This document shows positions 1 to 53,323 of a stretch of DNA of 53,323 nt, piece by piece; position 1 is the first letter of the stretch, and the number at the start of each line of letters is the position of its first letter. A program made the position numbers and the translations under genes. The notes beneath the pieces are model-generated. The model was not told the origin of the DNA. It saw only the letters and a program-made list of their open reading frames with translations, and did no database searches. The DNA is from a virus. The stretch is from IMG/VR virus record IMGVR_UViG_3300035179_000011, positions 1-53,323 of that record. One strand, written 5' to 3'.

Positions 1-40
1 GTTGCTTCTCTCTGATTAGATGTAGGTGTTCATTTGTCAT
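1..40 (-). CDS. Truncated start of zinc-binding microprotein (full copy at 51757-52053)
   Basis: An ATG at 40 opens a frame reading MTNEHLHLIREKQ and runs off the left end of the window. The same start occurs at 52053, where the gene is complete at 98 residues. It overlaps the preceding gene's stop codon by four bases (ATGA), as do most neighbours. This partial copy is the natural consequence of the terminal redundancy. Confidence 0.7.
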   Translation of the reverse strand, partial: MTNEHLHLIREKQ

Positions 41-162
41 GGTTTTGCTTCCTTCAAAAATTGTTCTAACTTACGGTATTCTGTCCATACTTCATTAGGA
101 GCATTAGTTTGTTCCAAAACATCGCTTAAACGAATTAATTGTTTTTCAACGAGTTTGTTCAT
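37..162 (-). CDS. Hypothetical 41-residue protein
   Basis: Start ATG at 162 overlaps the stop of the upstream gene (ATGA), so I prefer it over the longer frame starting at 234, which would overlap that gene fully. The product is charged and probably helical, beginning MNKLVEKQLIRLSDVLEQ, with no cysteines or membrane segment. A second copy at 52050-52175 differs by one residue (Phe to Leu near the C-terminus). The function is unknown. It belongs to the leftward chain of overlapping microgenes. Confidence 0.6.
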   Translation of the reverse strand: MNKLVEKQLIRLSDVLEQTNAPNEVWTEYRKLEQFLKEAKP

Positions 163-269
163 GGTTTCGCTTCCCTCTTTAGAAACTTGAGTCGATGATG
201 GCAATTGAAACATTTTCCAACGTAATCGTAACATTCACCATCTATGAATCGGCAATGAACAGAACTCAT
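159..269 (-). CDS. Cys/His-rich microprotein, 36 residues
   Basis: This short frame starts at ATG 269 and ends with a TGA that overlaps the next start. Cysteines at about 6, 13, 20 and 23, followed by His-His, suggest a small zinc-binding fold. The start overlaps the upstream stop by four bases. An identical copy lies at 52172-52282. Family unknown. Confidence 0.6.
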   Translation of the reverse strand: MSSVHCRFIDGECYDYVGKCFNCHHRLKFLKREAKP

Positions 270-346
270 GGTGGTGTACCACCGTCGGCTGTATCTCTTA
301 GCCAAACTATGCGATCAAGGATTTTTTGTTTCAAACTCTTGCTCAT
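266..346 (-). CDS. Possible 26-residue microprotein
   Basis: ATG at 346 overlaps the upstream TGA, and the frame closes at 266 overlapping the next start, so it fits the tiling pattern exactly. The product is basic at first (MSKSLKQKILDR) and ends GGTPP. It has no recognisable domain. The very short length keeps confidence moderate; the tiling is the main argument. Repeated at 52279-52359. Confidence 0.45.
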   Translation of the reverse strand: MSKSLKQKILDRIVWLRDTADGGTPP

Positions 347-447
347 GGCAGATAACATCCCTTTTTACAATCCATTTTTCTATTAACTATTCTAAGATGT
401 TCGCAGTCTCGACAATTGCAATTGTTTACGCAAGTCTGAATTCTCAT
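343..447 (-). CDS. Cys-rich microprotein, 34 residues
   Basis: Start ATG 447 overlaps the stop of the zinc ribbon gene at 444-593. Six cysteines (near residues 6, 10, 12, 15, 27 and 31) in 34 residues imply a metal-binding or disulfide mini-fold. Function unknown. Repeated at 52356-52460. Confidence 0.6.
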   Translation of the reverse strand: MRIQTCVNNCNCRDCEHLRIVNRKMDCKKGCYLP

Positions 448-593
448 TTCTTATTCCTCTCTTCCTTCCATTTGTGCCCGCAATTCATACATTCGTATTC
501 CATGCTTGCGTCCACATAATATGTGCCTTCGTAGTGTCCGTCTTTGCCTTCGCTGGCTTCAACGGCAAGTTCTCCGCATTTTGGACATTTCAT
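444..593 (-). CDS. Zinc-ribbon microprotein, 49 residues
   Basis: The protein begins MKCPKCGE and carries a second pair, CMNCGHKW, about 30 residues later: a classical two-knuckle zinc ribbon with little else. Such small ribbons bind nucleic acids or proteins, for example by mimicking transcription-factor ribbons. That role is inference here. The start overlaps the upstream gene's end. Repeated at 52457-52606. Confidence 0.7.
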   Translation of the reverse strand: MKCPKCGELAVEASEGKDGHYEGTYYVDASMEYECMNCGHKWKEERNKK

Positions 594-847
594 ATTCTTT
601 CAACCTCAAGCAGATAGTTTTCCACTGTTTGAAACAGTTGCACTTCAGGAAAACACGCGCTTTCTATAAATATGACAATATTGTTTGTGTTGATGTCATA
701 GCCGATTTGCACTATGCGGGCATCGGTTGGCAACGGATTCTTGATTTTTAAGTGTACTTCCATTCCTAAAAAGAAAGCTTCAAAAAATTGTGCGTTTATC
801 TCGATGCGTTTTATTCGTCTTGAAAGATTGAGTTTTTGGTCTTTCAT
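590..847 (-). CDS. Hypothetical 85-residue protein
   Basis: I chose ATG 847, not the longer start at 925, because it is preceded by GTGATAAAA, the same ribosome-site spacing seen at several other starts, and because it leaves the upstream gene (853-1128) intact. The product mixes beta-prone and charged segments (start MKDQKLNLSRRIKR) and has no recognised motif. Repeated at 52603-52860. Confidence 0.65.
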   Translation of the reverse strand: MKDQKLNLSRRIKRIEINAQFFEAFFLGMEVHLKIKNPLPTDARIVQIGYDINTNNIVIFIESACFPEVQLFQTVENYLLEVERI

Positions 848-852
848 TTTTA

Positions 853-1128
853 TCACTTTTCCTTTGGTTCGTAAAGTGGACAGTATTTCGTGCAGTTTAT
901 GTTGTTTCGGTTGAATTCTTCGCAATGGAAAATGTCTTGCGGATAGTCTTTCTGAAATATGGCGTGGTGGCAGTTTCTTGCTATTTTCAACATTTCACGT
1001 TTTTCTGTCATTTTTATTTGATCAAACCAAGGTAGACATTTGTTACAAAGTCGTTCATTTTTTCTCCGTAGAAAGGGTTTGCCACAATGTAGACAGATTC
1101 CTTCTTTTTTTAGTTCCACGATTTTCAC
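853..1128 (-). CDS. Zinc-finger-like protein, 91 residues
   Basis: The GTG start at 1128 lies only about 29 bases below a TATA box (TTTATAAA), so the mRNA is probably leaderless or nearly so. Pairs CLHC and CNKC near residues 12-33 form a zinc ribbon; a second cysteine/histidine cluster (near residues 52, 68 and 80-84) follows. It is the first gene of the leftward microgene operon inside the terminal repeat. Function unknown; copy at 52866-53141. Confidence 0.7.
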   Translation of the reverse strand: MKIVELKKEGICLHCGKPFLRRKNERLCNKCLPWFDQIKMTEKREMLKIARNCHHAIFQKDYPQDIFHCEEFNRNNINCTKYCPLYEPKEK

Positions 1129-1165
1129 CTATTACGATTATTACAATGACTAATTTATAAACTTT
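1129..1165 (-). promoter_or_regulatory. Leftward archaeal promoter with TAATA block
   Basis: Read on the minus strand this is TTTATAAATTAG, then TCATTGTAATAATCGTAATAG, then the GTG start. The TATA-to-start distance of about 29 bases fits leaderless transcription. The TAATAATCGTAATA block is one version of the element found at many other starts here. The same promoter is repeated near 53142-53178. Confidence 0.7.
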
Positions 1166-1265
1166 GTGCTTCTGCCATACTTTAAATATATAAAGGTTGT
1201 GGTTTAGACTAACTTTACAGTAATATTGAGAGGATATAAAGATTGTGGAAAAATAGAAAAAAAGA

Positions 1266-1466
1266 TTAGTGGCTACAGTTTTTGCAAACGCATCTGCCAA
1301 CGAAATTCCAAGAACCATCGAAATTTATCTGCACATTTCCTACCAAAGTTTTGAATTTTGTTAATGGCTTCTCTTTTTCGCAAATATCACAAAGTTCAAC
1401 CTGTCTTTCGATGTCGTGTTTAGTTAATTCAATTATTAACTTTTTTGGACTATCAACCCAAACCAA
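1266..1466 (-). CDS. Zinc-binding protein, 66 residues
   Basis: The start codon is TTG at 1466, supported by GGTGAT four bases upstream and a promoter at 1507-1535. Two Cys pairs (CDIC near residue 26, CVCKNC at the C-terminus) suggest a two-knuckle zinc site. No family recognised. It stands alone as a monocistronic unit between two promoters. Confidence 0.6.
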   Translation of the reverse strand: MVWVDSPKKLIIELTKHDIERQVELCDICEKEKPLTKFKTLVGNVQINFDGSWNFVGRCVCKNCSH

Positions 1467-1506
1467 TCATATCACCGTTTGTTCTTTTATTCGTATTTTT
1501 GCAGTT

Positions 1507-1535
1507 TTAATAGTAATAATAGATGCATATAAAGT
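1507..1535 (-). promoter_or_regulatory. Leftward promoter for 1266-1466
   Basis: On the minus strand ACTTTATATGC is followed by ATCTATTATTACTATTAA. This is the shared TATA plus ATTATTACTATTA block. The downstream leader carries GGTGAT before the TTG start. Confidence 0.65.
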
Positions 1536-1566
1536 TTATGGCTGAAGAAAAGATAGAAAAAAGAGA

Positions 1567-2259
1567 TTATTGACACACAAGTTTGCAAAAGTTGAGCGAA
1601 GCTGGTACTCCATTGTCATTAAGTAGTTTTTGAAGATTTGTTTTTACTAATTCTCCTTTATCTGTTGTTGTTCTGCCAATGATTTCTCCGATTTTTGGCG
1701 GAGTATGTCCACGGCTTTTAACTTCTACAAAACTAGCTCCGATTTTATCAGCCATTGTTCGTCTGCTTATTGTGTAATTTATCGGTTTAGTTGTTAGTTC
1801 TATCTGAAGTTTTGAAGCAGGAATTATATATGCTTCTTTTTCATCGTCATAGTATTCTTTAATTGAGAAAGCGAATCCTCTACTAACTCCTAGCCTATGT
1901 TTTTTTTCTCCTTTTTTATTACTGATATAGATTTCCGCTCGTTCTGATACATCCATCGGTAAACCAAGTTTATCATTGAATAATTCTTTGTAGGATAAGG
2001 GTTTACTAAGTATTGCTGAAATAAAGCAAACCTTTTTTGGTTTTTCTGTTTGTAGTGTTTTTTCATCCCATTTCGGTGTTTTCACCCAGACATTGTAGTT
2101 GAATTTTGTACCGTCACTAAGTTCGTGTGTTTTGCATACTAAACCCTCATTTGTCAATCTTCTCATTATCGGGTAAAAATCGGTTGCTTTTGCTTCCTTG
2201 CCGAATACAATTCGAAAGTCAAAGAAATCGGTTCTACCATTTTTTTCTATTAAATACAT
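1567..2259 (-). CDS. Winged-helix-like protein, probably frameshifted at its N-terminus
   Basis: The 230-residue open frame has an N-terminal segment resembling a winged helix (residues about 1-45, helix-turn-helix rhythm ending RRLTNEGLV) and a longer beta-rich rest. The natural start appears to be ATG 2309, placed correctly after GTGATAAAA and a consensus promoter. From it, however, the frame is closed. A one-base shift at the six-A run near 2296 joins MTDKK to TQEEFESLEQGIMYL, restoring one continuous protein of about 245 residues. This is either -1 ribosomal slippage on A AAA AAA, a real mutation, or a sequencing indel. Likely a DNA-binding regulator; the specific function is unknown. Confidence 0.6.
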   Translation of the reverse strand: MYLIEKNGRTDFFDFRIVFGKEAKATDFYPIMRRLTNEGLVCKTHELSDGTKFNYNVWVKTPKWDEKTLQTEKPKKVCFISAILSKPLSYKELFNDKLGLPMDVSERAEIYISNKKGEKKHRLGVSRGFAFSIKEYYDDEKEAYIIPASKLQIELTTKPINYTISRRTMADKIGASFVEVKSRGHTPPKIGEIIGRTTTDKGELVKTNLQKLLNDNGVPASLNFCKLVCQ

Positions 2260-2309
2260 GATGCCTTGTTCAAGAGATTCGAATTCTTCTTGCGTTTTTT
2301 ATCGGTCAT

Positions 2310-2355
2310 TTTTATCACGTTAATAATAGTAATAATCAAAAGTATATAAACGTTG
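2310..2355 (-). promoter_or_regulatory. Model copy of the composite promoter
   Basis: The minus strand reads CAACGTTTATATACTTTTG, then ATTATTACTATTATTAACG, then TGATAAAA and the ATG at 2309. The first 40 bases are almost the same as the promoter at 26246-26286, which drives genes the other way. It combines TATA box, AT block and ribosome site in about 45 bases. Confidence 0.75.
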
Positions 2356-2379
2356 TGTATGCATCGGAAAGCTTTACAG

Positions 2380-2592
2380 TTATAAAGCGTTTTTCTTTAT
2401 CCAATCTTTAAGACATTTCCAACTGCAAAATTCCGACTCGCCAGCAGAACCTAACCCGCGAACGTCCATTTCAGAAACTCGTAACTGAATAACAAAGTAA
2501 TATGAACTAAATCTTAATCCTTTTTTTAAGAGTTGTTTGCGTTCCTTTTCTGAAATCGGCTCTATACTTTTTCCGCACTGTTCGCATTTCAT
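2380..2592 (-). CDS. Zinc-binding protein, 70 residues
   Basis: An N-terminal CEQCG and a C-terminal FCSWKC form two Cys pairs about 50 residues apart, reminiscent of MYM/TRASH-like or ribosomal-protein-like zinc sites. The start overlaps the stop of 2589-2843. Function unknown. Confidence 0.65.
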   Translation of the reverse strand: MKCEQCGKSIEPISEKERKQLLKKGLRFSSYYFVIQLRVSEMDVRGLGSAGESEFCSWKCLKDWIKKNAL

Positions 2593-2843
2593 TTTTGTTC
2601 ATCTTTAAACCGTCGAAACTGTTCTTCTGTGGCTTCTGTCTTTTCTCCCAAATTTTCGCCCGTTTTAACACGAATTTCCAAGCCCAAAAAATGAATAAAA
2701 TGCGTTGCTATTCCTAATGGATAGCCACAGATTGGACAGAAAAGAGGAAGATAATCAAATTTTTCAACGTAGATTTGACCTACATCGAAACTTATTAAGC
2801 TATCGCAACATTCACAATAAACTTTTACGTTGGCTACATTCAT
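2589..2843 (-). CDS. Zinc-ribbon protein, 84 residues
   Basis: CECCD near residue 10 and CPICG near residue 37 form a zinc ribbon, followed by a charged tail. It overlaps both neighbours by four bases and is translationally coupled to the small P-loop protein upstream. No specific family recognised. Confidence 0.65.
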   Translation of the reverse strand: MNVANVKVYCECCDSLISFDVGQIYVEKFDYLPLFCPICGYPLGIATHFIHFLGLEIRVKTGENLGEKTEATEEQFRRFKDEQK

Positions 2844-3070
2844 AGTAATCCTCCGTTGCTAGTTATATGCAATTTATGTTCGCATATATATTCGATATTA
2901 AAGCCAGAGTTTTTGAAAAGACTGATTATTTGATGAAGAAACCAAGTTTTTCCGCTTGCCACTTCTCCTTGTGCTATAATGGTTATATCGAATTTGTCAC
3001 CCAGTTTTTTCCAATGTCTTTTTAATTGTTCATCATTGTTAATCATTTTTTCTATCATAAGTTTTTTCAT
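2840..3070 (-). CDS. Minimal P-loop protein, 76 residues
   Basis: A clear Walker A motif, GEVASGKT, sits at about residues 35-42 after a predicted helix and strand (ITIIAQG). The protein ends only about 34 residues later, with no Walker B aspartate visible, so it is far shorter than normal P-loop ATPases. It could be a nucleotide-binding regulator or a degraded ATPase. The first gene after a promoter at 3089-3111; GGGGA precedes the ATG. Confidence 0.65.
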   Translation of the reverse strand: MKKLMIEKMINNDEQLKRHWKKLGDKFDITIIAQGEVASGKTWFLHQIISLFKNSGFNIEYICEHKLHITSNGGLL

Positions 3071-3088
3071 AAGTTTTCCCCTTTAACT

Positions 3089-3111
3089 GTTAGTAATCGT
3101 AATATAAAAAC
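3089..3111 (-). promoter_or_regulatory. Leftward promoter for 2840-3070 operon
   Basis: Minus strand: GTTTTTATATTACGATTACTAAC. The TATA-like part and the ATTACGATTACTAA block are nearly fused, a compact version of the recurring element. Confidence 0.5.
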
Positions 3112-3134
3112 TATTCTGTCAAAAGCTCGTTCAA

Positions 3135-3344
3135 TTAGGCTTCATGTTTCTGGTTTCTGCTTATTGCACTAATTAACATGATTAAAGCGAGAAGGTCATT
3201 TTCGTTCTCGATTTTATCTGTTAGTTTTGGTTCTATGTTTGCAATTATCGTTTTCAACACTTCAATAAGGTCGTAATATCCACCAAATCCTATTTCGCCC
3301 AACAACTCATCAAGTTGTTCCCATTTTTCTTTTGATAATTTCAT
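3135..3344 (-). CDS. Hypothetical helical protein, 69 residues
   Basis: ATG 3344 is preferred over the longer start at 3359 because it overlaps the stop of the gene at 3341-3493 (ATGA). The protein is mostly helical, with a hydrophobic stretch near the C-terminus (LLALIMLISAIS) that could be buried or membrane-associated. Function unknown. Confidence 0.6.
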   Translation of the reverse strand: MKLSKEKWEQLDELLGEIGFGGYYDLIEVLKTIIANIEPKLTDKIENENDLLALIMLISAISRNQKHEA

Positions 3345-3493
3345 GGTTTTTGAACCCAAATAAAACCACTCTGTTTTCTTTCCTCTTCTCTAAGCATTGC
3401 TTGTTCAATTAAGTCTGCATATTTATCTTGCATTTTTTCTTCCGTGCATTTGTCGCAGTCATCACGGCAAATATCTCTAAGCGGACAGCCCAT
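3341..3493 (-). CDS. Cys-containing microprotein, 50 residues
   Basis: It starts MGCPLRDIC and continues CRDDCDKC, giving four cysteines in the first 16 residues, then a charged helix. The start overlaps the stop of the membrane microprotein upstream. Probably metal-binding; function unknown. Confidence 0.55.
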   Translation of the reverse strand: MGCPLRDICRDDCDKCTEEKMQDKYADLIEQAMLREEERKQSGFIWVQKP

Positions 3494-3594
3494 TACCAAT
3501 CACCATTCTTCGGAGCAAAAATCAGAATTAAGCCAATCACTAAAGTAATCAATGCTGGAAGTGCAACAAGGAATCCTACAATCCATTCAGACAT
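3493..3594 (-). CDS. Single-pass membrane microprotein, 33 residues
   Basis: Almost the entire product is one hydrophobic segment (residues about 4-27, IVGFLVALPALITLVIGL) with short polar ends. It starts at ATG 3594, two bases after the upstream gene ends. Such proteins can modulate host membrane complexes or act as small holin-like peptides; nothing here decides this. Confidence 0.55.
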   Translation of the reverse strand: MSEWIVGFLVALPALITLVIGLILIFAPKNGDW

Positions 3595-3595
3595 A

Positions 3596-3706
3596 TTACT
3601 TCAAACTCCTTTTATTTTCTTCAAATTCTAACGGTATTGGACATTGGTTACAATCTTCGTCGCACCAATAGTCTTTTCCAGAAGAATTGTAGGGACACTT
3701 TTTCAC
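3596..3706 (-). CDS. Zinc-binding microprotein, 36 residues
   Basis: A GTG start at 3706 overlaps the preceding TGA (GTGA). Cysteines near residues 4, 15, 19 and 22 resemble the CP...C...C..C arrangement seen in other proteins of this virus. Function unknown. Confidence 0.55.
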   Translation of the reverse strand: MKKCPYNSSGKDYWCDEDCNQCPIPLEFEENKRSLK

Positions 3707-3819
3707 GCTCTTTTCTCACCTCTAACATCTTCCCAACCACATTTCGGACATGTAAATTTCTCGAAAAATTCATCATATTCTTTTATTACGTCTTCAGAAC
3801 CACATCTTGGGCATTTCAT
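3703..3819 (-). CDS. Zinc-ribbon microprotein, 38 residues
   Basis: The product begins MKCPRCGSE and repeats the knuckle as CPKCGWED near residue 24. It is a textbook minimal zinc ribbon, similar in design to 444-593. The start overlaps the upstream TGA (TGATG). Confidence 0.65.
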   Translation of the reverse strand: MKCPRCGSEDVIKEYDEFFEKFTCPKCGWEDVRGEKRA

Positions 3820-3956
3820 CAAGATTCCTCTAAAATTATTTGAATAAGACCTCTCAACAGCATTTGGTCTTGTCTTGGCAAATTCGGTAAATATTTCTCC
3901 TTTAACATTTCAACTATTTTTCTCGCTTTATCAAAGGCAATCCAAGAATGCGGCAT
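3819..3956 (-). CDS. Hypothetical 45-residue helical protein
   Basis: ATG 3956 follows GAGGAGAAAATT, a good ribosome site. The sequence is amphipathic and helical (WIAFDKARKIVEML) with no cysteines. Function unknown; part of the microgene chain. Confidence 0.55.
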   Translation of the reverse strand: MPHSWIAFDKARKIVEMLKEKYLPNLPRQDQMLLRGLIQIILEES

Positions 3957-3969
3957 AATTTTCTCCTCA

Positions 3970-4095
3970 TTATTCCATTAATAATTCGTTCAAAATCACG
4001 TTTATTCTGCACTTTTGGCATTGGGCGTAGTCGTGGTGCAACGAACATCTGGCGCAGATGATTCTTGCAAGTTCTTTGAGTTTGGAGCTATTCAT
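3970..4095 (-). CDS. Zinc-binding microprotein, 41 residues
   Basis: Cys pairs CARC near residue 14 and CQKC near residue 26, with two histidines between, form a likely zinc site. It starts at ATG 4095, with a three-base gap and then overlap with the next upstream gene's end. Function unknown. Confidence 0.6.
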   Translation of the reverse strand: MNSSKLKELARIICARCSLHHDYAQCQKCRINVILNELLME

Positions 4096-4097
4096 TT

Positions 4098-4259
4098 TTA
4101 TTCCTTGAGTTTTTCAATTGCTTCAGTAATCACTTTTATTCTGTATAAAATTTCCATCTGCCACTCATCGTTTATCGGTTTGTTTTGAACGATCCATACA
4201 ATATCTTCACAAGCACCTATTATAGACCGTTCGGCTTCTGCAAATTTTTCCTCGCACAT
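4098..4259 (-). CDS. Hypothetical 53-residue helical protein
   Basis: The frame starts MCEEKFAEAERS at 4259 and ends at 4098. It is acidic and helical with a WxVQNKP turn in the middle. No recognised family. Sits immediately below 4261-4422 in the operon. Confidence 0.55.
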   Translation of the reverse strand: MCEEKFAEAERSIIGACEDIVWIVQNKPINDEWQMEILYRIKVITEAIEKLKE

Positions 4260-4260
4260 A

Positions 4261-4422
4261 TTAAACACTCCAATAAGCCAATTTTACTTCAATTATCAGA
4301 ATGTCGCGTTTTCCTTCTTTTTGCAGTCGATTTGTGGCTTGTTCTGGCGTTTCAGTGCCTAAACAAAAGTAATCCATCGAGTTATCGGAGTTTCTGAATA
4401 TAGCTATTTGTTGTTTACGCAT
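4261..4422 (-). CDS. Hypothetical 53-residue protein
   Basis: ATG 4422 overlaps the stop of the gene at 4415-4660 by eight bases. The product alternates strands and one helix (MRKQQIAIF, DILIIEVKLAY), a pattern that would suit a small alpha/beta domain. Function unknown. Confidence 0.55.
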   Translation of the reverse strand: MRKQQIAIFRNSDNSMDYFCLGTETPEQATNRLQKEGKRDILIIEVKLAYWSV

Positions 4423-4660
4423 ACAAATCATCCATTACCTTGAAAACCCGCTGAATCCAATCCACGATTATTTCTCGGTTCGGCTCGCATTCCGTATCAA
4501 GTTCACTGATTAATTCACCAAGTTTCTGTATGAAATTGTGGAAACAGTTTGACTCGAAATCTTCGCAATATTCTTCTGGTGGCATCTGCCAGTCCCAGAA
4601 TGTCCACGCGTGTTTACATTCGTGTTCGCAGAATTGGCAGACGGAGTGGATTTTATTCAT
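4415..4660 (-). CDS. Cys-rich N-terminus protein, 81 residues
   Basis: The N-terminal 40 residues hold a cluster, CQFCEHEC, plus two later cysteines and a WTFWDW stretch. The remainder is acidic and helical. This resembles a small treble-clef-like metal site in layout only. The start is ATG 4660 after an AT-rich leader (GATAAAAA). Confidence 0.6.
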   Translation of the reverse strand: MNKIHSVCQFCEHECKHAWTFWDWQMPPEEYCEDFESNCFHNFIQKLGELISELDTECEPNREIIVDWIQRVFKVMDDLYA

Positions 4661-4663
4661 TTT

Positions 4664-4756
4664 TTATCTCCACTCTTCGCCGTGTAATCCGCCTTCTTGA
4701 TCCATGTAAATTCTGGAATGTTGTTCTTCTTTTGGTTTCTGTTCTATTTTTCCCAC
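4664..4756 (-). CDS. Possible 30-residue microprotein
   Basis: A GTG at 4756, after GAGGTTGG, opens a short acidic frame (MGKIEQKPKEEQ... ending HGEEWR) that overlaps the end of 4744-4866 in another frame. It is consistent with the tiling but too short for certainty. Confidence 0.35.
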   Translation of the reverse strand: MGKIEQKPKEEQHSRIYMDQEGGLHGEEWR

Positions 4757-4866
4757 AATCCAACCTCTTTAAAATGTTCTTTCCACAAGCAATGAGAAAA
4801 ATCATGTTGGCATGGACATTTATTAAGAATAGGACAAGGTTTACATCTTTCATCTTTTTCGTTCAT
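4744..4866 (-). CDS. Cys/His microprotein, 40 residues
   Basis: Starts MNEKDERCKPCP at 4866, overlapping the preceding stop. Five cysteines and two histidines are packed in the first 30 residues (CKPC, CPCQHD, HC). I prefer this frame to the 66-residue frame at 4653-4853 and the 147-residue frame on the other strand, both of which lack ribosome sites and natural composition. Confidence 0.55.
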   Translation of the reverse strand: MNEKDERCKPCPILNKCPCQHDFSHCLWKEHFKEVGLWEK

Positions 4867-5045
4867 TTCAATTCCTCTATTGTTATTTTGACCTTTCCAT
4901 TCCATCGTTTTCTGGTGAAAATCGTGTTTACATGGATGCCCGTTTCAAAGTTGGTTTCATACAACAAGTTTCCGTCTTTGTCTTCTCCGTGAATATAATC
5001 TGAATTGTCGGCTTCGGCAATAATTTCTTCTTTCTTCTTATTCAC
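4863..5045 (-). CDS. Hypothetical 60-residue protein
   Basis: A GTG start at 5045 follows AAAGAGGAATCAA, a good ribosome site under the promoter at 5057-5087. The product is rich in charged residues and beta-prone near the C-terminus (GKVKITIEEL). Function unknown. First gene of the longest microgene operon, which continues down to 3135. Confidence 0.6.
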   Translation of the reverse strand: MNKKKEEIIAEADNSDYIHGEDKDGNLLYETNFETGIHVNTIFTRKRWNGKVKITIEELK

Positions 5046-5056
5046 GTTGATTCCTC

Positions 5057-5087
5057 TTTATTACTATTACAACGACTAATTTATAGT
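5057..5087 (-). promoter_or_regulatory. Leftward promoter for the 5045-3135 operon
   Basis: Minus strand: CTATAAATTAGTCGTTGTAATAGTAATAAAGAGG. It closely matches the promoter at 1129-1165 (TTTATAAATTAGTCATTGTAATAATCG), including the AATTAGTC spacer, so the two operons are probably co-regulated. Confidence 0.7.
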
Positions 5088-5282
5088 TTACTCACGTTGA
5101 TTCCTCGTTTTCGCCAATATTTCTTCAACTCGCTTTTCATCTTCGAGGCAATACTGAATCATTGCGGACAGCAACAGCCGCAGTTGAATGCTCTCGCGGA
5201 CGGCTAACATTTTGGCTTTGTGAAAGAGAGCGGACTCTATTTGTCCCTGCGAAAAAGATGTTTTTTTATTTTTCTTTTGCAT
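5088..5282 (-). CDS. Small ribbon-helix-helix-like protein, 64 residues
   Basis: A basic N-terminus, one potential strand (KKTSFSQGQ) and two helices separated by a short turn give an arrangement like ribbon-helix-helix regulators. The assignment is by pattern only. It is the last gene of the leftward chain that includes the Cas4-like nuclease, and its start overlaps 5266-5604. Confidence 0.45.
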   Translation of the reverse strand: MQKKNKKTSFSQGQIESALFHKAKMLAVRESIQLRLLLSAMIQYCLEDEKRVEEILAKTRNQRE

Positions 5283-5604
5283 TTGGCTTTGCCTCTTGTT
5301 TTTCTTCGTTATCCGTCAAAATAGTCAAAACCCATTCTAAAGCTTCGATTTTAGCTCCGTAAGGTGTAGAAAAGAACCCCTCAGCTTGTTCAAATTGTTC
5401 TCGATAAAACTCAAGTTTTTCTTGGATTTGTTTTGCTACGTTATCTAACAAAATAAGAACATCAACAACCAATATTACGTCACTATTCGTATGAGCTATA
5501 AATCCGCTTGGAAAATGGCATTGGTTGACATTTCTGAAATCAACTAAGACATTGTAAAGCAACATAGCGTTATTGTTGATTTCTTCCTTCAGTTTGTTAG
5601 TCAT
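5266..5604 (-). CDS. Hypothetical 112-residue protein
   Basis: I chose ATG 5604, which follows AAGGGGGACATCAAG, over 5646, which would overlap the nuclease more. The product is alpha-helical with a central LVVDVLILLDNVAKQ stretch. The gene lies directly downstream of the Cas4-like nuclease and overlaps it by eight bases. Function unknown. Confidence 0.6.
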   Translation of the reverse strand: MTNKLKEEINNNAMLLYNVLVDFRNVNQCHFPSGFIAHTNSDVILVVDVLILLDNVAKQIQEKLEFYREQFEQAEGFFSTPYGAKIEALEWVLTILTDNEEKQEAKPNAKEK

Positions 5605-6349
5605 CTTGATGTCCCCCTTGAAACGGGCACTTCGACTTATAGACATCTGGACATCTAAAACACTTGAATTTGCTCGGCGGGATCAGCGTGCTCGGATCGC
5701 GGAACTGTTTTAATATCCGCTCGATTTCCGTTTCGGTGCTTGTGGCATCATAATCTACAATGTCGTGTTTGCCGATTGGATCGCCTTTGCGTGTTAGATA
5801 GACGATTTCGCCGTGGCTTGTTTTGTAGCCACCGATTTTCAGTATCGGCTCAAAAATCCACATGTACACGCGGAGTTGAAATGATGCGGGAGCCAATTTG
5901 TAGTAGTCAATGACTTTCTGGGCACTCGTTTTGTATTCAATGAACGTTATGTCTCGTTCTGGACTCACGCGAAAATCGTCTACGCCGCTCGTCACCACAT
6001 GTCCAATCACGGTTTCGCCGTCGTACCACGCCCGCTGGAACACCATGTTTTCTTTCGTGTCCATGCCTGTTGAGCCTTCGCCGATGTCAATGGACTTTTC
6101 AACTTGAAACTTTGCTATGAAATCGTTGAACTCTTTTTCCCATGCGGATAAAGAACGTGCCTTGCTGATTTCGTCGTGGACTCGTTTTCCTATTTCCATG
6201 GCTTCATTGGATGGGGAACGGATGCCACTTGCTTGCAACCATGCTTGCACGGCGCAGTACCAATAATGCCCGAGAATACTCGCCCGTAGGTAACGGACTG
6301 TTTTGCCGTTTTGCCTTTGGAAGAACTTTGTCAAGTTTTCAAGCGGCAT
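5597..6349 (-). CDS. Cas4/RecB-like PD-(D/E)XK nuclease with probable Fe-S cluster
   Basis: The 250-residue protein has the Cas4 layout. A tyrosine and cysteine lie near the N-terminus (HYWYCAVQ, about residue 32), with the GKRVHDE helix around 53. A conserved Asp (DDFRV) and then EYKTS (near residue 140) form the nuclease core. CFRC...KC is near the C-terminus. One N-terminal and three C-terminal cysteines are the expected 4Fe-4S ligands. The family makes 3' or 5' single-stranded ends in recombination, repair or replication. No CRISPR array is present, so a viral recombination role is likelier. It is coupled to 6363-6854. Confidence 0.8.
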   Translation of the reverse strand: MPLENLTKFFQRQNGKTVRYLRASILGHYWYCAVQAWLQASGIRSPSNEAMEIGKRVHDEISKARSLSAWEKEFNDFIAKFQVEKSIDIGEGSTGMDTKENMVFQRAWYDGETVIGHVVTSGVDDFRVSPERDITFIEYKTSAQKVIDYYKLAPASFQLRVYMWIFEPILKIGGYKTSHGEIVYLTRKGDPIGKHDIVDYDATSTETEIERILKQFRDPSTLIPPSKFKCFRCPDVYKSKCPFQGGHQDD

Positions 6350-6362
6350 CTTTCATTCTCCT

Positions 6363-6854
6363 TTAACTCGCATCTTCGTACGGTATCACGCGGAACAAAT
6401 AGACTTGTTTGCCCTTGTATTTCTTTGAATCAACTGTGCCGTAATATGCAATGATGAATGTTTTGCCGACGATGTTGCCTTTTGTGCCGTATGCTTGAGC
6501 GTATGCTTCCATTTCGCTGGCTAGAACTGTAGTATTTTCCCAAATTGTGAATTTGGACGGCTTCACACTTGCAACTGTTGACTGCAACACTTCAGCGTCG
6601 AAACAGGTCATTGGTCGAGCCATTCTGTCGGTTTTAACGCTGTGACGTTCGGTTATGCACTTGACCAAAAATGTGGCAGGTTCTTCTTCTGAGCCTTCTA
6701 CTTTGCGCAAATCAAGTCGATCTAATTTCTCAAATTTTCGTTGTGTTTCCTCTGTGCGTTTGGCTACTGCTATCTCTTGGATGTCTTTCGCTTTACTAAT
6801 CCAATCGGGCTGTCCCGCGCTTGCCTTTTTTGCTAGTTCTAATATATTTTTCAT
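6363..6854 (-). CDS. Nuclease partner, possible ssDNA-binding or recombination protein
   Basis: ATG 6854 has a near-perfect ribosome site (AGGAGGTAAAGAA), so the longer frame from 6896 is rejected. The 163-residue product has a charged helical N-terminal third, then a beta-rich region (TFIIAYYGTV..., YLFRVIPYE) that would suit an OB-fold-like domain. Its position, 13 bases before the Cas4-like nuclease, suggests the two act together, for example as a binding protein and exonuclease pair. This is inference; I do not recognise the family. Confidence 0.55.
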   Translation of the reverse strand: MKNILELAKKASAGQPDWISKAKDIQEIAVAKRTEETQRKFEKLDRLDLRKVEGSEEEPATFLVKCITERHSVKTDRMARPMTCFDAEVLQSTVASVKPSKFTIWENTTVLASEMEAYAQAYGTKGNIVGKTFIIAYYGTVDSKKYKGKQVYLFRVIPYEDAS

Positions 6855-6896
6855 TTCTTTACCTCCTATTATTTGATTCCCATGATTATAGCCCAT

Positions 6897-8642
6897 CTAT
6901 TTTACAAGTGGGCGAAGTTCCTGTTGTGAAGTCCACAACGGTGGTAAACTGTTAAGTTTCGACGTACAACTAATAGTCTGGAAAACGCGTTTGTTCTTCG
7001 AGTTCCAATCGTATTGACCCTTTAACGCTCGCATCTGCGTCGAATTTAAGCCAAATTGCAAACAAGTTACTGTGATAACGTTTGACGGTCGAACGATTGT
7101 GGTGAATGGAACCGTAAACGTGAATGTCGGAACTGGACTTTTCAAATTAGCCAGCACGCGTTGCCCTTCTTTCTGGGCAATTTCAAAGCTATCAAGAGCA
7201 GTATCTTGCAAGTGGAGTGGGTGCACACCGTAAGTATTAATGCTCGCGTCGTCTTTGACTGGCGGATTGTAGGTTGGAGCGTAACGCGCGAACGGGTCAA
7301 TCGGTTGTCCACCGACGAATTGTAATCCGTCCACGTCAAATCCCCATATTAAATTGCCACTGACAACGCCAGCCCCGATAGTGCAGTGAATCTTCAGTTT
7401 CTTCACGTGTTCCCAATCGAAAGCTTGGTTGCCCGCCCATCTGTCGCCATACTCATTTGAAGCGTAAATTGTCTGGTTTGTGCCGACGGGCAACGAGATT
7501 TGGGCGGGTTGTTCTTCATATAGAGGGTGATTCCAATAGAAATATTCAATTTGTCTGTCGGAATTGTCTGTTAGGTAAAACCAAAACTTGAAAGTGACAG
7601 GAATCGAACTCGAACCGAGAAATAAACCGCAAAGACTAAGATTAATTGAAGTGATTCGGTTTTTGCAGTCGATTGTTGTTGCTCCAGAACCAGTATTTGC
7701 ACTGGGATTGAGAATCAGCCAGAGTTTAGAATTCGTCGTAATATCAGGACATTCAATTCTAACGCAATAATCATTAGTGCCGTAGTCTGTGCCACCATAG
7801 GTGAAAAGTGTGTTGAGCACGTCTGCTATCCCATAACTTCCAGAAGTTGCTCCGCCACTCCAAATTTTCGGTGAATATTTGGCGTAAGCCCGTTCCGTCC
7901 ATCTGTCTGCATCGGCTGGTATTCCGCTGTCGTTTCCGCCGTGTACTAATATATAGTTGAACACGTCGTCCAAGCTTCCAGTTGACCAAGACGGCTCGCC
8001 CTTGAATGGGTGAGTGAATGTGGCGACACTAGGATCATAGGCGAACGGCTTAATGTAAACTGTTGGCGTGCTCGTGGCATCGTTGTATTCGAACCACCCG
8101 TCATATCCTATTTTGTCGCAAACAGTTCTCAAACCGTCCAAGAGCGATTGCCTTTCAAAAACGCACGAGCTATCAATGGAATTGTCGATGTTTCCGCCTG
8201 TTGGCGTGTTTATTTCGAATCCAGTGTCGTATCCGCTGTCTGGCGTGGTGAGAAAATCATTCATCATCGTCTCGTATGACCAAACAATGTCTGGAGATGT
8301 TGCCGATGCAAGAGCGTAGTAATCCGTTGTAATCGTGTCATCTGCAAGTCTTTGGGCGAGGTGGCGACAATCAAGTGTTAAAGACTGCTTGGATGTAGTA
8401 GCTGGCTCGCATGTGCCATTGATTTCCCATATTCTTCCGAGAAAAACGCGTGTACTATCGAGAAGCACTCTGATTTGTTTGTATTGGGCAGCTCGCAAAG
8501 TGGCAAGTGTTGCATAGTCGCTGTGGACGACAACTGTGGCACTTGGCACTTTAGATATGCCGAAATCTTCAACTCGAACCGTTCGCGTCACGCCAGTAAT
8601 GTCGATCCAACTGCCGTCGTAATACGCTATTTCAAGACTCAT
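6897..8642 (-). CDS. Large tail/baseplate protein, 581 residues
   Basis: The N-terminal region (RVLLDSTRVFLGRIWEI, followed by LTLDCRHLAQRL) resembles tail hub or distal tail proteins of siphoviruses, which share a beta-barrel hub fold. The central half is beta-rich, with PVTFKFWFYL and a carbohydrate-binding-like sandwich pattern. The C-terminus returns to hub-like sequence (FTFTVPFTTIVRPSNVITV). It lies downstream of tape measure and 8907-10067, the normal slot for the tail-tip complex. An adhesion role for the inserted domain is inference. Confidence 0.6.
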   Translation of the reverse strand: MSLEIAYYDGSWIDITGVTRTVRVEDFGISKVPSATVVVHSDYATLATLRAAQYKQIRVLLDSTRVFLGRIWEINGTCEPATTSKQSLTLDCRHLAQRLADDTITTDYYALASATSPDIVWSYETMMNDFLTTPDSGYDTGFEINTPTGGNIDNSIDSSCVFERQSLLDGLRTVCDKIGYDGWFEYNDATSTPTVYIKPFAYDPSVATFTHPFKGEPSWSTGSLDDVFNYILVHGGNDSGIPADADRWTERAYAKYSPKIWSGGATSGSYGIADVLNTLFTYGGTDYGTNDYCVRIECPDITTNSKLWLILNPSANTGSGATTIDCKNRITSINLSLCGLFLGSSSIPVTFKFWFYLTDNSDRQIEYFYWNHPLYEEQPAQISLPVGTNQTIYASNEYGDRWAGNQAFDWEHVKKLKIHCTIGAGVVSGNLIWGFDVDGLQFVGGQPIDPFARYAPTYNPPVKDDASINTYGVHPLHLQDTALDSFEIAQKEGQRVLANLKSPVPTFTFTVPFTTIVRPSNVITVTCLQFGLNSTQMRALKGQYDWNSKNKRVFQTISCTSKLNSLPPLWTSQQELRPLVK

Positions 8643-8669
8643 GCGAACACAACCTTTTTAGGCAAGTTC

Positions 8670-8690
8670 TTATTACTATTATTAGAGAAG
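8670..8690 (+). promoter_or_regulatory. AT block ahead of rightward gene 8700-8906
   Basis: TTATTACTATTATTAGAGAAG lies 10-30 bases before the ATG at 8700. It is the same block and orientation as at 2319-2334. A TATA box is weak here (CTTTTTAGG about 15 bases further up). Confidence 0.5.
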
Positions 8691-8699
8691 TGTTTGAGA

Positions 8700-8906
8700 A
8701 TGGAATTGAAAACTGTCAGTTTAATCTTTAAGTTTGATGTTGTGGCAATTTGTTCTTTACTAACTGTGTTTTTGGCTTGTGTTTTGAATAATGACATGGT
8801 TGGATTATATGGTTCAGATAGAATCGTAGCAACCTTTGAAGTTTTTCTTTTCGGAGTAATAGCAGGAATTTCTTTAATTTCTATGTATTGGGAAGTCAAA
8901 GACTAA
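8700..8906 (+). CDS. Rightward membrane protein inside the leftward tail module, 68 residues
   Basis: The frame starts at ATG 8700 and ends at 8906, exactly filling the gap between two leftward tail genes. It has two hydrophobic segments (residues about 12-28 and 47-62) separated by a polar loop with a DRIVATFE motif. The AT block upstream reads rightward. The opposite-strand frame 8639-8899 is less likely since it has no hydrophobic pattern and no promoter. A two-helix membrane protein could be a holin, superinfection factor or regulator. Confidence 0.55.
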   Translation: MELKTVSLIFKFDVVAICSLLTVFLACVLNNDMVGLYGSDRIVATFEVFLFGVIAGISLISMYWEVKD

Positions 8907-10067
8907 TCACCTGTGAACATGGGGCGAGTGACCCCATATATTCATATCCGCAATAATGTCAGATGGGGTTGGGCTGGTGTCAATTATATATACTTGCAAT
9001 TTGACACTATGTCCTTTGACGTTCTTTGGTATTGTTACAAAATAAGTGACTACTTGACCATTTGCCGAGCAAAAGAGTGCTGGTTGATGAGTAACGTCTG
9101 AAGCACTATTATAAGGATAGTATATGCCGTCAGTTACATCATAGATACGGTATCTGAATGCTAGCCATCCTGTTTGTCCATATTGGCAGATGCCACCCGA
9201 AATAAACAATTCTTCAATATCAGCATCACTAGGAATTGTAGTTGTTCCTACATCAGTCCAAGTTGCTTCAGGCACAGAATCATTCTCAAAGTTCGGATAT
9301 TGTATTACAAGATTTGCAATCACTTCTGTTGTTGGCGGCGTAGTTCTTTGTTCGCTGAACATAACATCGTCATAGTAAACCCACGCTGGCGCAGTCGTCG
9401 GCGTTTCGCAGTCCAAGCATATCCGCACGTATTTGGCAGTTGCAGGACTCGTGACTTCCTCAGAAAATGTGTTCCACGCGAGTTGTCCGTTTGCGTTTTC
9501 CTCAATGAAAGTTGGAGTTTCAAGGTCGACTTCGTTCTTGTTGTACCATCTTAACACTATGGTTACTTCGCCGTTATTTGCATATTGCGAATAACTTTTG
9601 ACGGAAAAGTAATATTTTTGGTTTGATGCCACGGCAATCAAGGTAGAACCACTTTCAACACGCGATCCCGTCGTGTTTGCTGTTATCTTGAGGCAGTATC
9701 CGCCCTTGTAGCCGTCGAGGATTTGTAATCTTGAACCAGAGCCACTAATCACTTGCCACGCTTCCCAGTAGTCGGGGATTCCGTCGCCGTTTCTGTCCTC
9801 TTCAAAGTAGGCGTTGGAGATCAAATTCTCGGCTTCGCCAGTGGAAGGAATAGAGGCGGTTGTCTGGTTGCCGTCGACTAATTGTGGCGAATCCGCGTCT
9901 TGCCAGTTGTCCAAATAAGTTGTTGCTTCTTCAGTACTATTCAACACAACTTCGCTTGACGGAATAAGCTTTGCAACTGGTCTTTCCACTTCGTATTCGG
10001 CACTTTCAACAACGTCTTTTTGGCTGTGAACATGTTTGGCAACCCGTTTGCGAGGCGTTAAACTCAT
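8907..10067 (-). CDS. Tail-associated protein with carbohydrate-binding-like domain, 386 residues
   Basis: Residues about 80-245 form a beta-sandwich-like module beginning NLISNAYFEEDRNGDGIPDYW and ending with YYDDV, the signature layout of CBM/LamG-like jelly rolls with a calcium-like DRNGDGIPD loop. The C-terminal third is another beta domain. The N-terminus is polar and probably anchors to the tail. It starts four bases inside the tape-measure gene's end and precedes the hub-like 6897-8642. The likely role is host surface binding; the partner sugar is unknown. Confidence 0.55.
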   Translation of the reverse strand: MSLTPRKRVAKHVHSQKDVVESAEYEVERPVAKLIPSSEVVLNSTEEATTYLDNWQDADSPQLVDGNQTTASIPSTGEAENLISNAYFEEDRNGDGIPDYWEAWQVISGSGSRLQILDGYKGGYCLKITANTTGSRVESGSTLIAVASNQKYYFSVKSYSQYANNGEVTIVLRWYNKNEVDLETPTFIEENANGQLAWNTFSEEVTSPATAKYVRICLDCETPTTAPAWVYYDDVMFSEQRTTPPTTEVIANLVIQYPNFENDSVPEATWTDVGTTTIPSDADIEELFISGGICQYGQTGWLAFRYRIYDVTDGIYYPYNSASDVTHQPALFCSANGQVVTYFVTIPKNVKGHSVKLQVYIIDTSPTPSDIIADMNIWGHSPHVHR

Positions 10068-10777
10068 GGCGAACCACCCTGCGTAATCGCTCGTTTTAAT
10101 CGTTGCTTGTACAGTTCAAGCACTTCGTCCACGTCAGTTTTCGAATTCACATTCAACGTGTCTGGAAGGGCGACGCGCGATTGACTGTAAGCGTATGCTC
10201 CAACGCCTACGCCTACTGCAAGGGCAGCCAATCCAACGATAGTTGTTGCTTGAGCGGCACTTAACGCATGAAAAGCAGCGGTTAAACCGTGAATCATAGT
10301 AGTGATATGTGTTATGGCTGGCACAGCGTATCGCGTGATGCTCGACGCGAAACTTACAAATTGGATTCCCAAACTAACAGTCATCAAATTCGAATACAAC
10401 GCCATTCGCTGATACATGATTTGGGCGCGTTCGAGTTGCTGCATGGCACGATGGGCATCGTCGCTCGATGCTCCGCTTTTCTTGATTGCGTCGTTCAATC
10501 GTTCTTGTGCCATTTCAACGCCGATTGATGACGATTCCATCCTCATCATTCCGCTTTCCAACATGCTAACGTAAAATAGTCCCATCTGTGCTGAAAAAGC
10601 CAAGTTGCGGAACGCGTTGAAGCCTCGCATGCCCGTCGTTTCCATCGCTGTGCCAGCGTCTTCAGCAGCCCACTTAATATTGTAGAAGCCTTGCGACACT
10701 TCTTCGGCGACTGGCGTAACATATTGACTCGCGGTGAACACGCTTTTATATTCAATCCAACTCATTTTCTTTTCCAC
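10064..10777 (-). CDS. Tape measure protein, short
   Basis: Position directly after the tail assembly chaperone pair, and the make-up, support a tape measure: long helices (residues about 75-115, EMAQERLNDAIKK) and hydrophobic runs near the C-terminus (FVSFASSITRYAV, IVGLAALAVGVGVGAYAY). At 237 residues it is short, implying a tail of only about 35 nm if the usual 0.15 nm per residue applies. The start is GTG 10777 or ATG 10765. A minor tail membrane-penetration role for the hydrophobic segment is possible. Confidence 0.65.
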   Translation of the reverse strand: MEKKMSWIEYKSVFTASQYVTPVAEEVSQGFYNIKWAAEDAGTAMETTGMRGFNAFRNLAFSAQMGLFYVSMLESGMMRMESSSIGVEMAQERLNDAIKKSGASSDDAHRAMQQLERAQIMYQRMALYSNLMTVSLGIQFVSFASSITRYAVPAITHITTMIHGLTAAFHALSAAQATTIVGLAALAVGVGVGAYAYSQSRVALPDTLNVNSKTDVDEVLELYKQRLKRAITQGGSP

Positions 10778-10899
10778 CAGTTTTTAATAGGGCGTTCATG
10801 GCTTCCCAGTACACCGCAATTTCGCAGAGTTGCCGCGCCGTCAAATCGTCAAGCCGCAGCATTCCCATCTGCGCCAGTCCCACCCGCAGTCCAATCCTA
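10752..10899 (-). CDS. Downstream frame of tail assembly chaperone, read by +1 (or -2) frameshift
   Basis: Past the stop at 10897 an alternative frame continues for 49 codons: TRIGLRVGLAQMGMLR..., ending GKENELD. It shows clean coding character and a well-formed helix-turn-helix pattern. The junction sequence ACA AAA GAC TAG lets the AAA-bound tRNA move one base forward onto AAG and continue with ACT AGG. Tail assembly chaperones before the tape measure commonly make such G/GT fusions. The fused product would be about 164 residues. Internal initiation at the ATG pair would be an alternative. Confidence 0.6.
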
Positions 10900-11247
10900 G
10901 TCTTTTGTTGGGCGACGAAAAAGGCGGAACAATGCGGCAGCCTCGTTCTGGTTCAGCATGTTAAGTGGCAACACAACCGTTGACAATGCTTCGTACAGTT
11001 TGCTCGGCATGTCCTCGTCAATCGGCTTGCCATCCTTTAACACGGCTTTCTTTACGACTTCATATTGCAACTTGAACCGTGGAATTTCTTGTTCAACCGT
11101 CAAGTCCCGTGCTAGTTCGTCGCCAATGGCTAAGTATTCTCGCGCCGAAATAATGTGCACTGTATATTCGCCAGCCCACTTTTTCCCTATTGAATCGACG
11201 ATTTCCTTCGGAAGTGTAAATGTTTTGTGTGGTTCCATCGTTTTCAC
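10897..11247 (-). CDS. Tail assembly chaperone, upstream frame (G-like)
   Basis: The 116-residue protein lies between the major tail protein and the tape measure, the conserved slot for tail assembly chaperones. Its features (EIVDSIGKKWAGEYTVHII..., a helical bundle ending LNQNEAAALFRLFRR) fit that family's small helical layout. It starts at ATG 11247, one base after the tail protein stops. The frame ends at a probable programmed shift into 10752-10899. Confidence 0.6.
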   Translation of the reverse strand: MKTMEPHKTFTLPKEIVDSIGKKWAGEYTVHIISAREYLAIGDELARDLTVEQEIPRFKLQYEVVKKAVLKDGKPIDEDMPSKLYEALSTVVLPLNMLNQNEAAALFRLFRRPTKD

Positions 11248-12051
11248 CTATGGTAAAGTCAGTTTATCGCCTGTCCATGTGAGAATTTCGTATGTTAAGT
11301 CGAGATTTTCCACTTGGTACGCGTCTTCGTTTACGGCTGCGTTTGTAAACGTGAATGTCTTGGTGACTGGCGTGCCCTGATTATCTGTCACCGCAATCAC
11401 AACATCTCGTTTCACTATTGCGTCATAACCGAACAATGGTGCGCCAGTCTTGACAAATTCGATTCTGCCAGTGTAGACGGGTTGACGCGGATACACTTCG
11501 CTGACGACTGCCCCAGTGCCAGTTGGCACGCGGGCAACCGAATTGTCCACGGCAAATCTTATGTTTGTCCACTTGGTAATCGATGTTCCACCGACTGAAG
11601 GTGCAAAACCAGTTTTTGTTATCGGGGTCAGACTATCGTACGTGACAGTCAGACTTTTCGTTTCGTAAGCGTTGCATATCATATTCAAAGTTGCTATGGC
11701 TGCTCCTCTCTGCCCCACGTTTATTTCGCAGCGATCCGTGTAGACATTTACAAGCCCTATAGCTGTCGTTCCGTCAGTCGCGTACAAATTGAAACTTGGC
11801 AAGTCGCCTTCAGCAGTAACAAAAGCGTATGGTTTTATGAACTGATCCAGCTTCAACAATTTCATTCGCATATTCACAGTCCAATAGATATTTGTCGCGT
11901 CGAGATTTAGCATTCGGCGTTGTCCAGTGCCGAGTTCTTGTTCTTGGTCGGTGTGCTTGGTGATGGTTGGTGCACTCGGAATGCCATCGATGTTGTAGGG
12001 TGTTGTGGCACTATATCTCGCTATTTTCCAACTTTTTCCTGTTGTAGACAT
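11248..12051 (-). CDS. Major tail tube protein
   Basis: The 267-residue protein is beta-rich, with GTGQRRMLNLDATNIYWTV near residue 40 and a repeated beta-hairpin pattern. Its place after the gp10-like and terminator-like genes, and before the chaperone and tape measure, is diagnostic of the tail tube protein in siphoviruses. A C-terminal Ig-like section (VVIAVTDNQGTPVTKTFTF) may decorate the tube surface. Confidence 0.6.
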   Translation of the reverse strand: MSTTGKSWKIARYSATTPYNIDGIPSAPTITKHTDQEQELGTGQRRMLNLDATNIYWTVNMRMKLLKLDQFIKPYAFVTAEGDLPSFNLYATDGTTAIGLVNVYTDRCEINVGQRGAAIATLNMICNAYETKSLTVTYDSLTPITKTGFAPSVGGTSITKWTNIRFAVDNSVARVPTGTGAVVSEVYPRQPVYTGRIEFVKTGAPLFGYDAIVKRDVVIAVTDNQGTPVTKTFTFTNAAVNEDAYQVENLDLTYEILTWTGDKLTLP

Positions 12052-12073
12052 TTTTCATTTTCAACTCCATTTT

Positions 12074-12571
12074 TTATTTTGTTTTTATTCCTATTTCTTC
12101 TTCGATAATGGCTGATGCCCGTGAAAGAGCGTCCAAGCCTGCCGCCCTCATTATGCCGAGTGGCTCGGTTGGACGCGAATATTGACTAAATACAATTACT
12201 CCGTTTCTGTCAACCCAGCGGAGCGACCCTGCCTTAACTGGACGCACTTCCCGTCGTCCTTGGTCGAGCCAATAAAGTTGCATGCCTCGCGTTCTCGTGC
12301 CCATTGCGTAGGACACTTCGTTTTGCGACTTGCTTACGAGCCAACATTGAATGCTGCCGAGTGTTTCCCCGCTACGAATATGAGTGGCAAGGTCAGTTCG
12401 CAACGAATCTTCAGCCACGCGTGCCATTCGCCACGCAATCAATTCTAGACTTTCGGGTGCATACGCTTGCTCTGTTGCTGCAACTTTTTGTAGGGCTGGC
12501 AAATGGTCGGGCAAATCTATTTTAACTGTGAAACTCAAATTAAATTCCACTCCACGAGATACATGCCACAA
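12074..12571 (-). CDS. HK97 gp10-like tail completion protein
   Basis: A hydrophilic helical N-terminal part (ALQKVAATEQAYAPESLELIAWRMARVAEDSLR) followed by a strand-rich C-terminal half resembles HK97 gp10/neck-tail completion proteins. Length (165 residues; about 158 if the GTG at 12550 is used) fits. The ATG at 12571 overlaps the previous gene by 32 bases; the internal GTG after CGTGGA would reduce this. Confidence 0.55.
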   Translation of the reverse strand: MWHVSRGVEFNLSFTVKIDLPDHLPALQKVAATEQAYAPESLELIAWRMARVAEDSLRTDLATHIRSGETLGSIQCWLVSKSQNEVSYAMGTRTRGMQLYWLDQGRREVRPVKAGSLRWVDRNGVIVFSQYSRPTEPLGIMRAAGLDALSRASAIIEEEIGIKTK

Positions 12572-12977
12572 CAGTCAGGTTGTAAATGAAAATGTTTGGC
12601 AACACTTCCAGTATGCTCGGATTAGCAAAGTTTTCCACGTACATGTACTGCCATCCCGTCGGGCATGTGCCAGCCTCGATTAATTTCTTGACGTGTTCAA
12701 CCATTTTCCAGTGGTCTTCTTCTTTTGCTTCTTGCGTGTCGATGCTTTTCGCCCACAGCACGACTTGAACGGCAAGTCTGAACTCGTATAAATTTGGTTC
12801 TTCAGCTTGCAATCTTCGCGCTGAAAGGGGACGGCAAATAATGTGCGGGCTGAACGTGCTTTTTTCGAGGTGCCAGTCTGTCCGCATCCAAGCAATGTCG
12901 GCTACTTTTATTCCTTCATCTGTCAAAGTCCAATCAGCCTTTAACAGTGCAAGCAAAGTTTTAGATGGAAGTTCCAT
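12540..12977 (-). CDS. Neck/tail terminator-like protein
   Basis: The 145-residue product has strands and helices consistent with the small alpha/beta tail terminator fold (FRLAVQVVLWAKS..., DHWKMVEHVKKLIEA). Neighbouring connector and gp10-like genes place it in the neck-gene slot. The assignment is by order and length, not by motif. Confidence 0.45.
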   Translation of the reverse strand: MELPSKTLLALLKADWTLTDEGIKVADIAWMRTDWHLEKSTFSPHIICRPLSARRLQAEEPNLYEFRLAVQVVLWAKSIDTQEAKEEDHWKMVEHVKKLIEAGTCPTGWQYMYVENFANPSILEVLPNIFIYNLTVVACISWSGI

Positions 12978-12996
12978 TACTTAATCTCCTTTATTT

Positions 12997-13659
12997 TTAG
13001 TCCGATCTCCTCTTCTTATATGGTGCAAGTTTCTCTTTGATTGCGTCCGTGAAAACATCTGGCGTACTAAGTCCAATAGGTGTCGGTCGTGTAAACCGAA
13101 TTTTGGAATTCAGCGAACGTTGCCAAATCGCGTTTAACGCGCCGACGACTAATTCCTCGCACGCCCACTTGATTTCGTCGGGTTCAGTCGCGTAGCCCGC
13201 CTTGTAAATGACGCGCATGTTGCCGATTCCGCTAATTGGTGCCACCGCATCCTTGATTACAATTCTGCCCGTGTCGCTGTCCATGTAATACGCAGTTATT
13301 AATTCCCAAACTGCTGTGTCGCCAAGGTTTGCCGTGTTTTTATGAACGGTTGTCACGCTTATTATTGGCGATTGACTTAGGCGGAACGTGCGTCGGTAAA
13401 CGTCGTAGATGCCAGTCCGCTCGGTTTCTGGATAGTGAAAAGTTGAGTCTTCTTCTTTAACGTCGAAGTAGTCAGTCACGGTTGACCCGCCGTTGAAGAA
13501 GTCGTTTAAGCGGTTGCAGTAGCGGTCTATCACGCGGCTGGCGCGCGACACGAGACGCTGGATGAATTTGTCGCTGTCGCTCTCATTATCAAAGCCAAGC
13601 TCTTCGTAAGTGGGCACACCGTAGTTTTTAACGTCGTCTACATAGCAATAATCTGCCAT
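12997..13659 (-). CDS. Head-tail connector (gp6-like adaptor)
   Basis: The N-terminal helix pair (SDKFIQRLVSRASRVIDRYCNRL, near residues 28-50) is typical for gp6-like/Phage_connect_1 adaptors that bind the portal. A beta section and C-terminal helices (DEIKWACEELVVGALNAIW) follow; the whole is 220 residues. It follows 13690-13992 in the structural operon and precedes the other neck genes. Confidence 0.65.
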   Translation of the reverse strand: MADYCYVDDVKNYGVPTYEELGFDNESDSDKFIQRLVSRASRVIDRYCNRLNDFFNGGSTVTDYFDVKEEDSTFHYPETERTGIYDVYRRTFRLSQSPIISVTTVHKNTANLGDTAVWELITAYYMDSDTGRIVIKDAVAPISGIGNMRVIYKAGYATEPDEIKWACEELVVGALNAIWQRSLNSKIRFTRPTPIGLSTPDVFTDAIKEKLAPYKKRRSD

Positions 13660-13689
13660 TTCAGTTTACTCCCAATTTTTTGTTCATTT

Positions 13690-13992
13690 TTAACTACCTT
13701 CCACTAGGAATGTGAATTCTTCCGTGTTTTGAAGTGCGCCAACGGTGTAAGTTGCCGTCGTCACGAGTTTCCACATGCCGTAAACTGCGTCGGCTGGAAT
13801 GTTGTAGAGCAATTTGTATGTTCCAGTTCCCGTCTTAGTTAGGTCAGCCATTGTCTTTGTTGCAGCCGTTGTGCCATCGGGTTTCTTGATGGCGATACTA
13901 ATGGTTGTCGGATCAAACAAGGTTCCCGATTCGTTTTTGAACGTGAACACTTTGCCCAGTGTGTCGCTTCTGTAAAATCGTTGTTTAGTCAT
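13690..13992 (-). CDS. Ig-like virion protein, 100 residues
   Basis: The sequence is a single beta-sandwich-like domain (VFTFKNESGTLFDP..., ISIAIKKPDGT, TGTYKLLYNIP, GMWKLVTTATY), a pattern common to phage baseplate-upper-protein or Ig-like ornaments. It is the first gene after the late promoter at 14022-14062. Exact role unknown. Confidence 0.5.
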   Translation of the reverse strand: MTKQRFYRSDTLGKVFTFKNESGTLFDPTTISIAIKKPDGTTAATKTMADLTKTGTGTYKLLYNIPADAVYGMWKLVTTATYTVGALQNTEEFTFLVEGS

Positions 13993-14021
13993 TCTGCTTC
14001 ATCTCTAAATTTAAGTCAAAG

Positions 14022-14062
14022 ACATTTTTAAACGCTCTTTTATATAGACAAACAACTGGTTG
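14022..14062 (-). promoter_or_regulatory. Candidate late promoter, copy 1
   Basis: Plus-strand reading here is TTTTTAAACGCTCTTTTATATAGACAAACAACTGG; the promoter acts leftward for 13690-13992. At 22310-22351 a nearly identical stretch (TTTAAACGTTCTTTTATATATGCTAACAACTG) precedes another structural operon. The conserved CAGTTGTT, TATATAAAAGA and GTTTAAA parts are absent from the early-type promoters. Confidence 0.65.
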
Positions 14063-14068
14063 GTTCAT

Positions 14069-15793
14069 TTACACGTCCTCGCACGAAATTGTGATTGGAT
14101 CAATGTCTGACATGCCTATGTCTATTGGCGTAATTGAAGACATGTCTATTACGATTTTGTAGTACGCCACAACAACTCCAAAGTAACCGTCAATTGCCAC
14201 GGTTTTCTGTGCTGCCAGTTTCTTCATGTATGTGTCCACGACAGCGTTTAGAGTCGTGACACGCCGAATGTACGTGTCAATGTTGGCTGTCACGGTAAAC
14301 GTTTTTGAAAAGTCAGAGTCAAGTGAAACCGATTTTTCTACGAGTTTCTCAAGAACTGTGTCAACGTTGCCCGTTAGAGTGTAAGTGTATAGTTGTTGAA
14401 TAATTTTTACGTCAATGCCGAACTGCTTTTGAATAACAGACCTTTTGAGTAATGAATCAAAATTACGTTGAAATTCGGGGGTTTTTTTGAAAACAGAATC
14501 AACATTAGGTTGTTTTAAATTGGTTTTTTCAAAGAACGAGTCAGCACCGAGTTGCTTCAGAATTGCCAACTTTTTGAGTAAAACATTAAATCCGCGCTGA
14601 ACTTCAACTGTTTTTTTCAAGAAACTGTCGAGGGCAACGTATCGCACCAAAGCCTTTCCTATATAAGCGTTCACGCCTACTGTTTTGGTTATTCCTCGTT
14701 TCTTTATGAACGCGTTAATAGTTCTGGATTTTGAAAACGTTTTTCTGAAGCGACCGTCAATGCCCATTGTTTTCTGGTAGTTTTTGAGCAAAATCGCGTC
14801 CACGTTTTTCGAGTTGAGAACGTCGTATTTTTTGAAAATAGCGTCGAGTTGACGGTCTAGATGAACAACCGTTATTGCACCCAATATTACGTCAAGTCCA
14901 AACGTCTTCAGTATTTCCTTTTTAAGTTGCACAACGTCAATGCCGTATTGTTCAAGAATCGCAAGTTTTCTGATTAAAGATGAAATGTCACTGCACTGTT
15001 GAACCGATTGTGCTTTAGTTATCGCGTCTATATTTCTGAGTCTTTCTTTTGAACTAGACTTAAATACTGAATCGACGGTTTTAGAGACAGAATATCCCTT
15101 TTTAAAAACAGCATCAGTATTAACTGTTTCTTGACTGAGTTTCTTGAAATCGCTGTCAATCGTTTTCTGTTTTAAAATCGCAAGTTTCTTGTTTACTATG
15201 TCAAAGTTTCTCTGTTTTTGAACACCTAATTTCTTGAGGGCAACGTCAATTAACGTCTGTTTTGATAATCTTTTCAACAACCAAGCGTCGATGCCGAGTG
15301 TTTTTTCAAGACGTTTCTTGAAATCGCCATCAATTGTTCTCTGCTTTAAAGCACCGAGTTTCTTGTTTAATATGTCAAAGTTTCTCTGTTTTTGGTAAAT
15401 TGCCTTTTCAACCACGGTTAAGTCTACACATTGCGTTATGCCGAGCTTTTTGAAAACGCTGTCAAACGCGGGTTCTTTTAGAAAGGTTTTTTTAATGACC
15501 GAATCAATAGAAAAAGTTTTTATGTTGATGTCGAGTTGTTCTCCAAAAAGAGAGGTATTTACTGTAGTTGTTCTTTCCGCCGTCAGAGTTGTTACTTTAA
15601 CGCTGTCGCCATTAGAGTAGCCGCTCGAATATTTCGTTGTATCGCCCAAATCAATCGCATATTCACCAACATTGTTAGTGTAAATCGTGCATTCTTGGCT
15701 TTTAGTCACGTTTCTTATGGTGACAGCTACGGTGTTTTGAAGAACGCCGTCCTTCTTGATTTTTCCGTAGATTACATAGGGATTTTGTGGCAT
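14069..15793 (-). CDS. Fibrous virion protein with about 29 tandem 14-17 residue repeats
   Basis: ATG 15793 follows GGGTGAC, and the stop of 15799-18162 overlaps that site, so the longer frame from 15838 is not used. Residues about 4-80 form a carboxypeptidase-regulatory/Ig-like beta domain (YVIYGKIKKDGVLQNT). The next roughly 450 residues are a tandem array with the pattern D-x-x-[FLI]-x-K-[KR]-x(4-6)-[KQ]-x-x-[FIV], mostly 14 or 15 residues per copy. The C-terminus (ITPIDIGMSDIDPITI) is acidic. This could be a beta-solenoid or coiled fibre on the virion. The distinct repeat makes an extended fibre the best guess. Confidence 0.7.
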   Translation of the reverse strand: MPQNPYVIYGKIKKDGVLQNTVAVTIRNVTKSQECTIYTNNVGEYAIDLGDTTKYSSGYSNGDSVKVTTLTAERTTTVNTSLFGEQLDINIKTFSIDSVIKKTFLKEPAFDSVFKKLGITQCVDLTVVEKAIYQKQRNFDILNKKLGALKQRTIDGDFKKRLEKTLGIDAWLLKRLSKQTLIDVALKKLGVQKQRNFDIVNKKLAILKQKTIDSDFKKLSQETVNTDAVFKKGYSVSKTVDSVFKSSSKERLRNIDAITKAQSVQQCSDISSLIRKLAILEQYGIDVVQLKKEILKTFGLDVILGAITVVHLDRQLDAIFKKYDVLNSKNVDAILLKNYQKTMGIDGRFRKTFSKSRTINAFIKKRGITKTVGVNAYIGKALVRYVALDSFLKKTVEVQRGFNVLLKKLAILKQLGADSFFEKTNLKQPNVDSVFKKTPEFQRNFDSLLKRSVIQKQFGIDVKIIQQLYTYTLTGNVDTVLEKLVEKSVSLDSDFSKTFTVTANIDTYIRRVTTLNAVVDTYMKKLAAQKTVAIDGYFGVVVAYYKIVIDMSSITPIDIGMSDIDPITISCEDV

Positions 15794-15798
15794 TTTTG

Positions 15799-18162
15799 TC
15801 ACCCGTAGTTGTGGTTCCAAATTCCCGCTGTGGTGCACCAGATGTAGAATTTATTATCGATGCTTGTAACTTGAATATTGGCGTTCACTGTGTAACCATA
15901 AACGAAGACGTATCTTGTTCCATTCGTATATTCCAAAACGCAGACAATCCAATTGATGTTATCCAAATTCAGGCTGATGTTGACCTGTCCTAGTGTATGT
16001 CCAACGTCGATTAATGTGGCTGAAAATGCGTTCCATCCCACGGAAAGAAGCGTTCCACCATATTTTGTGTCTAGTGGGTCTGCGTCCCAATTATCTGGAA
16101 TACCGTCGCCATCTGTGTCCGCATTAAACGGATTAGTATAATTTATAAAAAGTTCTTGATAATCGTTCCAAGTGTCGCCGTCACTATCCAATCCTTGTAA
16201 TGTAGAGTTACTTGGAAGATTTAAGATTATGAAGGTGCTGGCGTTTACCATGCTTACTAAGCACGGTTGTCCAGTTATTCCTGCTTTTAATCGGACGCTG
16301 AATTGATAAATTAGACTATCGTTAAAAGTGTGAATGTAAGGCGAGTTAGCCAAGTTTATATAGGCACAATCTAAATACCAATTATTATAAAGTGCCCCTC
16401 CCACAGTGAAATATAAATGTCTTTTCGAGGTTGCGTCGCCGTCAAATATGGTTGCGTTATACATTGTAGCGTCGTTCAATCGTTTTGAGTGCCATCCAAC
16501 ATAATTGAAATCTGTCGTGTTGGGTTGTGCACTATTCCACCACATATGAATGTAAACGTTGTTTATGACGTAAGAATTGCCGATGGTTGTTGTATTGTCA
16601 TACCATGCCATCACATAACCAGCGCAATAGCTTGTAGATTGATTTATTGGAGAAGCAGTTGCGTTCCAAATGCCCGTGTCTGTTCCCGACGCCCCGTCTT
16701 GTTCATGCGGAAACTGGTCGGGCGTACTGTAACCTGAACCTTGGTCGGTGTGTGCCCAATACCAATAATAAAACTGTTTATAGTTCAAGGTGGTTGTTGT
16801 ACAATTCATTATGAAGGTGCGGTTGTAAGCCTTTGAAATCCATTGATTTCCTGTGTTAACAAAAAATTTTATATCATTGACTGTTCCAGTGAGACTTGTG
16901 AGATTTTTGTATGCTGTCGCACCGTTTAATGTCATAGTGTAGTTTACGCCTTGGCATCGAACTTTCGCTTCTGTCGGCGTAAAGTTTCCGCAACTGATTT
17001 GTGTATAAAGCCAGTTGTGTGATTGTCTGCTATTGTTTATGGCTGAATCTCTGTCGGGTTTAACTATCGTTATTGTTGGTGTGCCTGAACTTCCAGTCAC
17101 ATTTAAGCGAATGCAATCAAAAAAGCTTCCAACACCGTATTGCGGTTTAAAGATAAGTTGTGCAGCATTCACTTTTGTTGGTGTGTTCAGGAAGGTTGAT
17201 ACGTATGCAACTGTGTGCCAGTGCCAAATATCTGTCCACGTTGTCCCAAACACATAGTCATATTGTGTCCACGTTGAGCCGTCTGTTAAGTTGAAATACC
17301 AATGATGTGCAGACTCGTCTTGAAGTGCAAAAACCTCTAAGGTAACGTTAGTAATTTGTATGAAAGTTGTGTCGGCAAAATCAAATTTTCCTTCTTTGCC
17401 TTGCGCTAAAGTAAGTTTAATATAGTTTGTCGGATAATCCCGCACATCTTCGTATGGGGATGTTCCAACGCAAGTTTGCGTTTGAAAATCCGTTGTTCTG
17501 CTTGCAACATAGAGAAGTTGATGTCCAGCGGCGGGAGTGTCTGGATGTCGATGTCCATAGTAAACTCTAACGGCGACACATGAACAATACGGTACATAAG
17601 TGTTAGCGGAATCGGCGCGTCCGTAAACTCCAGGTGCTGTTCCATTAATGTCATTGTAAGTCCATTCTACACCTGTTGATGGATTTGTTGTCCATGTATA
17701 AGTGTACCACTTGTAAACGGTCGTAAGACTTAATGCACCACTGTAATAACTGCCATATAACATAATTTTGCATGTTGTTCCGCTACCACTTGCTTTAAGT
17801 CGAGCATAAACGGTTACATTTATGTCATAATCCGATGGAAACCATTGCACATACCAGTTCTGTAATGTAAAATTTTCTTTATAATATAATGGATAATTTG
17901 CTGGACAGTAAACATAATCTGTGTCGTCTGGCGACGCAATAGTTTCATCAACTCTTAGATAGTCGTTAGTATCTGGATATTCTTCCCAATCCACAGAATA
18001 ACTGTCACCGTCCACATGTAATTCTTGCGTTTGCTGCGGAGTTCCACCAACGGACGGTGTTGGCGGAAACAAAACTATTGGAGTTAAAAGGGCAACAATT
18101 ATAGTAACAATTATGCTGATTGCCAACACAAATTTTTTCCATTCTTTCTTTATTGTTTCCAT
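15799..18162 (-). CDS. Large membrane-anchored beta-rich surface protein with Ca-binding repeats
   Basis: The N-terminus has a basic start and a hydrophobic segment (residues about 12-30, FVLAISIIVTIIVALLTPIVL), so it is a signal-anchor. The body is rich in aromatic residues, threonine and cysteine, built of beta-sandwich-like blocks. Near residue 690 come DSDGDTWNDYQE and DTDGDGIPDNWD, thrombospondin type 3 or dockerin-like calcium loops. The last part resembles an S-layer or adhesin stalk. At 787 residues it is a likely receptor-binding or host-surface-linked virion protein. It overlaps the transglutaminase-like gene. Confidence 0.65.
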   Translation of the reverse strand: METIKKEWKKFVLAISIIVTIIVALLTPIVLFPPTPSVGGTPQQTQELHVDGDSYSVDWEEYPDTNDYLRVDETIASPDDTDYVYCPANYPLYYKENFTLQNWYVQWFPSDYDINVTVYARLKASGSGTTCKIMLYGSYYSGALSLTTVYKWYTYTWTTNPSTGVEWTYNDINGTAPGVYGRADSANTYVPYCSCVAVRVYYGHRHPDTPAAGHQLLYVASRTTDFQTQTCVGTSPYEDVRDYPTNYIKLTLAQGKEGKFDFADTTFIQITNVTLEVFALQDESAHHWYFNLTDGSTWTQYDYVFGTTWTDIWHWHTVAYVSTFLNTPTKVNAAQLIFKPQYGVGSFFDCIRLNVTGSSGTPTITIVKPDRDSAINNSRQSHNWLYTQISCGNFTPTEAKVRCQGVNYTMTLNGATAYKNLTSLTGTVNDIKFFVNTGNQWISKAYNRTFIMNCTTTTLNYKQFYYWYWAHTDQGSGYSTPDQFPHEQDGASGTDTGIWNATASPINQSTSYCAGYVMAWYDNTTTIGNSYVINNVYIHMWWNSAQPNTTDFNYVGWHSKRLNDATMYNATIFDGDATSKRHLYFTVGGALYNNWYLDCAYINLANSPYIHTFNDSLIYQFSVRLKAGITGQPCLVSMVNASTFIILNLPSNSTLQGLDSDGDTWNDYQELFINYTNPFNADTDGDGIPDNWDADPLDTKYGGTLLSVGWNAFSATLIDVGHTLGQVNISLNLDNINWIVCVLEYTNGTRYVFVYGYTVNANIQVTSIDNKFYIWCTTAGIWNHNYG

Positions 18163-18665
18163 TCTTCAAAATGCTCCTTTGTTGTGTATGCGTTTCGAGA
18201 GTTGAAACAATACCAGAGTTTCCAGTTGGGCGGCACAACTTTCAAATTTGGATTCGTCCAATCTTGAAGTTCGCCATCGACGGTAACAACAGCGTGGAAT
18301 CCTGATGGCGTATTGTAGATATTAACCAAAACTTTGTAATATGGAATCAGTTTGTTGCGAACCAAAATTAAACATGCCAAAAGAATACTTCCATCTTCAC
18401 AATCCCCAAATCCGTCCGCAAGAGTTTCGTTTGGAAACTTCCAGAAATCCTTTTCTTCCGATTTGTAAATTATGTGAGTGTGAACCCAATCCAAAGACGA
18501 TTCAGTTGAAGAAAACTCAATCATCAATTTTCTCGGCAAGTATTTTGTGAAATCAAGAAACTTTGTCACTTCGATTGGTTCGGCACGTTTTGTGGTTTCA
18601 ATTATGCGAACTCGTTGGAGTCCGCGGTGTCGCATCAACCACCATTCCCTTAGCCAATCAAACAT
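18150..18665 (-). CDS. Transglutaminase-like cysteine peptidase
   Basis: In 171 residues the catalytic triad order Cys-His-Asp is visible: C89 in GFGDCEDGS, H124 in GFHAVV and D135 in LQDWTNP. This is the transglutaminase-like core used by viral and bacterial peptidases, including pseudomurein endoisopeptidases. ATG 18665 overlaps the upstream stop (TGATG). Lying between a tail fibre and surface-protein genes, it may trim host envelope protein or crosslink virion proteins. I cannot decide the substrate. Confidence 0.75.
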   Translation of the reverse strand: MFDWLREWWLMRHRGLQRVRIIETTKRAEPIEVTKFLDFTKYLPRKLMIEFSSTESSLDWVHTHIIYKSEEKDFWKFPNETLADGFGDCEDGSILLACLILVRNKLIPYYKVLVNIYNTPSGFHAVVTVDGELQDWTNPNLKVVPPNWKLWYCFNSRNAYTTKEHFEEWKQ

Positions 18666-19285
18666 CAATCAACACTTCCATCCTCGTGAATATGTTTTAT
18701 TTGTCCGCCAAATTTACCGAGCACGTAAATTGTCTCCACTATTTCGTCTCGCAACGCGAGAACCTGCTTGTCCGCTTTCATAACTGCATTTGTGTCGTGG
18801 TAGCCACACGATGGGCAAGTTGGCGACACCATCACGATAGTTTGTTCGCCCCGCTCTGTGTGTTGACGAAACGTTTCCCGAAAGGCGACGTTGGAAACTG
18901 GCAATTGTATTTTCGGGTTTAACGATTTATTACTAAATTGCCACGAGCAACCGCACTTCAAGCAAACATGAAAGTCGTAAACTGTAATGGTGATTTCCTT
19001 TTTGGCAACCAGTTTATCTCCGTCGTTAAGATTAATTCTTTGAAAGGGCAAATTTGAGGGGTGAACGTCAACTTCGACGTGCTGCTGTGTTTTCAACGCG
19101 TTCTGCACCTTATTGGCAAAATCTTTAGAAAACGGATACCACCCAAACCCTTTCAAAGTCGGCACGTCGCTTAAATGAAACACGTTGAGGTTTTCTCGTC
19201 CTGTTTCCAAGTCAAACTGTGGCAGTGCCCGACCGTTCTTGTATTCGGCAACCCAGAAGTAAACGATGCGAGAGCGGTTCAACAT
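18665..19285 (-). CDS. Zinc-ribbon structural-module protein, 206 residues
   Basis: A Cys pair CLKCGC at about 118 and a second CPSCGYH near 162 form one zinc ribbon in a beta-rich protein. The N-terminal half (VYFWVAEYKNGRALPQFD) has no recognised family. It sits between the tail fibre and the peptidase, with overlapping ends, suggesting a virion or assembly role. Confidence 0.5.
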   Translation of the reverse strand: MLNRSRIVYFWVAEYKNGRALPQFDLETGRENLNVFHLSDVPTLKGFGWYPFSKDFANKVQNALKTQQHVEVDVHPSNLPFQRINLNDGDKLVAKKEITITVYDFHVCLKCGCSWQFSNKSLNPKIQLPVSNVAFRETFRQHTERGEQTIVMVSPTCPSCGYHDTNAVMKADKQVLALRDEIVETIYVLGKFGGQIKHIHEDGSVD

Positions 19286-19293
19286 GTTTTCAC

Positions 19294-21624
19294 CTAAGTC
19301 TTCGTCGGATAAACTTTGAAGTAATACGGCACTCCATCGATGTCTATTTTTACAAGTTTTGGCGTTCCAGAAAGCGTTGCGTCTGCTTCATTTAGTGGGT
19401 TTTTTATTTGATTATTCTTCATATCAAACTGAGTTGTATTGAAAAGATATTCAATAGTTCCAGCATAATCCAATTCAAGACCCGCATTATCTGCATATTG
19501 TCTCCAATCTTGATTGTGAATTTGTGCGAATCTAATACTTGGTGTCGGATTATCTCTACCTGCGTTGTAGGTTGATGCAAGCCATATAGTCGAACCGTCC
19601 AAATAAATTAGATTAGCACAACTTGCTCCTGTTGCGTATGGATATGGATATGAGTCCCAATAACCGCCTTGAACGCAAAAATTATCAAGAGTCGCAGAAG
19701 AATTTGCTGATGCTACTCCTGCGCCTGTTCCAGCCGTAATTGTTATTGCAGAACCATTGGCTATGACTGATGAGGCTGCTATAACCCATTGTCTGTTTGT
19801 GTTGTCATAACTTGCCAGTATTCCAATTTCTACCGCATCGTCTTTGACTTGTTTTCCGATGTCGGTAGTAACACAATTCACGTATCCCGTAGCACTTAGA
19901 TTCAACGATGAATGTGTTCTTATAATGCCTTGGAAAATTATGTAGTATGGGTCGCCTGATACTACCGCTTCAGAAAACGCAGATGCTACAGTGATTGTCT
20001 TTGTCGTTGCGTTGAATCCACTTATTGTTTTTGCTTCCCATCCATAGGTTGCACCTAAATAAACATATAGTATGCCGCCAATCCAGAAGTCTTTTGCCTG
20101 AACGAGGTGTTCACTCGTCGTGTCTATAAGCGTGGTTGTTGAACCGCCCGTCGCAGTCCAACCGAGACTTGAAAGTATTCCGTTTGCTTCAGCATACGCG
20201 TCATTTGCGATGTGTCCGTAACCAGAAATGTCCCATCCAAGACGATTAATACTTGCATCAACAGAAAACGTACACTGGTTTGCATTTCTATTGTTTATCT
20301 TTATTCCCGTTTCACAGAATACAACGCTTCCATGAAAATAATTTCGATTGGCTGTAGATGTATTTCCTATGTCAGAGTCAAGAAGAATGCCTATGCTTCC
20401 AGTTGGTATCACGTTTACAAAGGGGTCACGCCCGTGAATCTCTACATCAAAGTCATTTGTATAGCATCCCCACTCGCTATAATGAACGTTTACCTTTAAG
20501 CCGACTCCGTTTGTTGGAACATTTATTACTCTAAAATTGTGTCGTGTTTGCCAACAATCTTCGACGTGAATACCGATACTCGCAATCTGGTTCATGTCAA
20601 CTGTGCAATTTTGAATTCCGCCAAAAGAAGGGTAATGTCCATCCCGCGTATACTTTATCATTGTGTTAAATCCCAAAGTGGCTGTTGCCTGAATAGTCCA
20701 TCCGTTACAGTCTACTCGAATATGTTTATCGGTCAAAAGAAGGGTAGAATTTAATGGTGCTGTTTGCTCTCCAATAAACTGTATTGAGCCATAAAGAGTT
20801 ATGGCACCCACTGCAGCGTTGAAGACTGTCGCGAAATCAGTGTTACTAGAGAATATAGTGCCATCTTTGTCTAATGCATAGTATGTAGTGCCAGACTTGT
20901 ATAAACTTAGAACGAGTTTATATGGATGTAATCCGCCACCTCTACTGCCGTGTTGCGTATCAGTTAAAACTCCGCTTGCTCCACCAACTATATCTGGATG
21001 TTGCCCAGTGGTTGTTCGAGTTCCATGTATTGTATCGGTCATGGTTGTCCATGAAACGTCTGTTCCGTCGCTTTTCAACAGTTGATTTGCTGTGCCCTTA
21101 GCCAACCGACTCAGTTTAGGAGTGGCATTACCAACTAGAACATCGCCTCTGACAATTGACGCTGCTAAAGTGTCGCCGTGCTTTGCGGAAAGAATGTTGT
21201 GAACGTCTGCCGTGTTCTCGAAAGTTTGAACTGCTGAACCATTCCAAAACTTGTAAACGTTGCTGGTTGTGTTGAACCACCAATATCCTTTTTGGCTTGT
21301 GCCCCATCCAGTTGTTGACGGATCGCTCGCAAGTAGTGGACACGCCAACTGTTTGCCTTGGGCACTGTAGATTTTGCGTGCGCCCTGATAATCCTCTATG
21401 AAGAGAATCGAATTGCCATAAGTAACTGTGCCGTCCAACGTCATTTCTTTCAGGTAAATTATGCCGCCACTCGTGAGAGCGTTAACAGCGGCTTGCTGAA
21501 CGACGGCTTTGCTTGGGTCACTGTAATCTGTTCCGCCGCACGTATTGCACCGCGCCCAATACTTCGAGGTTGAAGTATCGTAATAAACCGTGTAACTCGA
21601 ATTTATCCTATCTTTTGTGCTCAT
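19294..21624 (-). CDS. Tail spike/fibre with pectin-lyase-like region, 776 residues
   Basis: The early part includes TGWGTSQKGYWWFNTTSNVYKF, a phrase common in phage fibre anchors, followed by a hydrophilic hinge. From about residue 290 a parallel beta-helix pattern appears (GSIQFIGEQTAPLNSTLLL..., NCTVDMNQIASIGIHV, NRNYFHGSVVFCETGIKINN), typical of spike proteins that bind or cleave polysaccharides. A beta-rich C-terminal cap follows. It likely recognises the host surface; catalytic residues are not visible. Confidence 0.65.
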   Translation of the reverse strand: MSTKDRINSSYTVYYDTSTSKYWARCNTCGGTDYSDPSKAVVQQAAVNALTSGGIIYLKEMTLDGTVTYGNSILFIEDYQGARKIYSAQGKQLACPLLASDPSTTGWGTSQKGYWWFNTTSNVYKFWNGSAVQTFENTADVHNILSAKHGDTLAASIVRGDVLVGNATPKLSRLAKGTANQLLKSDGTDVSWTTMTDTIHGTRTTTGQHPDIVGGASGVLTDTQHGSRGGGLHPYKLVLSLYKSGTTYYALDKDGTIFSSNTDFATVFNAAVGAITLYGSIQFIGEQTAPLNSTLLLTDKHIRVDCNGWTIQATATLGFNTMIKYTRDGHYPSFGGIQNCTVDMNQIASIGIHVEDCWQTRHNFRVINVPTNGVGLKVNVHYSEWGCYTNDFDVEIHGRDPFVNVIPTGSIGILLDSDIGNTSTANRNYFHGSVVFCETGIKINNRNANQCTFSVDASINRLGWDISGYGHIANDAYAEANGILSSLGWTATGGSTTTLIDTTSEHLVQAKDFWIGGILYVYLGATYGWEAKTISGFNATTKTITVASAFSEAVVSGDPYYIIFQGIIRTHSSLNLSATGYVNCVTTDIGKQVKDDAVEIGILASYDNTNRQWVIAASSVIANGSAITITAGTGAGVASANSSATLDNFCVQGGYWDSYPYPYATGASCANLIYLDGSTIWLASTYNAGRDNPTPSIRFAQIHNQDWRQYADNAGLELDYAGTIEYLFNTTQFDMKNNQIKNPLNEADATLSGTPKLVKIDIDGVPYYFKVYPTKT

Positions 21625-21683
21625 TTTTTCACCAAGTTATTAGAAAAAGAGACAATGTGAAATAGGCAAGCATTTAGTTGCCC

Positions 21684-22274
21684 CTAAATTTCGTCGTAAC
21701 TAAATGTCAACGTTTCGTCGGTTTGTTCGCCCTGCGTGGCATCAGTTGCCACTTTAGCTTGCAATACAACCGATTTGCACTTGCCCGCAGCCGTGTGGTC
21801 AGAACTATCCACAGTTGCTTTGTTTGCGCTAGTCCAATACGTGAAACTTCGTGTTTTAGTTGTTTGAGCGTTGTAATAGCCGTGTCCGTTCGTCGCGTCT
21901 TCAATCGTGTCGCCAGTCGTGCTCTCTGTGCCCGTTGCCAAATCATATTCCGTGTCCATTGGGCAGCCAATGTCGCCAGTGTCGCGGTTGCCAAGTCTTA
22001 ATTCGCCGTTTGTTCCAACGTTCCAGCCCAGTGTCCCATCGCCCCAAAATTTGATGTTGTTGATTTTCGTAAAAGTGCCGCCAGTTATTTTCAAATATAC
22101 GTGTATCCAGTAGGAATAGTTGAAGCCACTCGTCGGAATAGGAATTGGGTATGTAGTATCTGTAGGCGAAAACTGATCTTTTGTTTGCAAACGGGTACTC
22201 GCCGTTATTTCTGCTTCTGAAGGTGCACCGTCCGATCCGCCATAGCCTTGATACACTAAAACTGTTGCTACCAT
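21684..22274 (-). CDS. Beta-rich virion protein, 196 residues
   Basis: The sequence has long alternating strands (YWIHVYLKITGGTFTKINNIKFW) with Gly/Thr-rich loops, like capsid-decorating or tail-associated Ig domains. It is the first gene under a late promoter at 22287-22351 and starts at ATG 22274 after CTGGAGAC. Specific function unknown. Confidence 0.5.
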   Translation of the reverse strand: MVATVLVYQGYGGSDGAPSEAEITASTRLQTKDQFSPTDTTYPIPIPTSGFNYSYWIHVYLKITGGTFTKINNIKFWGDGTLGWNVGTNGELRLGNRDTGDIGCPMDTEYDLATGTESTTGDTIEDATNGHGYYNAQTTKTRSFTYWTSANKATVDSSDHTAAGKCKSVVLQAKVATDATQGEQTDETLTFSYDEI

Positions 22275-22286
22275 TTATTTGTCTCC

Positions 22287-22351
22287 AGAAAATAATAGTA
22301 ATCGTAAACGTTATTTAAACGTTCTTTTATATATGCTAACAACTGTTGAAT
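22287..22351 (-). promoter_or_regulatory. Candidate late promoter, copy 2, plus AT block
   Basis: Minus strand: CAACAGTTGTTAGCATATATAAAAGAACGTTTAAAT, then ACGTTTACGATTACTATTATTTT. The first part matches the sequence at 14022-14062; the second is the AT block of the early-type promoters, so both elements meet here. Confidence 0.65.
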
Positions 22352-22373
22352 TTAAAAAAAGGGGGAAATGCGG

Positions 22374-22553
22374 TTATTTCTTGCTGAGTATTTGTTTAAT
22401 CTTCGGGCTTTCAGAGAGCAATTCTTCAATCATGCGTGATTTGCTAATCTCTTCGCCCTTCATTTGTCGTTCGCGTCTAATCTCCAAGATTGCCTTGTAA
22501 ATTTCTTGGTCTACTGTGGCTGAAATATATGTTTTTCTTCGTTCGTTTGGCAT
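22374..22553 (-). CDS. Ribbon-helix-helix DNA-binding protein, 59 residues
   Basis: The frame starts MPNERRKTYISATVDQEIYKAI and ends LSKK. The strand RKTYISATVD followed by two helices with a turn (ERQMKGEEISKSRMIEELL) is a standard MetJ/Arc fold layout, with the strand residues T-Y-I-S pointing to DNA. It lies two bases after 22555-22914, preceded by GGAGACATTGAA, inside the structural operon. It may regulate late transcription, perhaps from the promoter just downstream. Confidence 0.75.
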   Translation of the reverse strand: MPNERRKTYISATVDQEIYKAILEIRRERQMKGEEISKSRMIEELLSESPKIKQILSKK

Positions 22554-22554
22554 T

Positions 22555-22914
22555 TCAATGTCTCCTTCGATTTATCCATGCGTACACTTTGCCGTGCGTG
22601 TTGTCTACGCCATCGTAATATTTGATGCGGATTTCAAACCATGCGGCTTCCAAATCGGCGGCATCTGTTACGGTGATAATTGCTGAAGCGTCTTTTGCTA
22701 CGCTTTGTTCGGTTACAACGGTTTCCCATTTTGCTTTAGCGTGGTCGGACGCTCGTGCTTCCACGGTGAACTTGATGGCGTTAACGTTGTCTTCTTTGAC
22801 ATAAACGAGAACTGACTTAAAATTTTGAACGTTGGCGGTTGCGCTGTATTGAGGAGCACCGCTGGCGGTTGTTGTTACCCCGTCAATTACAAGCATATAT
22901 TTTCCAAGTGGCAT
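22555..22914 (-). CDS. Hypothetical virion protein, 119 residues
   Basis: The product is beta-rich (KYMLVIDGVTTTAS, SVLVYVKEDNVNAIKFTVEARAS, AAWFEIRIKYYD), consistent with a small capsid decoration or tail ornament domain. It is downstream of the capsid genes but past the hairpins at 22941-23001. Function unknown. Confidence 0.5.
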   Translation of the reverse strand: MPLGKYMLVIDGVTTTASGAPQYSATANVQNFKSVLVYVKEDNVNAIKFTVEARASDHAKAKWETVVTEQSVAKDASAIITVTDAADLEAAWFEIRIKYYDGVDNTHGKVYAWINRRRH

Positions 22915-22940
22915 TTTCTTTTTTCTCCAAGTGAGTTAAG

Positions 22941-23001
22941 CTGGGGATTACCCCAGAGTCAACACTTTTGTCCAACTTCAAAAATCGGCGTGGACACGCC
23001 T
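22941..23001 (-). terminator. Pair of hairpins below the capsid genes
   Basis: Two perfect inverted repeats lie between capsid genes and 22555-22914. GGCGTGGACACGCC (22988-23001) is flanked by A runs on the left and T runs on the right, so it could act as a bidirectional terminator. CTGGGGATTACCCCAG (22941-22956) follows. In archaea, U-tracts matter more than hairpins, so attenuation or RNA processing to set capsid protein levels is also possible. Confidence 0.5.
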
Positions 23002-23010
23002 TTTTACAAA

Positions 23011-23271
23011 CTAAATGTATCCCCACGCAATCCAGTAGCCGTCAGCAGCCGCGGTGAAATTGATTGTTATGGCACTTCCCGCAATTGGGAAAGTTTCTTG
23101 GACAGACGCTGCGGTAGCAGCACCATTTACTGTCAACGTCATTCGATTGACTATTCTAAGTCCAGTATTGACATCTCCAGTTGCAGTTGCACCGTCAGAA
23201 GTCCATGTGCCCCAGTGAACTCTAAATTTGCCCTCAACAGATTTTCCCGAAATTGCAGATGAAAAAGCCAT
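23011..23271 (-). CDS. Small capsid-associated beta protein, 86 residues
   Basis: Immediately downstream of the capsid gene, the protein is Ala/Thr/Gly-rich and beta-prone (KFRVHWGTWTSDGATATG, ITINFTAAADGYWIAWGYI). Position and make-up fit a capsid decoration protein. It ends at the hairpin terminator. Evidence is positional. Confidence 0.5.
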   Translation of the reverse strand: MAFSSAISGKSVEGKFRVHWGTWTSDGATATGDVNTGLRIVNRMTLTVNGAATAASVQETFPIAGSAITINFTAAADGYWIAWGYI

Positions 23272-23279
23272 GAAAATCC

Positions 23280-24371
23280 CTACTGCAAGTCCCTTATTTT
23301 GCCGCTCGTGTTGAAACGGTTTGCACCGAGTTCAGCGATAGTCAAGAAGTAGGCTTCGTTGGTTAAAGTGTCAGATGTTGGGAATGGTTTGCTAATGTAA
23401 TTAGTCGGCATCAGAACCTTGATGAACACGTTGGAAGTGTCTATCAAATAGATTCTGCTAATAGTATCCTTTTTCACGTCGTCGTCAAAGAATATTGGAA
23501 TGCCATCATACGTGCTTACTTGGAATCCGCCTTCAACGCCAGCCAATGTTTGAACGCCGTTTATTGTTTTTGTTGCCCACGCTTCGCCCATGAATCTTTG
23601 CTTTGCCTCTAACAGGCTCACCCAAGTGTCGTATGTGTCGTATCCCGTTAAGAAAATCAAGTCTTCAGTTCTTGCGCCCGCCGTCCTGCATTTTCTTATG
23701 AGTTCGTTGATAAGGCTCAATGTTAAATCTCTTGGTGTGGCACTGTTGTGTATGACTTGAGCATCGTAGGTTGTCGCGGCATCTCTGTCTACGCCATAGA
23801 TGTCTCCGTCTGTCGCGACATCAACCATGTTGTTGGCGACTGTAGACTCAGCCATACTTGAGCATACTCTGTCAATGCTTTCAATGTTGTTGCTTGCGAC
23901 TGTACTTACATCTGTGAGAAGCATCTTGTCAATTTCGTGCGCGTGTCCTTCAGCAAATGCTTGTCTCAACGCTGCTGGATCAAACACGTCGTCTTTGCCC
24001 ACCAATGCGTCCATTGTTAAGCTAACGTTCCACCCGCCGATTATCTGTTTCGGTGTTGCCTTCAACGTTGCCAAAGTCGGTTTCACAGTTTCTGGCAAAC
24101 TGGCTACTTCTGACACACCAGCCGCCCATGTTGGGGCTGTCGTCATAACGCGCCATCCAGACCTGTCCCAGACTTCTTTGCGTAGAAGACTCCAAACGTT
24201 CGATGCGAGGTTCAAATATGTGAAAGCTTGTCTTCCGTACAAGGCTGAATAGACAGTTGCGCCAGTGCCAGTGTACAATGGGGCATCCACTTTTTTGAAG
24301 ATTTGTCTCGCCATCTTCTGTGGTTCATCATACCACATTTTACAGTATTCTTCTATTGTAAAGTTGCTCAT
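23280..24371 (-). CDS. HK97-fold major capsid protein
   Basis: The 363-residue protein comes right after the protease/scaffold gene with a four-base overlap, the defining gene order. It has features of the fold: an N-arm, an E-loop-like region and a P-domain helix (EGHAHEIDKMLLTDV near residue 140), then an A-domain with PRDLTLSLINELIRKCR and FDDDVKKDT. No extra insertion domain is obvious. It forms the icosahedral shell. Confidence 0.75.
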   Translation of the reverse strand: MSNFTIEEYCKMWYDEPQKMARQIFKKVDAPLYTGTGATVYSALYGRQAFTYLNLASNVWSLLRKEVWDRSGWRVMTTAPTWAAGVSEVASLPETVKPTLATLKATPKQIIGGWNVSLTMDALVGKDDVFDPAALRQAFAEGHAHEIDKMLLTDVSTVASNNIESIDRVCSSMAESTVANNMVDVATDGDIYGVDRDAATTYDAQVIHNSATPRDLTLSLINELIRKCRTAGARTEDLIFLTGYDTYDTWVSLLEAKQRFMGEAWATKTINGVQTLAGVEGGFQVSTYDGIPIFFDDDVKKDTISRIYLIDTSNVFIKVLMPTNYISKPFPTSDTLTNEAYFLTIAELGANRFNTSGKIRDLQ

Positions 24372-25984
24372 TGTTTTTCCTCCGCCATTTTCTCTATGAG
24401 AGCGTTGGTTTTGCGCCAGTATTGAGCGTCGCGGGGCGAAATGCCTTCAAACGTGTCCGCAGAAGAAAGTTCCTTTTTCTCTTCAAGTTGAGAGGCTTGT
24501 TTCACGTCGGGTGTCTCTTCCATCTTTGTCATTCTCTTGCCGAGTTCGTCGAACTTCGCCAAGAAAACGGCTAGTTTGCCCATCATATCATTAAACTTGG
24601 CTTCTAATCCGCCAATCTTCTTTTCAACTTCGCCAACGCGGTCTTCCTCGCGTGCCTTCTCTTCTTCAAGAACCTTCGACTTCATTTTGCCGAGAAGTTC
24701 TTGCTTGTTGCGCTCGTCCCTTTCTTTCAAAAGGTCTTCAATTTGAGTGTCAATAGTCTTAACGGTTTTTTGTATTAGCACGCATTTGCCTTCTGTATCG
24801 TTCCATTCTTGCCCTTCTGGACATGTGTGGTTTTGTTTACATTCTTCGCTCATTTTCTTTTCTCCTTTATTATAACAGAATCCACCTTCCGCAAAAGAAT
24901 CTTCAACGCCGAAATGTTTTAGGGCTGCACAAATTCTAGCCTTGACTTCGGGCGTTTGACATCCTTCAGCCTGATTGTAACGTGCCGCAGCATTGCGTGC
25001 GTGTGCCACGTCATTAATTGGCAACTTCCATTCGTCGCCGACGCGACACGCGTATCCGCCTGTTCCAAGCGTTTCAGATTGCTTTTGAGACGGAAAATTC
25101 TGTTCCTTGGAGAAATCGTTTTTCATTTTCGATTCCTCATGCACTTTAACGTTGTGCGAAACGGTCATTTTAGATGACTGTGAATTAAGTAAACTGAAAA
25201 ACGACAATTTGTTGCATGGATTTGTAACGTAGCTTAAATCGGTAACTTCAACGTCATACGACCAAACTATAGCGTTGCCAACTTGTTGACCTATACCCCG
25301 ATAAAATCCGCCGACGCTGTAGCCTTTCAACGTTTTGTTTTCAACAAGTTTCCTGAAAGCCTCATCTGGCTGGCTTTCAACGTACCATCCAATATCGTCA
25401 ACTTTTTTGTTTGTTATTTCGCCAGCAGGTATATCCGTGTGATGCATGAAAAAAACTGGCTTGTCATATTTCTCAACGCTTTCCTTATAGGATTCTGGAA
25501 GAACAATATCGCCGACACAATCACAAACCAAAGTGTTAGCATAGCCGCCTACAAACAAACCGTTCGGATCAACTTTGGAAAATTCGTTTTCTGCCAGAAT
25601 AATGTTGCCAATTTCAAAGTTGTTTTCAGCCTTGTCAAACTTTAGAAAGGGAAGTCGCAAATCGCTTTTAAGCAAGCCAGCATTAAACTTGGATGTTTTC
25701 GGATCGTAAACGCCGAGGGCTACAAGCGTATGCTCGTAGAAAGCCCGTCCAGCCTCGCCGAAACGCTCTATTAAAAAGTCGCGCACGCGATTCAATCGCG
25801 CTACAATTTGTGCTAAACCAGTCGGTTCTGTTGACGCGGATTCTTGTTTTCCTTCTCTCCATTGGGCAAAACAAATGGCTTGAATCTGCTCGTGAGGTCT
25901 CTCGCCTTCATGTTCTAAGAAAGAGATGCAACGACTTATGAAGTCGTTTTGGCTTTCGCCAGCGTTGGGTTTAGGAACTGGCAT
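24368..25984 (-). CDS. HK97-type prohead protease fused to scaffold
   Basis: Three parts are visible in 538 residues. Residues 1-50 (NAGESQNDFISRCISFLE) match the N-terminal segment often seen in viral proteases of this type. Residues about 120-262 are the protease: H181/H182 in FMHHTDIPAGE and S223 in GYSVGG, the His/Ser of the herpesvirus-like fold. Residues about 300-355 carry a small domain (VAHARNAAARYNQAEG). From about 385 there is a charged coiled-coil scaffold (EDLLKERDERNKQEL). It cleaves and removes the scaffold during head maturation. Confidence 0.8.
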   Translation of the reverse strand: MPVPKPNAGESQNDFISRCISFLEHEGERPHEQIQAICFAQWREGKQESASTEPTGLAQIVARLNRVRDFLIERFGEAGRAFYEHTLVALGVYDPKTSKFNAGLLKSDLRLPFLKFDKAENNFEIGNIILAENEFSKVDPNGLFVGGYANTLVCDCVGDIVLPESYKESVEKYDKPVFFMHHTDIPAGEITNKKVDDIGWYVESQPDEAFRKLVENKTLKGYSVGGFYRGIGQQVGNAIVWSYDVEVTDLSYVTNPCNKLSFFSLLNSQSSKMTVSHNVKVHEESKMKNDFSKEQNFPSQKQSETLGTGGYACRVGDEWKLPINDVAHARNAAARYNQAEGCQTPEVKARICAALKHFGVEDSFAEGGFCYNKGEKKMSEECKQNHTCPEGQEWNDTEGKCVLIQKTVKTIDTQIEDLLKERDERNKQELLGKMKSKVLEEEKAREEDRVGEVEKKIGGLEAKFNDMMGKLAVFLAKFDELGKRMTKMEETPDVKQASQLEEKKELSSADTFEGISPRDAQYWRKTNALIEKMAEEKQ

Positions 25985-26213
25985 TTGAACTACTCCAAGT
26001 TGTCGTGGTTGTGTATGTTACATTCGGATCATAATATGGCGGATATGGATACCAAGGATACCACGGAATCCACGGAACAAATTTGCATCCTTTATATTTT
26101 TTGCACGAGTTTCGCCACGCACAACTGTCGCATGGATTTTCAGGCTCATAACACGGTGGCGGTTGAATTGTGATTGTCGTAGAACCTTTGTTTGTTGTGA
26201 TTTGTCTGCTCAT
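25971..26213 (-). CDS. Cys- then Trp/Tyr/Pro-rich small protein, 80 residues
   Basis: After a Thr-rich start (MSRQITTNKGSTTITIQ) come clustered cysteines (PCDSCAWRNSCKKYKGCK), then a block of Trp-Tyr-Pro repeats (WIPWYPWYPYPPYY) and a Thr/Ser tail. I start at ATG 26213; ATG 26243 would be too near the TATA box. It is the first gene of the leftward head operon, before the protease. Its composition resembles adhesive or virion-lining proteins. No family recognised. Confidence 0.55.
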   Translation of the reverse strand: MSRQITTNKGSTTITIQPPPCYEPENPCDSCAWRNSCKKYKGCKFVPWIPWYPWYPYPPYYDPNVTYTTTTTWSSSNASS

Positions 26214-26245
26214 TTCAAACAACCAACAACTACATGCATACACAA

Positions 26246-26286
26246 CCTTTATATACTTTTATTATTACTAATATTAACGTTCCAAG
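26246..26286. promoter_or_regulatory. Shared divergent promoter of head and portal operons
   Basis: Plus strand: CTTTATATACTTTTATTATTACTAATATTAACG. Read rightward, it matches the composite promoter at 2310-2355 and serves 26299. The central TATATA is symmetrical and can also serve the leftward head operon. The two halves of head morphogenesis are therefore controlled from one spot. Confidence 0.7.
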
Positions 26287-26298
26287 AAAGGTGAAAAA

Positions 26299-26490
26299 AT
26301 GTCTAATTACGACAAACTTTCCCAATCTCGCGAGCGACCACTAAAATCCAAACCCAAAGCCACAATGACCGTGAGCATAAGCATGGAAGTGGCGGTTGCA
26401 CTCAACAAAACTTTTAAAAATTTCAAATCTAAGAGCGAGTGCGTCGAACACTTTTTAATTGAAGGACTCAAGAAAGAGGGAAAAATATGA
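26299..26490 (+). CDS. Ribbon-helix-helix-like protein, 63 residues
   Basis: Start ATG 26299 after AAAGGTGAAAAA. The strand TMTVSISMEVAVALNK followed by a basic turn and helix (SKSECVEHFLIEGLK) is an RHH-like pattern. It overlaps the portal gene start by four bases. It may regulate the divergent promoter next to it; the assignment is by pattern. Confidence 0.6.
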   Translation: MSNYDKLSQSRERPLKSKPKATMTVSISMEVAVALNKTFKNFKSKSECVEHFLIEGLKKEGKI

Positions 26491-28070
26491 GCATCGTTGA
26501 ACGCCTCAGAAAAGCCTACGATGGTTTACGCCTCAAACAAGAGGAAACAATGCATGTAACCGCCATTCCAGAAGCATTATCCAGAACACAGAAAAAACCA
26601 ACCCAGCCAGATTATTACCACGGCTGGCAAGGATATCCACGTCAGGTGTATGGCGGCGGAGACTACGTTGATATAAGACAACTCCGAAAACTTGCCTTAA
26701 CACCCACCCCATACATGTGCATTCAACGGCTCGTCAATGATGTTGTCAGCACGCAGTGGGAAGTCAAGCCGCTCGCAAAAGAGAACCAGACCGAGCCAGA
26801 CGGCACATCAGAAAGCCACGCCAAAATAATACGCGACTGGTTCATAATGAACCTTAACGAAAACCGCGAACCCTTCGCTCACCTTCTAACTAAAGCAGTA
26901 ACAGATTTGCTTGTGCTTGACGCTGGAGTGTTCTTCAAAGAATACGCTAAAGGATCGAATCATCACATGGTTCAGCTTTGGAGTGCCGACGGCGGCTTGT
27001 TCTGGAAAGAAGTGGACATTTTCCAGAGAATAGGCAGAATCCAAGACGTAACCATTGGCGAAAAGTTATATAAAAACTATAAGGTGGGGTACTGGTTCAA
27101 TTCGCAAGGCGAACCAAAAGTTCCGTGGGAACTGCACGAAATAATATACATGATGCAGGCACCACGCACCGATATTCCTTATGGCACAAGCAAAGTGCAA
27201 ACACTCAAAACCATAATTGCCAGTCTAATGCACGGCGAAGAATACTACTACGACTTTTGGAAGGCTGGCGGCGTAGGATCAATAATGATTGGCACGAAGG
27301 AAGCTTTAACAGAGCCAGTTTGGAAAGAATGGAGCGACAGAATCAAAGAGAAATTGAAAGGCGAGTTCATCAAAACTTTGCCGCTAGACCACGAACCCAG
27401 TGTGCAACCATTAGGATTGAGTCCCAAGGACATGCAGTGGCTCGAAACAAAAGACGAGTACAGGCATTTGGTTATGGCACTTTTCAATACAACGCCAGTC
27501 ATGCACGGTTTCACCGCAGATATTCACAGAGCCACCGACGAGTCCCAAAAAAGCGTCTACATCAAAAATGGGCTTTATCCGCTCTTGAAAAGTTTGGAAT
27601 GGTACTTCAACACGCAAATCATCACCGAATTCTACTGGGACGAACCGAGCACACGCGAATATTACACGCACGGGCACGCGGGCAAGTGGGCGGGGCAAGA
27701 AATAGATTGCCTCTTCCGCTTCAAGTTATACGATCCCATCGGAGAAAAACAGCAACTCGACATTGACCAAGCAAAACTCAAAAACGGATTTGCCACAATC
27801 AACGAAATCAGAAAACAACACGGCGAAAAACCACTATCGTGGGGCGATTTGAACCCGCTGTTCCTGCTAAATCCTCAACAGTGGGCGCAATCGTTTTATT
27901 TCAAAGCTTTAACGCCAGAATCGTTCGCAAGCCTAACGGGCGCGCCAATGCCCAAAGAAGTGCTTGAAGCAGTAAAGCCAGCGACTACACCAGAGCAAGA
28001 CGTTGCAGCGTTCAAAATGAGCAGAATGGAAAAAGCTGATAGGACAATGCAGAAAGGCGTGGAAGAATGA
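26487..28070 (+). CDS. Portal protein
   Basis: The 527-residue protein has the portal family layout: an N-terminal region with YGGGDYVDIRQLRKLALTPT, then LVNDVVSTQWEV, then PYGTSKVQTLKTIIASLMHG, then a helix (TDESQKSVYIKNGLYPLLKSLEWYF) and a C-terminal crown-like region. Portals form the dodecameric ring at the capsid vertex and bind the terminase and connector. Here it is transcribed rightward, away from the protease and capsid genes. Confidence 0.8.
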   Translation: MSIVERLRKAYDGLRLKQEETMHVTAIPEALSRTQKKPTQPDYYHGWQGYPRQVYGGGDYVDIRQLRKLALTPTPYMCIQRLVNDVVSTQWEVKPLAKENQTEPDGTSESHAKIIRDWFIMNLNENREPFAHLLTKAVTDLLVLDAGVFFKEYAKGSNHHMVQLWSADGGLFWKEVDIFQRIGRIQDVTIGEKLYKNYKVGYWFNSQGEPKVPWELHEIIYMMQAPRTDIPYGTSKVQTLKTIIASLMHGEEYYYDFWKAGGVGSIMIGTKEALTEPVWKEWSDRIKEKLKGEFIKTLPLDHEPSVQPLGLSPKDMQWLETKDEYRHLVMALFNTTPVMHGFTADIHRATDESQKSVYIKNGLYPLLKSLEWYFNTQIITEFYWDEPSTREYYTHGHAGKWAGQEIDCLFRFKLYDPIGEKQQLDIDQAKLKNGFATINEIRKQHGEKPLSWGDLNPLFLLNPQQWAQSFYFKALTPESFASLTGAPMPKEVLEAVKPATTPEQDVAAFKMSRMEKADRTMQKGVEE

Positions 28071-28153
28071 ACAAACTGAAAACAACTCTTTCCACGCAAG
28101 TTTGAAACCTCTATCAAAGTTATAGGAAAAACAGTTAAAAAAGAGGAACCCCA

Positions 28154-28441
28154 ATGAGAAGAGACAAATTAACACTAAGAATAGCCATAATGGAAGCCGC
28201 GCGAACGCCGAAAATCCTAACTCATCTAATGAACAAAACAAACATGAATGGGGGTATGCTAAAACGAGAACTCGAAAACTTGACAACAAAAAATCTTGTG
28301 ACGACAACAACGTTGCCTAAAGAAACATTTCGTAAATATCAAAAAAGAAAGAGAAACTCTAAACACCCCCACTACGTCTTAACGCCCGAAGGAATAGAAC
28401 TTCTCAACTCATTAAAAAACGCCACGGTTCTGATGGAATGA
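28154..28441 (+). CDS. Winged-helix DNA-binding protein, 95 residues
   Basis: Helices (LTLRIAIMEAARTPKILTHLM and NGGMLKRELENLTTKNLV) followed by a hairpin and YVLTPEGIELLN are the archaeal winged-helix pattern, with a basic wing. The start at 28154 follows AAGAGGAACCCCA. It is probably a transcription regulator of the viral rightward operon; the target is unknown. Confidence 0.7.
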   Translation: MRRDKLTLRIAIMEAARTPKILTHLMNKTNMNGGMLKRELENLTTKNLVTTTTLPKETFRKYQKRKRNSKHPHYVLTPEGIELLNSLKNATVLME

Positions 28442-28698
28442 GCAAATTAATCGTCATAACCAAGCGTGGTCAACAAGCACACACCGATTTGCACTGTCGC
28501 GTGTGCGGAAAAGAATTGATTATAGGAGAGCAAGCGGAAGCACACCAGAACTCTGGAGCAAGACACAGATGCAAAACGGTCTACACATGCCTCGCCTGCC
28601 TCGAAAAAGAAAGCAAACAGGGGTTTTTGGTTTTCCAACCGAAAAGAACCAAAAGATACAATCGCTACCGCAACCCCCTCATTTTTTCCATGCCCTAA
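28438..28698 (+). CDS. Zinc-ribbon protein with basic tail, 86 residues
   Basis: CRVCGKE near 20 and CLACLEK near 54 form a ribbon with extra histidines between; the tail is Arg/Lys-rich (PKRTKRYNRYRN). It overlaps the winged-helix gene by four bases, so the two may act as a pair. Nucleic-acid binding is likely by composition. Confidence 0.55.
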   Translation: MSKLIVITKRGQQAHTDLHCRVCGKELIIGEQAEAHQNSGARHRCKTVYTCLACLEKESKQGFLVFQPKRTKRYNRYRNPLIFSMP

Positions 28699-28707
28699 AC
28701 AGAAACC

Positions 28708-28740
28708 TTTTTAACAGAGCATTTTTTTATTATTACGAGC
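28708..28740 (+). promoter_or_regulatory. Rightward promoter before the membrane protein
   Basis: CTTTTTAACAGAGCATTTTTTTATTATTACGAGC holds a TATA-like box and the TTATTATTACGA block. The gene's ATG follows at 28782 with AGAGGTGAACAA. A tiny in-leader frame (ATG 28741) could act as leader peptide. Confidence 0.5.
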
Positions 28741-28781
28741 ATGAATAGCAACAAGAAAATAGTAGCAACAGAGGTGAACAA

Positions 28782-29189
28782 ATGTTTGAAAAAAACAAGT
28801 TGCTTGAAGCAATCCTCATAATCATTGTCGCGTTGGCTGTCCTAGAATTCTTGGCACCATCCATAGTTGCAATCGACGCAACAAATCTGCCACAATGGCA
28901 AGTCGATGTTGTGCAAACAATTCAGTACTTCTTCAATTATGCACCAATAGCGTTGTTCGGCGGTTTCGCGTGGAGTTTATTTGGCTATCTCAGGTACAAA
29001 TTCGACAACCCAGCAATTGTCTACGATATTAACAAGTTTTCAACGACTCTAATGTGGTGGGTTGGAATAATGACACCGATTTCGCTTGCGTTACCAACAA
29101 AATGGGGGCTGGCTGTAACAGGCATATTGATGGCAATTAAAAGCATCGTCAACCAATTACAAGTTCAAGCAACAAAAACAGCAAGTTAA
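28782..29189 (+). CDS. Multi-pass membrane protein, holin candidate
   Basis: The 135-residue protein has about four hydrophobic segments (residues about 8-28, 50-66, 86-101 and 106-122) with short loops, and GAGGTGAAC before the ATG. Size and topology fit a holin, and it sits alone under its own promoter. No lytic enzyme is adjacent, and the cell envelope of an archaeon differs, so an ion-channel or exclusion protein is equally possible. Confidence 0.5.
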   Translation: MFEKNKLLEAILIIIVALAVLEFLAPSIVAIDATNLPQWQVDVVQTIQYFFNYAPIALFGGFAWSLFGYLRYKFDNPAIVYDINKFSTTLMWWVGIMTPISLALPTKWGLAVTGILMAIKSIVNQLQVQATKTAS

Positions 29190-29431
29190 ACAAGACCGCA
29201 AATCGTTTCGGAGATTAAGTATTTTCCATGCACGAATGCTTTCTCCTTTCTCCAAAGAAACGGGCGGAAATCTTCAAAACCCTTCTTTCTTTCATTATTT
29301 TAAATTTCTACTCAATTAGATTTCTGCTCAACTTCTCAATTGATTAATCAAATTTAAATTCAAATGACTAATCAATTGATTGATTTTGCGAGAGGTTATA
29401 AAGGACGTTACTTTCGTTTATTACGATTAAC
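29190..29431. promoter_or_regulatory. PolB upstream region with palindromic operators and leaderless promoter
   Basis: No gene is seen in this 242-base gap. Inverted repeats TCAATTGATTAATCA (29336-29350) and TAATCAATTGATTGA (29369-29383) contain the palindromes TGATTAATCA and AATCAATTGATT and look like two operators. GTTATAAAG (29395-29403) is a TATA box, and TTTATTACGATTAAC runs into the ATG of PolB, leaving essentially no leader. The poly-T tracts near 29287-29321 could end the upstream transcript. Confidence 0.6.
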
Positions 29432-31645
29432 ATGGTCTTGCTCTCGGCAGAATCCAAAAATACTAATGAAAAAGGAACAATACTTGAACTATGGGAAATC
29501 GGCGGTCGCAAACATACTGTCATGCCCCCGTTTCAACCGTATTGTTATTCGCTCAAAATCGTTCATCATGCTAAAACAGAAAAGAAAAGGTTGTTGAGCG
29601 ATTTATCATGGCACACGGTTTGGAAGTGCGAGTTTAAGGACACCAATTTGCTCGAAGCCAACCGCAACAACTGGACGGTAGAAGATACCTTTCCGTTTAA
29701 ACAACGGATTGGCATAGACGTGGGCTATAAGTTTCCGAGTTCGTATCCTAGAGCGATGGCGTGGGACATCGAAACGGCAACCGCTGGCATAAGTCCCGAC
29801 TGGCGAAGAGACAAAATCATCAGCATCGCCACGTGGGGCGACACGCCAGATAGTCACAAGTTCTTCCACGGAGATAGAAAAGACTTCATTCCAGAATTCA
29901 TAGACTTCTTCAACAAATACGACCCTGACGTGCCCACAGATTTCTTCGGCAGATTCTACGATATTCCAACTTTAAAACAGAACTGCCTCGAACTTTCGAT
30001 GCCGTGCAAACTCGGTCGCGATGGTTCACAGCCCTACATAATCAAAAAGGAATTTGAAAGAAAGGGCAAGGGCAAAATCGAGCACACCGTCCGCATCAAC
30101 GGACGCGTGCACTTTGACGTTTCTAAAGAGACAGAAAACGATTACACGTTGACGCTTGCTGGTCTAAAAGGAAAAGGTTTGAAAGAAGTCGCCAGACATT
30201 ACGGTTTAAATCCAGTAACAGTTGACTACTCACAAATCACTAAACTTCCAATCGAGAAATTACAAGAGTACAATCTTTCTGACGCGCGGTGCACCTACGA
30301 AATATGCCAGATTTATTTGAGAGGACTTTTCGAACTTGCCGAATACACGAACATTCCGCTTGACATGATTGTAAACCGCCAGCCCAGCCACATTGGAAAC
30401 TTTGTGATAGGCAGAGAGTTTCAGCCATTAAACATTATTAGCGACGGAGAAAACATGAAGAGGTTTCCACAGTTTTTCCGTGGCGAAAGGAGCAACGAGG
30501 GAGCTTTTGTTAAGTGCTACAAAACTGGATGCTTCTTTAATCCCATCCACAAAGACTTCGCCAGCATGTACGTGAACATCATGCGGGCTTTCAATCTCAG
30601 CCCAGAAACAGTGTCACTTCTAACCATCAAGCCTTACACTGGAAGATACAATTTCGTGGTCAAACATGACTATGCCATAATTGAGGTGCCCGACAAATAT
30701 TCTGGGCAAGTAGTCTGCAAAATCGCTATGACAGACGGCGTACTCCGCAAAATCCTCGACGAAATAGTGAATCAACGCGCCGAATACAAAAAGCTGTGGC
30801 GGGAAACCAGTGACACCCAATATTGGAGCAAAGAGAACAGCAGAAAACTCGTGGGCAACGCACTTTACGGATATAATTTGATGCCACATTCCAAATATGG
30901 CAACGTGCTCGTAGGAGTTCTTGTGGCAGCAATCGGAAGATACATGATTCACAAAGCTGTTGAACAAGAAGAAACAGCAGGCAACGTTCCACTAGAAGTT
31001 GACACAGATGGAATCTGGCTTGAGGAAACAAACCAAACTCAATTTGAAGCCGTCAAGCACTTTCCTTCTGGTTTCAAAGTTGAATACTTAACTATGTCGC
31101 GAGAACAATTCCAAGGCATCATTCTCATTGATGAAAAAAGTTATTTGCTCAAAGATTCCAAGGGCAAAATCACAAAGCACGGAAGCGGAATCCTTGGTCG
31201 TCATATTCCGCCAATCGTGGACGATTTCATAAATGAACTCAGCCAAGCCATCTTTGAAAAACGGGACACCAATGATGTCCTCAGGACTTGGAATAAAAAC
31301 AGGATTAACAGTTACCCCATTGAATCATTCGTCAGCTACGTGACCCTCTCTAAAAGACCAGAAACCTACAAGCAAACCACCTTATACCACAACCTTGTGG
31401 AAACGTTGCGTAAACATAGAGTCCAGCCGAACTGGGGAGATCGTATAAATTTCGTGAAAACCTTGAACAAAGGTTACACGCCAACCATCGTGCTGAAACC
31501 GAACGACCAAATCGATTGCCGATATTATCAAGGTCGTATGGCTTACATAGCAAGTCGTATTCTGAAGAAACCCTTCAAAGAAATTAGAGAGTTTTTTGAT
31601 GGGCAAATAACTCTTAGAGATTTTGGGTGGGAGGAATTCGTGTGA
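29432..31645 (+). CDS. polB: Family B DNA polymerase with 3'-5' exonuclease domain
   Basis: In 737 residues the exonuclease motifs are clear: D112/E114 in AWDIET, F171/D177 in DFFGRFYDIPT, and D284 in YNLSDARCTYE. The polymerase motifs follow: D375 in HKDFASMY, K472...N476/Y479 in KLVGNALYGYN, and D524/D526 in VDTDGIW. The last usually reads DTDS and the first usually DxxSLYP, so both motifs are slightly divergent. The protein likely copies the viral genome together with the Prim-Pol/ATPase. Promoter is leaderless. Confidence 0.88.
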   Translation: MVLLSAESKNTNEKGTILELWEIGGRKHTVMPPFQPYCYSLKIVHHAKTEKKRLLSDLSWHTVWKCEFKDTNLLEANRNNWTVEDTFPFKQRIGIDVGYKFPSSYPRAMAWDIETATAGISPDWRRDKIISIATWGDTPDSHKFFHGDRKDFIPEFIDFFNKYDPDVPTDFFGRFYDIPTLKQNCLELSMPCKLGRDGSQPYIIKKEFERKGKGKIEHTVRINGRVHFDVSKETENDYTLTLAGLKGKGLKEVARHYGLNPVTVDYSQITKLPIEKLQEYNLSDARCTYEICQIYLRGLFELAEYTNIPLDMIVNRQPSHIGNFVIGREFQPLNIISDGENMKRFPQFFRGERSNEGAFVKCYKTGCFFNPIHKDFASMYVNIMRAFNLSPETVSLLTIKPYTGRYNFVVKHDYAIIEVPDKYSGQVVCKIAMTDGVLRKILDEIVNQRAEYKKLWRETSDTQYWSKENSRKLVGNALYGYNLMPHSKYGNVLVGVLVAAIGRYMIHKAVEQEETAGNVPLEVDTDGIWLEETNQTQFEAVKHFPSGFKVEYLTMSREQFQGIILIDEKSYLLKDSKGKITKHGSGILGRHIPPIVDDFINELSQAIFEKRDTNDVLRTWNKNRINSYPIESFVSYVTLSKRPETYKQTTLYHNLVETLRKHRVQPNWGDRINFVKTLNKGYTPTIVLKPNDQIDCRYYQGRMAYIASRILKKPFKEIREFFDGQITLRDFGWEEFV

Positions 31646-32112
31646 AAGGAGGACATAATTTTGGTAAATGCAAAAAATGTTCAAAAGTCCATGTATATCC
31701 AAAACCAAACTTGGGTAAATTTAAAATTCCAAAAAACAGAAAGTGCCAACATTGTCAGTCAAAAGATACATACAGAGGAACGACCAAATATGCGCATTGG
31801 CATACAAATCCCCTAGATAATAAAACGTACCTTTGTAGCAAATGCTATTCTAAGTTGTATGGGAATCCAAAATGGCGACAATATTTTAGACTAATGAGAT
31901 ATAGAGGAAAATTGATTTCTATAGACTTAGGAATAAGAAGAAACATCTGTGAATTTTGCGGAAAAAAAGAAGAAACACAACTACACCATATAAAATATGA
32001 TGATTCTGACATTCTTGCCTACACTGTAGAACTTTGTGCTTTTTGTCATGCTAAAGAACATGGATTTGGCACCGAAATCCGTCCTCCTCAGAGGCAGAAT
32101 AAAAATGTTTGA
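31642..32112 (+). CDS. HNH endonuclease with zinc ribbons
   Basis: GTG 31642 overlaps the polymerase stop. An N-terminal pair (CKKC, then CQHC) and a middle pair (CSKC) form zinc ribbons. The C-terminal third has CEFCGKKEETQLHH...CAFCHAKEH, the HNH catalytic/zinc pattern. Free-standing HNH genes next to polymerase genes are typical homing endonucleases. The target would be nearby polymerase or other replicon DNA. Alternatively it is packaging-related, as HNH near terminase can be. Confidence 0.75.
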   Translation: MKGGHNFGKCKKCSKVHVYPKPNLGKFKIPKNRKCQHCQSKDTYRGTTKYAHWHTNPLDNKTYLCSKCYSKLYGNPKWRQYFRLMRYRGKLISIDLGIRRNICEFCGKKEETQLHHIKYDDSDILAYTVELCAFCHAKEHGFGTEIRPPQRQNKNV

Positions 32113-32236
32113 AGTATTGTTGTGGTTAAGCGGTTGCTTCTTTGGATTAGGAATCGGAGTAATCATCGGCACAATCGCTGGAGCATCAACACACCACAAA
32201 TATGAAGAAAGAAATTGTAGGAGAAACAAAAAATGA
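32105..32236 (+). CDS. Small membrane protein, 43 residues
   Basis: ATG 32105 overlaps the HNH stop. One glycine-rich hydrophobic segment spans residues 3-27 (VLLWLSGCFFGLGIGVIIGTIAGA), followed by a polar tail (HHKYEERNCRRNKK). Resembles viral microproteins that act at the membrane; function unknown. Confidence 0.6.
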   Translation: MFEVLLWLSGCFFGLGIGVIIGTIAGASTHHKYEERNCRRNKK

Positions 32237-32469
32237 AAGAAAAAGAAAAATCGTGTTGCTTCACATGCCGACAATTAAGGTTTGGAGGATTCTTAGACAC
32301 CTTCGACGCTTGCGATTACATGTGTGAATATGAAATTAAAAACGAGAATGGAAAAATCGTGGGTGACGGAAGATCACGTTTGTTCTGCACGCACGGATTA
32401 ACTCCGAAACAAGTCACACAGAAACTCCGCAGAATGGGAACTCGATGTGAAAGGTGGAAAGAAAAATGA
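32233..32469 (+). CDS. Cys-rich protein, 78 residues
   Basis: Seven cysteines include CCFTC near the start, CDYMC near 28, then C near 52 and 72. The layout differs from the simple ribbons and might be a zinc knuckle plus partner site. It overlaps 32105-32236 and 32466-32897. Function unknown. Confidence 0.55.
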   Translation: MKEKEKSCCFTCRQLRFGGFLDTFDACDYMCEYEIKNENGKIVGDGRSRLFCTHGLTPKQVTQKLRRMGTRCERWKEK

Positions 32470-32897
32470 AAATTGGTTTTGATTTAGATGGCGTTCTGCT
32501 AACACAGAATTCAGTTGATATAGTGCTAACAAGAGAGAACGAACCAGCAAAAAGACTCTATTATGAAACACTACAACCACAACTAAATCCATGCATGTTC
32601 GCACACGACGCAGATAAACTCTTTATAATTACAGCACGCGAACAATCTTTGCAACAACTAACGAAAAAACAATGCGACAAGTTCTTTCCGAATATAACCC
32701 TCATACAAATTGCTGTGTCCCAATGGAAAAATGCTGACAAATGGCATGAATGGTTCGTTTCCGTTGCTAAAGCAAAAGCGGAAGTAATCAACCAACTTGG
32801 ATTGGACGTTTATTTTGAGGATATGCCGATTACCGTAGAAAAATTACGTGAACTTTGTAAAAAATGTAAAATCATTCAATATGGTGGTAGAATATGA
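32466..32897 (+). CDS. HAD-superfamily phosphatase, 5'-nucleotidase-like
   Basis: Starts MKIGFDLDGVLL (catalytic DxD at D6/D8), with IITAREQS (motif II threonine) and LDVYFEDMP (motif IV acidic residues), the order seen in HAD 5'(3')-nucleotidases. The length of 143 residues is compact. ATG 32466 is chosen because it overlaps the previous stop. It may clear nucleotide monophosphates or modified nucleotides; with 32894-33211 it suggests nucleotide-pool control. Confidence 0.75.
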   Translation: MKIGFDLDGVLLTQNSVDIVLTRENEPAKRLYYETLQPQLNPCMFAHDADKLFIITAREQSLQQLTKKQCDKFFPNITLIQIAVSQWKNADKWHEWFVSVAKAKAEVINQLGLDVYFEDMPITVEKLRELCKKCKIIQYGGRI

Positions 32898-33211
32898 CGA
32901 GAAGCAAAAGGTTTGACGAATTAGTAGAAGAAATAAAAAAGCTCCATGAAATGAAAAACAGGGATTACGCTGAAGAACAGGATGCCCTTAGTAACTTTCG
33001 CATTTCTGAACGTTTCAACATTCCCGCATGGAAAGGCTGTCTCGTACGAATCAGCGACAAGTTCAGCCGAATCTGTCAACTAGCCACTAAAGCCGAGCCA
33101 GCAGTAAAAAGCGAAACCATCATTGACACGCTGAAAGACCTTGCAACGTATTCTCTAATTTGCATCGAACTCTATGAACAATGGCAAGGGGCAGAGGCGA
33201 ATCCAACATGA
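32894..33211 (+). CDS. DUF1599/MazG-like nucleotide-modification-associated protein
   Basis: The sequence KNRDYAEEQDALSNFR, followed by WKGCLVRISDKFSRICQL and DTLKDLATYSLICIELYE, matches the pattern of DUF1599 (nucleotide modification associated domain 1), an all-alpha MazG-like family with conserved acidic and Lys/Arg residues. These are thought to hydrolyse or handle non-standard nucleotides. It overlaps the HAD phosphatase by four bases, a strong functional hint. Confidence 0.7.
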   Translation: MTRSKRFDELVEEIKKLHEMKNRDYAEEQDALSNFRISERFNIPAWKGCLVRISDKFSRICQLATKAEPAVKSETIIDTLKDLATYSLICIELYEQWQGAEANPT

Positions 33212-33462
33212 ACTTCATCTTCTATATCACCGTCCAAAGCCCCGAACAATTACACAGAGAAATCGTGGATGTAATTGAAGAATGGTTTCCAAAGAAAGAC
33301 TGGATACAAAGCATCGCCAATATCCAACAAGTTCCTCAAGTAGAAGAGGAAGAAACAAAAAAGGGCAAAAAAAGGAAACTGCAACTCACGTTCGAAGTGA
33401 CAGCCGAAATTTATTCGCGAACACTCAAAAACTTGGTGTTTAAAATTGGACGTACAAACTGA
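33208..33462 (+). CDS. Hypothetical alpha/beta protein, 84 residues
   Basis: ATG 33208 overlaps the previous stop, and the frame ends at 33462. Strand-helix-strand (FIFYITVQ, EQLHREIVDVIEEWF, LQLTFEVTAEIY) with a basic loop (KKGKKRKLQ). No family recognised. It may work with the adjacent putative metallopeptidase. Confidence 0.55.
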   Translation: MNFIFYITVQSPEQLHREIVDVIEEWFPKKDWIQSIANIQQVPQVEEEETKKGKKRKLQLTFEVTAEIYSRTLKNLVFKIGRTN

Positions 33463-33868
33463 ACTAGAAATAGTCCTGAACAAGTTGCAAATCCGCTACG
33501 GCAGAGGCAAAGAACTGCACGTCGAGTGGAAGCCCTGCACCAAAAAAGAAAGCGAAAGTTTGGGCAAAACGATGGAACTTCGCGGCGAAGTAAACAAGGA
33601 AAACCGCATGATCTACATTTACGACCGCGACTATGAAGAAGCCGTTCACACGCTCGTGCACGAGTTCTTCGAATACGTTTTCGACTTGCACCTGATTAGC
33701 CCATACGTTACCCTCTACAACCAAATGCAGAAAGCCATGGAACAGTCGTTCATGGAAAACGAATATTATAACAAAGAAGCCATAATCGAAATTTTCACCG
33801 AACTTGAAGTCAAAAAAATGAAGGAAAATAAGGAGGTAAAGAAAAATGAAAAACCTACAAAAAATTGA
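33446..33868 (+). CDS. Putative metallopeptidase-like protein, 140 residues
   Basis: TTG 33446 opens the frame and overlaps the previous gene. The key motif is TLVHEFFEYVFD (HExxE, near residue 73), which resembles minimal gluzincin-like zinc sites; no third ligand is certain. Before it, MIYIYDRDYEEA is a strand-helix run as in small zincins. It could be a structural zinc protein rather than a protease. Confidence 0.5.
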   Translation: MDVQTELEIVLNKLQIRYGRGKELHVEWKPCTKKESESLGKTMELRGEVNKENRMIYIYDRDYEEAVHTLVHEFFEYVFDLHLISPYVTLYNQMQKAMEQSFMENEYYNKEAIIEIFTELEVKKMKENKEVKKNEKPTKN

Positions 33869-34373
33869 GCGAAACATAAAACACATAGAAAACATTCTCG
33901 CGTCGGAAAAAGAGAAGAAATTTGAAGAACTAATCAAACACTACACAGCCCTCTATCCGCGCCTCAAACAAAGACCTGAACAGTACCAACTTCTCGAACA
34001 AATGTTGAAACTGTACGTCCACATCGAATATGATTTGTGGACGCAACTCGAAATACTCTTCAAAAATGAAGACAAAGAAAAGTACCGCCGACTAATGAGT
34101 ATTGCCTTAAAGGTTATGCAGCAGTGGGATAGAACAATGAGCAAACTAGGATTCACGTTCACGGCACAGCCCTACATTCCAAGAGCAGAAAACAAATCTT
34201 ACGATCCGAAGGCAGTGGTAGACCTTCAAGACCGTGTGGACAAAATGATTGAACAAGCCAAAGAAGGCATTGAGAAAACAAGTGAAACTGAAACGCAACC
34301 TGAACCCGAAGAAATCCCCATACATATTCGCAAAAAGAAAAAGAAGGAATCTTTCAATGGAGAAGGAAATTGA
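33846..34373 (+). CDS. Putative terminase small subunit
   Basis: Helical protein of 175 residues, with a repeated helix pattern (QLLEQMLKLYVHIEYDLWTQLEI, MSIALKVMQQWDRTMSKLGF) similar to P27-family small terminases, and an acidic/basic C-terminal tail (HIRKKKKKESF). It lies one small gene upstream of the large subunit. The role, DNA recognition for packaging, is inferred from position. Confidence 0.5.
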   Translation: MKNLQKIERNIKHIENILASEKEKKFEELIKHYTALYPRLKQRPEQYQLLEQMLKLYVHIEYDLWTQLEILFKNEDKEKYRRLMSIALKVMQQWDRTMSKLGFTFTAQPYIPRAENKSYDPKAVVDLQDRVDKMIEQAKEGIEKTSETETQPEPEEIPIHIRKKKKKESFNGEGN

Positions 34374-34479
34374 GGAAGAAGTCCATCATGTCTGTCCTAA
34401 ATGCGGGCACAAATGGACGACAGTAGAAATCATAATTGTGGAAATTGAGCCAGCAGAATACGATGGTGAACCCGACTAA
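34357..34479 (+). CDS. Zinc-knuckle microprotein between terminase genes, 40 residues
   Basis: The start ATG 34357 overlaps the small terminase gene, and the stop overlaps the large terminase start (TAATG). The single CPKCGHKW knuckle is flanked by acidic residues. With only two cysteines it may complete a zinc site in a dimer. Function unknown; probably packaging-linked. Confidence 0.5.
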   Translation: MEKEIEEEVHHVCPKCGHKWTTVEIIIVEIEPAEYDGEPD

Positions 34480-36020
34480 TGAAAGGATTCATGCCGTTAG
34501 CCGAAATCTTGCAAAACGTTAAAGAAGGCAGATTTGACTCTGAAGATTTAATCGAATTAAGTCCTTTCAACATTTGTTTGTTCGCCCATACTATGTTGAA
34601 GCTACCGTTTAGCCGTTTCAGCCCAAATCAAGAACGAATACTCGAAACCTTTGATAATCCAGCCAATCGCTATAAAGAACTGCTTTTAACATGCGGAAGA
34701 AAAAGCGGGAAAACAACTATGAGTGCAATCTTCATTCTCAACAGCATCTACAGAATCTTGACACAAATCGACAATCCACAACAGCACTATGGCTTAATGC
34801 CGAAAGAACGCATATACTTCATACTTGTAGGAACAAAACGGGAACAAGTCCAGAACGTCAGTTTCGACTACGTAAAAAGCCTAGCCAAAAGCTCGCCTTA
34901 CCTACGCAACTTCATCGCCAACGAAACAGCAGACGAACTTGTGTTCGAAAAGAACCTTGTGGTGCACTGCCAATCTTCAAGCGCACGGGGCGGAAGAGGA
35001 CTAAGCACTCATACAATAGTATTCGACGAAATCGCCCATTTCCTAGACAACCGAGGAAATCTTAGCGGCACAGAGGTCTACTACGCGTTGATGCCCAACT
35101 TAAAACCGCTTGCACCCGACAGTCGTTCAGTCTTAATCAGTAGTCCCGCAGGAAAACAGGGTATATTCTGGGAACTCTTCAGGGCAGGCGAGCACGTCCA
35201 TACAATGCAAGAGACTCCAGAGGCTGGCGAAGAAGCGTGGCGGTGCGTGTTCCAGTACCCGACTTGGAATTTAAATCCGAAATTGCAGTTCCAGTGTATC
35301 ACTTGTCAAAAAGATAAGAAAACAGAGTGCAACCTGTCTTGCCCTAGCTACGAGTTGAGCATAGACTACAGAGGAAACCCAGAGAAGTTCGAAATGGAGT
35401 ACGGCGCGATGTTCTGTGATACTGTGGATGCCGCTCTCAACGCCGAAAATGTCCAGAGATGCGCGAGTGGACGAACAATAGACATAATCACAGAAGACAA
35501 GAAGACACCCCGCATGTTAAGCCTTGACCCAGCACTCAGCGGAAACAGTTATGCATTATCCATGGGGCACCAAGAAGGCAACTTGGACGTTGTAGACCTT
35601 ATCAAGTACTGGCGTGGAGATCGTGATTTTCCTATTAAAATCAACATTGTTGAAGATTTCATTGAGAAACTTTACAAACAGTTCTACATTACGCACATAA
35701 TCATAGACCAATATCAATCGGCAAGCACCGTGCAACGTCTCCAAGAAAAAGGCATACCAATTTACATGGTCAATGTAACGCAGAAATATAATCAAATGGC
35801 GTATGAGTATCTCATCAACCGCATTAACATGGGTACATTCGTTTTTCCACATCACCGAGAGGCAATTAACGAATTAATATTCTTGCAAAGAAAACAATCG
35901 GGAAAAAGCGTTAGATACGAGGCTGCAATTGGAAGTCAGGACGACATAAGTGACACGTTCGCGAGGCTTATATATACTTTGGACACAGAATCAGGCAAGA
36001 AATTGCATGTGGGGTTCTAA
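34479..36020 (+). CDS. terL: Terminase large subunit
   Basis: Walker A is CGRKSGKTT at 72-80 and Walker B is IVFDEIAH at 180-187, with DE as catalytic pair. Nuclease acidic residues appear in SLDPALSG (near 351), HIIIDQY (near 405) and SQDDISD (near 490), the RNase H-like set. A cysteine cluster (CITCQKDKKTECNLSC) separates the domains, an unusual zinc-like insertion. The 513-residue protein powers DNA packaging through the portal. Confidence 0.88.
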   Translation: MKGFMPLAEILQNVKEGRFDSEDLIELSPFNICLFAHTMLKLPFSRFSPNQERILETFDNPANRYKELLLTCGRKSGKTTMSAIFILNSIYRILTQIDNPQQHYGLMPKERIYFILVGTKREQVQNVSFDYVKSLAKSSPYLRNFIANETADELVFEKNLVVHCQSSSARGGRGLSTHTIVFDEIAHFLDNRGNLSGTEVYYALMPNLKPLAPDSRSVLISSPAGKQGIFWELFRAGEHVHTMQETPEAGEEAWRCVFQYPTWNLNPKLQFQCITCQKDKKTECNLSCPSYELSIDYRGNPEKFEMEYGAMFCDTVDAALNAENVQRCASGRTIDIITEDKKTPRMLSLDPALSGNSYALSMGHQEGNLDVVDLIKYWRGDRDFPIKINIVEDFIEKLYKQFYITHIIIDQYQSASTVQRLQEKGIPIYMVNVTQKYNQMAYEYLINRINMGTFVFPHHREAINELIFLQRKQSGKSVRYEAAIGSQDDISDTFARLIYTLDTESGKKLHVGF

Positions 36021-36021
36021 A

Positions 36022-36687
36022 ATGCCTTATAAAGATATAGAAAAAAGAAGAGAGTATAGCAAAGAATACACAGAACGATATAAACAAACACATCCAGAAT
36101 GGAACAAAAAAGAGAAACAAAAACAGAGAATACACAAACTATGGTTTGGACAAAACAACAAAGGAAAGAAAAGTAGACTTCGGCGAATAGAGATACTAAC
36201 AAAATTAGGTGGTTGTTGTATAATTGGTTACGAGACTGAGCCGTTCGAACTTGTCGGACACCACCCATTCAAAATTGAAAACAATCCTGAGTTTATGATT
36301 TGTTTATGTCACAAGCATCACTTTGAATTATTCCATAAGCCTACCGCAAAACAACTAAAAATTCTTACAGAAGGAAGAAAAAAAAGATGGCTAAACAATA
36401 GAGGAAAAACTGTTAGTTGTGCTAACTGCGGAAAAGAAATTTACAGACGGCAATGGCAATTGAAACGAAATAAAACTCATTGTTGTTCTTACAAATGTCA
36501 CATCGAATATCAAAGAAAACAAGGGGCGATACACCCCCAGCCAAAATTAGGAAAATATGTTCATTGTGCTAACTGTGGAAAAGAAATTTACAGACATCGA
36601 CGGGAATTGAAACGAAATAAAAATCATTATTGTTCCTATAAATGCCACAGCGAATATCGAAGAAAACGAGGGACGGAAAAAATTTGA
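36022..36687 (+). CDS. HNH-type endonuclease with duplicated zinc-finger tail
   Basis: ATG 36022 begins just after the terminase. Residues about 60-115 carry HHPFKIENNP...CHKHHFELFH, a degenerate HNH/treble-clef core. Then a 60-codon spaced tandem duplication follows: SCANCGKEIYRR...CSYKCHIEY and HCANCGKEIYRH...CSYKCHSEY, two copies about 60 residues apart. Probably a mobile homing nuclease that sits next to the terminase; DNA recognition by the fingers is likely. Recent duplication is suggested by high identity. Confidence 0.65.
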   Translation: MPYKDIEKRREYSKEYTERYKQTHPEWNKKEKQKQRIHKLWFGQNNKGKKSRLRRIEILTKLGGCCIIGYETEPFELVGHHPFKIENNPEFMICLCHKHHFELFHKPTAKQLKILTEGRKKRWLNNRGKTVSCANCGKEIYRRQWQLKRNKTHCCSYKCHIEYQRKQGAIHPQPKLGKYVHCANCGKEIYRHRRELKRNKNHYCSYKCHSEYRRKRGTEKI

Positions 36688-36893
36688 AAGTTAAACTTCA
36701 ACTCTGGAAAAGCACATCATGGCAATGCCCCAATTGCAAATCTAAAGAATTTTGGATTGAAGTTGAAAGCCGAGTTTCGCAATTAGCAAACAGCCCATTC
36801 ACCAGCGAACTCGTCAAGCGCGTGCGAATCGTGTGCAAAAACTGTGGAAAAAGGTTTGAAAATAGTGAATTGTTGAAAAGGGAAAACAAATGA
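36684..36893 (+). CDS. Zinc-ribbon protein, 69 residues
   Basis: TTG at 36684 overlaps the previous stop (TTTGA) and gives LKVKLQLWKSTSWQCPNCK. The second knuckle CKNCGKRF lies about 38 residues later. It has a beta-strand between, typical of a two-strand ribbon. Function unknown. Confidence 0.55.
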   Translation: MKVKLQLWKSTSWQCPNCKSKEFWIEVESRVSQLANSPFTSELVKRVRIVCKNCGKRFENSELLKRENK

Positions 36894-37141
36894 CCGCCCA
36901 AAAAGACCTGTTAAAAATTCTACGAGAACAAACAGAAAGAATGAGAATTGACGTGGAAAATTTGTTCGCCGACATTGATAAACTACACGAATTTGTCTCA
37001 ATACAATATGATTTATTCCTTAAAAGAGAAACAGAATATGAAATACGAAGGAAAAAAGAAACGTCAGGCGCGTTCTATAGTCCAAAACTTGACGGTGTAA
37101 GGCATAGACAAAAACTTTCCTACAGAAGGGAAAAAGAATGA
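36890..37141 (+). CDS. Coiled-coil protein, 83 residues
   Basis: Residues about 3-45 form heptad-like helix (LLKILREQTERMRIDVENLFADIDKL), then a charged basic tail. It overlaps neighbours by four bases on both sides. Function unknown; may be a partner of packaging proteins. Confidence 0.55.
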   Translation: MTAQKDLLKILREQTERMRIDVENLFADIDKLHEFVSIQYDLFLKRETEYEIRRKKETSGAFYSPKLDGVRHRQKLSYRREKE

Positions 37142-37296
37142 TTAGAAATTTACTGAAAGAACTCGCCATTGGAGACTGCCAAAACGCCACGGCTGACATC
37201 ATAGAAACCATATTGAACCACGAGTTCATCCACGAAGTTCTGCACAGAGTAATAGACAAGAAAACGACAAGCTATTTCATTGGTTTCAAGACGTAG
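37138..37296 (+). CDS. Hypothetical helical protein, 52 residues
   Basis: Starts MIRNLLKELAIGDCQNATADII at 37138, overlapping the previous stop, and ends at 37296. It is mostly helical with a His-rich part (HEFIHEVLH). No recognised family. Confidence 0.5.
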   Translation: MIRNLLKELAIGDCQNATADIIETILNHEFIHEVLHRVIDKKTTSYFIGFKT

Positions 37297-37318
37297 ACGA
37301 AAATGGATGCGTGAAAAT

Positions 37319-37690
37319 ATGATTGAAAATTGGCTTAAAAAACTCCACAACTTGCTAGAAAAAATCTATCGGCTCAACTACCACCGCCTCAGACTCAAGC
37401 TGAAAAAGAACCCCCGCGACCAAGTGTGCGAATGTTGTAATTTCCACGGATGGACAAACATCCACCACTGGCGATACGCTTACACCTACACGCAGATCAG
37501 AGACAACAACGCCCTTGCCTTAGAGAACACAACCGAACTTTGTTTCCCCTGTCATCTAATCGGCAACGCCATGCGAATACTCTTCGAAAAAGACCCACAT
37601 TTACAGTTAAAAACGAGTGAAAAAACAATGTCAAAATTACTGAAATTACGAGAAAAAGCGTTGAAAACGGGTGCAAAAAATGAAAAATGA
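37319..37690 (+). CDS. HNH endonuclease-like protein, about 124 residues
   Basis: I use ATG 37319 after GCGTGAAAAT; the frame extends upstream to 37280 but overlaps another gene. CECCNFHGW, TNIHHWRY and CFPCHL with asparagine between give the HNH pattern (CxxC, HH, N, CxxCH). It is the third HNH-type gene in this 6-kb region, suggesting repeated entry of mobile nucleases or a packaging nuclease. Confidence 0.6.
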   Translation: MIENWLKKLHNLLEKIYRLNYHRLRLKLKKNPRDQVCECCNFHGWTNIHHWRYAYTYTQIRDNNALALENTTELCFPCHLIGNAMRILFEKDPHLQLKTSEKTMSKLLKLREKALKTGAKNEK

Positions 37691-37997
37691 CAAGAAACTT
37701 GCAAATACAACAGTCAAAGGCATAGAAAACCCGAAAATGAGCACGAAACAGCTCCATGACGCATTAATGAAACAATTAGATAGTATGCAAACAATGATCG
37801 CAAGTCTTGATTCGAGAGAAAGACTGTTACAAAAAATGTTTGAACGACTCGACCAGAAAGTGGACGATTTGATAAAAGAACGGGCAAGGGACGACACGCA
37901 ACAAACTGAAGCCAAGGGCGACCTCAAGTGGATGGCAGCCACGATTATTTCGATAGCCTTGTTCATCGTGTCAACGATAATAAACGCGGTGAAATAA
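37680..37997 (+). CDS. Coiled-coil tail-anchored membrane protein, XhlA-like
   Basis: ATG 37680 follows GGGTGCAAAA. A long heptad helix (residues about 40-82, RLLQKMFERLDQKVDDLIKE) leads into a C-terminal hydrophobic segment (MAATIISIALFIVSTIINAV), the layout of XhlA-type haemolysin/lysis proteins. A lysis or membrane-tethering function is possible; no holin/lysin pair is next to it, though a four-helix protein lies at 28782. Confidence 0.55.
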   Translation: MKNDKKLANTTVKGIENPKMSTKQLHDALMKQLDSMQTMIASLDSRERLLQKMFERLDQKVDDLIKERARDDTQQTEAKGDLKWMAATIISIALFIVSTIINAVK

Positions 37998-39542
37998 ATG
38001 GGCGAAATAGATTCGTGGATAGGAAAAATACACTGTGGCGACGCTACAGAAGTGTTAAAACGTGTTCCAGCGGAGTCCATCGACTGCATAGCCACAGACC
38101 CGCCCTACGGATATTCATTCATGGGCAAAGAGTGGGATAAAGCTGTGCCTAGCGTTGAAATATGGAAACAGTGCTGCCGCGTGCTCAAAGACGGATCATT
38201 CATGTTCGTAATGAGTTCACCAAGACAAGACGTATTAAGCCAAATGATTGTTAGATTAGGGCAGGCGGGATTTGAAACTGGATTCACAAGCATTTACTGG
38301 GCTTACGCAAGCGGATTTCCAAAAGCTATGAATGTAAGCAAAGCAGTAGACAAGAAACTTGGAGCTAAACGAGAGGTATTAGGAATATCACCTAATTGGC
38401 GTGAGAGCAAACGAGATAGAGAGAAATTCGGTTCAATGGAAGTTCGTGGTAAAAATGCTGGATTGATTTTAGGTGAACCTGTAACCGAAGAAGCCAAAGC
38501 TCTTGACGGCTCTTATGGCGGTTTCCAGCCTAAACCCGCAGTAGAAATCATCATTGTCTGCATGAAACCGTTAAGCGAGAAAACTTATGTTGAGCAAGCG
38601 TTGAAGAATGGGAAAGGCGTGACGTGGCTGGATGATTGCAGAATACCGATTGTTGATAAAAAAGATTTAGATGAGTATGAGTTTAATCGTAGAGGTTATC
38701 ATGAAAGAGCAAATCCAAATTCAGAGCATCCTTATGAAGGTGGATGGAAACCAAGAACTGTTGAGGTTACACAATCGGAAGGTCGTTTTCCCGCCAACTT
38801 GCTTGTAAGCGATGACATGTTGAATGATGGAAAGATAAGTAAATCGAAAGCGGGAGTTAGAAGTAATAAGAATACACCGAGTATTTTGAAGAAAGGGTTT
38901 GAAGGAGTTCCAAAAGACATTTATTCTGGTTGTGATGATTCTGGCAGTTTCAGTCGTTACTTCGACTTGGACAAGTGGTTTGAGAAGACTATAGAGAAGT
39001 TGCCTGAAGACGTTAAGAAGACGTTTCCGTTTCTGATTTGTCCAAAAGCGAGCAAAAGCGAGCGGAATAAGGGGTGTGAAAATCTTAAACCAGAATTTAC
39101 TACAGACCAAAACAAATGGAGTGAAAATGACTATCGTAAAGGAAAGGGTGAAAAAACAACAAAACCGAAGGGCAATTTTCATCCAACCGTTAAGCCTCTG
39201 AAACTCATGTCTTATTTGGTTACGTTGGGCAGTCGTGAAGGCGACGTGGTTCTTGATCCTTTTGTCGGCAGTGGAACGACGTGTATCGCTGCAAAGTTAC
39301 TCGCCCGCAAATGGTTCGGTATTGAATGGAACTTTGAATACTGCCAAATAGCGAGTGCCCGACTTGAAAACTGCGAAATCGTGCAATACGATAAGCACGA
39401 CAAGCAAGTTGTTGCCCCGCCAAAAGTCAAACTTGAAGCGACAGTCCAACACGACATGTGCACTTACAGCGGCAACTGCCCATATAAAAACAACGATGGA
39501 AACTGCACTTACACACATGATTGTAAGGAGAAGAGAAAATGA
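37998..39542 (+). CDS. Beta-class DNA methyltransferase (N4-C or N6-A)
   Basis: The catalytic TDPPYG (D34-Y37) comes first and the S-adenosylmethionine site DPFVGSGTT is near residue 419, the order of beta-class enzymes. At 514 residues it is long, with a target recognition region of about 250 residues between. The C-terminus adds a Cys-rich tail (DMCTYSGNCPYKN, DGNCTYTHDCKE), perhaps a zinc finger. Probably modifies viral DNA to escape host restriction; no cognate restriction enzyme is adjacent. Confidence 0.8.
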   Translation: MGEIDSWIGKIHCGDATEVLKRVPAESIDCIATDPPYGYSFMGKEWDKAVPSVEIWKQCCRVLKDGSFMFVMSSPRQDVLSQMIVRLGQAGFETGFTSIYWAYASGFPKAMNVSKAVDKKLGAKREVLGISPNWRESKRDREKFGSMEVRGKNAGLILGEPVTEEAKALDGSYGGFQPKPAVEIIIVCMKPLSEKTYVEQALKNGKGVTWLDDCRIPIVDKKDLDEYEFNRRGYHERANPNSEHPYEGGWKPRTVEVTQSEGRFPANLLVSDDMLNDGKISKSKAGVRSNKNTPSILKKGFEGVPKDIYSGCDDSGSFSRYFDLDKWFEKTIEKLPEDVKKTFPFLICPKASKSERNKGCENLKPEFTTDQNKWSENDYRKGKGEKTTKPKGNFHPTVKPLKLMSYLVTLGSREGDVVLDPFVGSGTTCIAAKLLARKWFGIEWNFEYCQIASARLENCEIVQYDKHDKQVVAPPKVKLEATVQHDMCTYSGNCPYKNNDGNCTYTHDCKEKRK

Positions 39543-41755
39543 AAAACCAAACAAAAATGAAGAATATACTTGAATTGACTGGCAAAATAGAGCCTGACCC
39601 AGAACTGAAAAGGTTCTTGGAATACTACGAAAAAGAGAAACTTAGCGTAATTCAACTCGTCGCCAAAGCCAAAACCCCAGCCCTCGACAAGTGGCAACAG
39701 TACCAGCACCGAAGACCAACCAAAAAGGAAATTGAAGACTGGTTCTTCCAAGGCGGAATATTCAACGTGGGCATAGTGTGCGGGCAAGTCAGCGAAAACT
39801 TGGTCGTGCTAGACTATGAAGACAAACGAACAGCCTATAAAATCCATGGGAAAGATGTTGGAAAAGACACTTTCGTTGTAGAAACGTCAAAGGGACTGCA
39901 TATTTACTACAAACTGCCCTTTCCAATCCGCAAGTTCAAAATCAAAGAACTAGCGTTGGACGTGCAAGGGGAAGGAAGCTACGTCGTCGCCCCGCCGAGC
40001 ATCCATCCAAGCGGCAAGCAATATGAAGCACAAAACTTTCAAAACCAGCCAATAAGCCGCTGGAAAGGACAAGACTTCGAAGAAGAACTATACTTGCTAA
40101 TCCAAAAAGCCTATCCCAATTTCAACCCGCAAGAGCACAGACAAGCAATAGACGTGGAAAAAATACTGCAAGGCGTAAAAGAGGGCGAACGCAACCAAGC
40201 ATGCCTGTGGCTGGCGACATGGTTCAGAAGAACGGGCAAAAAGGAAGAGGAAGCCCTAGTCGAAATGCAAACGTGGAACAACAAACTCAAAACGCCGATG
40301 GACGACAGAGAACTAGAAAGAACAGTGCAGTCCGCCTTTAAAATTGAAGAACCCTACAAGTACTGGTTCAAACAGAATCCTGATATAGAAAAACATATAG
40401 AACAATACACGCCCCAAGAAGAAAAAGAAGCAGAAAAGTTTCTCATTGCGCCCACAGAAGAAAAAATGGAGTTCATCCAAAAGGCACTAAACGAAGTTGT
40501 CGGCGAAACAAAAACTAAAACAAGCCTTTTCCTGTTGGAACTGCTCAACGAAAACGTGCATGTGGGCGGCGACAGCGCGGCAGGAAAAAGCCGACTCTGC
40601 GACGAAGTAACACAATGTTTCCCCAAAAACTATATTTGGAAAATCACTGGCATGACAGACAAATCGTTGCGATACATAAAAGATGCCGTGGGCACACTCT
40701 ACATAGCCGAGTTCGCAGCCCTAAGCAAAGGTAAAAAAGAAGAAGAATCCACCGCTCAATTCGACGTGAAACTTCTCATCAGTGAAGGAAAACTTACAAT
40801 CACCGTTGTAGAGAAAAATCCAGAAACAAAAAAGTGGGAAACCCACATTTACGACAACGACAACGTAAAAAACATCATCACAACAAGCACGGACGTAGAT
40901 GTAACGCCCGAACTTAAAAACAGACTGTGGGAACTCGCAGTCAACGAAACAACCGAACAAACAAAAGCCATCAAAGACAGAAGAGCACAGGAAAGAGAAG
41001 GACACATCGTAGACGCTTCAAAAGAAAAAAAGGTTCTACGATTAGCAACAAAAAAAATCACCCAAGAAAAACCAAAAGAATTCGCAATCATACCATACGC
41101 GAGCCTCATAAAAGACATTGTGGGCGACCAACTACTACGAGCGAGAAGAGACATCAACAAACTCTTCAACGCCGTAGAAGCGGTCGCCACGTTAAACCTA
41201 AGAAACAGACCACGATGGAACAACAGGATAGTCGCCACACCCGAAGATTTCTGGTATGCAATGCAGTACATGGACGAAGCCATCGTCGGCACATTCACTG
41301 AAGGAACAAAAAGGTTCTGGCGAGTGTGGAGCATCATCAAACAAGCCTTAGACGCGCAAAAAAGAGTAGATGCGGAATCAACGATAAAACTGTTAAAGTG
41401 CAACCAAGCAAACGCGTACCAATGGCTCAAAAGACTAGAACACGCAAATTTAATAACAAAAAAGGAACAGCCAATGCGAGGAAGAAAGGCAAAGGTCTAT
41501 TACACCAAAACTGTGACGACAGAAAAAGAGCAAAAAACAGTTATAGAAATGAGAACATTGTTTGACTATACAAAAGCATGGTGTTTTTCCAATAAGAATG
41601 TTCTTGATACTATCCCCTGTTTTGACAAACACACACTACTAACAGAAAAAATTGAAATAGCTATTTTAGGGGATACAATCGAGAAGATTGTCGAAGAACT
41701 GCCAGAAGCACCCAAAGAAGATGAAGTAGAAGATTCATCAACTATCTGGCGTTAG
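39539..41755 (+). CDS. Prim-Pol/ATPase replicative primase-helicase
   Basis: Residues 40-165 hold the archaeo-eukaryotic primase core: VVLDYED (D92/E94), ETSKGLHIYYK (S117/H121) and ALDVQGEGSYVVAPPS (D141). Then a linker with PriCT-like helices leads to a P-loop ATPase (GGDSAAGKS, near 343-351) and a C-terminal winged-helix region (LKCNQANAYQWLKRLEHANLI). This is the layout of plasmid/virus primase-helicases such as pRN1 ORF904. It should prime and unwind at the viral origin, and its 3' end is duplicated downstream. Confidence 0.85.
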   Translation: MKNQTKMKNILELTGKIEPDPELKRFLEYYEKEKLSVIQLVAKAKTPALDKWQQYQHRRPTKKEIEDWFFQGGIFNVGIVCGQVSENLVVLDYEDKRTAYKIHGKDVGKDTFVVETSKGLHIYYKLPFPIRKFKIKELALDVQGEGSYVVAPPSIHPSGKQYEAQNFQNQPISRWKGQDFEEELYLLIQKAYPNFNPQEHRQAIDVEKILQGVKEGERNQACLWLATWFRRTGKKEEEALVEMQTWNNKLKTPMDDRELERTVQSAFKIEEPYKYWFKQNPDIEKHIEQYTPQEEKEAEKFLIAPTEEKMEFIQKALNEVVGETKTKTSLFLLELLNENVHVGGDSAAGKSRLCDEVTQCFPKNYIWKITGMTDKSLRYIKDAVGTLYIAEFAALSKGKKEEESTAQFDVKLLISEGKLTITVVEKNPETKKWETHIYDNDNVKNIITTSTDVDVTPELKNRLWELAVNETTEQTKAIKDRRAQEREGHIVDASKEKKVLRLATKKITQEKPKEFAIIPYASLIKDIVGDQLLRARRDINKLFNAVEAVATLNLRNRPRWNNRIVATPEDFWYAMQYMDEAIVGTFTEGTKRFWRVWSIIKQALDAQKRVDAESTIKLLKCNQANAYQWLKRLEHANLITKKEQPMRGRKAKVYYTKTVTTEKEQKTVIEMRTLFDYTKAWCFSNKNVLDTIPCFDKHTLLTEKIEIAILGDTIEKIVEELPEAPKEDEVEDSSTIWR

Positions 41756-41909
41756 TCCTACTAAGTAGGGCGGGGTCTACCGTCGTGCAAATGAGAATCT
41801 TCTCAATCTTCTCGATACTATCGATATTATCCCTCATTTTAACAAACACACACTACTACTGAAAAATTTGAAATAGCTATTTTAGGGGATAAAATCAAGA
41901 AGATTGTCG
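41607..41909 (+). repeat. Decayed tandem copy of the primase gene's 3' end
   Basis: The 87 bases at 41607-41693 reappear at about 41823-41909 (shared core AACACACACTACTA and GAAATAGCTATTTTAGGGG). The copy has one deleted base and stops, so it is not translated. Also, ATCGAGAAGATTG (41678-41690) and CAATCTTCTCGAT (41804-41816) are a 13-base inverted pair that could form a large hairpin in RNA or DNA. Confidence 0.7.
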
Positions 41910-42463
41910 TCGTGCCATCGCCGTTCCCGTTTGCCAAGCTTCAAAAGCGACGAACCATCGGGGCACGGCAACAATTCGATTTTTTCTGGTGACGGATACA
42001 GTCAATTGTGGTGTATGGAGTATCTGATTTTTTCGGGGTTTTTTGGGTATGGGGGGAGTATTTAGGGCTTATGTGTGCTTATTCGTTATGCTTCGTTGCT
42101 TATCGTTTATGCTCAGGCTTGTTCCATGCCCAGAATAGTGAACGCCCTATGCTAATGGCTTGTTCGTTAATGTTCTTTTTGTTCCATGCTTATCGTTCAT
42201 ACCGTCTCCATGCACGGTAGCTTTATGATTATAAAGTTTACTAACACTTAACCATGATTAAAAACAAACACAGCCCGTATACAGTTTTGTATACAAGTGT
42301 CGCATCTAGTCTATTCATGCAGTTTTAGAATCTAGTTTATGCCTTCGCTTACGCTTCGTTATTGCCTATGTTTAATTGTCATGCTTCGTAATCACTCGTA
42401 GCACACGCCTAATAGTAAGACTTAATAAACACTATTACTATTATTATGATTATAGGTGAACGC
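41757..42463. other. Long non-coding region, candidate origin or terminator zone
   Basis: No credible gene is seen in about 700 bases between rightward and leftward operons. It contains a hairpin CCTACTAAGTAGG (41757-41769) and the decayed duplicate. Two near-iterons GCTTATCGTTTAT/GCTTATCGTTCAT lie at 42098-42110 and 42188-42200. TTGTTCCATGC occurs twice, 60 bases apart. GTATACAGTTTTGTATAC lies near 42277-42294, and there are several TGCTTCGT copies. These features fit a replication origin or a transcription end zone. Confidence 0.5.
42028..42044 (+). terminator. Poly-T terminator of the rightward operon
   Basis: Two six-T runs separated by CGGGG (42028-42044) lie about 270 bases after the last rightward gene. 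Archaeal RNA polymerase stops at such U-tracts without a hairpin. It is the first strong tract downstream of the primase gene. Confidence 0.45.
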
Positions 42464-42562
42464 ATGAATAAAGTTAAGGTTTCGCTGTGCATCCTTGCCC
42501 TTGCCTTGTGGTTTGCATGGATCACTATTGAAGGTTTGAAGCGATGGGTTATTGTCTGGTGA
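42464..42562 (+). CDS. Single-pass membrane microprotein, 32 residues
   Basis: ATG 42464 follows GGTGAACGC, under a CTATTACTATTATTATG block (42432-42448). The product (MNKVKVSLCILALALWFAWITIEGL...) is one hydrophobic helix with a basic N-terminus and a short tail, like a signal-peptide or membrane modulator. It lies alone at the edge of the non-coding region. Confidence 0.5.
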   Translation: MNKVKVSLCILALALWFAWITIEGLKRWVIVW

Positions 42563-42722
42563 AGGTTTTATTTTTGGTAATACGAAGCTCACCAGTCTCA
42601 CCAGTCTAGTTTTTGTTTATGTTTACAACTACATTTTTTACTACTATTTGCCTTGCTATTTGCCTTAAAAAGTTTAGAGTCTAACGTGATCCATAACTAA
42701 AATGAGATAAAAAAGAGGAAAT

Positions 42723-42929
42723 TTATGTTAAGAACGCTTTAGCTCTGTCTGGATGTGTCTTTTCTATGTGTTTTTTAAAGTCTTTAAGTAATGTTGTTTC
42801 GAATTTATCATTCTTTTTTACTACTCCGAGCGATATAAGGTATTTATTCCTAAGGTATATTTCCTTAAACTGATCGCATTCAGCACACCTGAATCCGCTA
42901 GCTATTGCTAATTTACTGAATTCTGTCAT
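42723..42929 (-). CDS. C2H2-like zinc finger protein, 68 residues
   Basis: The pattern RCAECDQF ... FKKHIEKTHPD has two cysteines and two histidines at finger spacing, though the loop between is longer (about 35 residues) than a classical finger. C-terminal part is helical. Overlaps 42930-43100 end by contact. Function unknown. Confidence 0.55.
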   Translation of the reverse strand: MTEFSKLAIASGFRCAECDQFKEIYLRNKYLISLGVVKKNDKFETTLLKDFKKHIEKTHPDRAKAFLT

Positions 42930-43100
42930 TTATTCTGCATCCTTTTTTAATTCTGAAAAGTGTTTTAGGCTTTCAATGGATTCTTTAAGCTGTTTGTTTG
43001 TCATGTTTTTTATGTGTTTACTTGTTAAACCTTCGTTAGAATTCCATGCTTTTCTATAGACGTTTACAAACTCTTGCTCTAGTTTTTCTCTTGTTGTCAT
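42930..43100 (-). CDS. Hypothetical helical protein, 56 residues
   Basis: ATG 43100 follows GGTGGAATAA; the frame MTTREKLEQEFVNVYRKAW... ends at 42930, one base after the next gene's start. All-helical with charged faces, no cysteines. Function unknown. Confidence 0.55.
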   Translation of the reverse strand: MTTREKLEQEFVNVYRKAWNSNEGLTSKHIKNMTNKQLKESIESLKHFSELKKDAE

Positions 43101-43334
43101 TTATTCCACCTCTGGTTGAGTGTTCCGATAATGGAATTCCTCTTTTTCTCCAGCTTTCTCTAGTTCATAAGCTCTTTGAACTCTTGCGGTAAACAGTTCC
43201 ATTTCGGTCGCTTTTAATGTCGTGTTCTTAATGTTGTGTTTGCAACTCGGACAGCTCACAAGTATCAATTTGCTTTTTGTGTTCCATGAGTAGCCACATG
43301 CTGTGCAGGTTATATTTGGTTGTGGTTTAGTCAT
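43101..43334 (-). CDS. Zinc-ribbon protein, 77 residues
   Basis: CTACGYSW near residue 10 and CPSCKHNI near 28 are a zinc ribbon followed by a long helix (TEMELFTARVQRAYELEKA). It resembles 46263-46394, which shares CGY-W and TCPSC features. Function unknown. Confidence 0.6.
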   Translation of the reverse strand: MTKPQPNITCTACGYSWNTKSKLILVSCPSCKHNIKNTTLKATEMELFTARVQRAYELEKAGEKEEFHYRNTQPEVE

Positions 43335-43555
43335 GGTTGCACATCCTGAAAGCTGTATTTTAAGGCAATAGAAAAAGACGTTATAGTTTTTCCATGTTCA
43401 TTCTCTAGTTTGTTTATATATTCTCTGAATTTGAAAGCATTGAATCTATTGTTATCAGTTTTGAAATAGGCTGTTAATCTTTCCGCTATCTCTTGTTTTG
43501 TTTCGCTGATGGCTATTATTTCCGCCAGAATCTTGTAATATTTTTTGCTTAACAT
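43331..43555 (-). CDS. Hypothetical helical protein, 74 residues
   Basis: ATG 43555 follows CGGAGAAATAAAC and is preferred over 43669. The protein is helical (ILAEIIAISETKQEIAERL, FRAYINKL-like segment) and could be a small HTH-like or regulator fold. Function unknown. Confidence 0.5.
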   Translation of the reverse strand: MLSKKYYKILAEIIAISETKQEIAERLTAYFKTDNNRFNAFKFREYINKLENEHGKTITSFSIALKYSFQDVQP

Positions 43556-43557
43556 GT

Positions 43558-43944
43558 TTATTTCTCCGTAGATATGTGTAATTTTTTCATGTAATCCATT
43601 GGGATCATGTTGTACAGAAATTTTGCATACATCACTATGCATTTTATGTTTATTGAATCGGCTGTGCATACAGACGCTATAAAGTCATTGTGTAAGACTG
43701 AACTCAAGAACGATCCTAAATCGTTTACTGCAAAGATTTCGTCATAACATTTTACAATGTTGTCTAATTGGTGTGTTATATGACATTTATCATTTAGGTT
43801 TAAGTTGTTGAACTCTTCGAATTGTCTACACCATTTTTCTATTTCGTTTATGTTTAGGGATTTTCCTAACTTTTCCGATTCAACAACAGAACTAAAAACT
43901 GTTGTCTTTTCGGTTGTGTTTTGTTTTTCTTTTTGTTCATTCAT
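43558..43944 (-). CDS. Hypothetical protein, 128 residues
   Basis: The start MNEQKEKQ at 43944 has GTGATAAAA in front and a composite promoter above, so the MIK start at 43953 is rejected. Polar N-terminus, then helical regions with two or three hydrophobic patches (YDEIFAVNDLGSFLSSVL). No recognised motif. First gene of a leftward accessory operon. Confidence 0.6.
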   Translation of the reverse strand: MNEQKEKQNTTEKTTVFSSVVESEKLGKSLNINEIEKWCRQFEEFNNLNLNDKCHITHQLDNIVKCYDEIFAVNDLGSFLSSVLHNDFIASVCTADSINIKCIVMYAKFLYNMIPMDYMKKLHISTEK

Positions 43945-43949
43945 TTTTA

Positions 43950-43985
43950 TCACGGTTAATAGTAATAATAATAAAGTATATAAAT
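43950..43985 (-). promoter_or_regulatory. Composite promoter for 42723-43944 operon
   Basis: Minus strand: TATTTATATACTTTATTATTATTACTATTAACCGTGATAAAAATG. Nearly identical to the one at 2310-2355, including the GTGATAAAA ribosome site, so it belongs to the same control class. Confidence 0.75.
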
Positions 43986-44188
43986 ACTATGAATAAGAAT
44001 CTGAAGACTTGTTTATATGTCAGATTAGCATATTGCTCATTCATGCAAAACTTTAACGTGAACGCTATTCATGTGTTCAACTTGCCTAAAAGCCACTTTT
44101 CTATTTAGCGTTCAAATCACGGTTAAACTGAACAACTTTTCAAATACATTAATAAATGGCGATTTTGAATAGAAAAAAGATGGGAATT
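43986..44188. other. About 200-base gap without a clear gene
   Basis: The rightward frame at 43989-44108 (39 codons, under TATATAAATACT) is conceivable but has no ribosome site and poor composition. I see no other feature. The gap separates two leftward operons, and AT-rich sequence near 44140 may hold a stop signal. Confidence 0.35.
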
Positions 44189-44599
44189 TTATTGAATGCT
44201 TGATAGTTCGCCCAACTCTGTTATGGTGAAAAAGTTCCTTATTTTAGTGGTTTGTTTTAGGCACAGTCTAAATATTGCTTTAGCTTTTATTGAATCATCG
44301 CTATAACCGAATTCAGAACAAAAATCTTCGAAGGTAGAGGGGGTATTTAGATCGCTACTTAAACATGTTAGTATGCTGTATGCTGACGGTTCTTTTCCCT
44401 TTTCATAATTTGCTATTGAATCCCAAAACGTGAACGTTAGTTTTTTGCCTATTCCGCCCTTGCGTGTTATTGTGACTTTGTATTTCGGTCTGTAATTCTG
44501 GTCATCCCACTTGTTTATTTGTTCTCCGAGAAATGTTAAGCGAATTTTTAAACTATGTTCAGTTATGAAGTCTTGTGCTTGTTTATCGTATTCACTCAT
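44189..44599 (-). CDS. Hypothetical 136-residue protein
   Basis: Strands (RPKYKVTITRKGGIGKKLTFTFWD) and helices with CLSS and FCSEFGYSDDSIKAKAIFRLC. Some cysteines, no clear motif. The start overlaps the stop of 44596-44853. Function unknown, in the accessory operon whose top is near 46394. Confidence 0.55.
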   Translation of the reverse strand: MSEYDKQAQDFITEHSLKIRLTFLGEQINKWDDQNYRPKYKVTITRKGGIGKKLTFTFWDSIANYEKGKEPSAYSILTCLSSDLNTPSTFEDFCSEFGYSDDSIKAKAIFRLCLKQTTKIRNFFTITELGELSSIQ

Positions 44600-44853
44600 T
44601 GCAATCCCTCAAACTTATCATTGTGCCATTCGTGACCGTCGTATTCTCTAGTGTCCCCGCTTTTTGCTAGTCCGCAACTACATGCGCCTTCGTTGATGTG
44701 GATGTATTTTTTAGCTATTCCTTTTTTCCATTTCTGAAACGATTTTTCGTTGTGAATGTGGTGCTGTCCGAAGTGTCCCATTACTATGTTTTGCACATGG
44801 TATAGTCCGTCTGGTGTTTTGGTAACGTAAAAGTTCATTTCAAAGCTCATCAT
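44596..44853 (-). CDS. His/Cys-rich protein, 85 residues
   Basis: GHFGQHHIHNEKSF gives a histidine cluster and ACSCGLAKSG a cysteine knuckle; DGHEWHN follows. A metal site is likely. The start overlaps 44840-45058. Function unknown. Confidence 0.55.
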   Translation of the reverse strand: MMSFEMNFYVTKTPDGLYHVQNIVMGHFGQHHIHNEKSFQKWKKGIAKKYIHINEGACSCGLAKSGDTREYDGHEWHNDKFEGLQ

Positions 44854-45058
44854 TTTCTAACACCTTTATGTAGGGTTCTCTTTTCATGGTTCTCGGATAA
44901 TATGCTACTTCTTTATCTTTTAGTGGTGTGTTTGCTTCGTAGAAATTTTGAAACATTCTGTGATCGAAGTGTATTGGTCGTAAGCCTTTTTTAGTGTCGA
45001 TCCAAAGAGTTATTATCGTTCCGTTGTCTTTTATGTGGTGTATTTTTCCTTTTATCAT
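44840..45058 (-). CDS. Small beta-rich protein, 72 residues
   Basis: MIKGKIHHIKDNGTIITLWIDTK is a two-strand start like an SH3 or OB-type barrel, then RPIHFDHRMF. No motif beyond this. It follows 45059-45958 directly. Confidence 0.5.
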   Translation of the reverse strand: MIKGKIHHIKDNGTIITLWIDTKKGLRPIHFDHRMFQNFYEANTPLKDKEVAYYPRTMKREPYIKVLENDEL

Positions 45059-45958
45059 TTAAGAACCCTCTTGCAAATTCTTTACAATTCCTTCGAGAAC
45101 CGCACAGAGTTGTAGTCCGCTTATTTGTTTCGTGCTTGAATGTGGTTCTAGTTCTGGAAAATCCTTTATGTAATTGGTTTCTCTGTCTTCCCAAATTGGG
45201 TTTCTAAGCGTTAATTCGCTTATTCTTTTGGCTATCTCCATTTTGGTATCATAAAGGAGATGTTCTTTTACGTCTTCCATATACCATAAGAGATAGTGTG
45301 CGTAAGCCATGTCTCCTATGCCTAAGCCTAATTTACCTACATGTGAAAATGCCTCTTTGCTATCAGATAGAAACTTTGCTATTTCCTTTTTCTTAATGTT
45401 CTCATAAGTCTGGTGTGATTCATCTCTTACATTGTCTTCTATGTATTTCCAATCTGGTTCTTTTCCGTCTAATTCCACGATCTTAATGATTTTCCATGTA
45501 GCATCAGGATTTCCACACCCGAACATGCCTATCATTTTAGTGTTGTCTTCGTTGTATGAAGCCAATATTTGCATGGTTTTGTTTTGCACATCGAAAGCGT
45601 AAACCCATTCTACACCGCTATCTGAAGCGTCTTTTTCAGTTACAAGCCATTCTTTTTCTTTTCTGTCTCCGTGACAAAAGCATAGTGGTTGCTTGTTTTT
45701 ATCATACTCTTCGCTTGTTTGGTGTTCAATGAATCCCGCCTTAAAGCTAAAGTCTCTACCGCATATCGTACTCCATCCAGCAGGGTGTTTATCTATCAGT
45801 TCTTTCAGCATATTCTCTAAGTTTTCCTTGAAGTGTCCGTGATACAGCTTCCATAGGCTTTCACCTAATCCACTTGGATAAGAATCCCAATGGTGATACC
45901 TTCCTTCAAATCCCTTTTCTGTTAGTCTTGCGATACATCCTCTAGTTCCCATGTTCAA
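45059..45958 (-). CDS. Unknown-function protein, 299 residues, with GCIAR...YHHWDSYPSGLG motif
   Basis: The N-terminus (RGCIARLTEKGFEGRYHHWDSYPSGLGESLW) is a striking, highly polar motif that I recognise only as a recurring pattern in uncharacterised viral and bacterial proteins. A middle part (ICGRDFSFKAGFIE, PLCFCHGDRKEKEW, VEWVYAFDV) is beta-rich; a helical C-terminal third follows. The conserved H-H-W-D-S-Y could be catalytic. It is the largest gene in this operon. Confidence 0.6.
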   Translation of the reverse strand: MNMGTRGCIARLTEKGFEGRYHHWDSYPSGLGESLWKLYHGHFKENLENMLKELIDKHPAGWSTICGRDFSFKAGFIEHQTSEEYDKNKQPLCFCHGDRKEKEWLVTEKDASDSGVEWVYAFDVQNKTMQILASYNEDNTKMIGMFGCGNPDATWKIIKIVELDGKEPDWKYIEDNVRDESHQTYENIKKKEIAKFLSDSKEAFSHVGKLGLGIGDMAYAHYLLWYMEDVKEHLLYDTKMEIAKRISELTLRNPIWEDRETNYIKDFPELEPHSSTKQISGLQLCAVLEGIVKNLQEGS

Positions 45959-46266
45959 TCTCTCCTTCGTGGAAAAGCGAAACTTAATCGTATTTCTGAT
46001 ATTTGTGTTTGCAGTTTCTCTAGTTGTTGTCTTTGAGTGTCTAAAATTTCTAGTATGTTGATTAATGTTTTGTTGTGTGCGTCTAATGTTGCGAATATGA
46101 GTTGAACGTCTTCGTGTATTTCCCTGAACGCTTGATCTATTGCTTCATTCTGTAGAATCTTTATGAATTGTTGCGCATGTGGATGATCCTTTAAGAGTGA
46201 TCGTATGTTTGTTTCAATGGCTGTTATTTGCACTTCAACTTCACTATATGTCTCTTCGGTTGTCAT
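45955..46266 (-). CDS. Coiled-coil protein, 103 residues
   Basis: The sequence is nearly all heptad helix (VEVQITAIETNIRSLLKDH, LIFATLDAHNKTLINILEILDTQRQQLEKLQTQI), lacking cysteines. It probably oligomerises and overlaps both neighbours by four bases. Function unknown. Confidence 0.6.
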   Translation of the reverse strand: MTTEETYSEVEVQITAIETNIRSLLKDHPHAQQFIKILQNEAIDQAFREIHEDVQLIFATLDAHNKTLINILEILDTQRQQLEKLQTQISEIRLSFAFPRRRD

Positions 46267-46394
46267 GTTGATCCCTCTTTATAGTTTGGGTTTGGTATTG
46301 AACGATGGCATGAAGGGCATGTGACCAACCTGAACGTTGATCCCGTGAACCATGCGTACCCGCATTCGCATTTTATGTTTTGTTTGTTTTTCAT
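46263..46394 (-). CDS. Zinc-ribbon microprotein, 43 residues
   Basis: The correct frame starts at ATG 46394: MKNKQNIKCECGYAWFTGS..., TCPSCHRS. A longer frame at 46279-46506 in another register is rejected since this one has GATAAAA before the ATG and a zinc-ribbon pattern. It resembles the ribbon in 43101-43334. First gene of a leftward operon. Confidence 0.65.
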   Translation of the reverse strand: MKNKQNIKCECGYAWFTGSTFRLVTCPSCHRSIPNPNYKEGST

Positions 46395-46464
46395 TTTTAT
46401 CATCGTAATAGTAGTAGTAAGACATGCTTATAAAGTTTATTATTATTATTAATGACGGTATGAT
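46395..46464. promoter_or_regulatory. Divergent promoter pair
   Basis: Leftward: CTTTATAAGCATGTCTTACTACTACTATTACGATGATAAAAATG. Rightward: CTTATAAAGTTTATTATTATTATTAATGACGGTATGATATG. They share one symmetrical TATA box (CTTATAAAG), with an AT block on each side: leftward start 46394, rightward start 46465. Confidence 0.65.
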
Positions 46465-46551
46465 ATGAAACGAAAATGTAGAAGATGTAAGAAATACCCA
46501 AAACACGCTAATAAATGCTCGATGCGTGGTAATTTCTCATATTGCCCTTAA
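46465..46551 (+). CDS. Zinc-binding microprotein, 28 residues
   Basis: Frame MKRKCRRCKKYPKHANKCS ... NFSYCP: cysteines near residues 5, 8, 18 and 27, with basic spacing, a possible knuckle. It is the only rightward gene in this leftward region and lies under the rightward half of the divergent promoter. Length makes it uncertain. Confidence 0.45.
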   Translation: MKRKCRRCKKYPKHANKCSMRGNFSYCP

Positions 46552-46570
46552 AAGAAAAAGGGATTTTGAA

Positions 46571-47308
46571 TCAGAAATTAAATTCGAAGTTCACTTGCGG
46601 AGTTATCGAATCCTTAATAATTGGCGATTTATAGATTTCTGTTTTAATGCGTTCAACATTTCCCCGATATTGGTAAATGAATTCTCCCTTTTCTAGCGTC
46701 TTCAACTGTTCAGCCCATTCTTTGGTGATAAAGAATTTAATGTAGCCCACGTCGTTTTTTTCCCACGTCAAGCCAAAATAACGTTGCATTGTGATCTTGA
46801 CGGGGGACTTATCCACAAGGGCGGGAAACTGCGTGATTAAGCCGAAGCGCAAGTTATAGTTTGCTCCCACAGTCACAATGTCCAGCACGCCATCGTAAAT
46901 TGGTGTTTTCCTCACGCTTAATCTCATGCATCCGTTGGGCAAATATGTCTGTGCTTCCTCGAATATTATGAATTCTAGCTCTCTATAGCCATAGACGTGC
47001 CGTGCATAAATTTGTTTGCAAAATTGGTTTACGAACATGATGCGTTCTCTCGATGCGAGTTTGCTCAAATCCAAAATTTCGCTTTCGTCGTGCCAGTCGT
47101 AACGTGATATTTCTGGCGATACTTCTGTTATGACTGTTATTGGTGAATCGTGTGACCACGCTTGGCTCGTGTCCATTACGATTACTCGAATGCCTGCCTC
47201 TATCAGTTTTTGTGCTAAGTGTTTGCTCAAATTTGTTTTGCCACTTTGCGATGTTCCGCACACGAAGAATCCATTGTCCATGCACTCTTTAACGTCGAAG
47301 GGTATCAT
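46571..47308 (-). CDS. HerA/FtsK-like P-loop ATPase
   Basis: Walker A is GTSQSGKTN near residues 18-26 (FFVCGTSQSGKT). Walker B is EFIIFEEAQTYLP near 113-125, where the EE pair matches the HerA/FtsK clade. RVIVMDTSQAW is the following strand. An arginine-finger-like region comes late (FITKEWAEQL). 245 residues is short for HerA. It could move DNA or membrane-linked substrates during packaging or egress. Upstream of it are unknown small genes. Confidence 0.75.
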   Translation of the reverse strand: MIPFDVKECMDNGFFVCGTSQSGKTNLSKHLAQKLIEAGIRVIVMDTSQAWSHDSPITVITEVSPEISRYDWHDESEILDLSKLASRERIMFVNQFCKQIYARHVYGYRELEFIIFEEAQTYLPNGCMRLSVRKTPIYDGVLDIVTVGANYNLRFGLITQFPALVDKSPVKITMQRYFGLTWEKNDVGYIKFFITKEWAEQLKTLEKGEFIYQYRGNVERIKTEIYKSPIIKDSITPQVNFEFNF

Positions 47309-47580
47309 GGCATAGTCACTTCTAACGTTACATATTGTCTTTCTATTAGGTTCTTAGCGTGTTCCAGTTCTTGTTTCTGTTGGTATTCTGGCAAACTTAG
47401 GAAGTTGTCGTATTCCGTTTTTAGTTGTCGTGCAGTTTCTCTGTGCATGCCCTTCCAACACATAATCAAGAAATTCACTCTGGATTTTGTGATTTCTTTT
47501 CCGTGTTTCTCATGGTGGAGTAAGATTATTGCACGGTTCTTTTCGAAGCTGTAGATTTGGCATGTGCCGAGATGTCCCAT
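47305..47580 (-). CDS. Hypothetical 91-residue protein
   Basis: ATG 47580 overlaps the upstream stop (TAATG) and follows GGAGATAATATA, so the start at 47604 is not used. It includes IYSFEKNRAIILLHHEKHGKEI and a long helix with EYQQKQELEHAKNLIE. It is coupled to the HerA-like ATPase and may be its partner. Confidence 0.55.
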   Translation of the reverse strand: MGHLGTCQIYSFEKNRAIILLHHEKHGKEITKSRVNFLIMCWKGMHRETARQLKTEYDNFLSLPEYQQKQELEHAKNLIERQYVTLEVTMP

Positions 47581-47867
47581 TATATTATCTCCTTTTTCTC
47601 CCATACAAACCAGAATCCACGTTCTATGACTTTTCCGTGTTTGCCGATAGTTTGTGTTTCGTTGTCATATCGTGGTTCATATATTGCGTAGAGTAAGTTG
47701 TTGTCGTGTCTGAATGTTTTGAAACTGATTATCGAGAGCCATGCGTCGTGTTCTGTTTTGTAAGGGGTCGGTTTCTTTTGCCATTCTGTGAATTGGAACT
47801 CTCCAGATTCTAAGTCGATTTTTTGTTCAGCTTTAATCATTTCGATTTGCTGTTCTATCGGGATCAT
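47580..47867 (-). CDS. Hypothetical 95-residue protein
   Basis: Mixed beta/alpha content with aromatic residues (FQFTEWQKKPTPYKTEHDAWLSI). Overlaps next gene by one base. Function unknown; belongs to the ATPase operon. Confidence 0.5.
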   Translation of the reverse strand: MIPIEQQIEMIKAEQKIDLESGEFQFTEWQKKPTPYKTEHDAWLSIISFKTFRHDNNLLYAIYEPRYDNETQTIGKHGKVIERGFWFVWEKKEII

Positions 47868-47942
47868 TCAAATTCCCTCTCTGTTTTCTTCTTTTCTACT
47901 CGTTATTCCTTGTTGGATGTCTAACTCTCGTTGATAGGACAT
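47868..47942 (-). CDS. Possible 24-residue tail of a small gene
   Basis: ATG 47942 starts MSYQRELDIQQGITSRKEE... ending GI at 47868, adjacent to the next start. The same frame stays open upstream (TIKQYCHELALE...), so a larger gene with a non-ATG start may exist. Coding is plausible but unproven. Confidence 0.35.
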   Translation of the reverse strand: MSYQRELDIQQGITSRKEENREGI

Positions 47943-47950
47943 TTCTAATG

Positions 47951-48073
47951 CTAATTCGTGACAGTATTGTTTGATGGTTTGTTTTCTTGTAATTCCTCTC
48001 TGAATGGTGCATATTGCATGGAAAACTTAGCCAAATCTTCTAAATCTTTAAGCGTCAGTTTTTCTTTGTTCAT
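47951..48073 (-). CDS. Hypothetical helical protein, 40 residues
   Basis: Starts MNKEKLTLKDLEDLAKFSMQ at 48073, overlapping the end of 48070-48303; ends at 47951. Acidic helix, no cysteines. Function unknown. Confidence 0.5.
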   Translation of the reverse strand: MNKEKLTLKDLEDLAKFSMQYAPFREELQENKPSNNTVTN

Positions 48074-48303
48074 TCTTGCGTCGCCTCTCTTACTGACGGA
48101 ATTAGCCATCTATAGAAAATATCGTGGTAGTGGTTTACTTCGAATCCTAAGTTTTCCATTGCTGAAAGTGCTTTGGAAGCGAAATCTTCGTCGTTTTCTG
48201 CATCTTCGAGAGCATCTCGTATGTCATTTTCTATGGTAGAACTCGCATGTTTCAGATCAGATAGTAGTTCTTGCAGTTTTTGTGGTAAATTTTCAAATTT
48301 CAT
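48070..48303 (-). CDS. Hypothetical helical protein, 77 residues
   Basis: Mostly helix with acidic patches (SDLKHASSTIENDIRDALEDAENDEDF). Ends SVREATQE. Starts two bases after the zinc ribbon gene at 48306. Function unknown. Confidence 0.55.
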   Translation of the reverse strand: MKFENLPQKLQELLSDLKHASSTIENDIRDALEDAENDEDFASKALSAMENLGFEVNHYHDIFYRWLIPSVREATQE

Positions 48304-48305
48304 TT

Positions 48306-48530
48306 TTATTTCTCCTTATGTTCGAGATGGTCTAAAAGGAAGGTATTGTCTATTTCATGTCCGCAATATCTACAATGAGCAGTTACATTGTCCCATTTTT
48401 CTTCCAAGTCTTCATATAATTGTGTTTCTTCATTCCATATCCAATCTTTACTGAAGTCTCCATATTCATATACGTCATCTAGTGGTTTTTTGCAGTTTGG
48501 ACATTTTGGGATTTCTATTTTTTGTTCCAT
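48306..48530 (-). CDS. Zinc-ribbon protein, 74 residues
   Basis: CPNCKKPL near residue 10 and CRYCGHEI near 53 form a zinc ribbon with an acidic insert (WIWNEETQLYEDLEEKW). ATG 48530 follows GTGATAAAA, so the MIK start at 48539 is dropped. First gene under the promoter at 48531-48575. Confidence 0.6.
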   Translation of the reverse strand: MEQKIEIPKCPNCKKPLDDVYEYGDFSKDWIWNEETQLYEDLEEKWDNVTAHCRYCGHEIDNTFLLDHLEHKEK

Positions 48531-48575
48531 TTTTATCACGCTTATTACTATTATTAGTCATGCTTAAAAACCTTA
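48531..48575 (-). promoter_or_regulatory. Promoter for the 48530-47580 operon
   Basis: Minus strand: GGTTTTTAAGCATGACTAATAATAGTAATAAGCGTGATAAAAATG. TTTTTAAG replaces the usual TATA core. The AT block TAATAATAGTAATAA and GTGATAAAA are present. Confidence 0.6.
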
Positions 48576-48639
48576 TGGCATGGCTTGTTTTGGTTTTCTT
48601 GCCCAAAATTTGTTCGATTGTTAATAATTGGCGATTTTC

Positions 48640-48858
48640 CTAGAGTTTAGCCAAGGCATCCAATATTTCCTTGTTATTCTTCATTGTTATATCTAATGCT
48701 TCGAGGAAATCATTTCGATGTTCAGCCAATTCCTTTAAAAACAGCAAAATTTCTTGGGTTTCAACTAGAACCTTGTCTATTTCAGGCGGCAATTTTTGCT
48801 GGAGAAGGGGGGAGAGATTGGCGGTTGCCCTGTCGAGAAGTTTGGCTACTTCTTCCAT
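48640..48858 (-). CDS. Coiled-coil protein, 72 residues
   Basis: The product (EEVAKLLDRATANLSPLLQQKLPPEIDKVLVE) is helical with leucine heptads. The start at 48858 follows GAGGAATTTGA. Function unknown. Confidence 0.55.
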   Translation of the reverse strand: MEEVAKLLDRATANLSPLLQQKLPPEIDKVLVETQEILLFLKELAEHRNDFLEALDITMKNNKEILDALAKL

Positions 48859-48955
48859 TCAAATTCCTCTATTATGATTACTATAAGCATCCTTATAAAT
48901 GTGGTGTTACCACAAACCTTAATAATAGTAATAACCTCTATATAAGCATGAGAGA
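48859..48955. promoter_or_regulatory. Divergent control region with several promoters and a palindrome
   Basis: Leftward: TTTATAAGGATGCTTATAGTAATCATAATAGAGGAATTTG just ahead of 48858. Further up, CTTATATAGAGGTTATTACTATTATTAAGG adds a second leftward copy. Rightward, CTCTATATAAGC (48938-48948) stands about 20 bases before the GTG at 48965. GTGGTGTTACCAC (48901-48913) is a small palindrome and a possible operator. Confidence 0.55.
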
Positions 48956-48964
48956 TGGGTTAAA

Positions 48965-49279
48965 GTGGTTAAAGTGAAGTTGCCAGTAATCAAGGTGTCG
49001 AAGGTACTAGCCGAGCTTGGCAACCGCGTGTACACGTTCAACGATTGCCCTTCGAATGGCTGGGTTCGGCTCGACTTGACGGGCTTTGAACTTGAGAAGC
49101 CGCTGTTTTTCACGGTTTCAAAGGACAACACGGTTGAAGTGGTTGTCCACGCGTGTCCGCAGTTGCCCAGTGATGCCCGCTACGCGTGGCAGCCGCGGTT
49201 GCATGAAGCACCCCGACTGCCCGTGGCGTGCCCGCGGTGCAGGTACAGGCTCGACTATAAACCGAAGCGAGGCACATGA
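48965..49279 (+). CDS. GC-richer protein with C-terminal zinc pair, 104 residues
   Basis: GTG start at 48965. N-terminal strands (VKLPVIKVSKVL, RVYTFND, WVRLDLTG, FTVSKDNTVEVVVHA) give a beta domain; the end has CPRCRYRLDYK. The DNA between 49010 and 49265 is visibly richer in G and C than neighbours, indicating later acquisition. Function unknown. Confidence 0.55.
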   Translation: MVKVKLPVIKVSKVLAELGNRVYTFNDCPSNGWVRLDLTGFELEKPLFFTVSKDNTVEVVVHACPQLPSDARYAWQPRLHEAPRLPVACPRCRYRLDYKPKRGT

Positions 49280-49623
49280 ACACAATTAAATCGCTCATTA
49301 TTATTGGTATTATCTGTACCTTTGTAGGCGTGGCTATTTCTTATGCTTTATCTTTAAAAACTACATCGCGACAATTTGACGTTTACAGCTTTTGTGACGG
49401 CACGGTGAAGCGGGGCATGTATGGTTGGAATCACCGTGTTTATTATAAAGGGGAAACGCCGTTAACTGACGTTTATGTTTACGTTAATGGTCAATTTCAA
49501 AAAAAGTTTTTGTTGATAGATAAAGGGTGGATTTATCCTTTTAGCACTTGGGAAGTTTCTAATTCTTCGGTGACTGTTTCTGTTGTGTGGAGCGGCAACG
49601 AAGAAACTTATGTTTTTCCTTAG
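49276..49623 (+). CDS. Signal-anchored extracellular protein, 115 residues
   Basis: Starts at ATG 49276 overlapping the previous gene. A hydrophobic N-terminal segment (IKSLIIIGIICTFVGVAISYAL, residues about 4-25) is followed by a beta-sandwich-like domain (QFDVYSFCDGTVKRGM..., VYVYVNGQFQ, VTVSVVWSGN). Likely exported and membrane-tethered, perhaps a superinfection or surface factor. Confidence 0.6.
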   Translation: MNTIKSLIIIGIICTFVGVAISYALSLKTTSRQFDVYSFCDGTVKRGMYGWNHRVYYKGETPLTDVYVYVNGQFQKKFLLIDKGWIYPFSTWEVSNSSVTVSVVWSGNEETYVFP

Positions 49624-49841
49624 TTAGTTTTTTTGTCTTCGCCAAACCACTTAACAAACCATTCATCTAATAAGTCATGCCAATGTAGGTGCATGTTCTC
49701 GCTAGAGTTGTATTCAGACTTCTTTGGAAATTCTTGTTTAGCCTCTTGAATCCACTCTTTCATAGCAATCATAACCGCTTTTGCACAAAGAGCATCACGA
49801 TTTTCTTTTATTCGTTTTTTGAATTCTCCTTCACCAACCAT
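49620..49841 (-). CDS. Hypothetical helical protein, 73 residues
   Basis: ATG 49841 follows GAGGTGATTGAGA. The protein is helical with tryptophans (HLHWHDLLDEWFVKWF). The stop overlaps the end of the rightward gene. Function unknown. Confidence 0.55.
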   Translation of the reverse strand: MVGEGEFKKRIKENRDALCAKAVMIAMKEWIQEAKQEFPKKSEYNSSENMHLHWHDLLDEWFVKWFGEDKKTN

Positions 49842-49857
49842 TCTCAATCACCTCTTT

Positions 49858-49956
49858 TTAAGTCCATGTTTTCATGTCCTCTGTCTTTTTGAAGTGAAGC
49901 TTTCCTTTTTTATTCCACCAAAACACGTAGACTTTCTGTTTTAAATCTTCAACCAT
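49858..49956 (-). CDS. Basic microprotein, 32 residues
   Basis: ATG 49956 after AGGTGACTGAA; frame MVEDLKQKVYVFWWNKKGKL ends at 49858. It shares the MVE...-like start with neighbours and the same GGTGA signal. Looks like a small beta-hairpin (YVFWWNKKGKLHFKK). Confidence 0.5.
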   Translation of the reverse strand: MVEDLKQKVYVFWWNKKGKLHFKKTEDMKTWT

Positions 49957-49958
49957 TT

Positions 49959-50177
49959 TCAGTCACCTTTTTTAAGTTCTCCATATTCTACAGCTATTAT
50001 TTCTCCTGCTGTTGTTGGGTTAGTCATAATTTTTACAATGCCAAAGTTTTCCCACTTGCACTTTTCGCTACAATGACCAAATCGCACGGGCAAGTCGCAA
50101 TCTTCGGGTTCGGGGCACGGATACTTTTTGCCGCAGTTTTGGCAGACGTGATATTTTATTTTCATTTTTTCAACCAT
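49959..50177 (-). CDS. Zinc-finger protein, 72 residues
   Basis: CQNCGKKYPCPEPEDC and CSEKCKW give at least five cysteines; then a beta/alpha end (VKIMTNPTTAGEII). ATG 50177 or 50165. Function unknown. Confidence 0.6.
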   Translation of the reverse strand: MVEKMKIKYHVCQNCGKKYPCPEPEDCDLPVRFGHCSEKCKWENFGIVKIMTNPTTAGEIIAVEYGELKKGD

Positions 50178-50183
50178 TCTTAA

Positions 50184-50426
50184 TTATCTTTTTTCTCTTT
50201 TCTGAACTGCTAATTCTAATATTTTCCTAAAGTTCCTTTTTGCTTTTATAGAATTATTCCATGTAAACTGTTTGCATGAACAACCATTAACACCGCATCT
50301 TCCATGTCCATCACCACGACCTTCTGGAAGACCATCAGGAAGAATTACGGAATCATCGTGTTGCCATTGATAATGACCACATTTGCATACACCCCATTTT
50401 TCTTTTGAATAAAGTTTTACGCTCAT
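50184..50426 (-). CDS. Cys/His-rich protein, 80 residues
   Basis: CKCGHYQWQH near residue 14 and CGVNGCSC near 45 make two metal-like clusters, with GHGR between; basic helix at the end. It overlaps the integrase gene by four bases, so it may be a recombination directionality factor; that is inference. Confidence 0.55.
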   Translation of the reverse strand: MSVKLYSKEKWGVCKCGHYQWQHDDSVILPDGLPEGRGDGHGRCGVNGCSCKQFTWNNSIKAKRNFRKILELAVQKREKR

Positions 50427-51556
50427 TTCTTCTTCCCCAATATCATTATGTTCTGCAAGATATTATTCATTTCTTCTGTTGTATGCACTTTTGCTAAGAG
50501 ATTTTTGATTTCGTGTTGTGCTTGTGGCGGAAGTTTGCGGATTTGTTCCATAGCCACCATTTTTTGCACTTCGACAGCTGGCAATATTGGGCTGTCGCGG
50601 TGGTGCCCGTAAATTTCCAGTTCGGGCAAGCAACTCAGATACGCCTCGTACAGTTCCTCTGGATTTGGACGTGAATAAGCTTTGCCCTGTGCGCCCCGCG
50701 GTATGTGACCAAGCATGTGATCTACCCAATTTAACGGCACTTTCTTCTCCAAAATTGTTTGCACTCGTTTGCGGAGTGCGTGTGGTCTGAGCGGGCACAG
50801 TCCTTTGGGCGTGTTGATGCTACCGCCCGATTTCCAAAGACCGTCTGGCGCGCCTATCACGCCAGCCTTGTAAGCGTAGTGCTTGAACCGTTGAATTAGC
50901 GTGACGCTCTTGTAGTTCCACGGCTTTTCAGGATTGGCGTTTTCAAAGTAGCTCTCCAACTTAGTTTTTGCGTCGTGCCCGATGAATGTGACGTAATCAA
51001 ACGTGCCGCTGATGATCTTCGGGATAAAAACGGGGTATAGTGGCTTGTCTTCTTTCCAGTTTTCAGTTTGAAAGTTGGACGCGGCGAGTTGCGGGATTGC
51101 CCCGATTCGCAGCCCCATGTAACTATTCGCCAGTATCCAGCTTGCGTGCTGGAGCGGGGCAACGTCGCAAATTCGTCTTATCTCCTCGTTGTTCGGTATT
51201 TTCTCAAATTTACGAATTGTAGGCAGTGACGGCTGTTTACTTGTGAGCGGGATGCGATTGGCGTGGTAAAAGCTTTTCAAGTAGCCGAACATTATTGTAG
51301 CGGTGGTTTTGGTTGGATATTTATTCCAGAACTTGTCGATCAAGTCGTAGTGGCGGTTGATGTTTGTGGTGGCATCGCTTATTATTTGGTCGGGGTTCAA
51401 CTTGGTATATTCGGTGTAGAACTTGAGCGACATCAACGCAAATTGTTTCGTTGCCTTGCTCATTCCGCCGTTTTCCATGGCGCACGCTCGCTTTTTTAGT
51501 TGTGTGAACCATCGCTGGACTGACTCGAAGTTTTCAAGGTTTTTCATTTTAACCAA
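50423..51556 (-). CDS. int: Tyrosine recombinase (integrase)
   Basis: The 377-residue protein has N-terminal core-binding helices and a catalytic domain: R150 in MGLRIGA, H259 and R262 in HALRKR, H284 in MLGHIP and a tyrosine at 294 in AYSRP (nucleophile candidate). This fits archaeal and phage integrases. TTG 51556 or ATG 51547 start. It should catalyse site-specific insertion of the virus into host DNA, and implies a temperate lifestyle; the att site was not identified. Confidence 0.82.
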   Translation of the reverse strand: MVKMKNLENFESVQRWFTQLKKRACAMENGGMSKATKQFALMSLKFYTEYTKLNPDQIISDATTNINRHYDLIDKFWNKYPTKTTATIMFGYLKSFYHANRIPLTSKQPSLPTIRKFEKIPNNEEIRRICDVAPLQHASWILANSYMGLRIGAIPQLAASNFQTENWKEDKPLYPVFIPKIISGTFDYVTFIGHDAKTKLESYFENANPEKPWNYKSVTLIQRFKHYAYKAGVIGAPDGLWKSGGSINTPKGLCPLRPHALRKRVQTILEKKVPLNWVDHMLGHIPRGAQGKAYSRPNPEELYEAYLSCLPELEIYGHHRDSPILPAVEVQKMVAMEQIRKLPPQAQHEIKNLLAKVHTTEEMNNILQNIMILGKKK

Positions 51557-51760
51557 CTAAGTTTCAATTCTTAATTTTTTCCCGTTAAACGTGATTTTTA
51601 TTAATTGTCCTTTTTTTGTAACTCCAAGAGAACATTCGCCGATAATTTTATTTTCGTCGTTTAGGTTCTTCTTAAAAATCCCTATCCATCCTGTATCTTC
51701 AATGAATGCTCTAAGTTGACTTTTGAAGTCTTTTTGGGTGCTGTCTAATTCATAAATCAT
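51557..51760 (-). CDS. Hypothetical 67-residue protein
   Basis: ATG 51760 overlaps the upstream TGA and follows GGAAGCGAAACC; the start at 51853 is rejected. The protein is beta-rich toward the end (ECSLGVTKKGQLIKITFNGKKLRIE). Function unknown; lies directly above the integrase. Confidence 0.55.
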   Translation of the reverse strand: MIYELDSTQKDFKSQLRAFIEDTGWIGIFKKNLNDENKIIGECSLGVTKKGQLIKITFNGKKLRIET

Positions 51761-52053
51761 TTTGGTTTCGCTTCCTTCTTTCCTTCCATAGTTTTTGAAT
51801 AATGTTCTGGTGTATCTTCGATTATTCGACAGAATTTCTTTGGATCGTGACAAGCATCATAGTTATACGGACACGTATTTCTTGCAGGACAAACATATTC
51901 TGGTTTTGCTTCCTTAGGATTCTCAGGTGCTAAGTCGAGATGAATAACCCAAATCCACATCTCACAATGAGGACACCAAACCTTTAGGAATTTGTATTCT
52001 TTTCTTGCATCGGGTTGCTTCTCTCTGATTAGATGTAGGTGTTCATTTGTCAT
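51757..52053 (-). CDS. Cys-rich zinc-binding protein, 98 residues
   Basis: CPHCEMW near residue 27, CPARNTCPYNYDAC and CRII later give seven cysteines in a compact fold that may hold two zinc ions. A truncated copy opens the window (1-40), so this is the full gene across the closing repeat. Function unknown. Confidence 0.6.
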   Translation of the reverse strand: MTNEHLHLIREKQPDARKEYKFLKVWCPHCEMWIWVIHLDLAPENPKEAKPEYVCPARNTCPYNYDACHDPKKFCRIIEDTPEHYSKTMEGKKEAKPK

Positions 52054-52175
52054 GGTTTTGCTTCCTTCAAAAGTTGTTCTAACTTACGGTATTCTGTCCA
52101 TACTTCATTAGGAGCATTAGTTTGTTCCAAAACATCGCTTAAACGAATTAATTGTTTTTCAACGAGTTTGTTCAT
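52050..52175 (-). CDS. Copy of 37-162, hypothetical 41-residue protein
   Basis: Differs from the left copy by one residue (Leu instead of Phe, LEQLLKEAKP). Same overlap pattern and start. Confidence 0.6.
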   Translation of the reverse strand: MNKLVEKQLIRLSDVLEQTNAPNEVWTEYRKLEQLLKEAKP

Positions 52176-52282
52176 GGTTTCGCTTCCCTCTTTAGAAACT
52201 TGAGTCGATGATGGCAATTGAAACATTTTCCAACGTAATCGTAACATTCACCATCTATGAATCGGCAATGAACAGAACTCAT
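52172..52282 (-). CDS. Copy of 159-269, Cys/His microprotein
   Basis: Apparently identical to the left copy; 36 residues with four cysteines. Confidence 0.6.
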   Translation of the reverse strand: MSSVHCRFIDGECYDYVGKCFNCHHRLKFLKREAKP

Positions 52283-52359
52283 GGTGGTGTACCACCGTCG
52301 GCTGTATCTCTTAGCCAAACTATGCGATCAAGGATTTTTTGTTTCAAACTCTTGCTCAT
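52279..52359 (-). CDS. Copy of 266-346, possible 26-residue microprotein
   Basis: Apparently identical to the left copy; supported only by tiling. Confidence 0.4.
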   Translation of the reverse strand: MSKSLKQKILDRIVWLRDTADGGTPP

Positions 52360-52460
52360 GGCAGATAACATCCCTTTTTACAATCCATTTTTCTATTAAC
52401 TATTCTAAGATGTTCGCAGTCTCGACAATTGCAATTGTTTACGCAAGTCTGAATTCTCAT
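52356..52460 (-). CDS. Copy of 343-447, Cys-rich microprotein
   Basis: Apparently identical to the left copy; six cysteines in 34 residues. Confidence 0.6.
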   Translation of the reverse strand: MRIQTCVNNCNCRDCEHLRIVNRKMDCKKGCYLP

Positions 52461-52606
52461 TTCTTATTCCTCTCTTCCTTCCATTTGTGCCCGCAATTCA
52501 TACATTCGTATTCCATGCTTGCGTCCACATAATATGTGCCTTCGTAGTGTCCGTCTTTGCCTTCGCTGGCTTCAACGGCAAGTTCTCCGCATTTTGGACA
52601 TTTCAT
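52457..52606 (-). CDS. Copy of 444-593, zinc-ribbon microprotein
   Basis: Apparently identical to the left copy; CPKC and CMNC pairs. Confidence 0.7.
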   Translation of the reverse strand: MKCPKCGELAVEASEGKDGHYEGTYYVDASMEYECMNCGHKWKEERNKK

Positions 52607-52860
52607 ATTCTTTCAACCTCAAGCAGATAGTTTTCCACTGTTTGAAACAGTTGCACTTCAGGAAAACACGCGCTTTCTATAAATATGACAATATTGTTTG
52701 TGTTGATGTCATAGCCGATTTGCACTATGCGGGCATCGGTTGGCAACGGATTCTTGATTTTTAAGTGTACTTCCATTCCTAAAAAGAAAGCTTCAAAAAA
52801 TTGTGCGTTTATCTCGATGCGTTTTATTCGTCTTGAAAGATTGAGTTTTTGGTCTTTCAT
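52603..52860 (-). CDS. Copy of 590-847, hypothetical protein
   Basis: Apparently identical to the left copy; start ATG 52860 after GTGATAAAA. Confidence 0.65.
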   Translation of the reverse strand: MKDQKLNLSRRIKRIEINAQFFEAFFLGMEVHLKIKNPLPTDARIVQIGYDINTNNIVIFIESACFPEVQLFQTVENYLLEVERI

Positions 52861-52865
52861 TTTTA

Positions 52866-53141
52866 TCACTTTTCCTTTGGTTCGTAAAGTGGACAGTATT
52901 TCGTGCAGTTTATGTTGTTTCGGTTGAATTCTTCGCAATGGAAAATGTCTTGCGGATAGTCTTTCTGAAATATGGCGTGGTGGCAGTTTCTTGCTATTTT
53001 CAACATTTCACGTTTTTCTGTCATTTTTATTTGATCAAACCAAGGTAGACATTTGTTACAAAGTCGTTCATTTTTTCTCCGTAGAAAGGGTTTGCCACAA
53101 TGTAGACAGATTCCTTCTTTTTTTAGTTCCACGATTTTCAC
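52866..53141 (-). CDS. Copy of 853-1128, zinc-finger-like protein
   Basis: Apparently identical to the left copy; GTG start with the same leaderless-type promoter at 53142-53178. Confidence 0.7.
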   Translation of the reverse strand: MKIVELKKEGICLHCGKPFLRRKNERLCNKCLPWFDQIKMTEKREMLKIARNCHHAIFQKDYPQDIFHCEEFNRNNINCTKYCPLYEPKEK

Positions 53142-53208
53142 CTATTACGATTATTACAATGACTAATTTATAAACTTTGTGCTTCTGCCATACTTTAAAT
53201 ATATAAAG

Positions 53209-53323
53209 TTTACGGTTTAGTCAAGAATATCTCATTCACAAATTTTGAATACTTATACACGCTATTGATTTCGTAGGAAAGTGGTTTATTTGACAGGGCT
53301 TCCAGAAAAAGTTCGAAGAACAC
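53209..53323. other. Unique right tail, not matching sequence after the left repeat
   Basis: After the repeat the 115 bases diverge. A rightward frame beginning GTG 53281 (VVYLTGLPEKVRRT) reaches the window end and could be the start of another gene, with CTTATACACG upstream as TATA-like. It may be a strain variant, a viral or host junction, or a mis-assembly. Confidence 0.5.

Follow-up and report, generated by a model that had tools for sequence, protein, structure and literature searches.

The gene at positions 14,069 to 15,793 of the window (the whole stretch of DNA analyzed, a 53,323-base contig of an uncultured virus) encodes a tandem repeat protein, P0001, that is probably an elongated appendage on the particles of an archaeal tailed virus. 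We put the probability of this reading at about 55%. P0001 would be anchored by its N-terminus, probably at the head or neck, and would present a β-rich, rapidly exchanged shaft to the host. The reading draws on the repeat array, homology to a repeat that is widespread in phages, a head/neck gene context, a conserved partner gene and a fixed anchor domain with a variable shaft.

In tblastn searches the major capsid protein (MCP) of the window matches the haloarchaeal viruses HCTV-5/HVTV-1 and the Methanofastidiosa virus vir519, and nothing bacterial. The window also encodes a portal, a family B DNA polymerase, a primase-polymerase and a phrog_442 head-tail adaptor. Together these genes make an archaeal host likely. 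MCP-based retrieval found nothing. The structural block is on the minus strand, with the repeat gene on the same strand as its neighbors. Its order is MCP, small genes, 196-aa protein, 776-aa tailspike-like protein, transglutaminase-like protein, 787-aa adhesin-like protein, repeat protein, 100-aa Ig/MG2-like protein, adaptor and tail genes. The following members are referred to below.

23280..24371, minus strand: major capsid protein of the archaeal tailed-virus type (phrog_24667, E=8e-52; tblastn matches to HCTV-5/HVTV-1 and vir519)
21684..22274, minus strand: unnamed 196-aa protein of a family of 165–210 aa (homologous genes next to the repeat genes of L008, L013 and L022; co-occurrence; portal positions)
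18150..18668, minus strand: transglutaminase-like protein, DUF553 (PF04473, 22.3 bits, above the cut-off of 20.5)
15799..18162, minus strand: adhesin-like protein of 787 aa with an N-terminal hydrophobic segment and DSDGD-type Ca-binding-like motifs (from its sequence)
13690..13992, minus strand: Ig/MG2-like protein of 100 aa, P0003, directly downstream of the repeat gene (MG2 domain, E=2.9e-6, just under the cut-off)
12997..13659, minus strand: head-tail adaptor (neck) gene (phrog_442, E=2.1e-14)

P0001 is thus encoded between the MCP and the phrog_442 adaptor, in the head/neck gene module. The sequence-only reading had placed it between adhesin genes and neck genes, which agrees with the adhesins upstream and the adaptor downstream. 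Gene position alone is insufficient to locate a protein in the virion, and the hydrophobic segment of the upstream adhesin is possibly an export segment.

The repeat gene starts with the ATG at 15793 and stops at 14069–14071; its product has 574 residues. The frame is open slightly further upstream, to 15838. The start lies 5 nt past the end of the 787-aa gene and is preceded by a GGTGA-like ribosome-binding sequence. The product divides into three parts.

15521..15793, minus strand: N-terminal domain (residues 1–91), a TTR/Ig-like (CarboxypepD_reg-like) β-sandwich and proposed virion anchor (conserved in L002/L004 and L057; predicted strands)
14159..15520, minus strand: array of 31 units of 14–17 residues each, the proposed shaft (segmentation, unit composition and match to a profile from other viruses)
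14072..14158, minus strand: C-terminal tail (residues 546–574) after the array (conserved in the full-length homologue L057)

Unsupervised segmentation yields 31 uninterrupted units over about residues 92–545 (window 15520..14159). The score is 503 bits, compared with 195 ± 8 bits for 40 shuffles retrained identically (best shuffle 224). This confirms the tandem repeat noticed earlier; the count by eye of about 29 units was slightly low. Unit spacings are 14 (15 times), 15 (13 times), 16 (once) and 17 (once), and the consensus is K-[QT]-x-x-[IVF]-D-[SA]-x-[FLI]-K-K-x-x-x(-x). Position 6 is Asp in 26/31 units and Asp or Asn in 29/31. A hydrophobic residue precedes it in 29/31 and another occupies position 9 in 27/31. 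Position 11 is K or R in 26/31, both basic positions are filled in only 18/31, position 1 is K in 17/31 and positions 1–2 read KQ, KT or KS in 16/31. From the unit described earlier, the Asp and the hydrophobic positions are therefore firm, and the KK pair and the KQ/KT linker are majority features.

At the DNA level the unit copies have diverged and TRF found no array in the gene. One pair of 96-nt segments is an exception, being 82% identical at a distance of 174 nt (four units), and reflects the fairly recent duplication of four units as a block. The other copies are old. A strong 43-residue autocorrelation had hinted at a coil with three units in each turn. Such a coil could show as a super-periodicity in the order of the units; none is present in P0001 or nine relatives, and the suggestion was dropped.

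The N-terminal domain of P0001 occurs on three other contigs, namely G013 (IMGVR_UViG_3300033150_001646), L004 and L002. Searches of viral and genome contigs with an N-terminal profile returned only L002/L004, owing to the narrow peptide patterns used. The G013 protein, L057, is a full-length homologue of about 28–29% identity (E=1e-63). It is unannotated and shares the N-terminal domain, D-x-x-x-K-K repeats and the C-terminal tail (ITPIDIGMSDIDPITISCED in P0001, YNPVSITSSEFQPLKIECET in L057). With 510 aa it differs in having fewer units. G013, an archaeal-type virus, is collinear with the window (identities of 70% for a terminase-like 513-aa protein, 64% for the polymerase, 59% for the portal and 55% for the adaptor) and keeps the order transglutaminase-like protein, adhesin, repeat protein, 100-aa Ig-like protein, adaptor. 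The tailspike-like protein (776 aa, 19294–21624, minus strand) has no counterpart in this otherwise collinear virus. P0001 (29%) is less conserved in G013 than P0003 (54%), the adaptor (55%) and the portal (59%) and therefore ranks with the most rapidly diverging products of the block. Of the adjacent adhesin, just the final 90 residues are retained in G013.

In L002 and L004 the N-terminal domain is 65–81% identical to that of P0001, and the remainder is an entirely different repeat protein. The units have 19 residues in L004 (RPFRFMKLTQNLNTSHTLT) and 20 in L002; both are unrelated to the unit of P0001. The proteins at L004:6001-7653 and L002:1478-3874 have repeats almost free of acidic residues (about 1%), with net charges of +60 (L004) and +82 (L002). 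Most genes shared between the window and these two contigs are only 25–57% identical in protein sequence. Around the P0001 start codon there is an island of ~62–90% DNA identity, from 250 nt before to 170–190 nt after the codon, with flanks of ~50%. The C-terminal domain of the adhesin-like protein (80 residues) is 60–67% identical in L002/L004 and the rest differs. An island with divergent flanks is most simply read as a fixed junction, formed by the adhesin C-terminus and the repeat-protein N-terminus, with the arms exchanged on both sides.

The neighboring genes vary to different degrees. Among relatives, only the last 80–90 residues of the adhesin-like protein (15799–18162) are kept and the rest is replaced. 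The positional equivalent of P0003 in L004 is BppU_N-like. The transglutaminase-like gene (18150–18668, minus strand) is syntenic in G013 and L004. Most prokaryotic transglutaminase-like domains are proteases. Cross-linking of the K/Q-rich array by this protein was considered and set aside, as the L002 array is Q-poor and the prokaryotic domains are mostly proteases; an action on its K/Q-rich neighbors, as protease or cross-linker, is only an idea.

The N-terminal domain is about 85–91 residues long and β-sandwich-like. The AlphaFold2 model has four strands at residues 7–48 (pLDDT 52–70). The L002 domain matches CarboxypepD_reg (PF13620) with 18.1 bits, below the gathering cut-off of 32.3 bits. 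Membership in PF13620 is not claimed; the proposed likeness is limited to a β-sandwich that may work in a similar way. The Ig-like N-terminal domain of the sequence-only reading is compatible with these data.

P0001 might instead stay on the surface of the infected cell or be released from it, acting in superinfection or adhesion, and not be a part of the virion. Such a role would suit the adhesin-like neighbor, with its N-terminal hydrophobic segment and Ca-binding-like motifs, and the DNA island shared at the junction. However, neither P0001 nor L057 begins with a hydrophobic or signal-like segment, and the gene lies inside a head/neck operon. We regard a cellular location as very unlikely and favor the virion appendage.

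The repeat unit is found far beyond these close relatives. A degenerate DNA pattern of two D[AS]-hydrophobic-hydrophobic-basic-basic motifs 14 codons apart recovered ten viral contigs and two genome contigs, all encoding long repeat proteins, and a 15-codon version added more. The pattern matches L017, L018, L020 and L021 are unrelated low-complexity sequence and were rejected. The unit TKTFTADAILKKTQ is the consensus of dozens of long proteins from uncultured tailed phages. These proteins (L007-L016, L019, L022, L043, L044 and others) share with P0001 the 14–15-residue period, the Asp and basic positions, the head-module context and a partner gene of ~190 aa. Unlike P0001 they are more regular and less basic, have a T-rich linker and carry other N-terminal domains. 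Several relatives fuse the repeats to domains that are LamG- or propeller-like by appearance. L050, L052 and L055, on contigs of ~71–98 kb, are giant repeat proteins with open frames of 866 to 2309 residues and have cysteine-rich globular inserts among the repeats.

A two-unit profile built from the units of other viruses scores 33.1 bits (E=1.7e-9) on P0001, against at most 14.1 bits in 200 shuffles; P0007 (L002) and P0008 (L004) are unmatched. As P0001 was left out of it, this profile is the independent test; matches of alignment A4 in the window are partly circular because A4 contains P0001 segments. P0001 has the features of the 14-residue DAxLKK unit: a spacing of 14–15, the Asp followed by two hydrophobic positions, and basic residues. 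Judged by these comparisons, it is a divergent member of a widespread and apparently unnamed repeat family and not a unique archaeal invention.

Searches of Pfam, PHROGs, the PDB and phage records with P0001 gave nothing significant and no profile match above the curated cut-off. The TKTFTADAILKKTQ-unit proteins have no model in Pfam or PHROGs and no sequence match in the PDB. For the regular relatives, weak and scattered Pfam/PHROG matches of low-complexity type (Polo_box_4, DUF948, DUF2430 and similar) were discarded. A literature search with motif strings found no text describing the unit. Profile comparison, which had been proposed earlier, links P0001 to the units of other viruses and to no named family, in line with the view that no such family has this unit. 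The earlier notion of a novel archaeal virus fiber holds in part. A virion appendage is likely because full-length and repeat homologues occur in other tailed viruses; the appendage is not peculiar to one archaeal virus, as the unit is widespread in uncultured bacterial phages.

The net charge of P0001 is +38, compared with values around zero or acidic in many homologous arrays. A charged ladder, suggested earlier, is therefore no general principle of the repeat. With its head-module position and net charges of +38 here, +60 in L004 and +82 in L002, the array could act inside the head or be ejected, as a basic stretch touching packaged DNA. The many near-neutral or acidic arrays speak against this, as do the N-terminal domain of extracellular-adhesion type and the relatives with carbohydrate-binding-type domains. 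An internal or ejected protein is very unlikely, and an external appendage agrees better with these features.

The position of the repeat gene bears on where such an appendage would sit. It lies between the portal and the prohead protease/MCP in L008, L013 and L022, just before the portal in L009, and between portal and adaptor in G002, G006 and G010. L014/G006 and G003 also have a repeat copy nearer the tail genes, and head attachment may not be general. A shaft attached at the tail, as a tail fiber or baseplate-associated fiber, is rather unlikely but deserves consideration. Adhesin and tailspike-like genes adjoin the repeat gene of the window, and a repeat gene follows the tail genes in some relatives (the second copy of G006; G003). 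An Oceanospirillum phage encodes a 14-residue-repeat protein between its tape measure and tail-fiber genes. The rapid divergence of P0001 is also typical of receptor-binding fibers. On the other hand, where landmark genes are present, most relatives have the repeat gene between portal/MCP and adaptor and not past the tape measure, and the partner gene is portal-proximal. These positions favor the head or neck as the site of the appendage.

The partner is the unnamed 196-aa protein, which is 82% identical in G013, more than any other protein of the block. It has no match in Pfam, PHROG or the PDB. Homologues of 181–190 residues with 27–34% identity (E=3e-13 to 2e-19) lie close to the repeat gene in L008, L013 and L022. 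The partner profile matches 19/27 repeat contigs and 4/40 contigs from the same loose pattern that were not called repeat-bearing; on closer analysis these four do encode repeat proteins. By an objective chain-length rule the co-occurrence is 11/16 versus 2/38 (p=2.8e-6); an HMM finds the repeat in both exceptions (L040, L064). If HMM-positive contigs are counted, a classification made after seeing the data, it is 13/18 versus 0/36 (p=8e-9). Partner and repeat genes are always on the same strand and within ~8 kb, usually within 3 kb, except in G001 and G007, where the two genes would be adjacent only if the contig ends were joined. The window conforms, with a protein of the 165–210 aa family nearby on the same strand. 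The partner often comes directly after the portal, as in G004, G005, G006 and G023. No homologue was detected on the L004 and L002 contigs, though both keep the anchor domain. The family also occurs in Methanosarcinales virus vir525 (L085, BK063673.1), with homologues beside the portal there and in bacterial phages. In the same virus a reverse transcriptase gene lies between tail genes and hints at a diversity-generating retroelement.

Structure prediction gives a limited view of the shaft. The AlphaFold2 model of P0001 (13 aligned sequences) has a pLDDT of 35, and the N-terminal β-sandwich alone is moderately confident. Its C-terminal half is drawn with approximately one strand per unit. The regular relative L013 (11 units, 27 rows), standing for the family consensus, reaches a pLDDT of 62 and a pTM of 0.52, with one strand of 8–12 residues per unit. 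The repeat models have no fold match in the PDB or BFVD at E<=0.001. Thus the AlphaFold check proposed earlier, run on monomers, suggests one β strand per repeat unit at modest confidence, and the regular β-solenoid was not confirmed. Modeling of the monomer is expected to fail if the protein is an obligate trimer, and the low confidence neither confirms nor excludes a fiber.

The very low pLDDT and missing fold match would also agree with a flexible, largely disordered charged linker or bristle, in which selection acts on composition and spacing only. Total replacement of the array by 19/20-residue repeats is tolerated, which fits such a linker. The strict hydrophobic and Asp positions, conserved across distant viruses, and the consistent prediction of one strand per unit argue for a folded unit, and we consider disorder improbable.

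For the virion appendage the following arrangement is proposed. The N-terminal β-sandwich would anchor P0001 on the virion, possibly helped by the adhesin C-terminal domain, the portal-proximal 196-aa protein or both. The 31 units of 14–15 residues would form a β-rich shaft, with a strand and a turn per unit. This shaft could serve as a spacer and as a low-affinity contact surface toward host surface polymers. It would change fast by unit duplication and by exchange of whole arrays behind the fixed anchor. We infer the presence in the virion, attachment site, oligomeric state and host contact from the gene data. More tentatively, and at less than even odds, archaeal and bacterial tailed viruses may share an undescribed two-component head/neck appendage. 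It would consist of a ~190-aa portal-proximal protein and a fiber with a shaft of 14-residue β-strand units, and the whole shaft could be replaced by unrelated repeats while the anchor stays the same.

P0001 leads to a recognizable unnamed family, in which a short unit builds proteins of 400–2300 residues in tailed viruses of bacteria and archaea. It goes together with a portal-proximal partner gene that is likewise unnamed. Annotators thereby gain two new profiles, and the family is a concrete target for structural virologists. The whole-array swap behind a conserved anchor is a clear example of modular exchange in uncultured archaeal viruses and concerns a part that probably contacts the host.

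Among cultured phages, a possible relative is the 'discoidin domain-containing protein' of Oceanospirillum phage vB_OliS_GJ44 (QSM00608.1), a virion-module protein with 14-residue T-P-A-D-A-V-P-V-Q units (TPADAVPVQSSTQA). It matches L010 weakly (E=6e-5). Unlike P0001, it has Pro-rich units, a tail-gene context and a C-terminal discoidin domain.

Other known systems are compared for the way they work, and P0001 is not assigned to any of them. Phi29 gp8.5 head fibers, SPP1 gp12 and T4 Hoc are optional head-surface appendages that aid host adhesion (PMC7602432). They are built of coiled-coil, collagen-like or Ig chains and have no sequence relation to the 14-residue β-type unit. They resemble the appendage proposed for P0001 in combining a capsid-binding domain with an elongated part. 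The turrets of the archaeal siphovirus HFTV1 have deacetylase-like/galactose-binding heads and not repeat shafts. By analogy of function they are similar to the proposed P0001 as head-borne structures of an archaeal tailed virus, and they are proposed to mediate head contact with the archaeal S-layer before the tail engages (PMC12494034).
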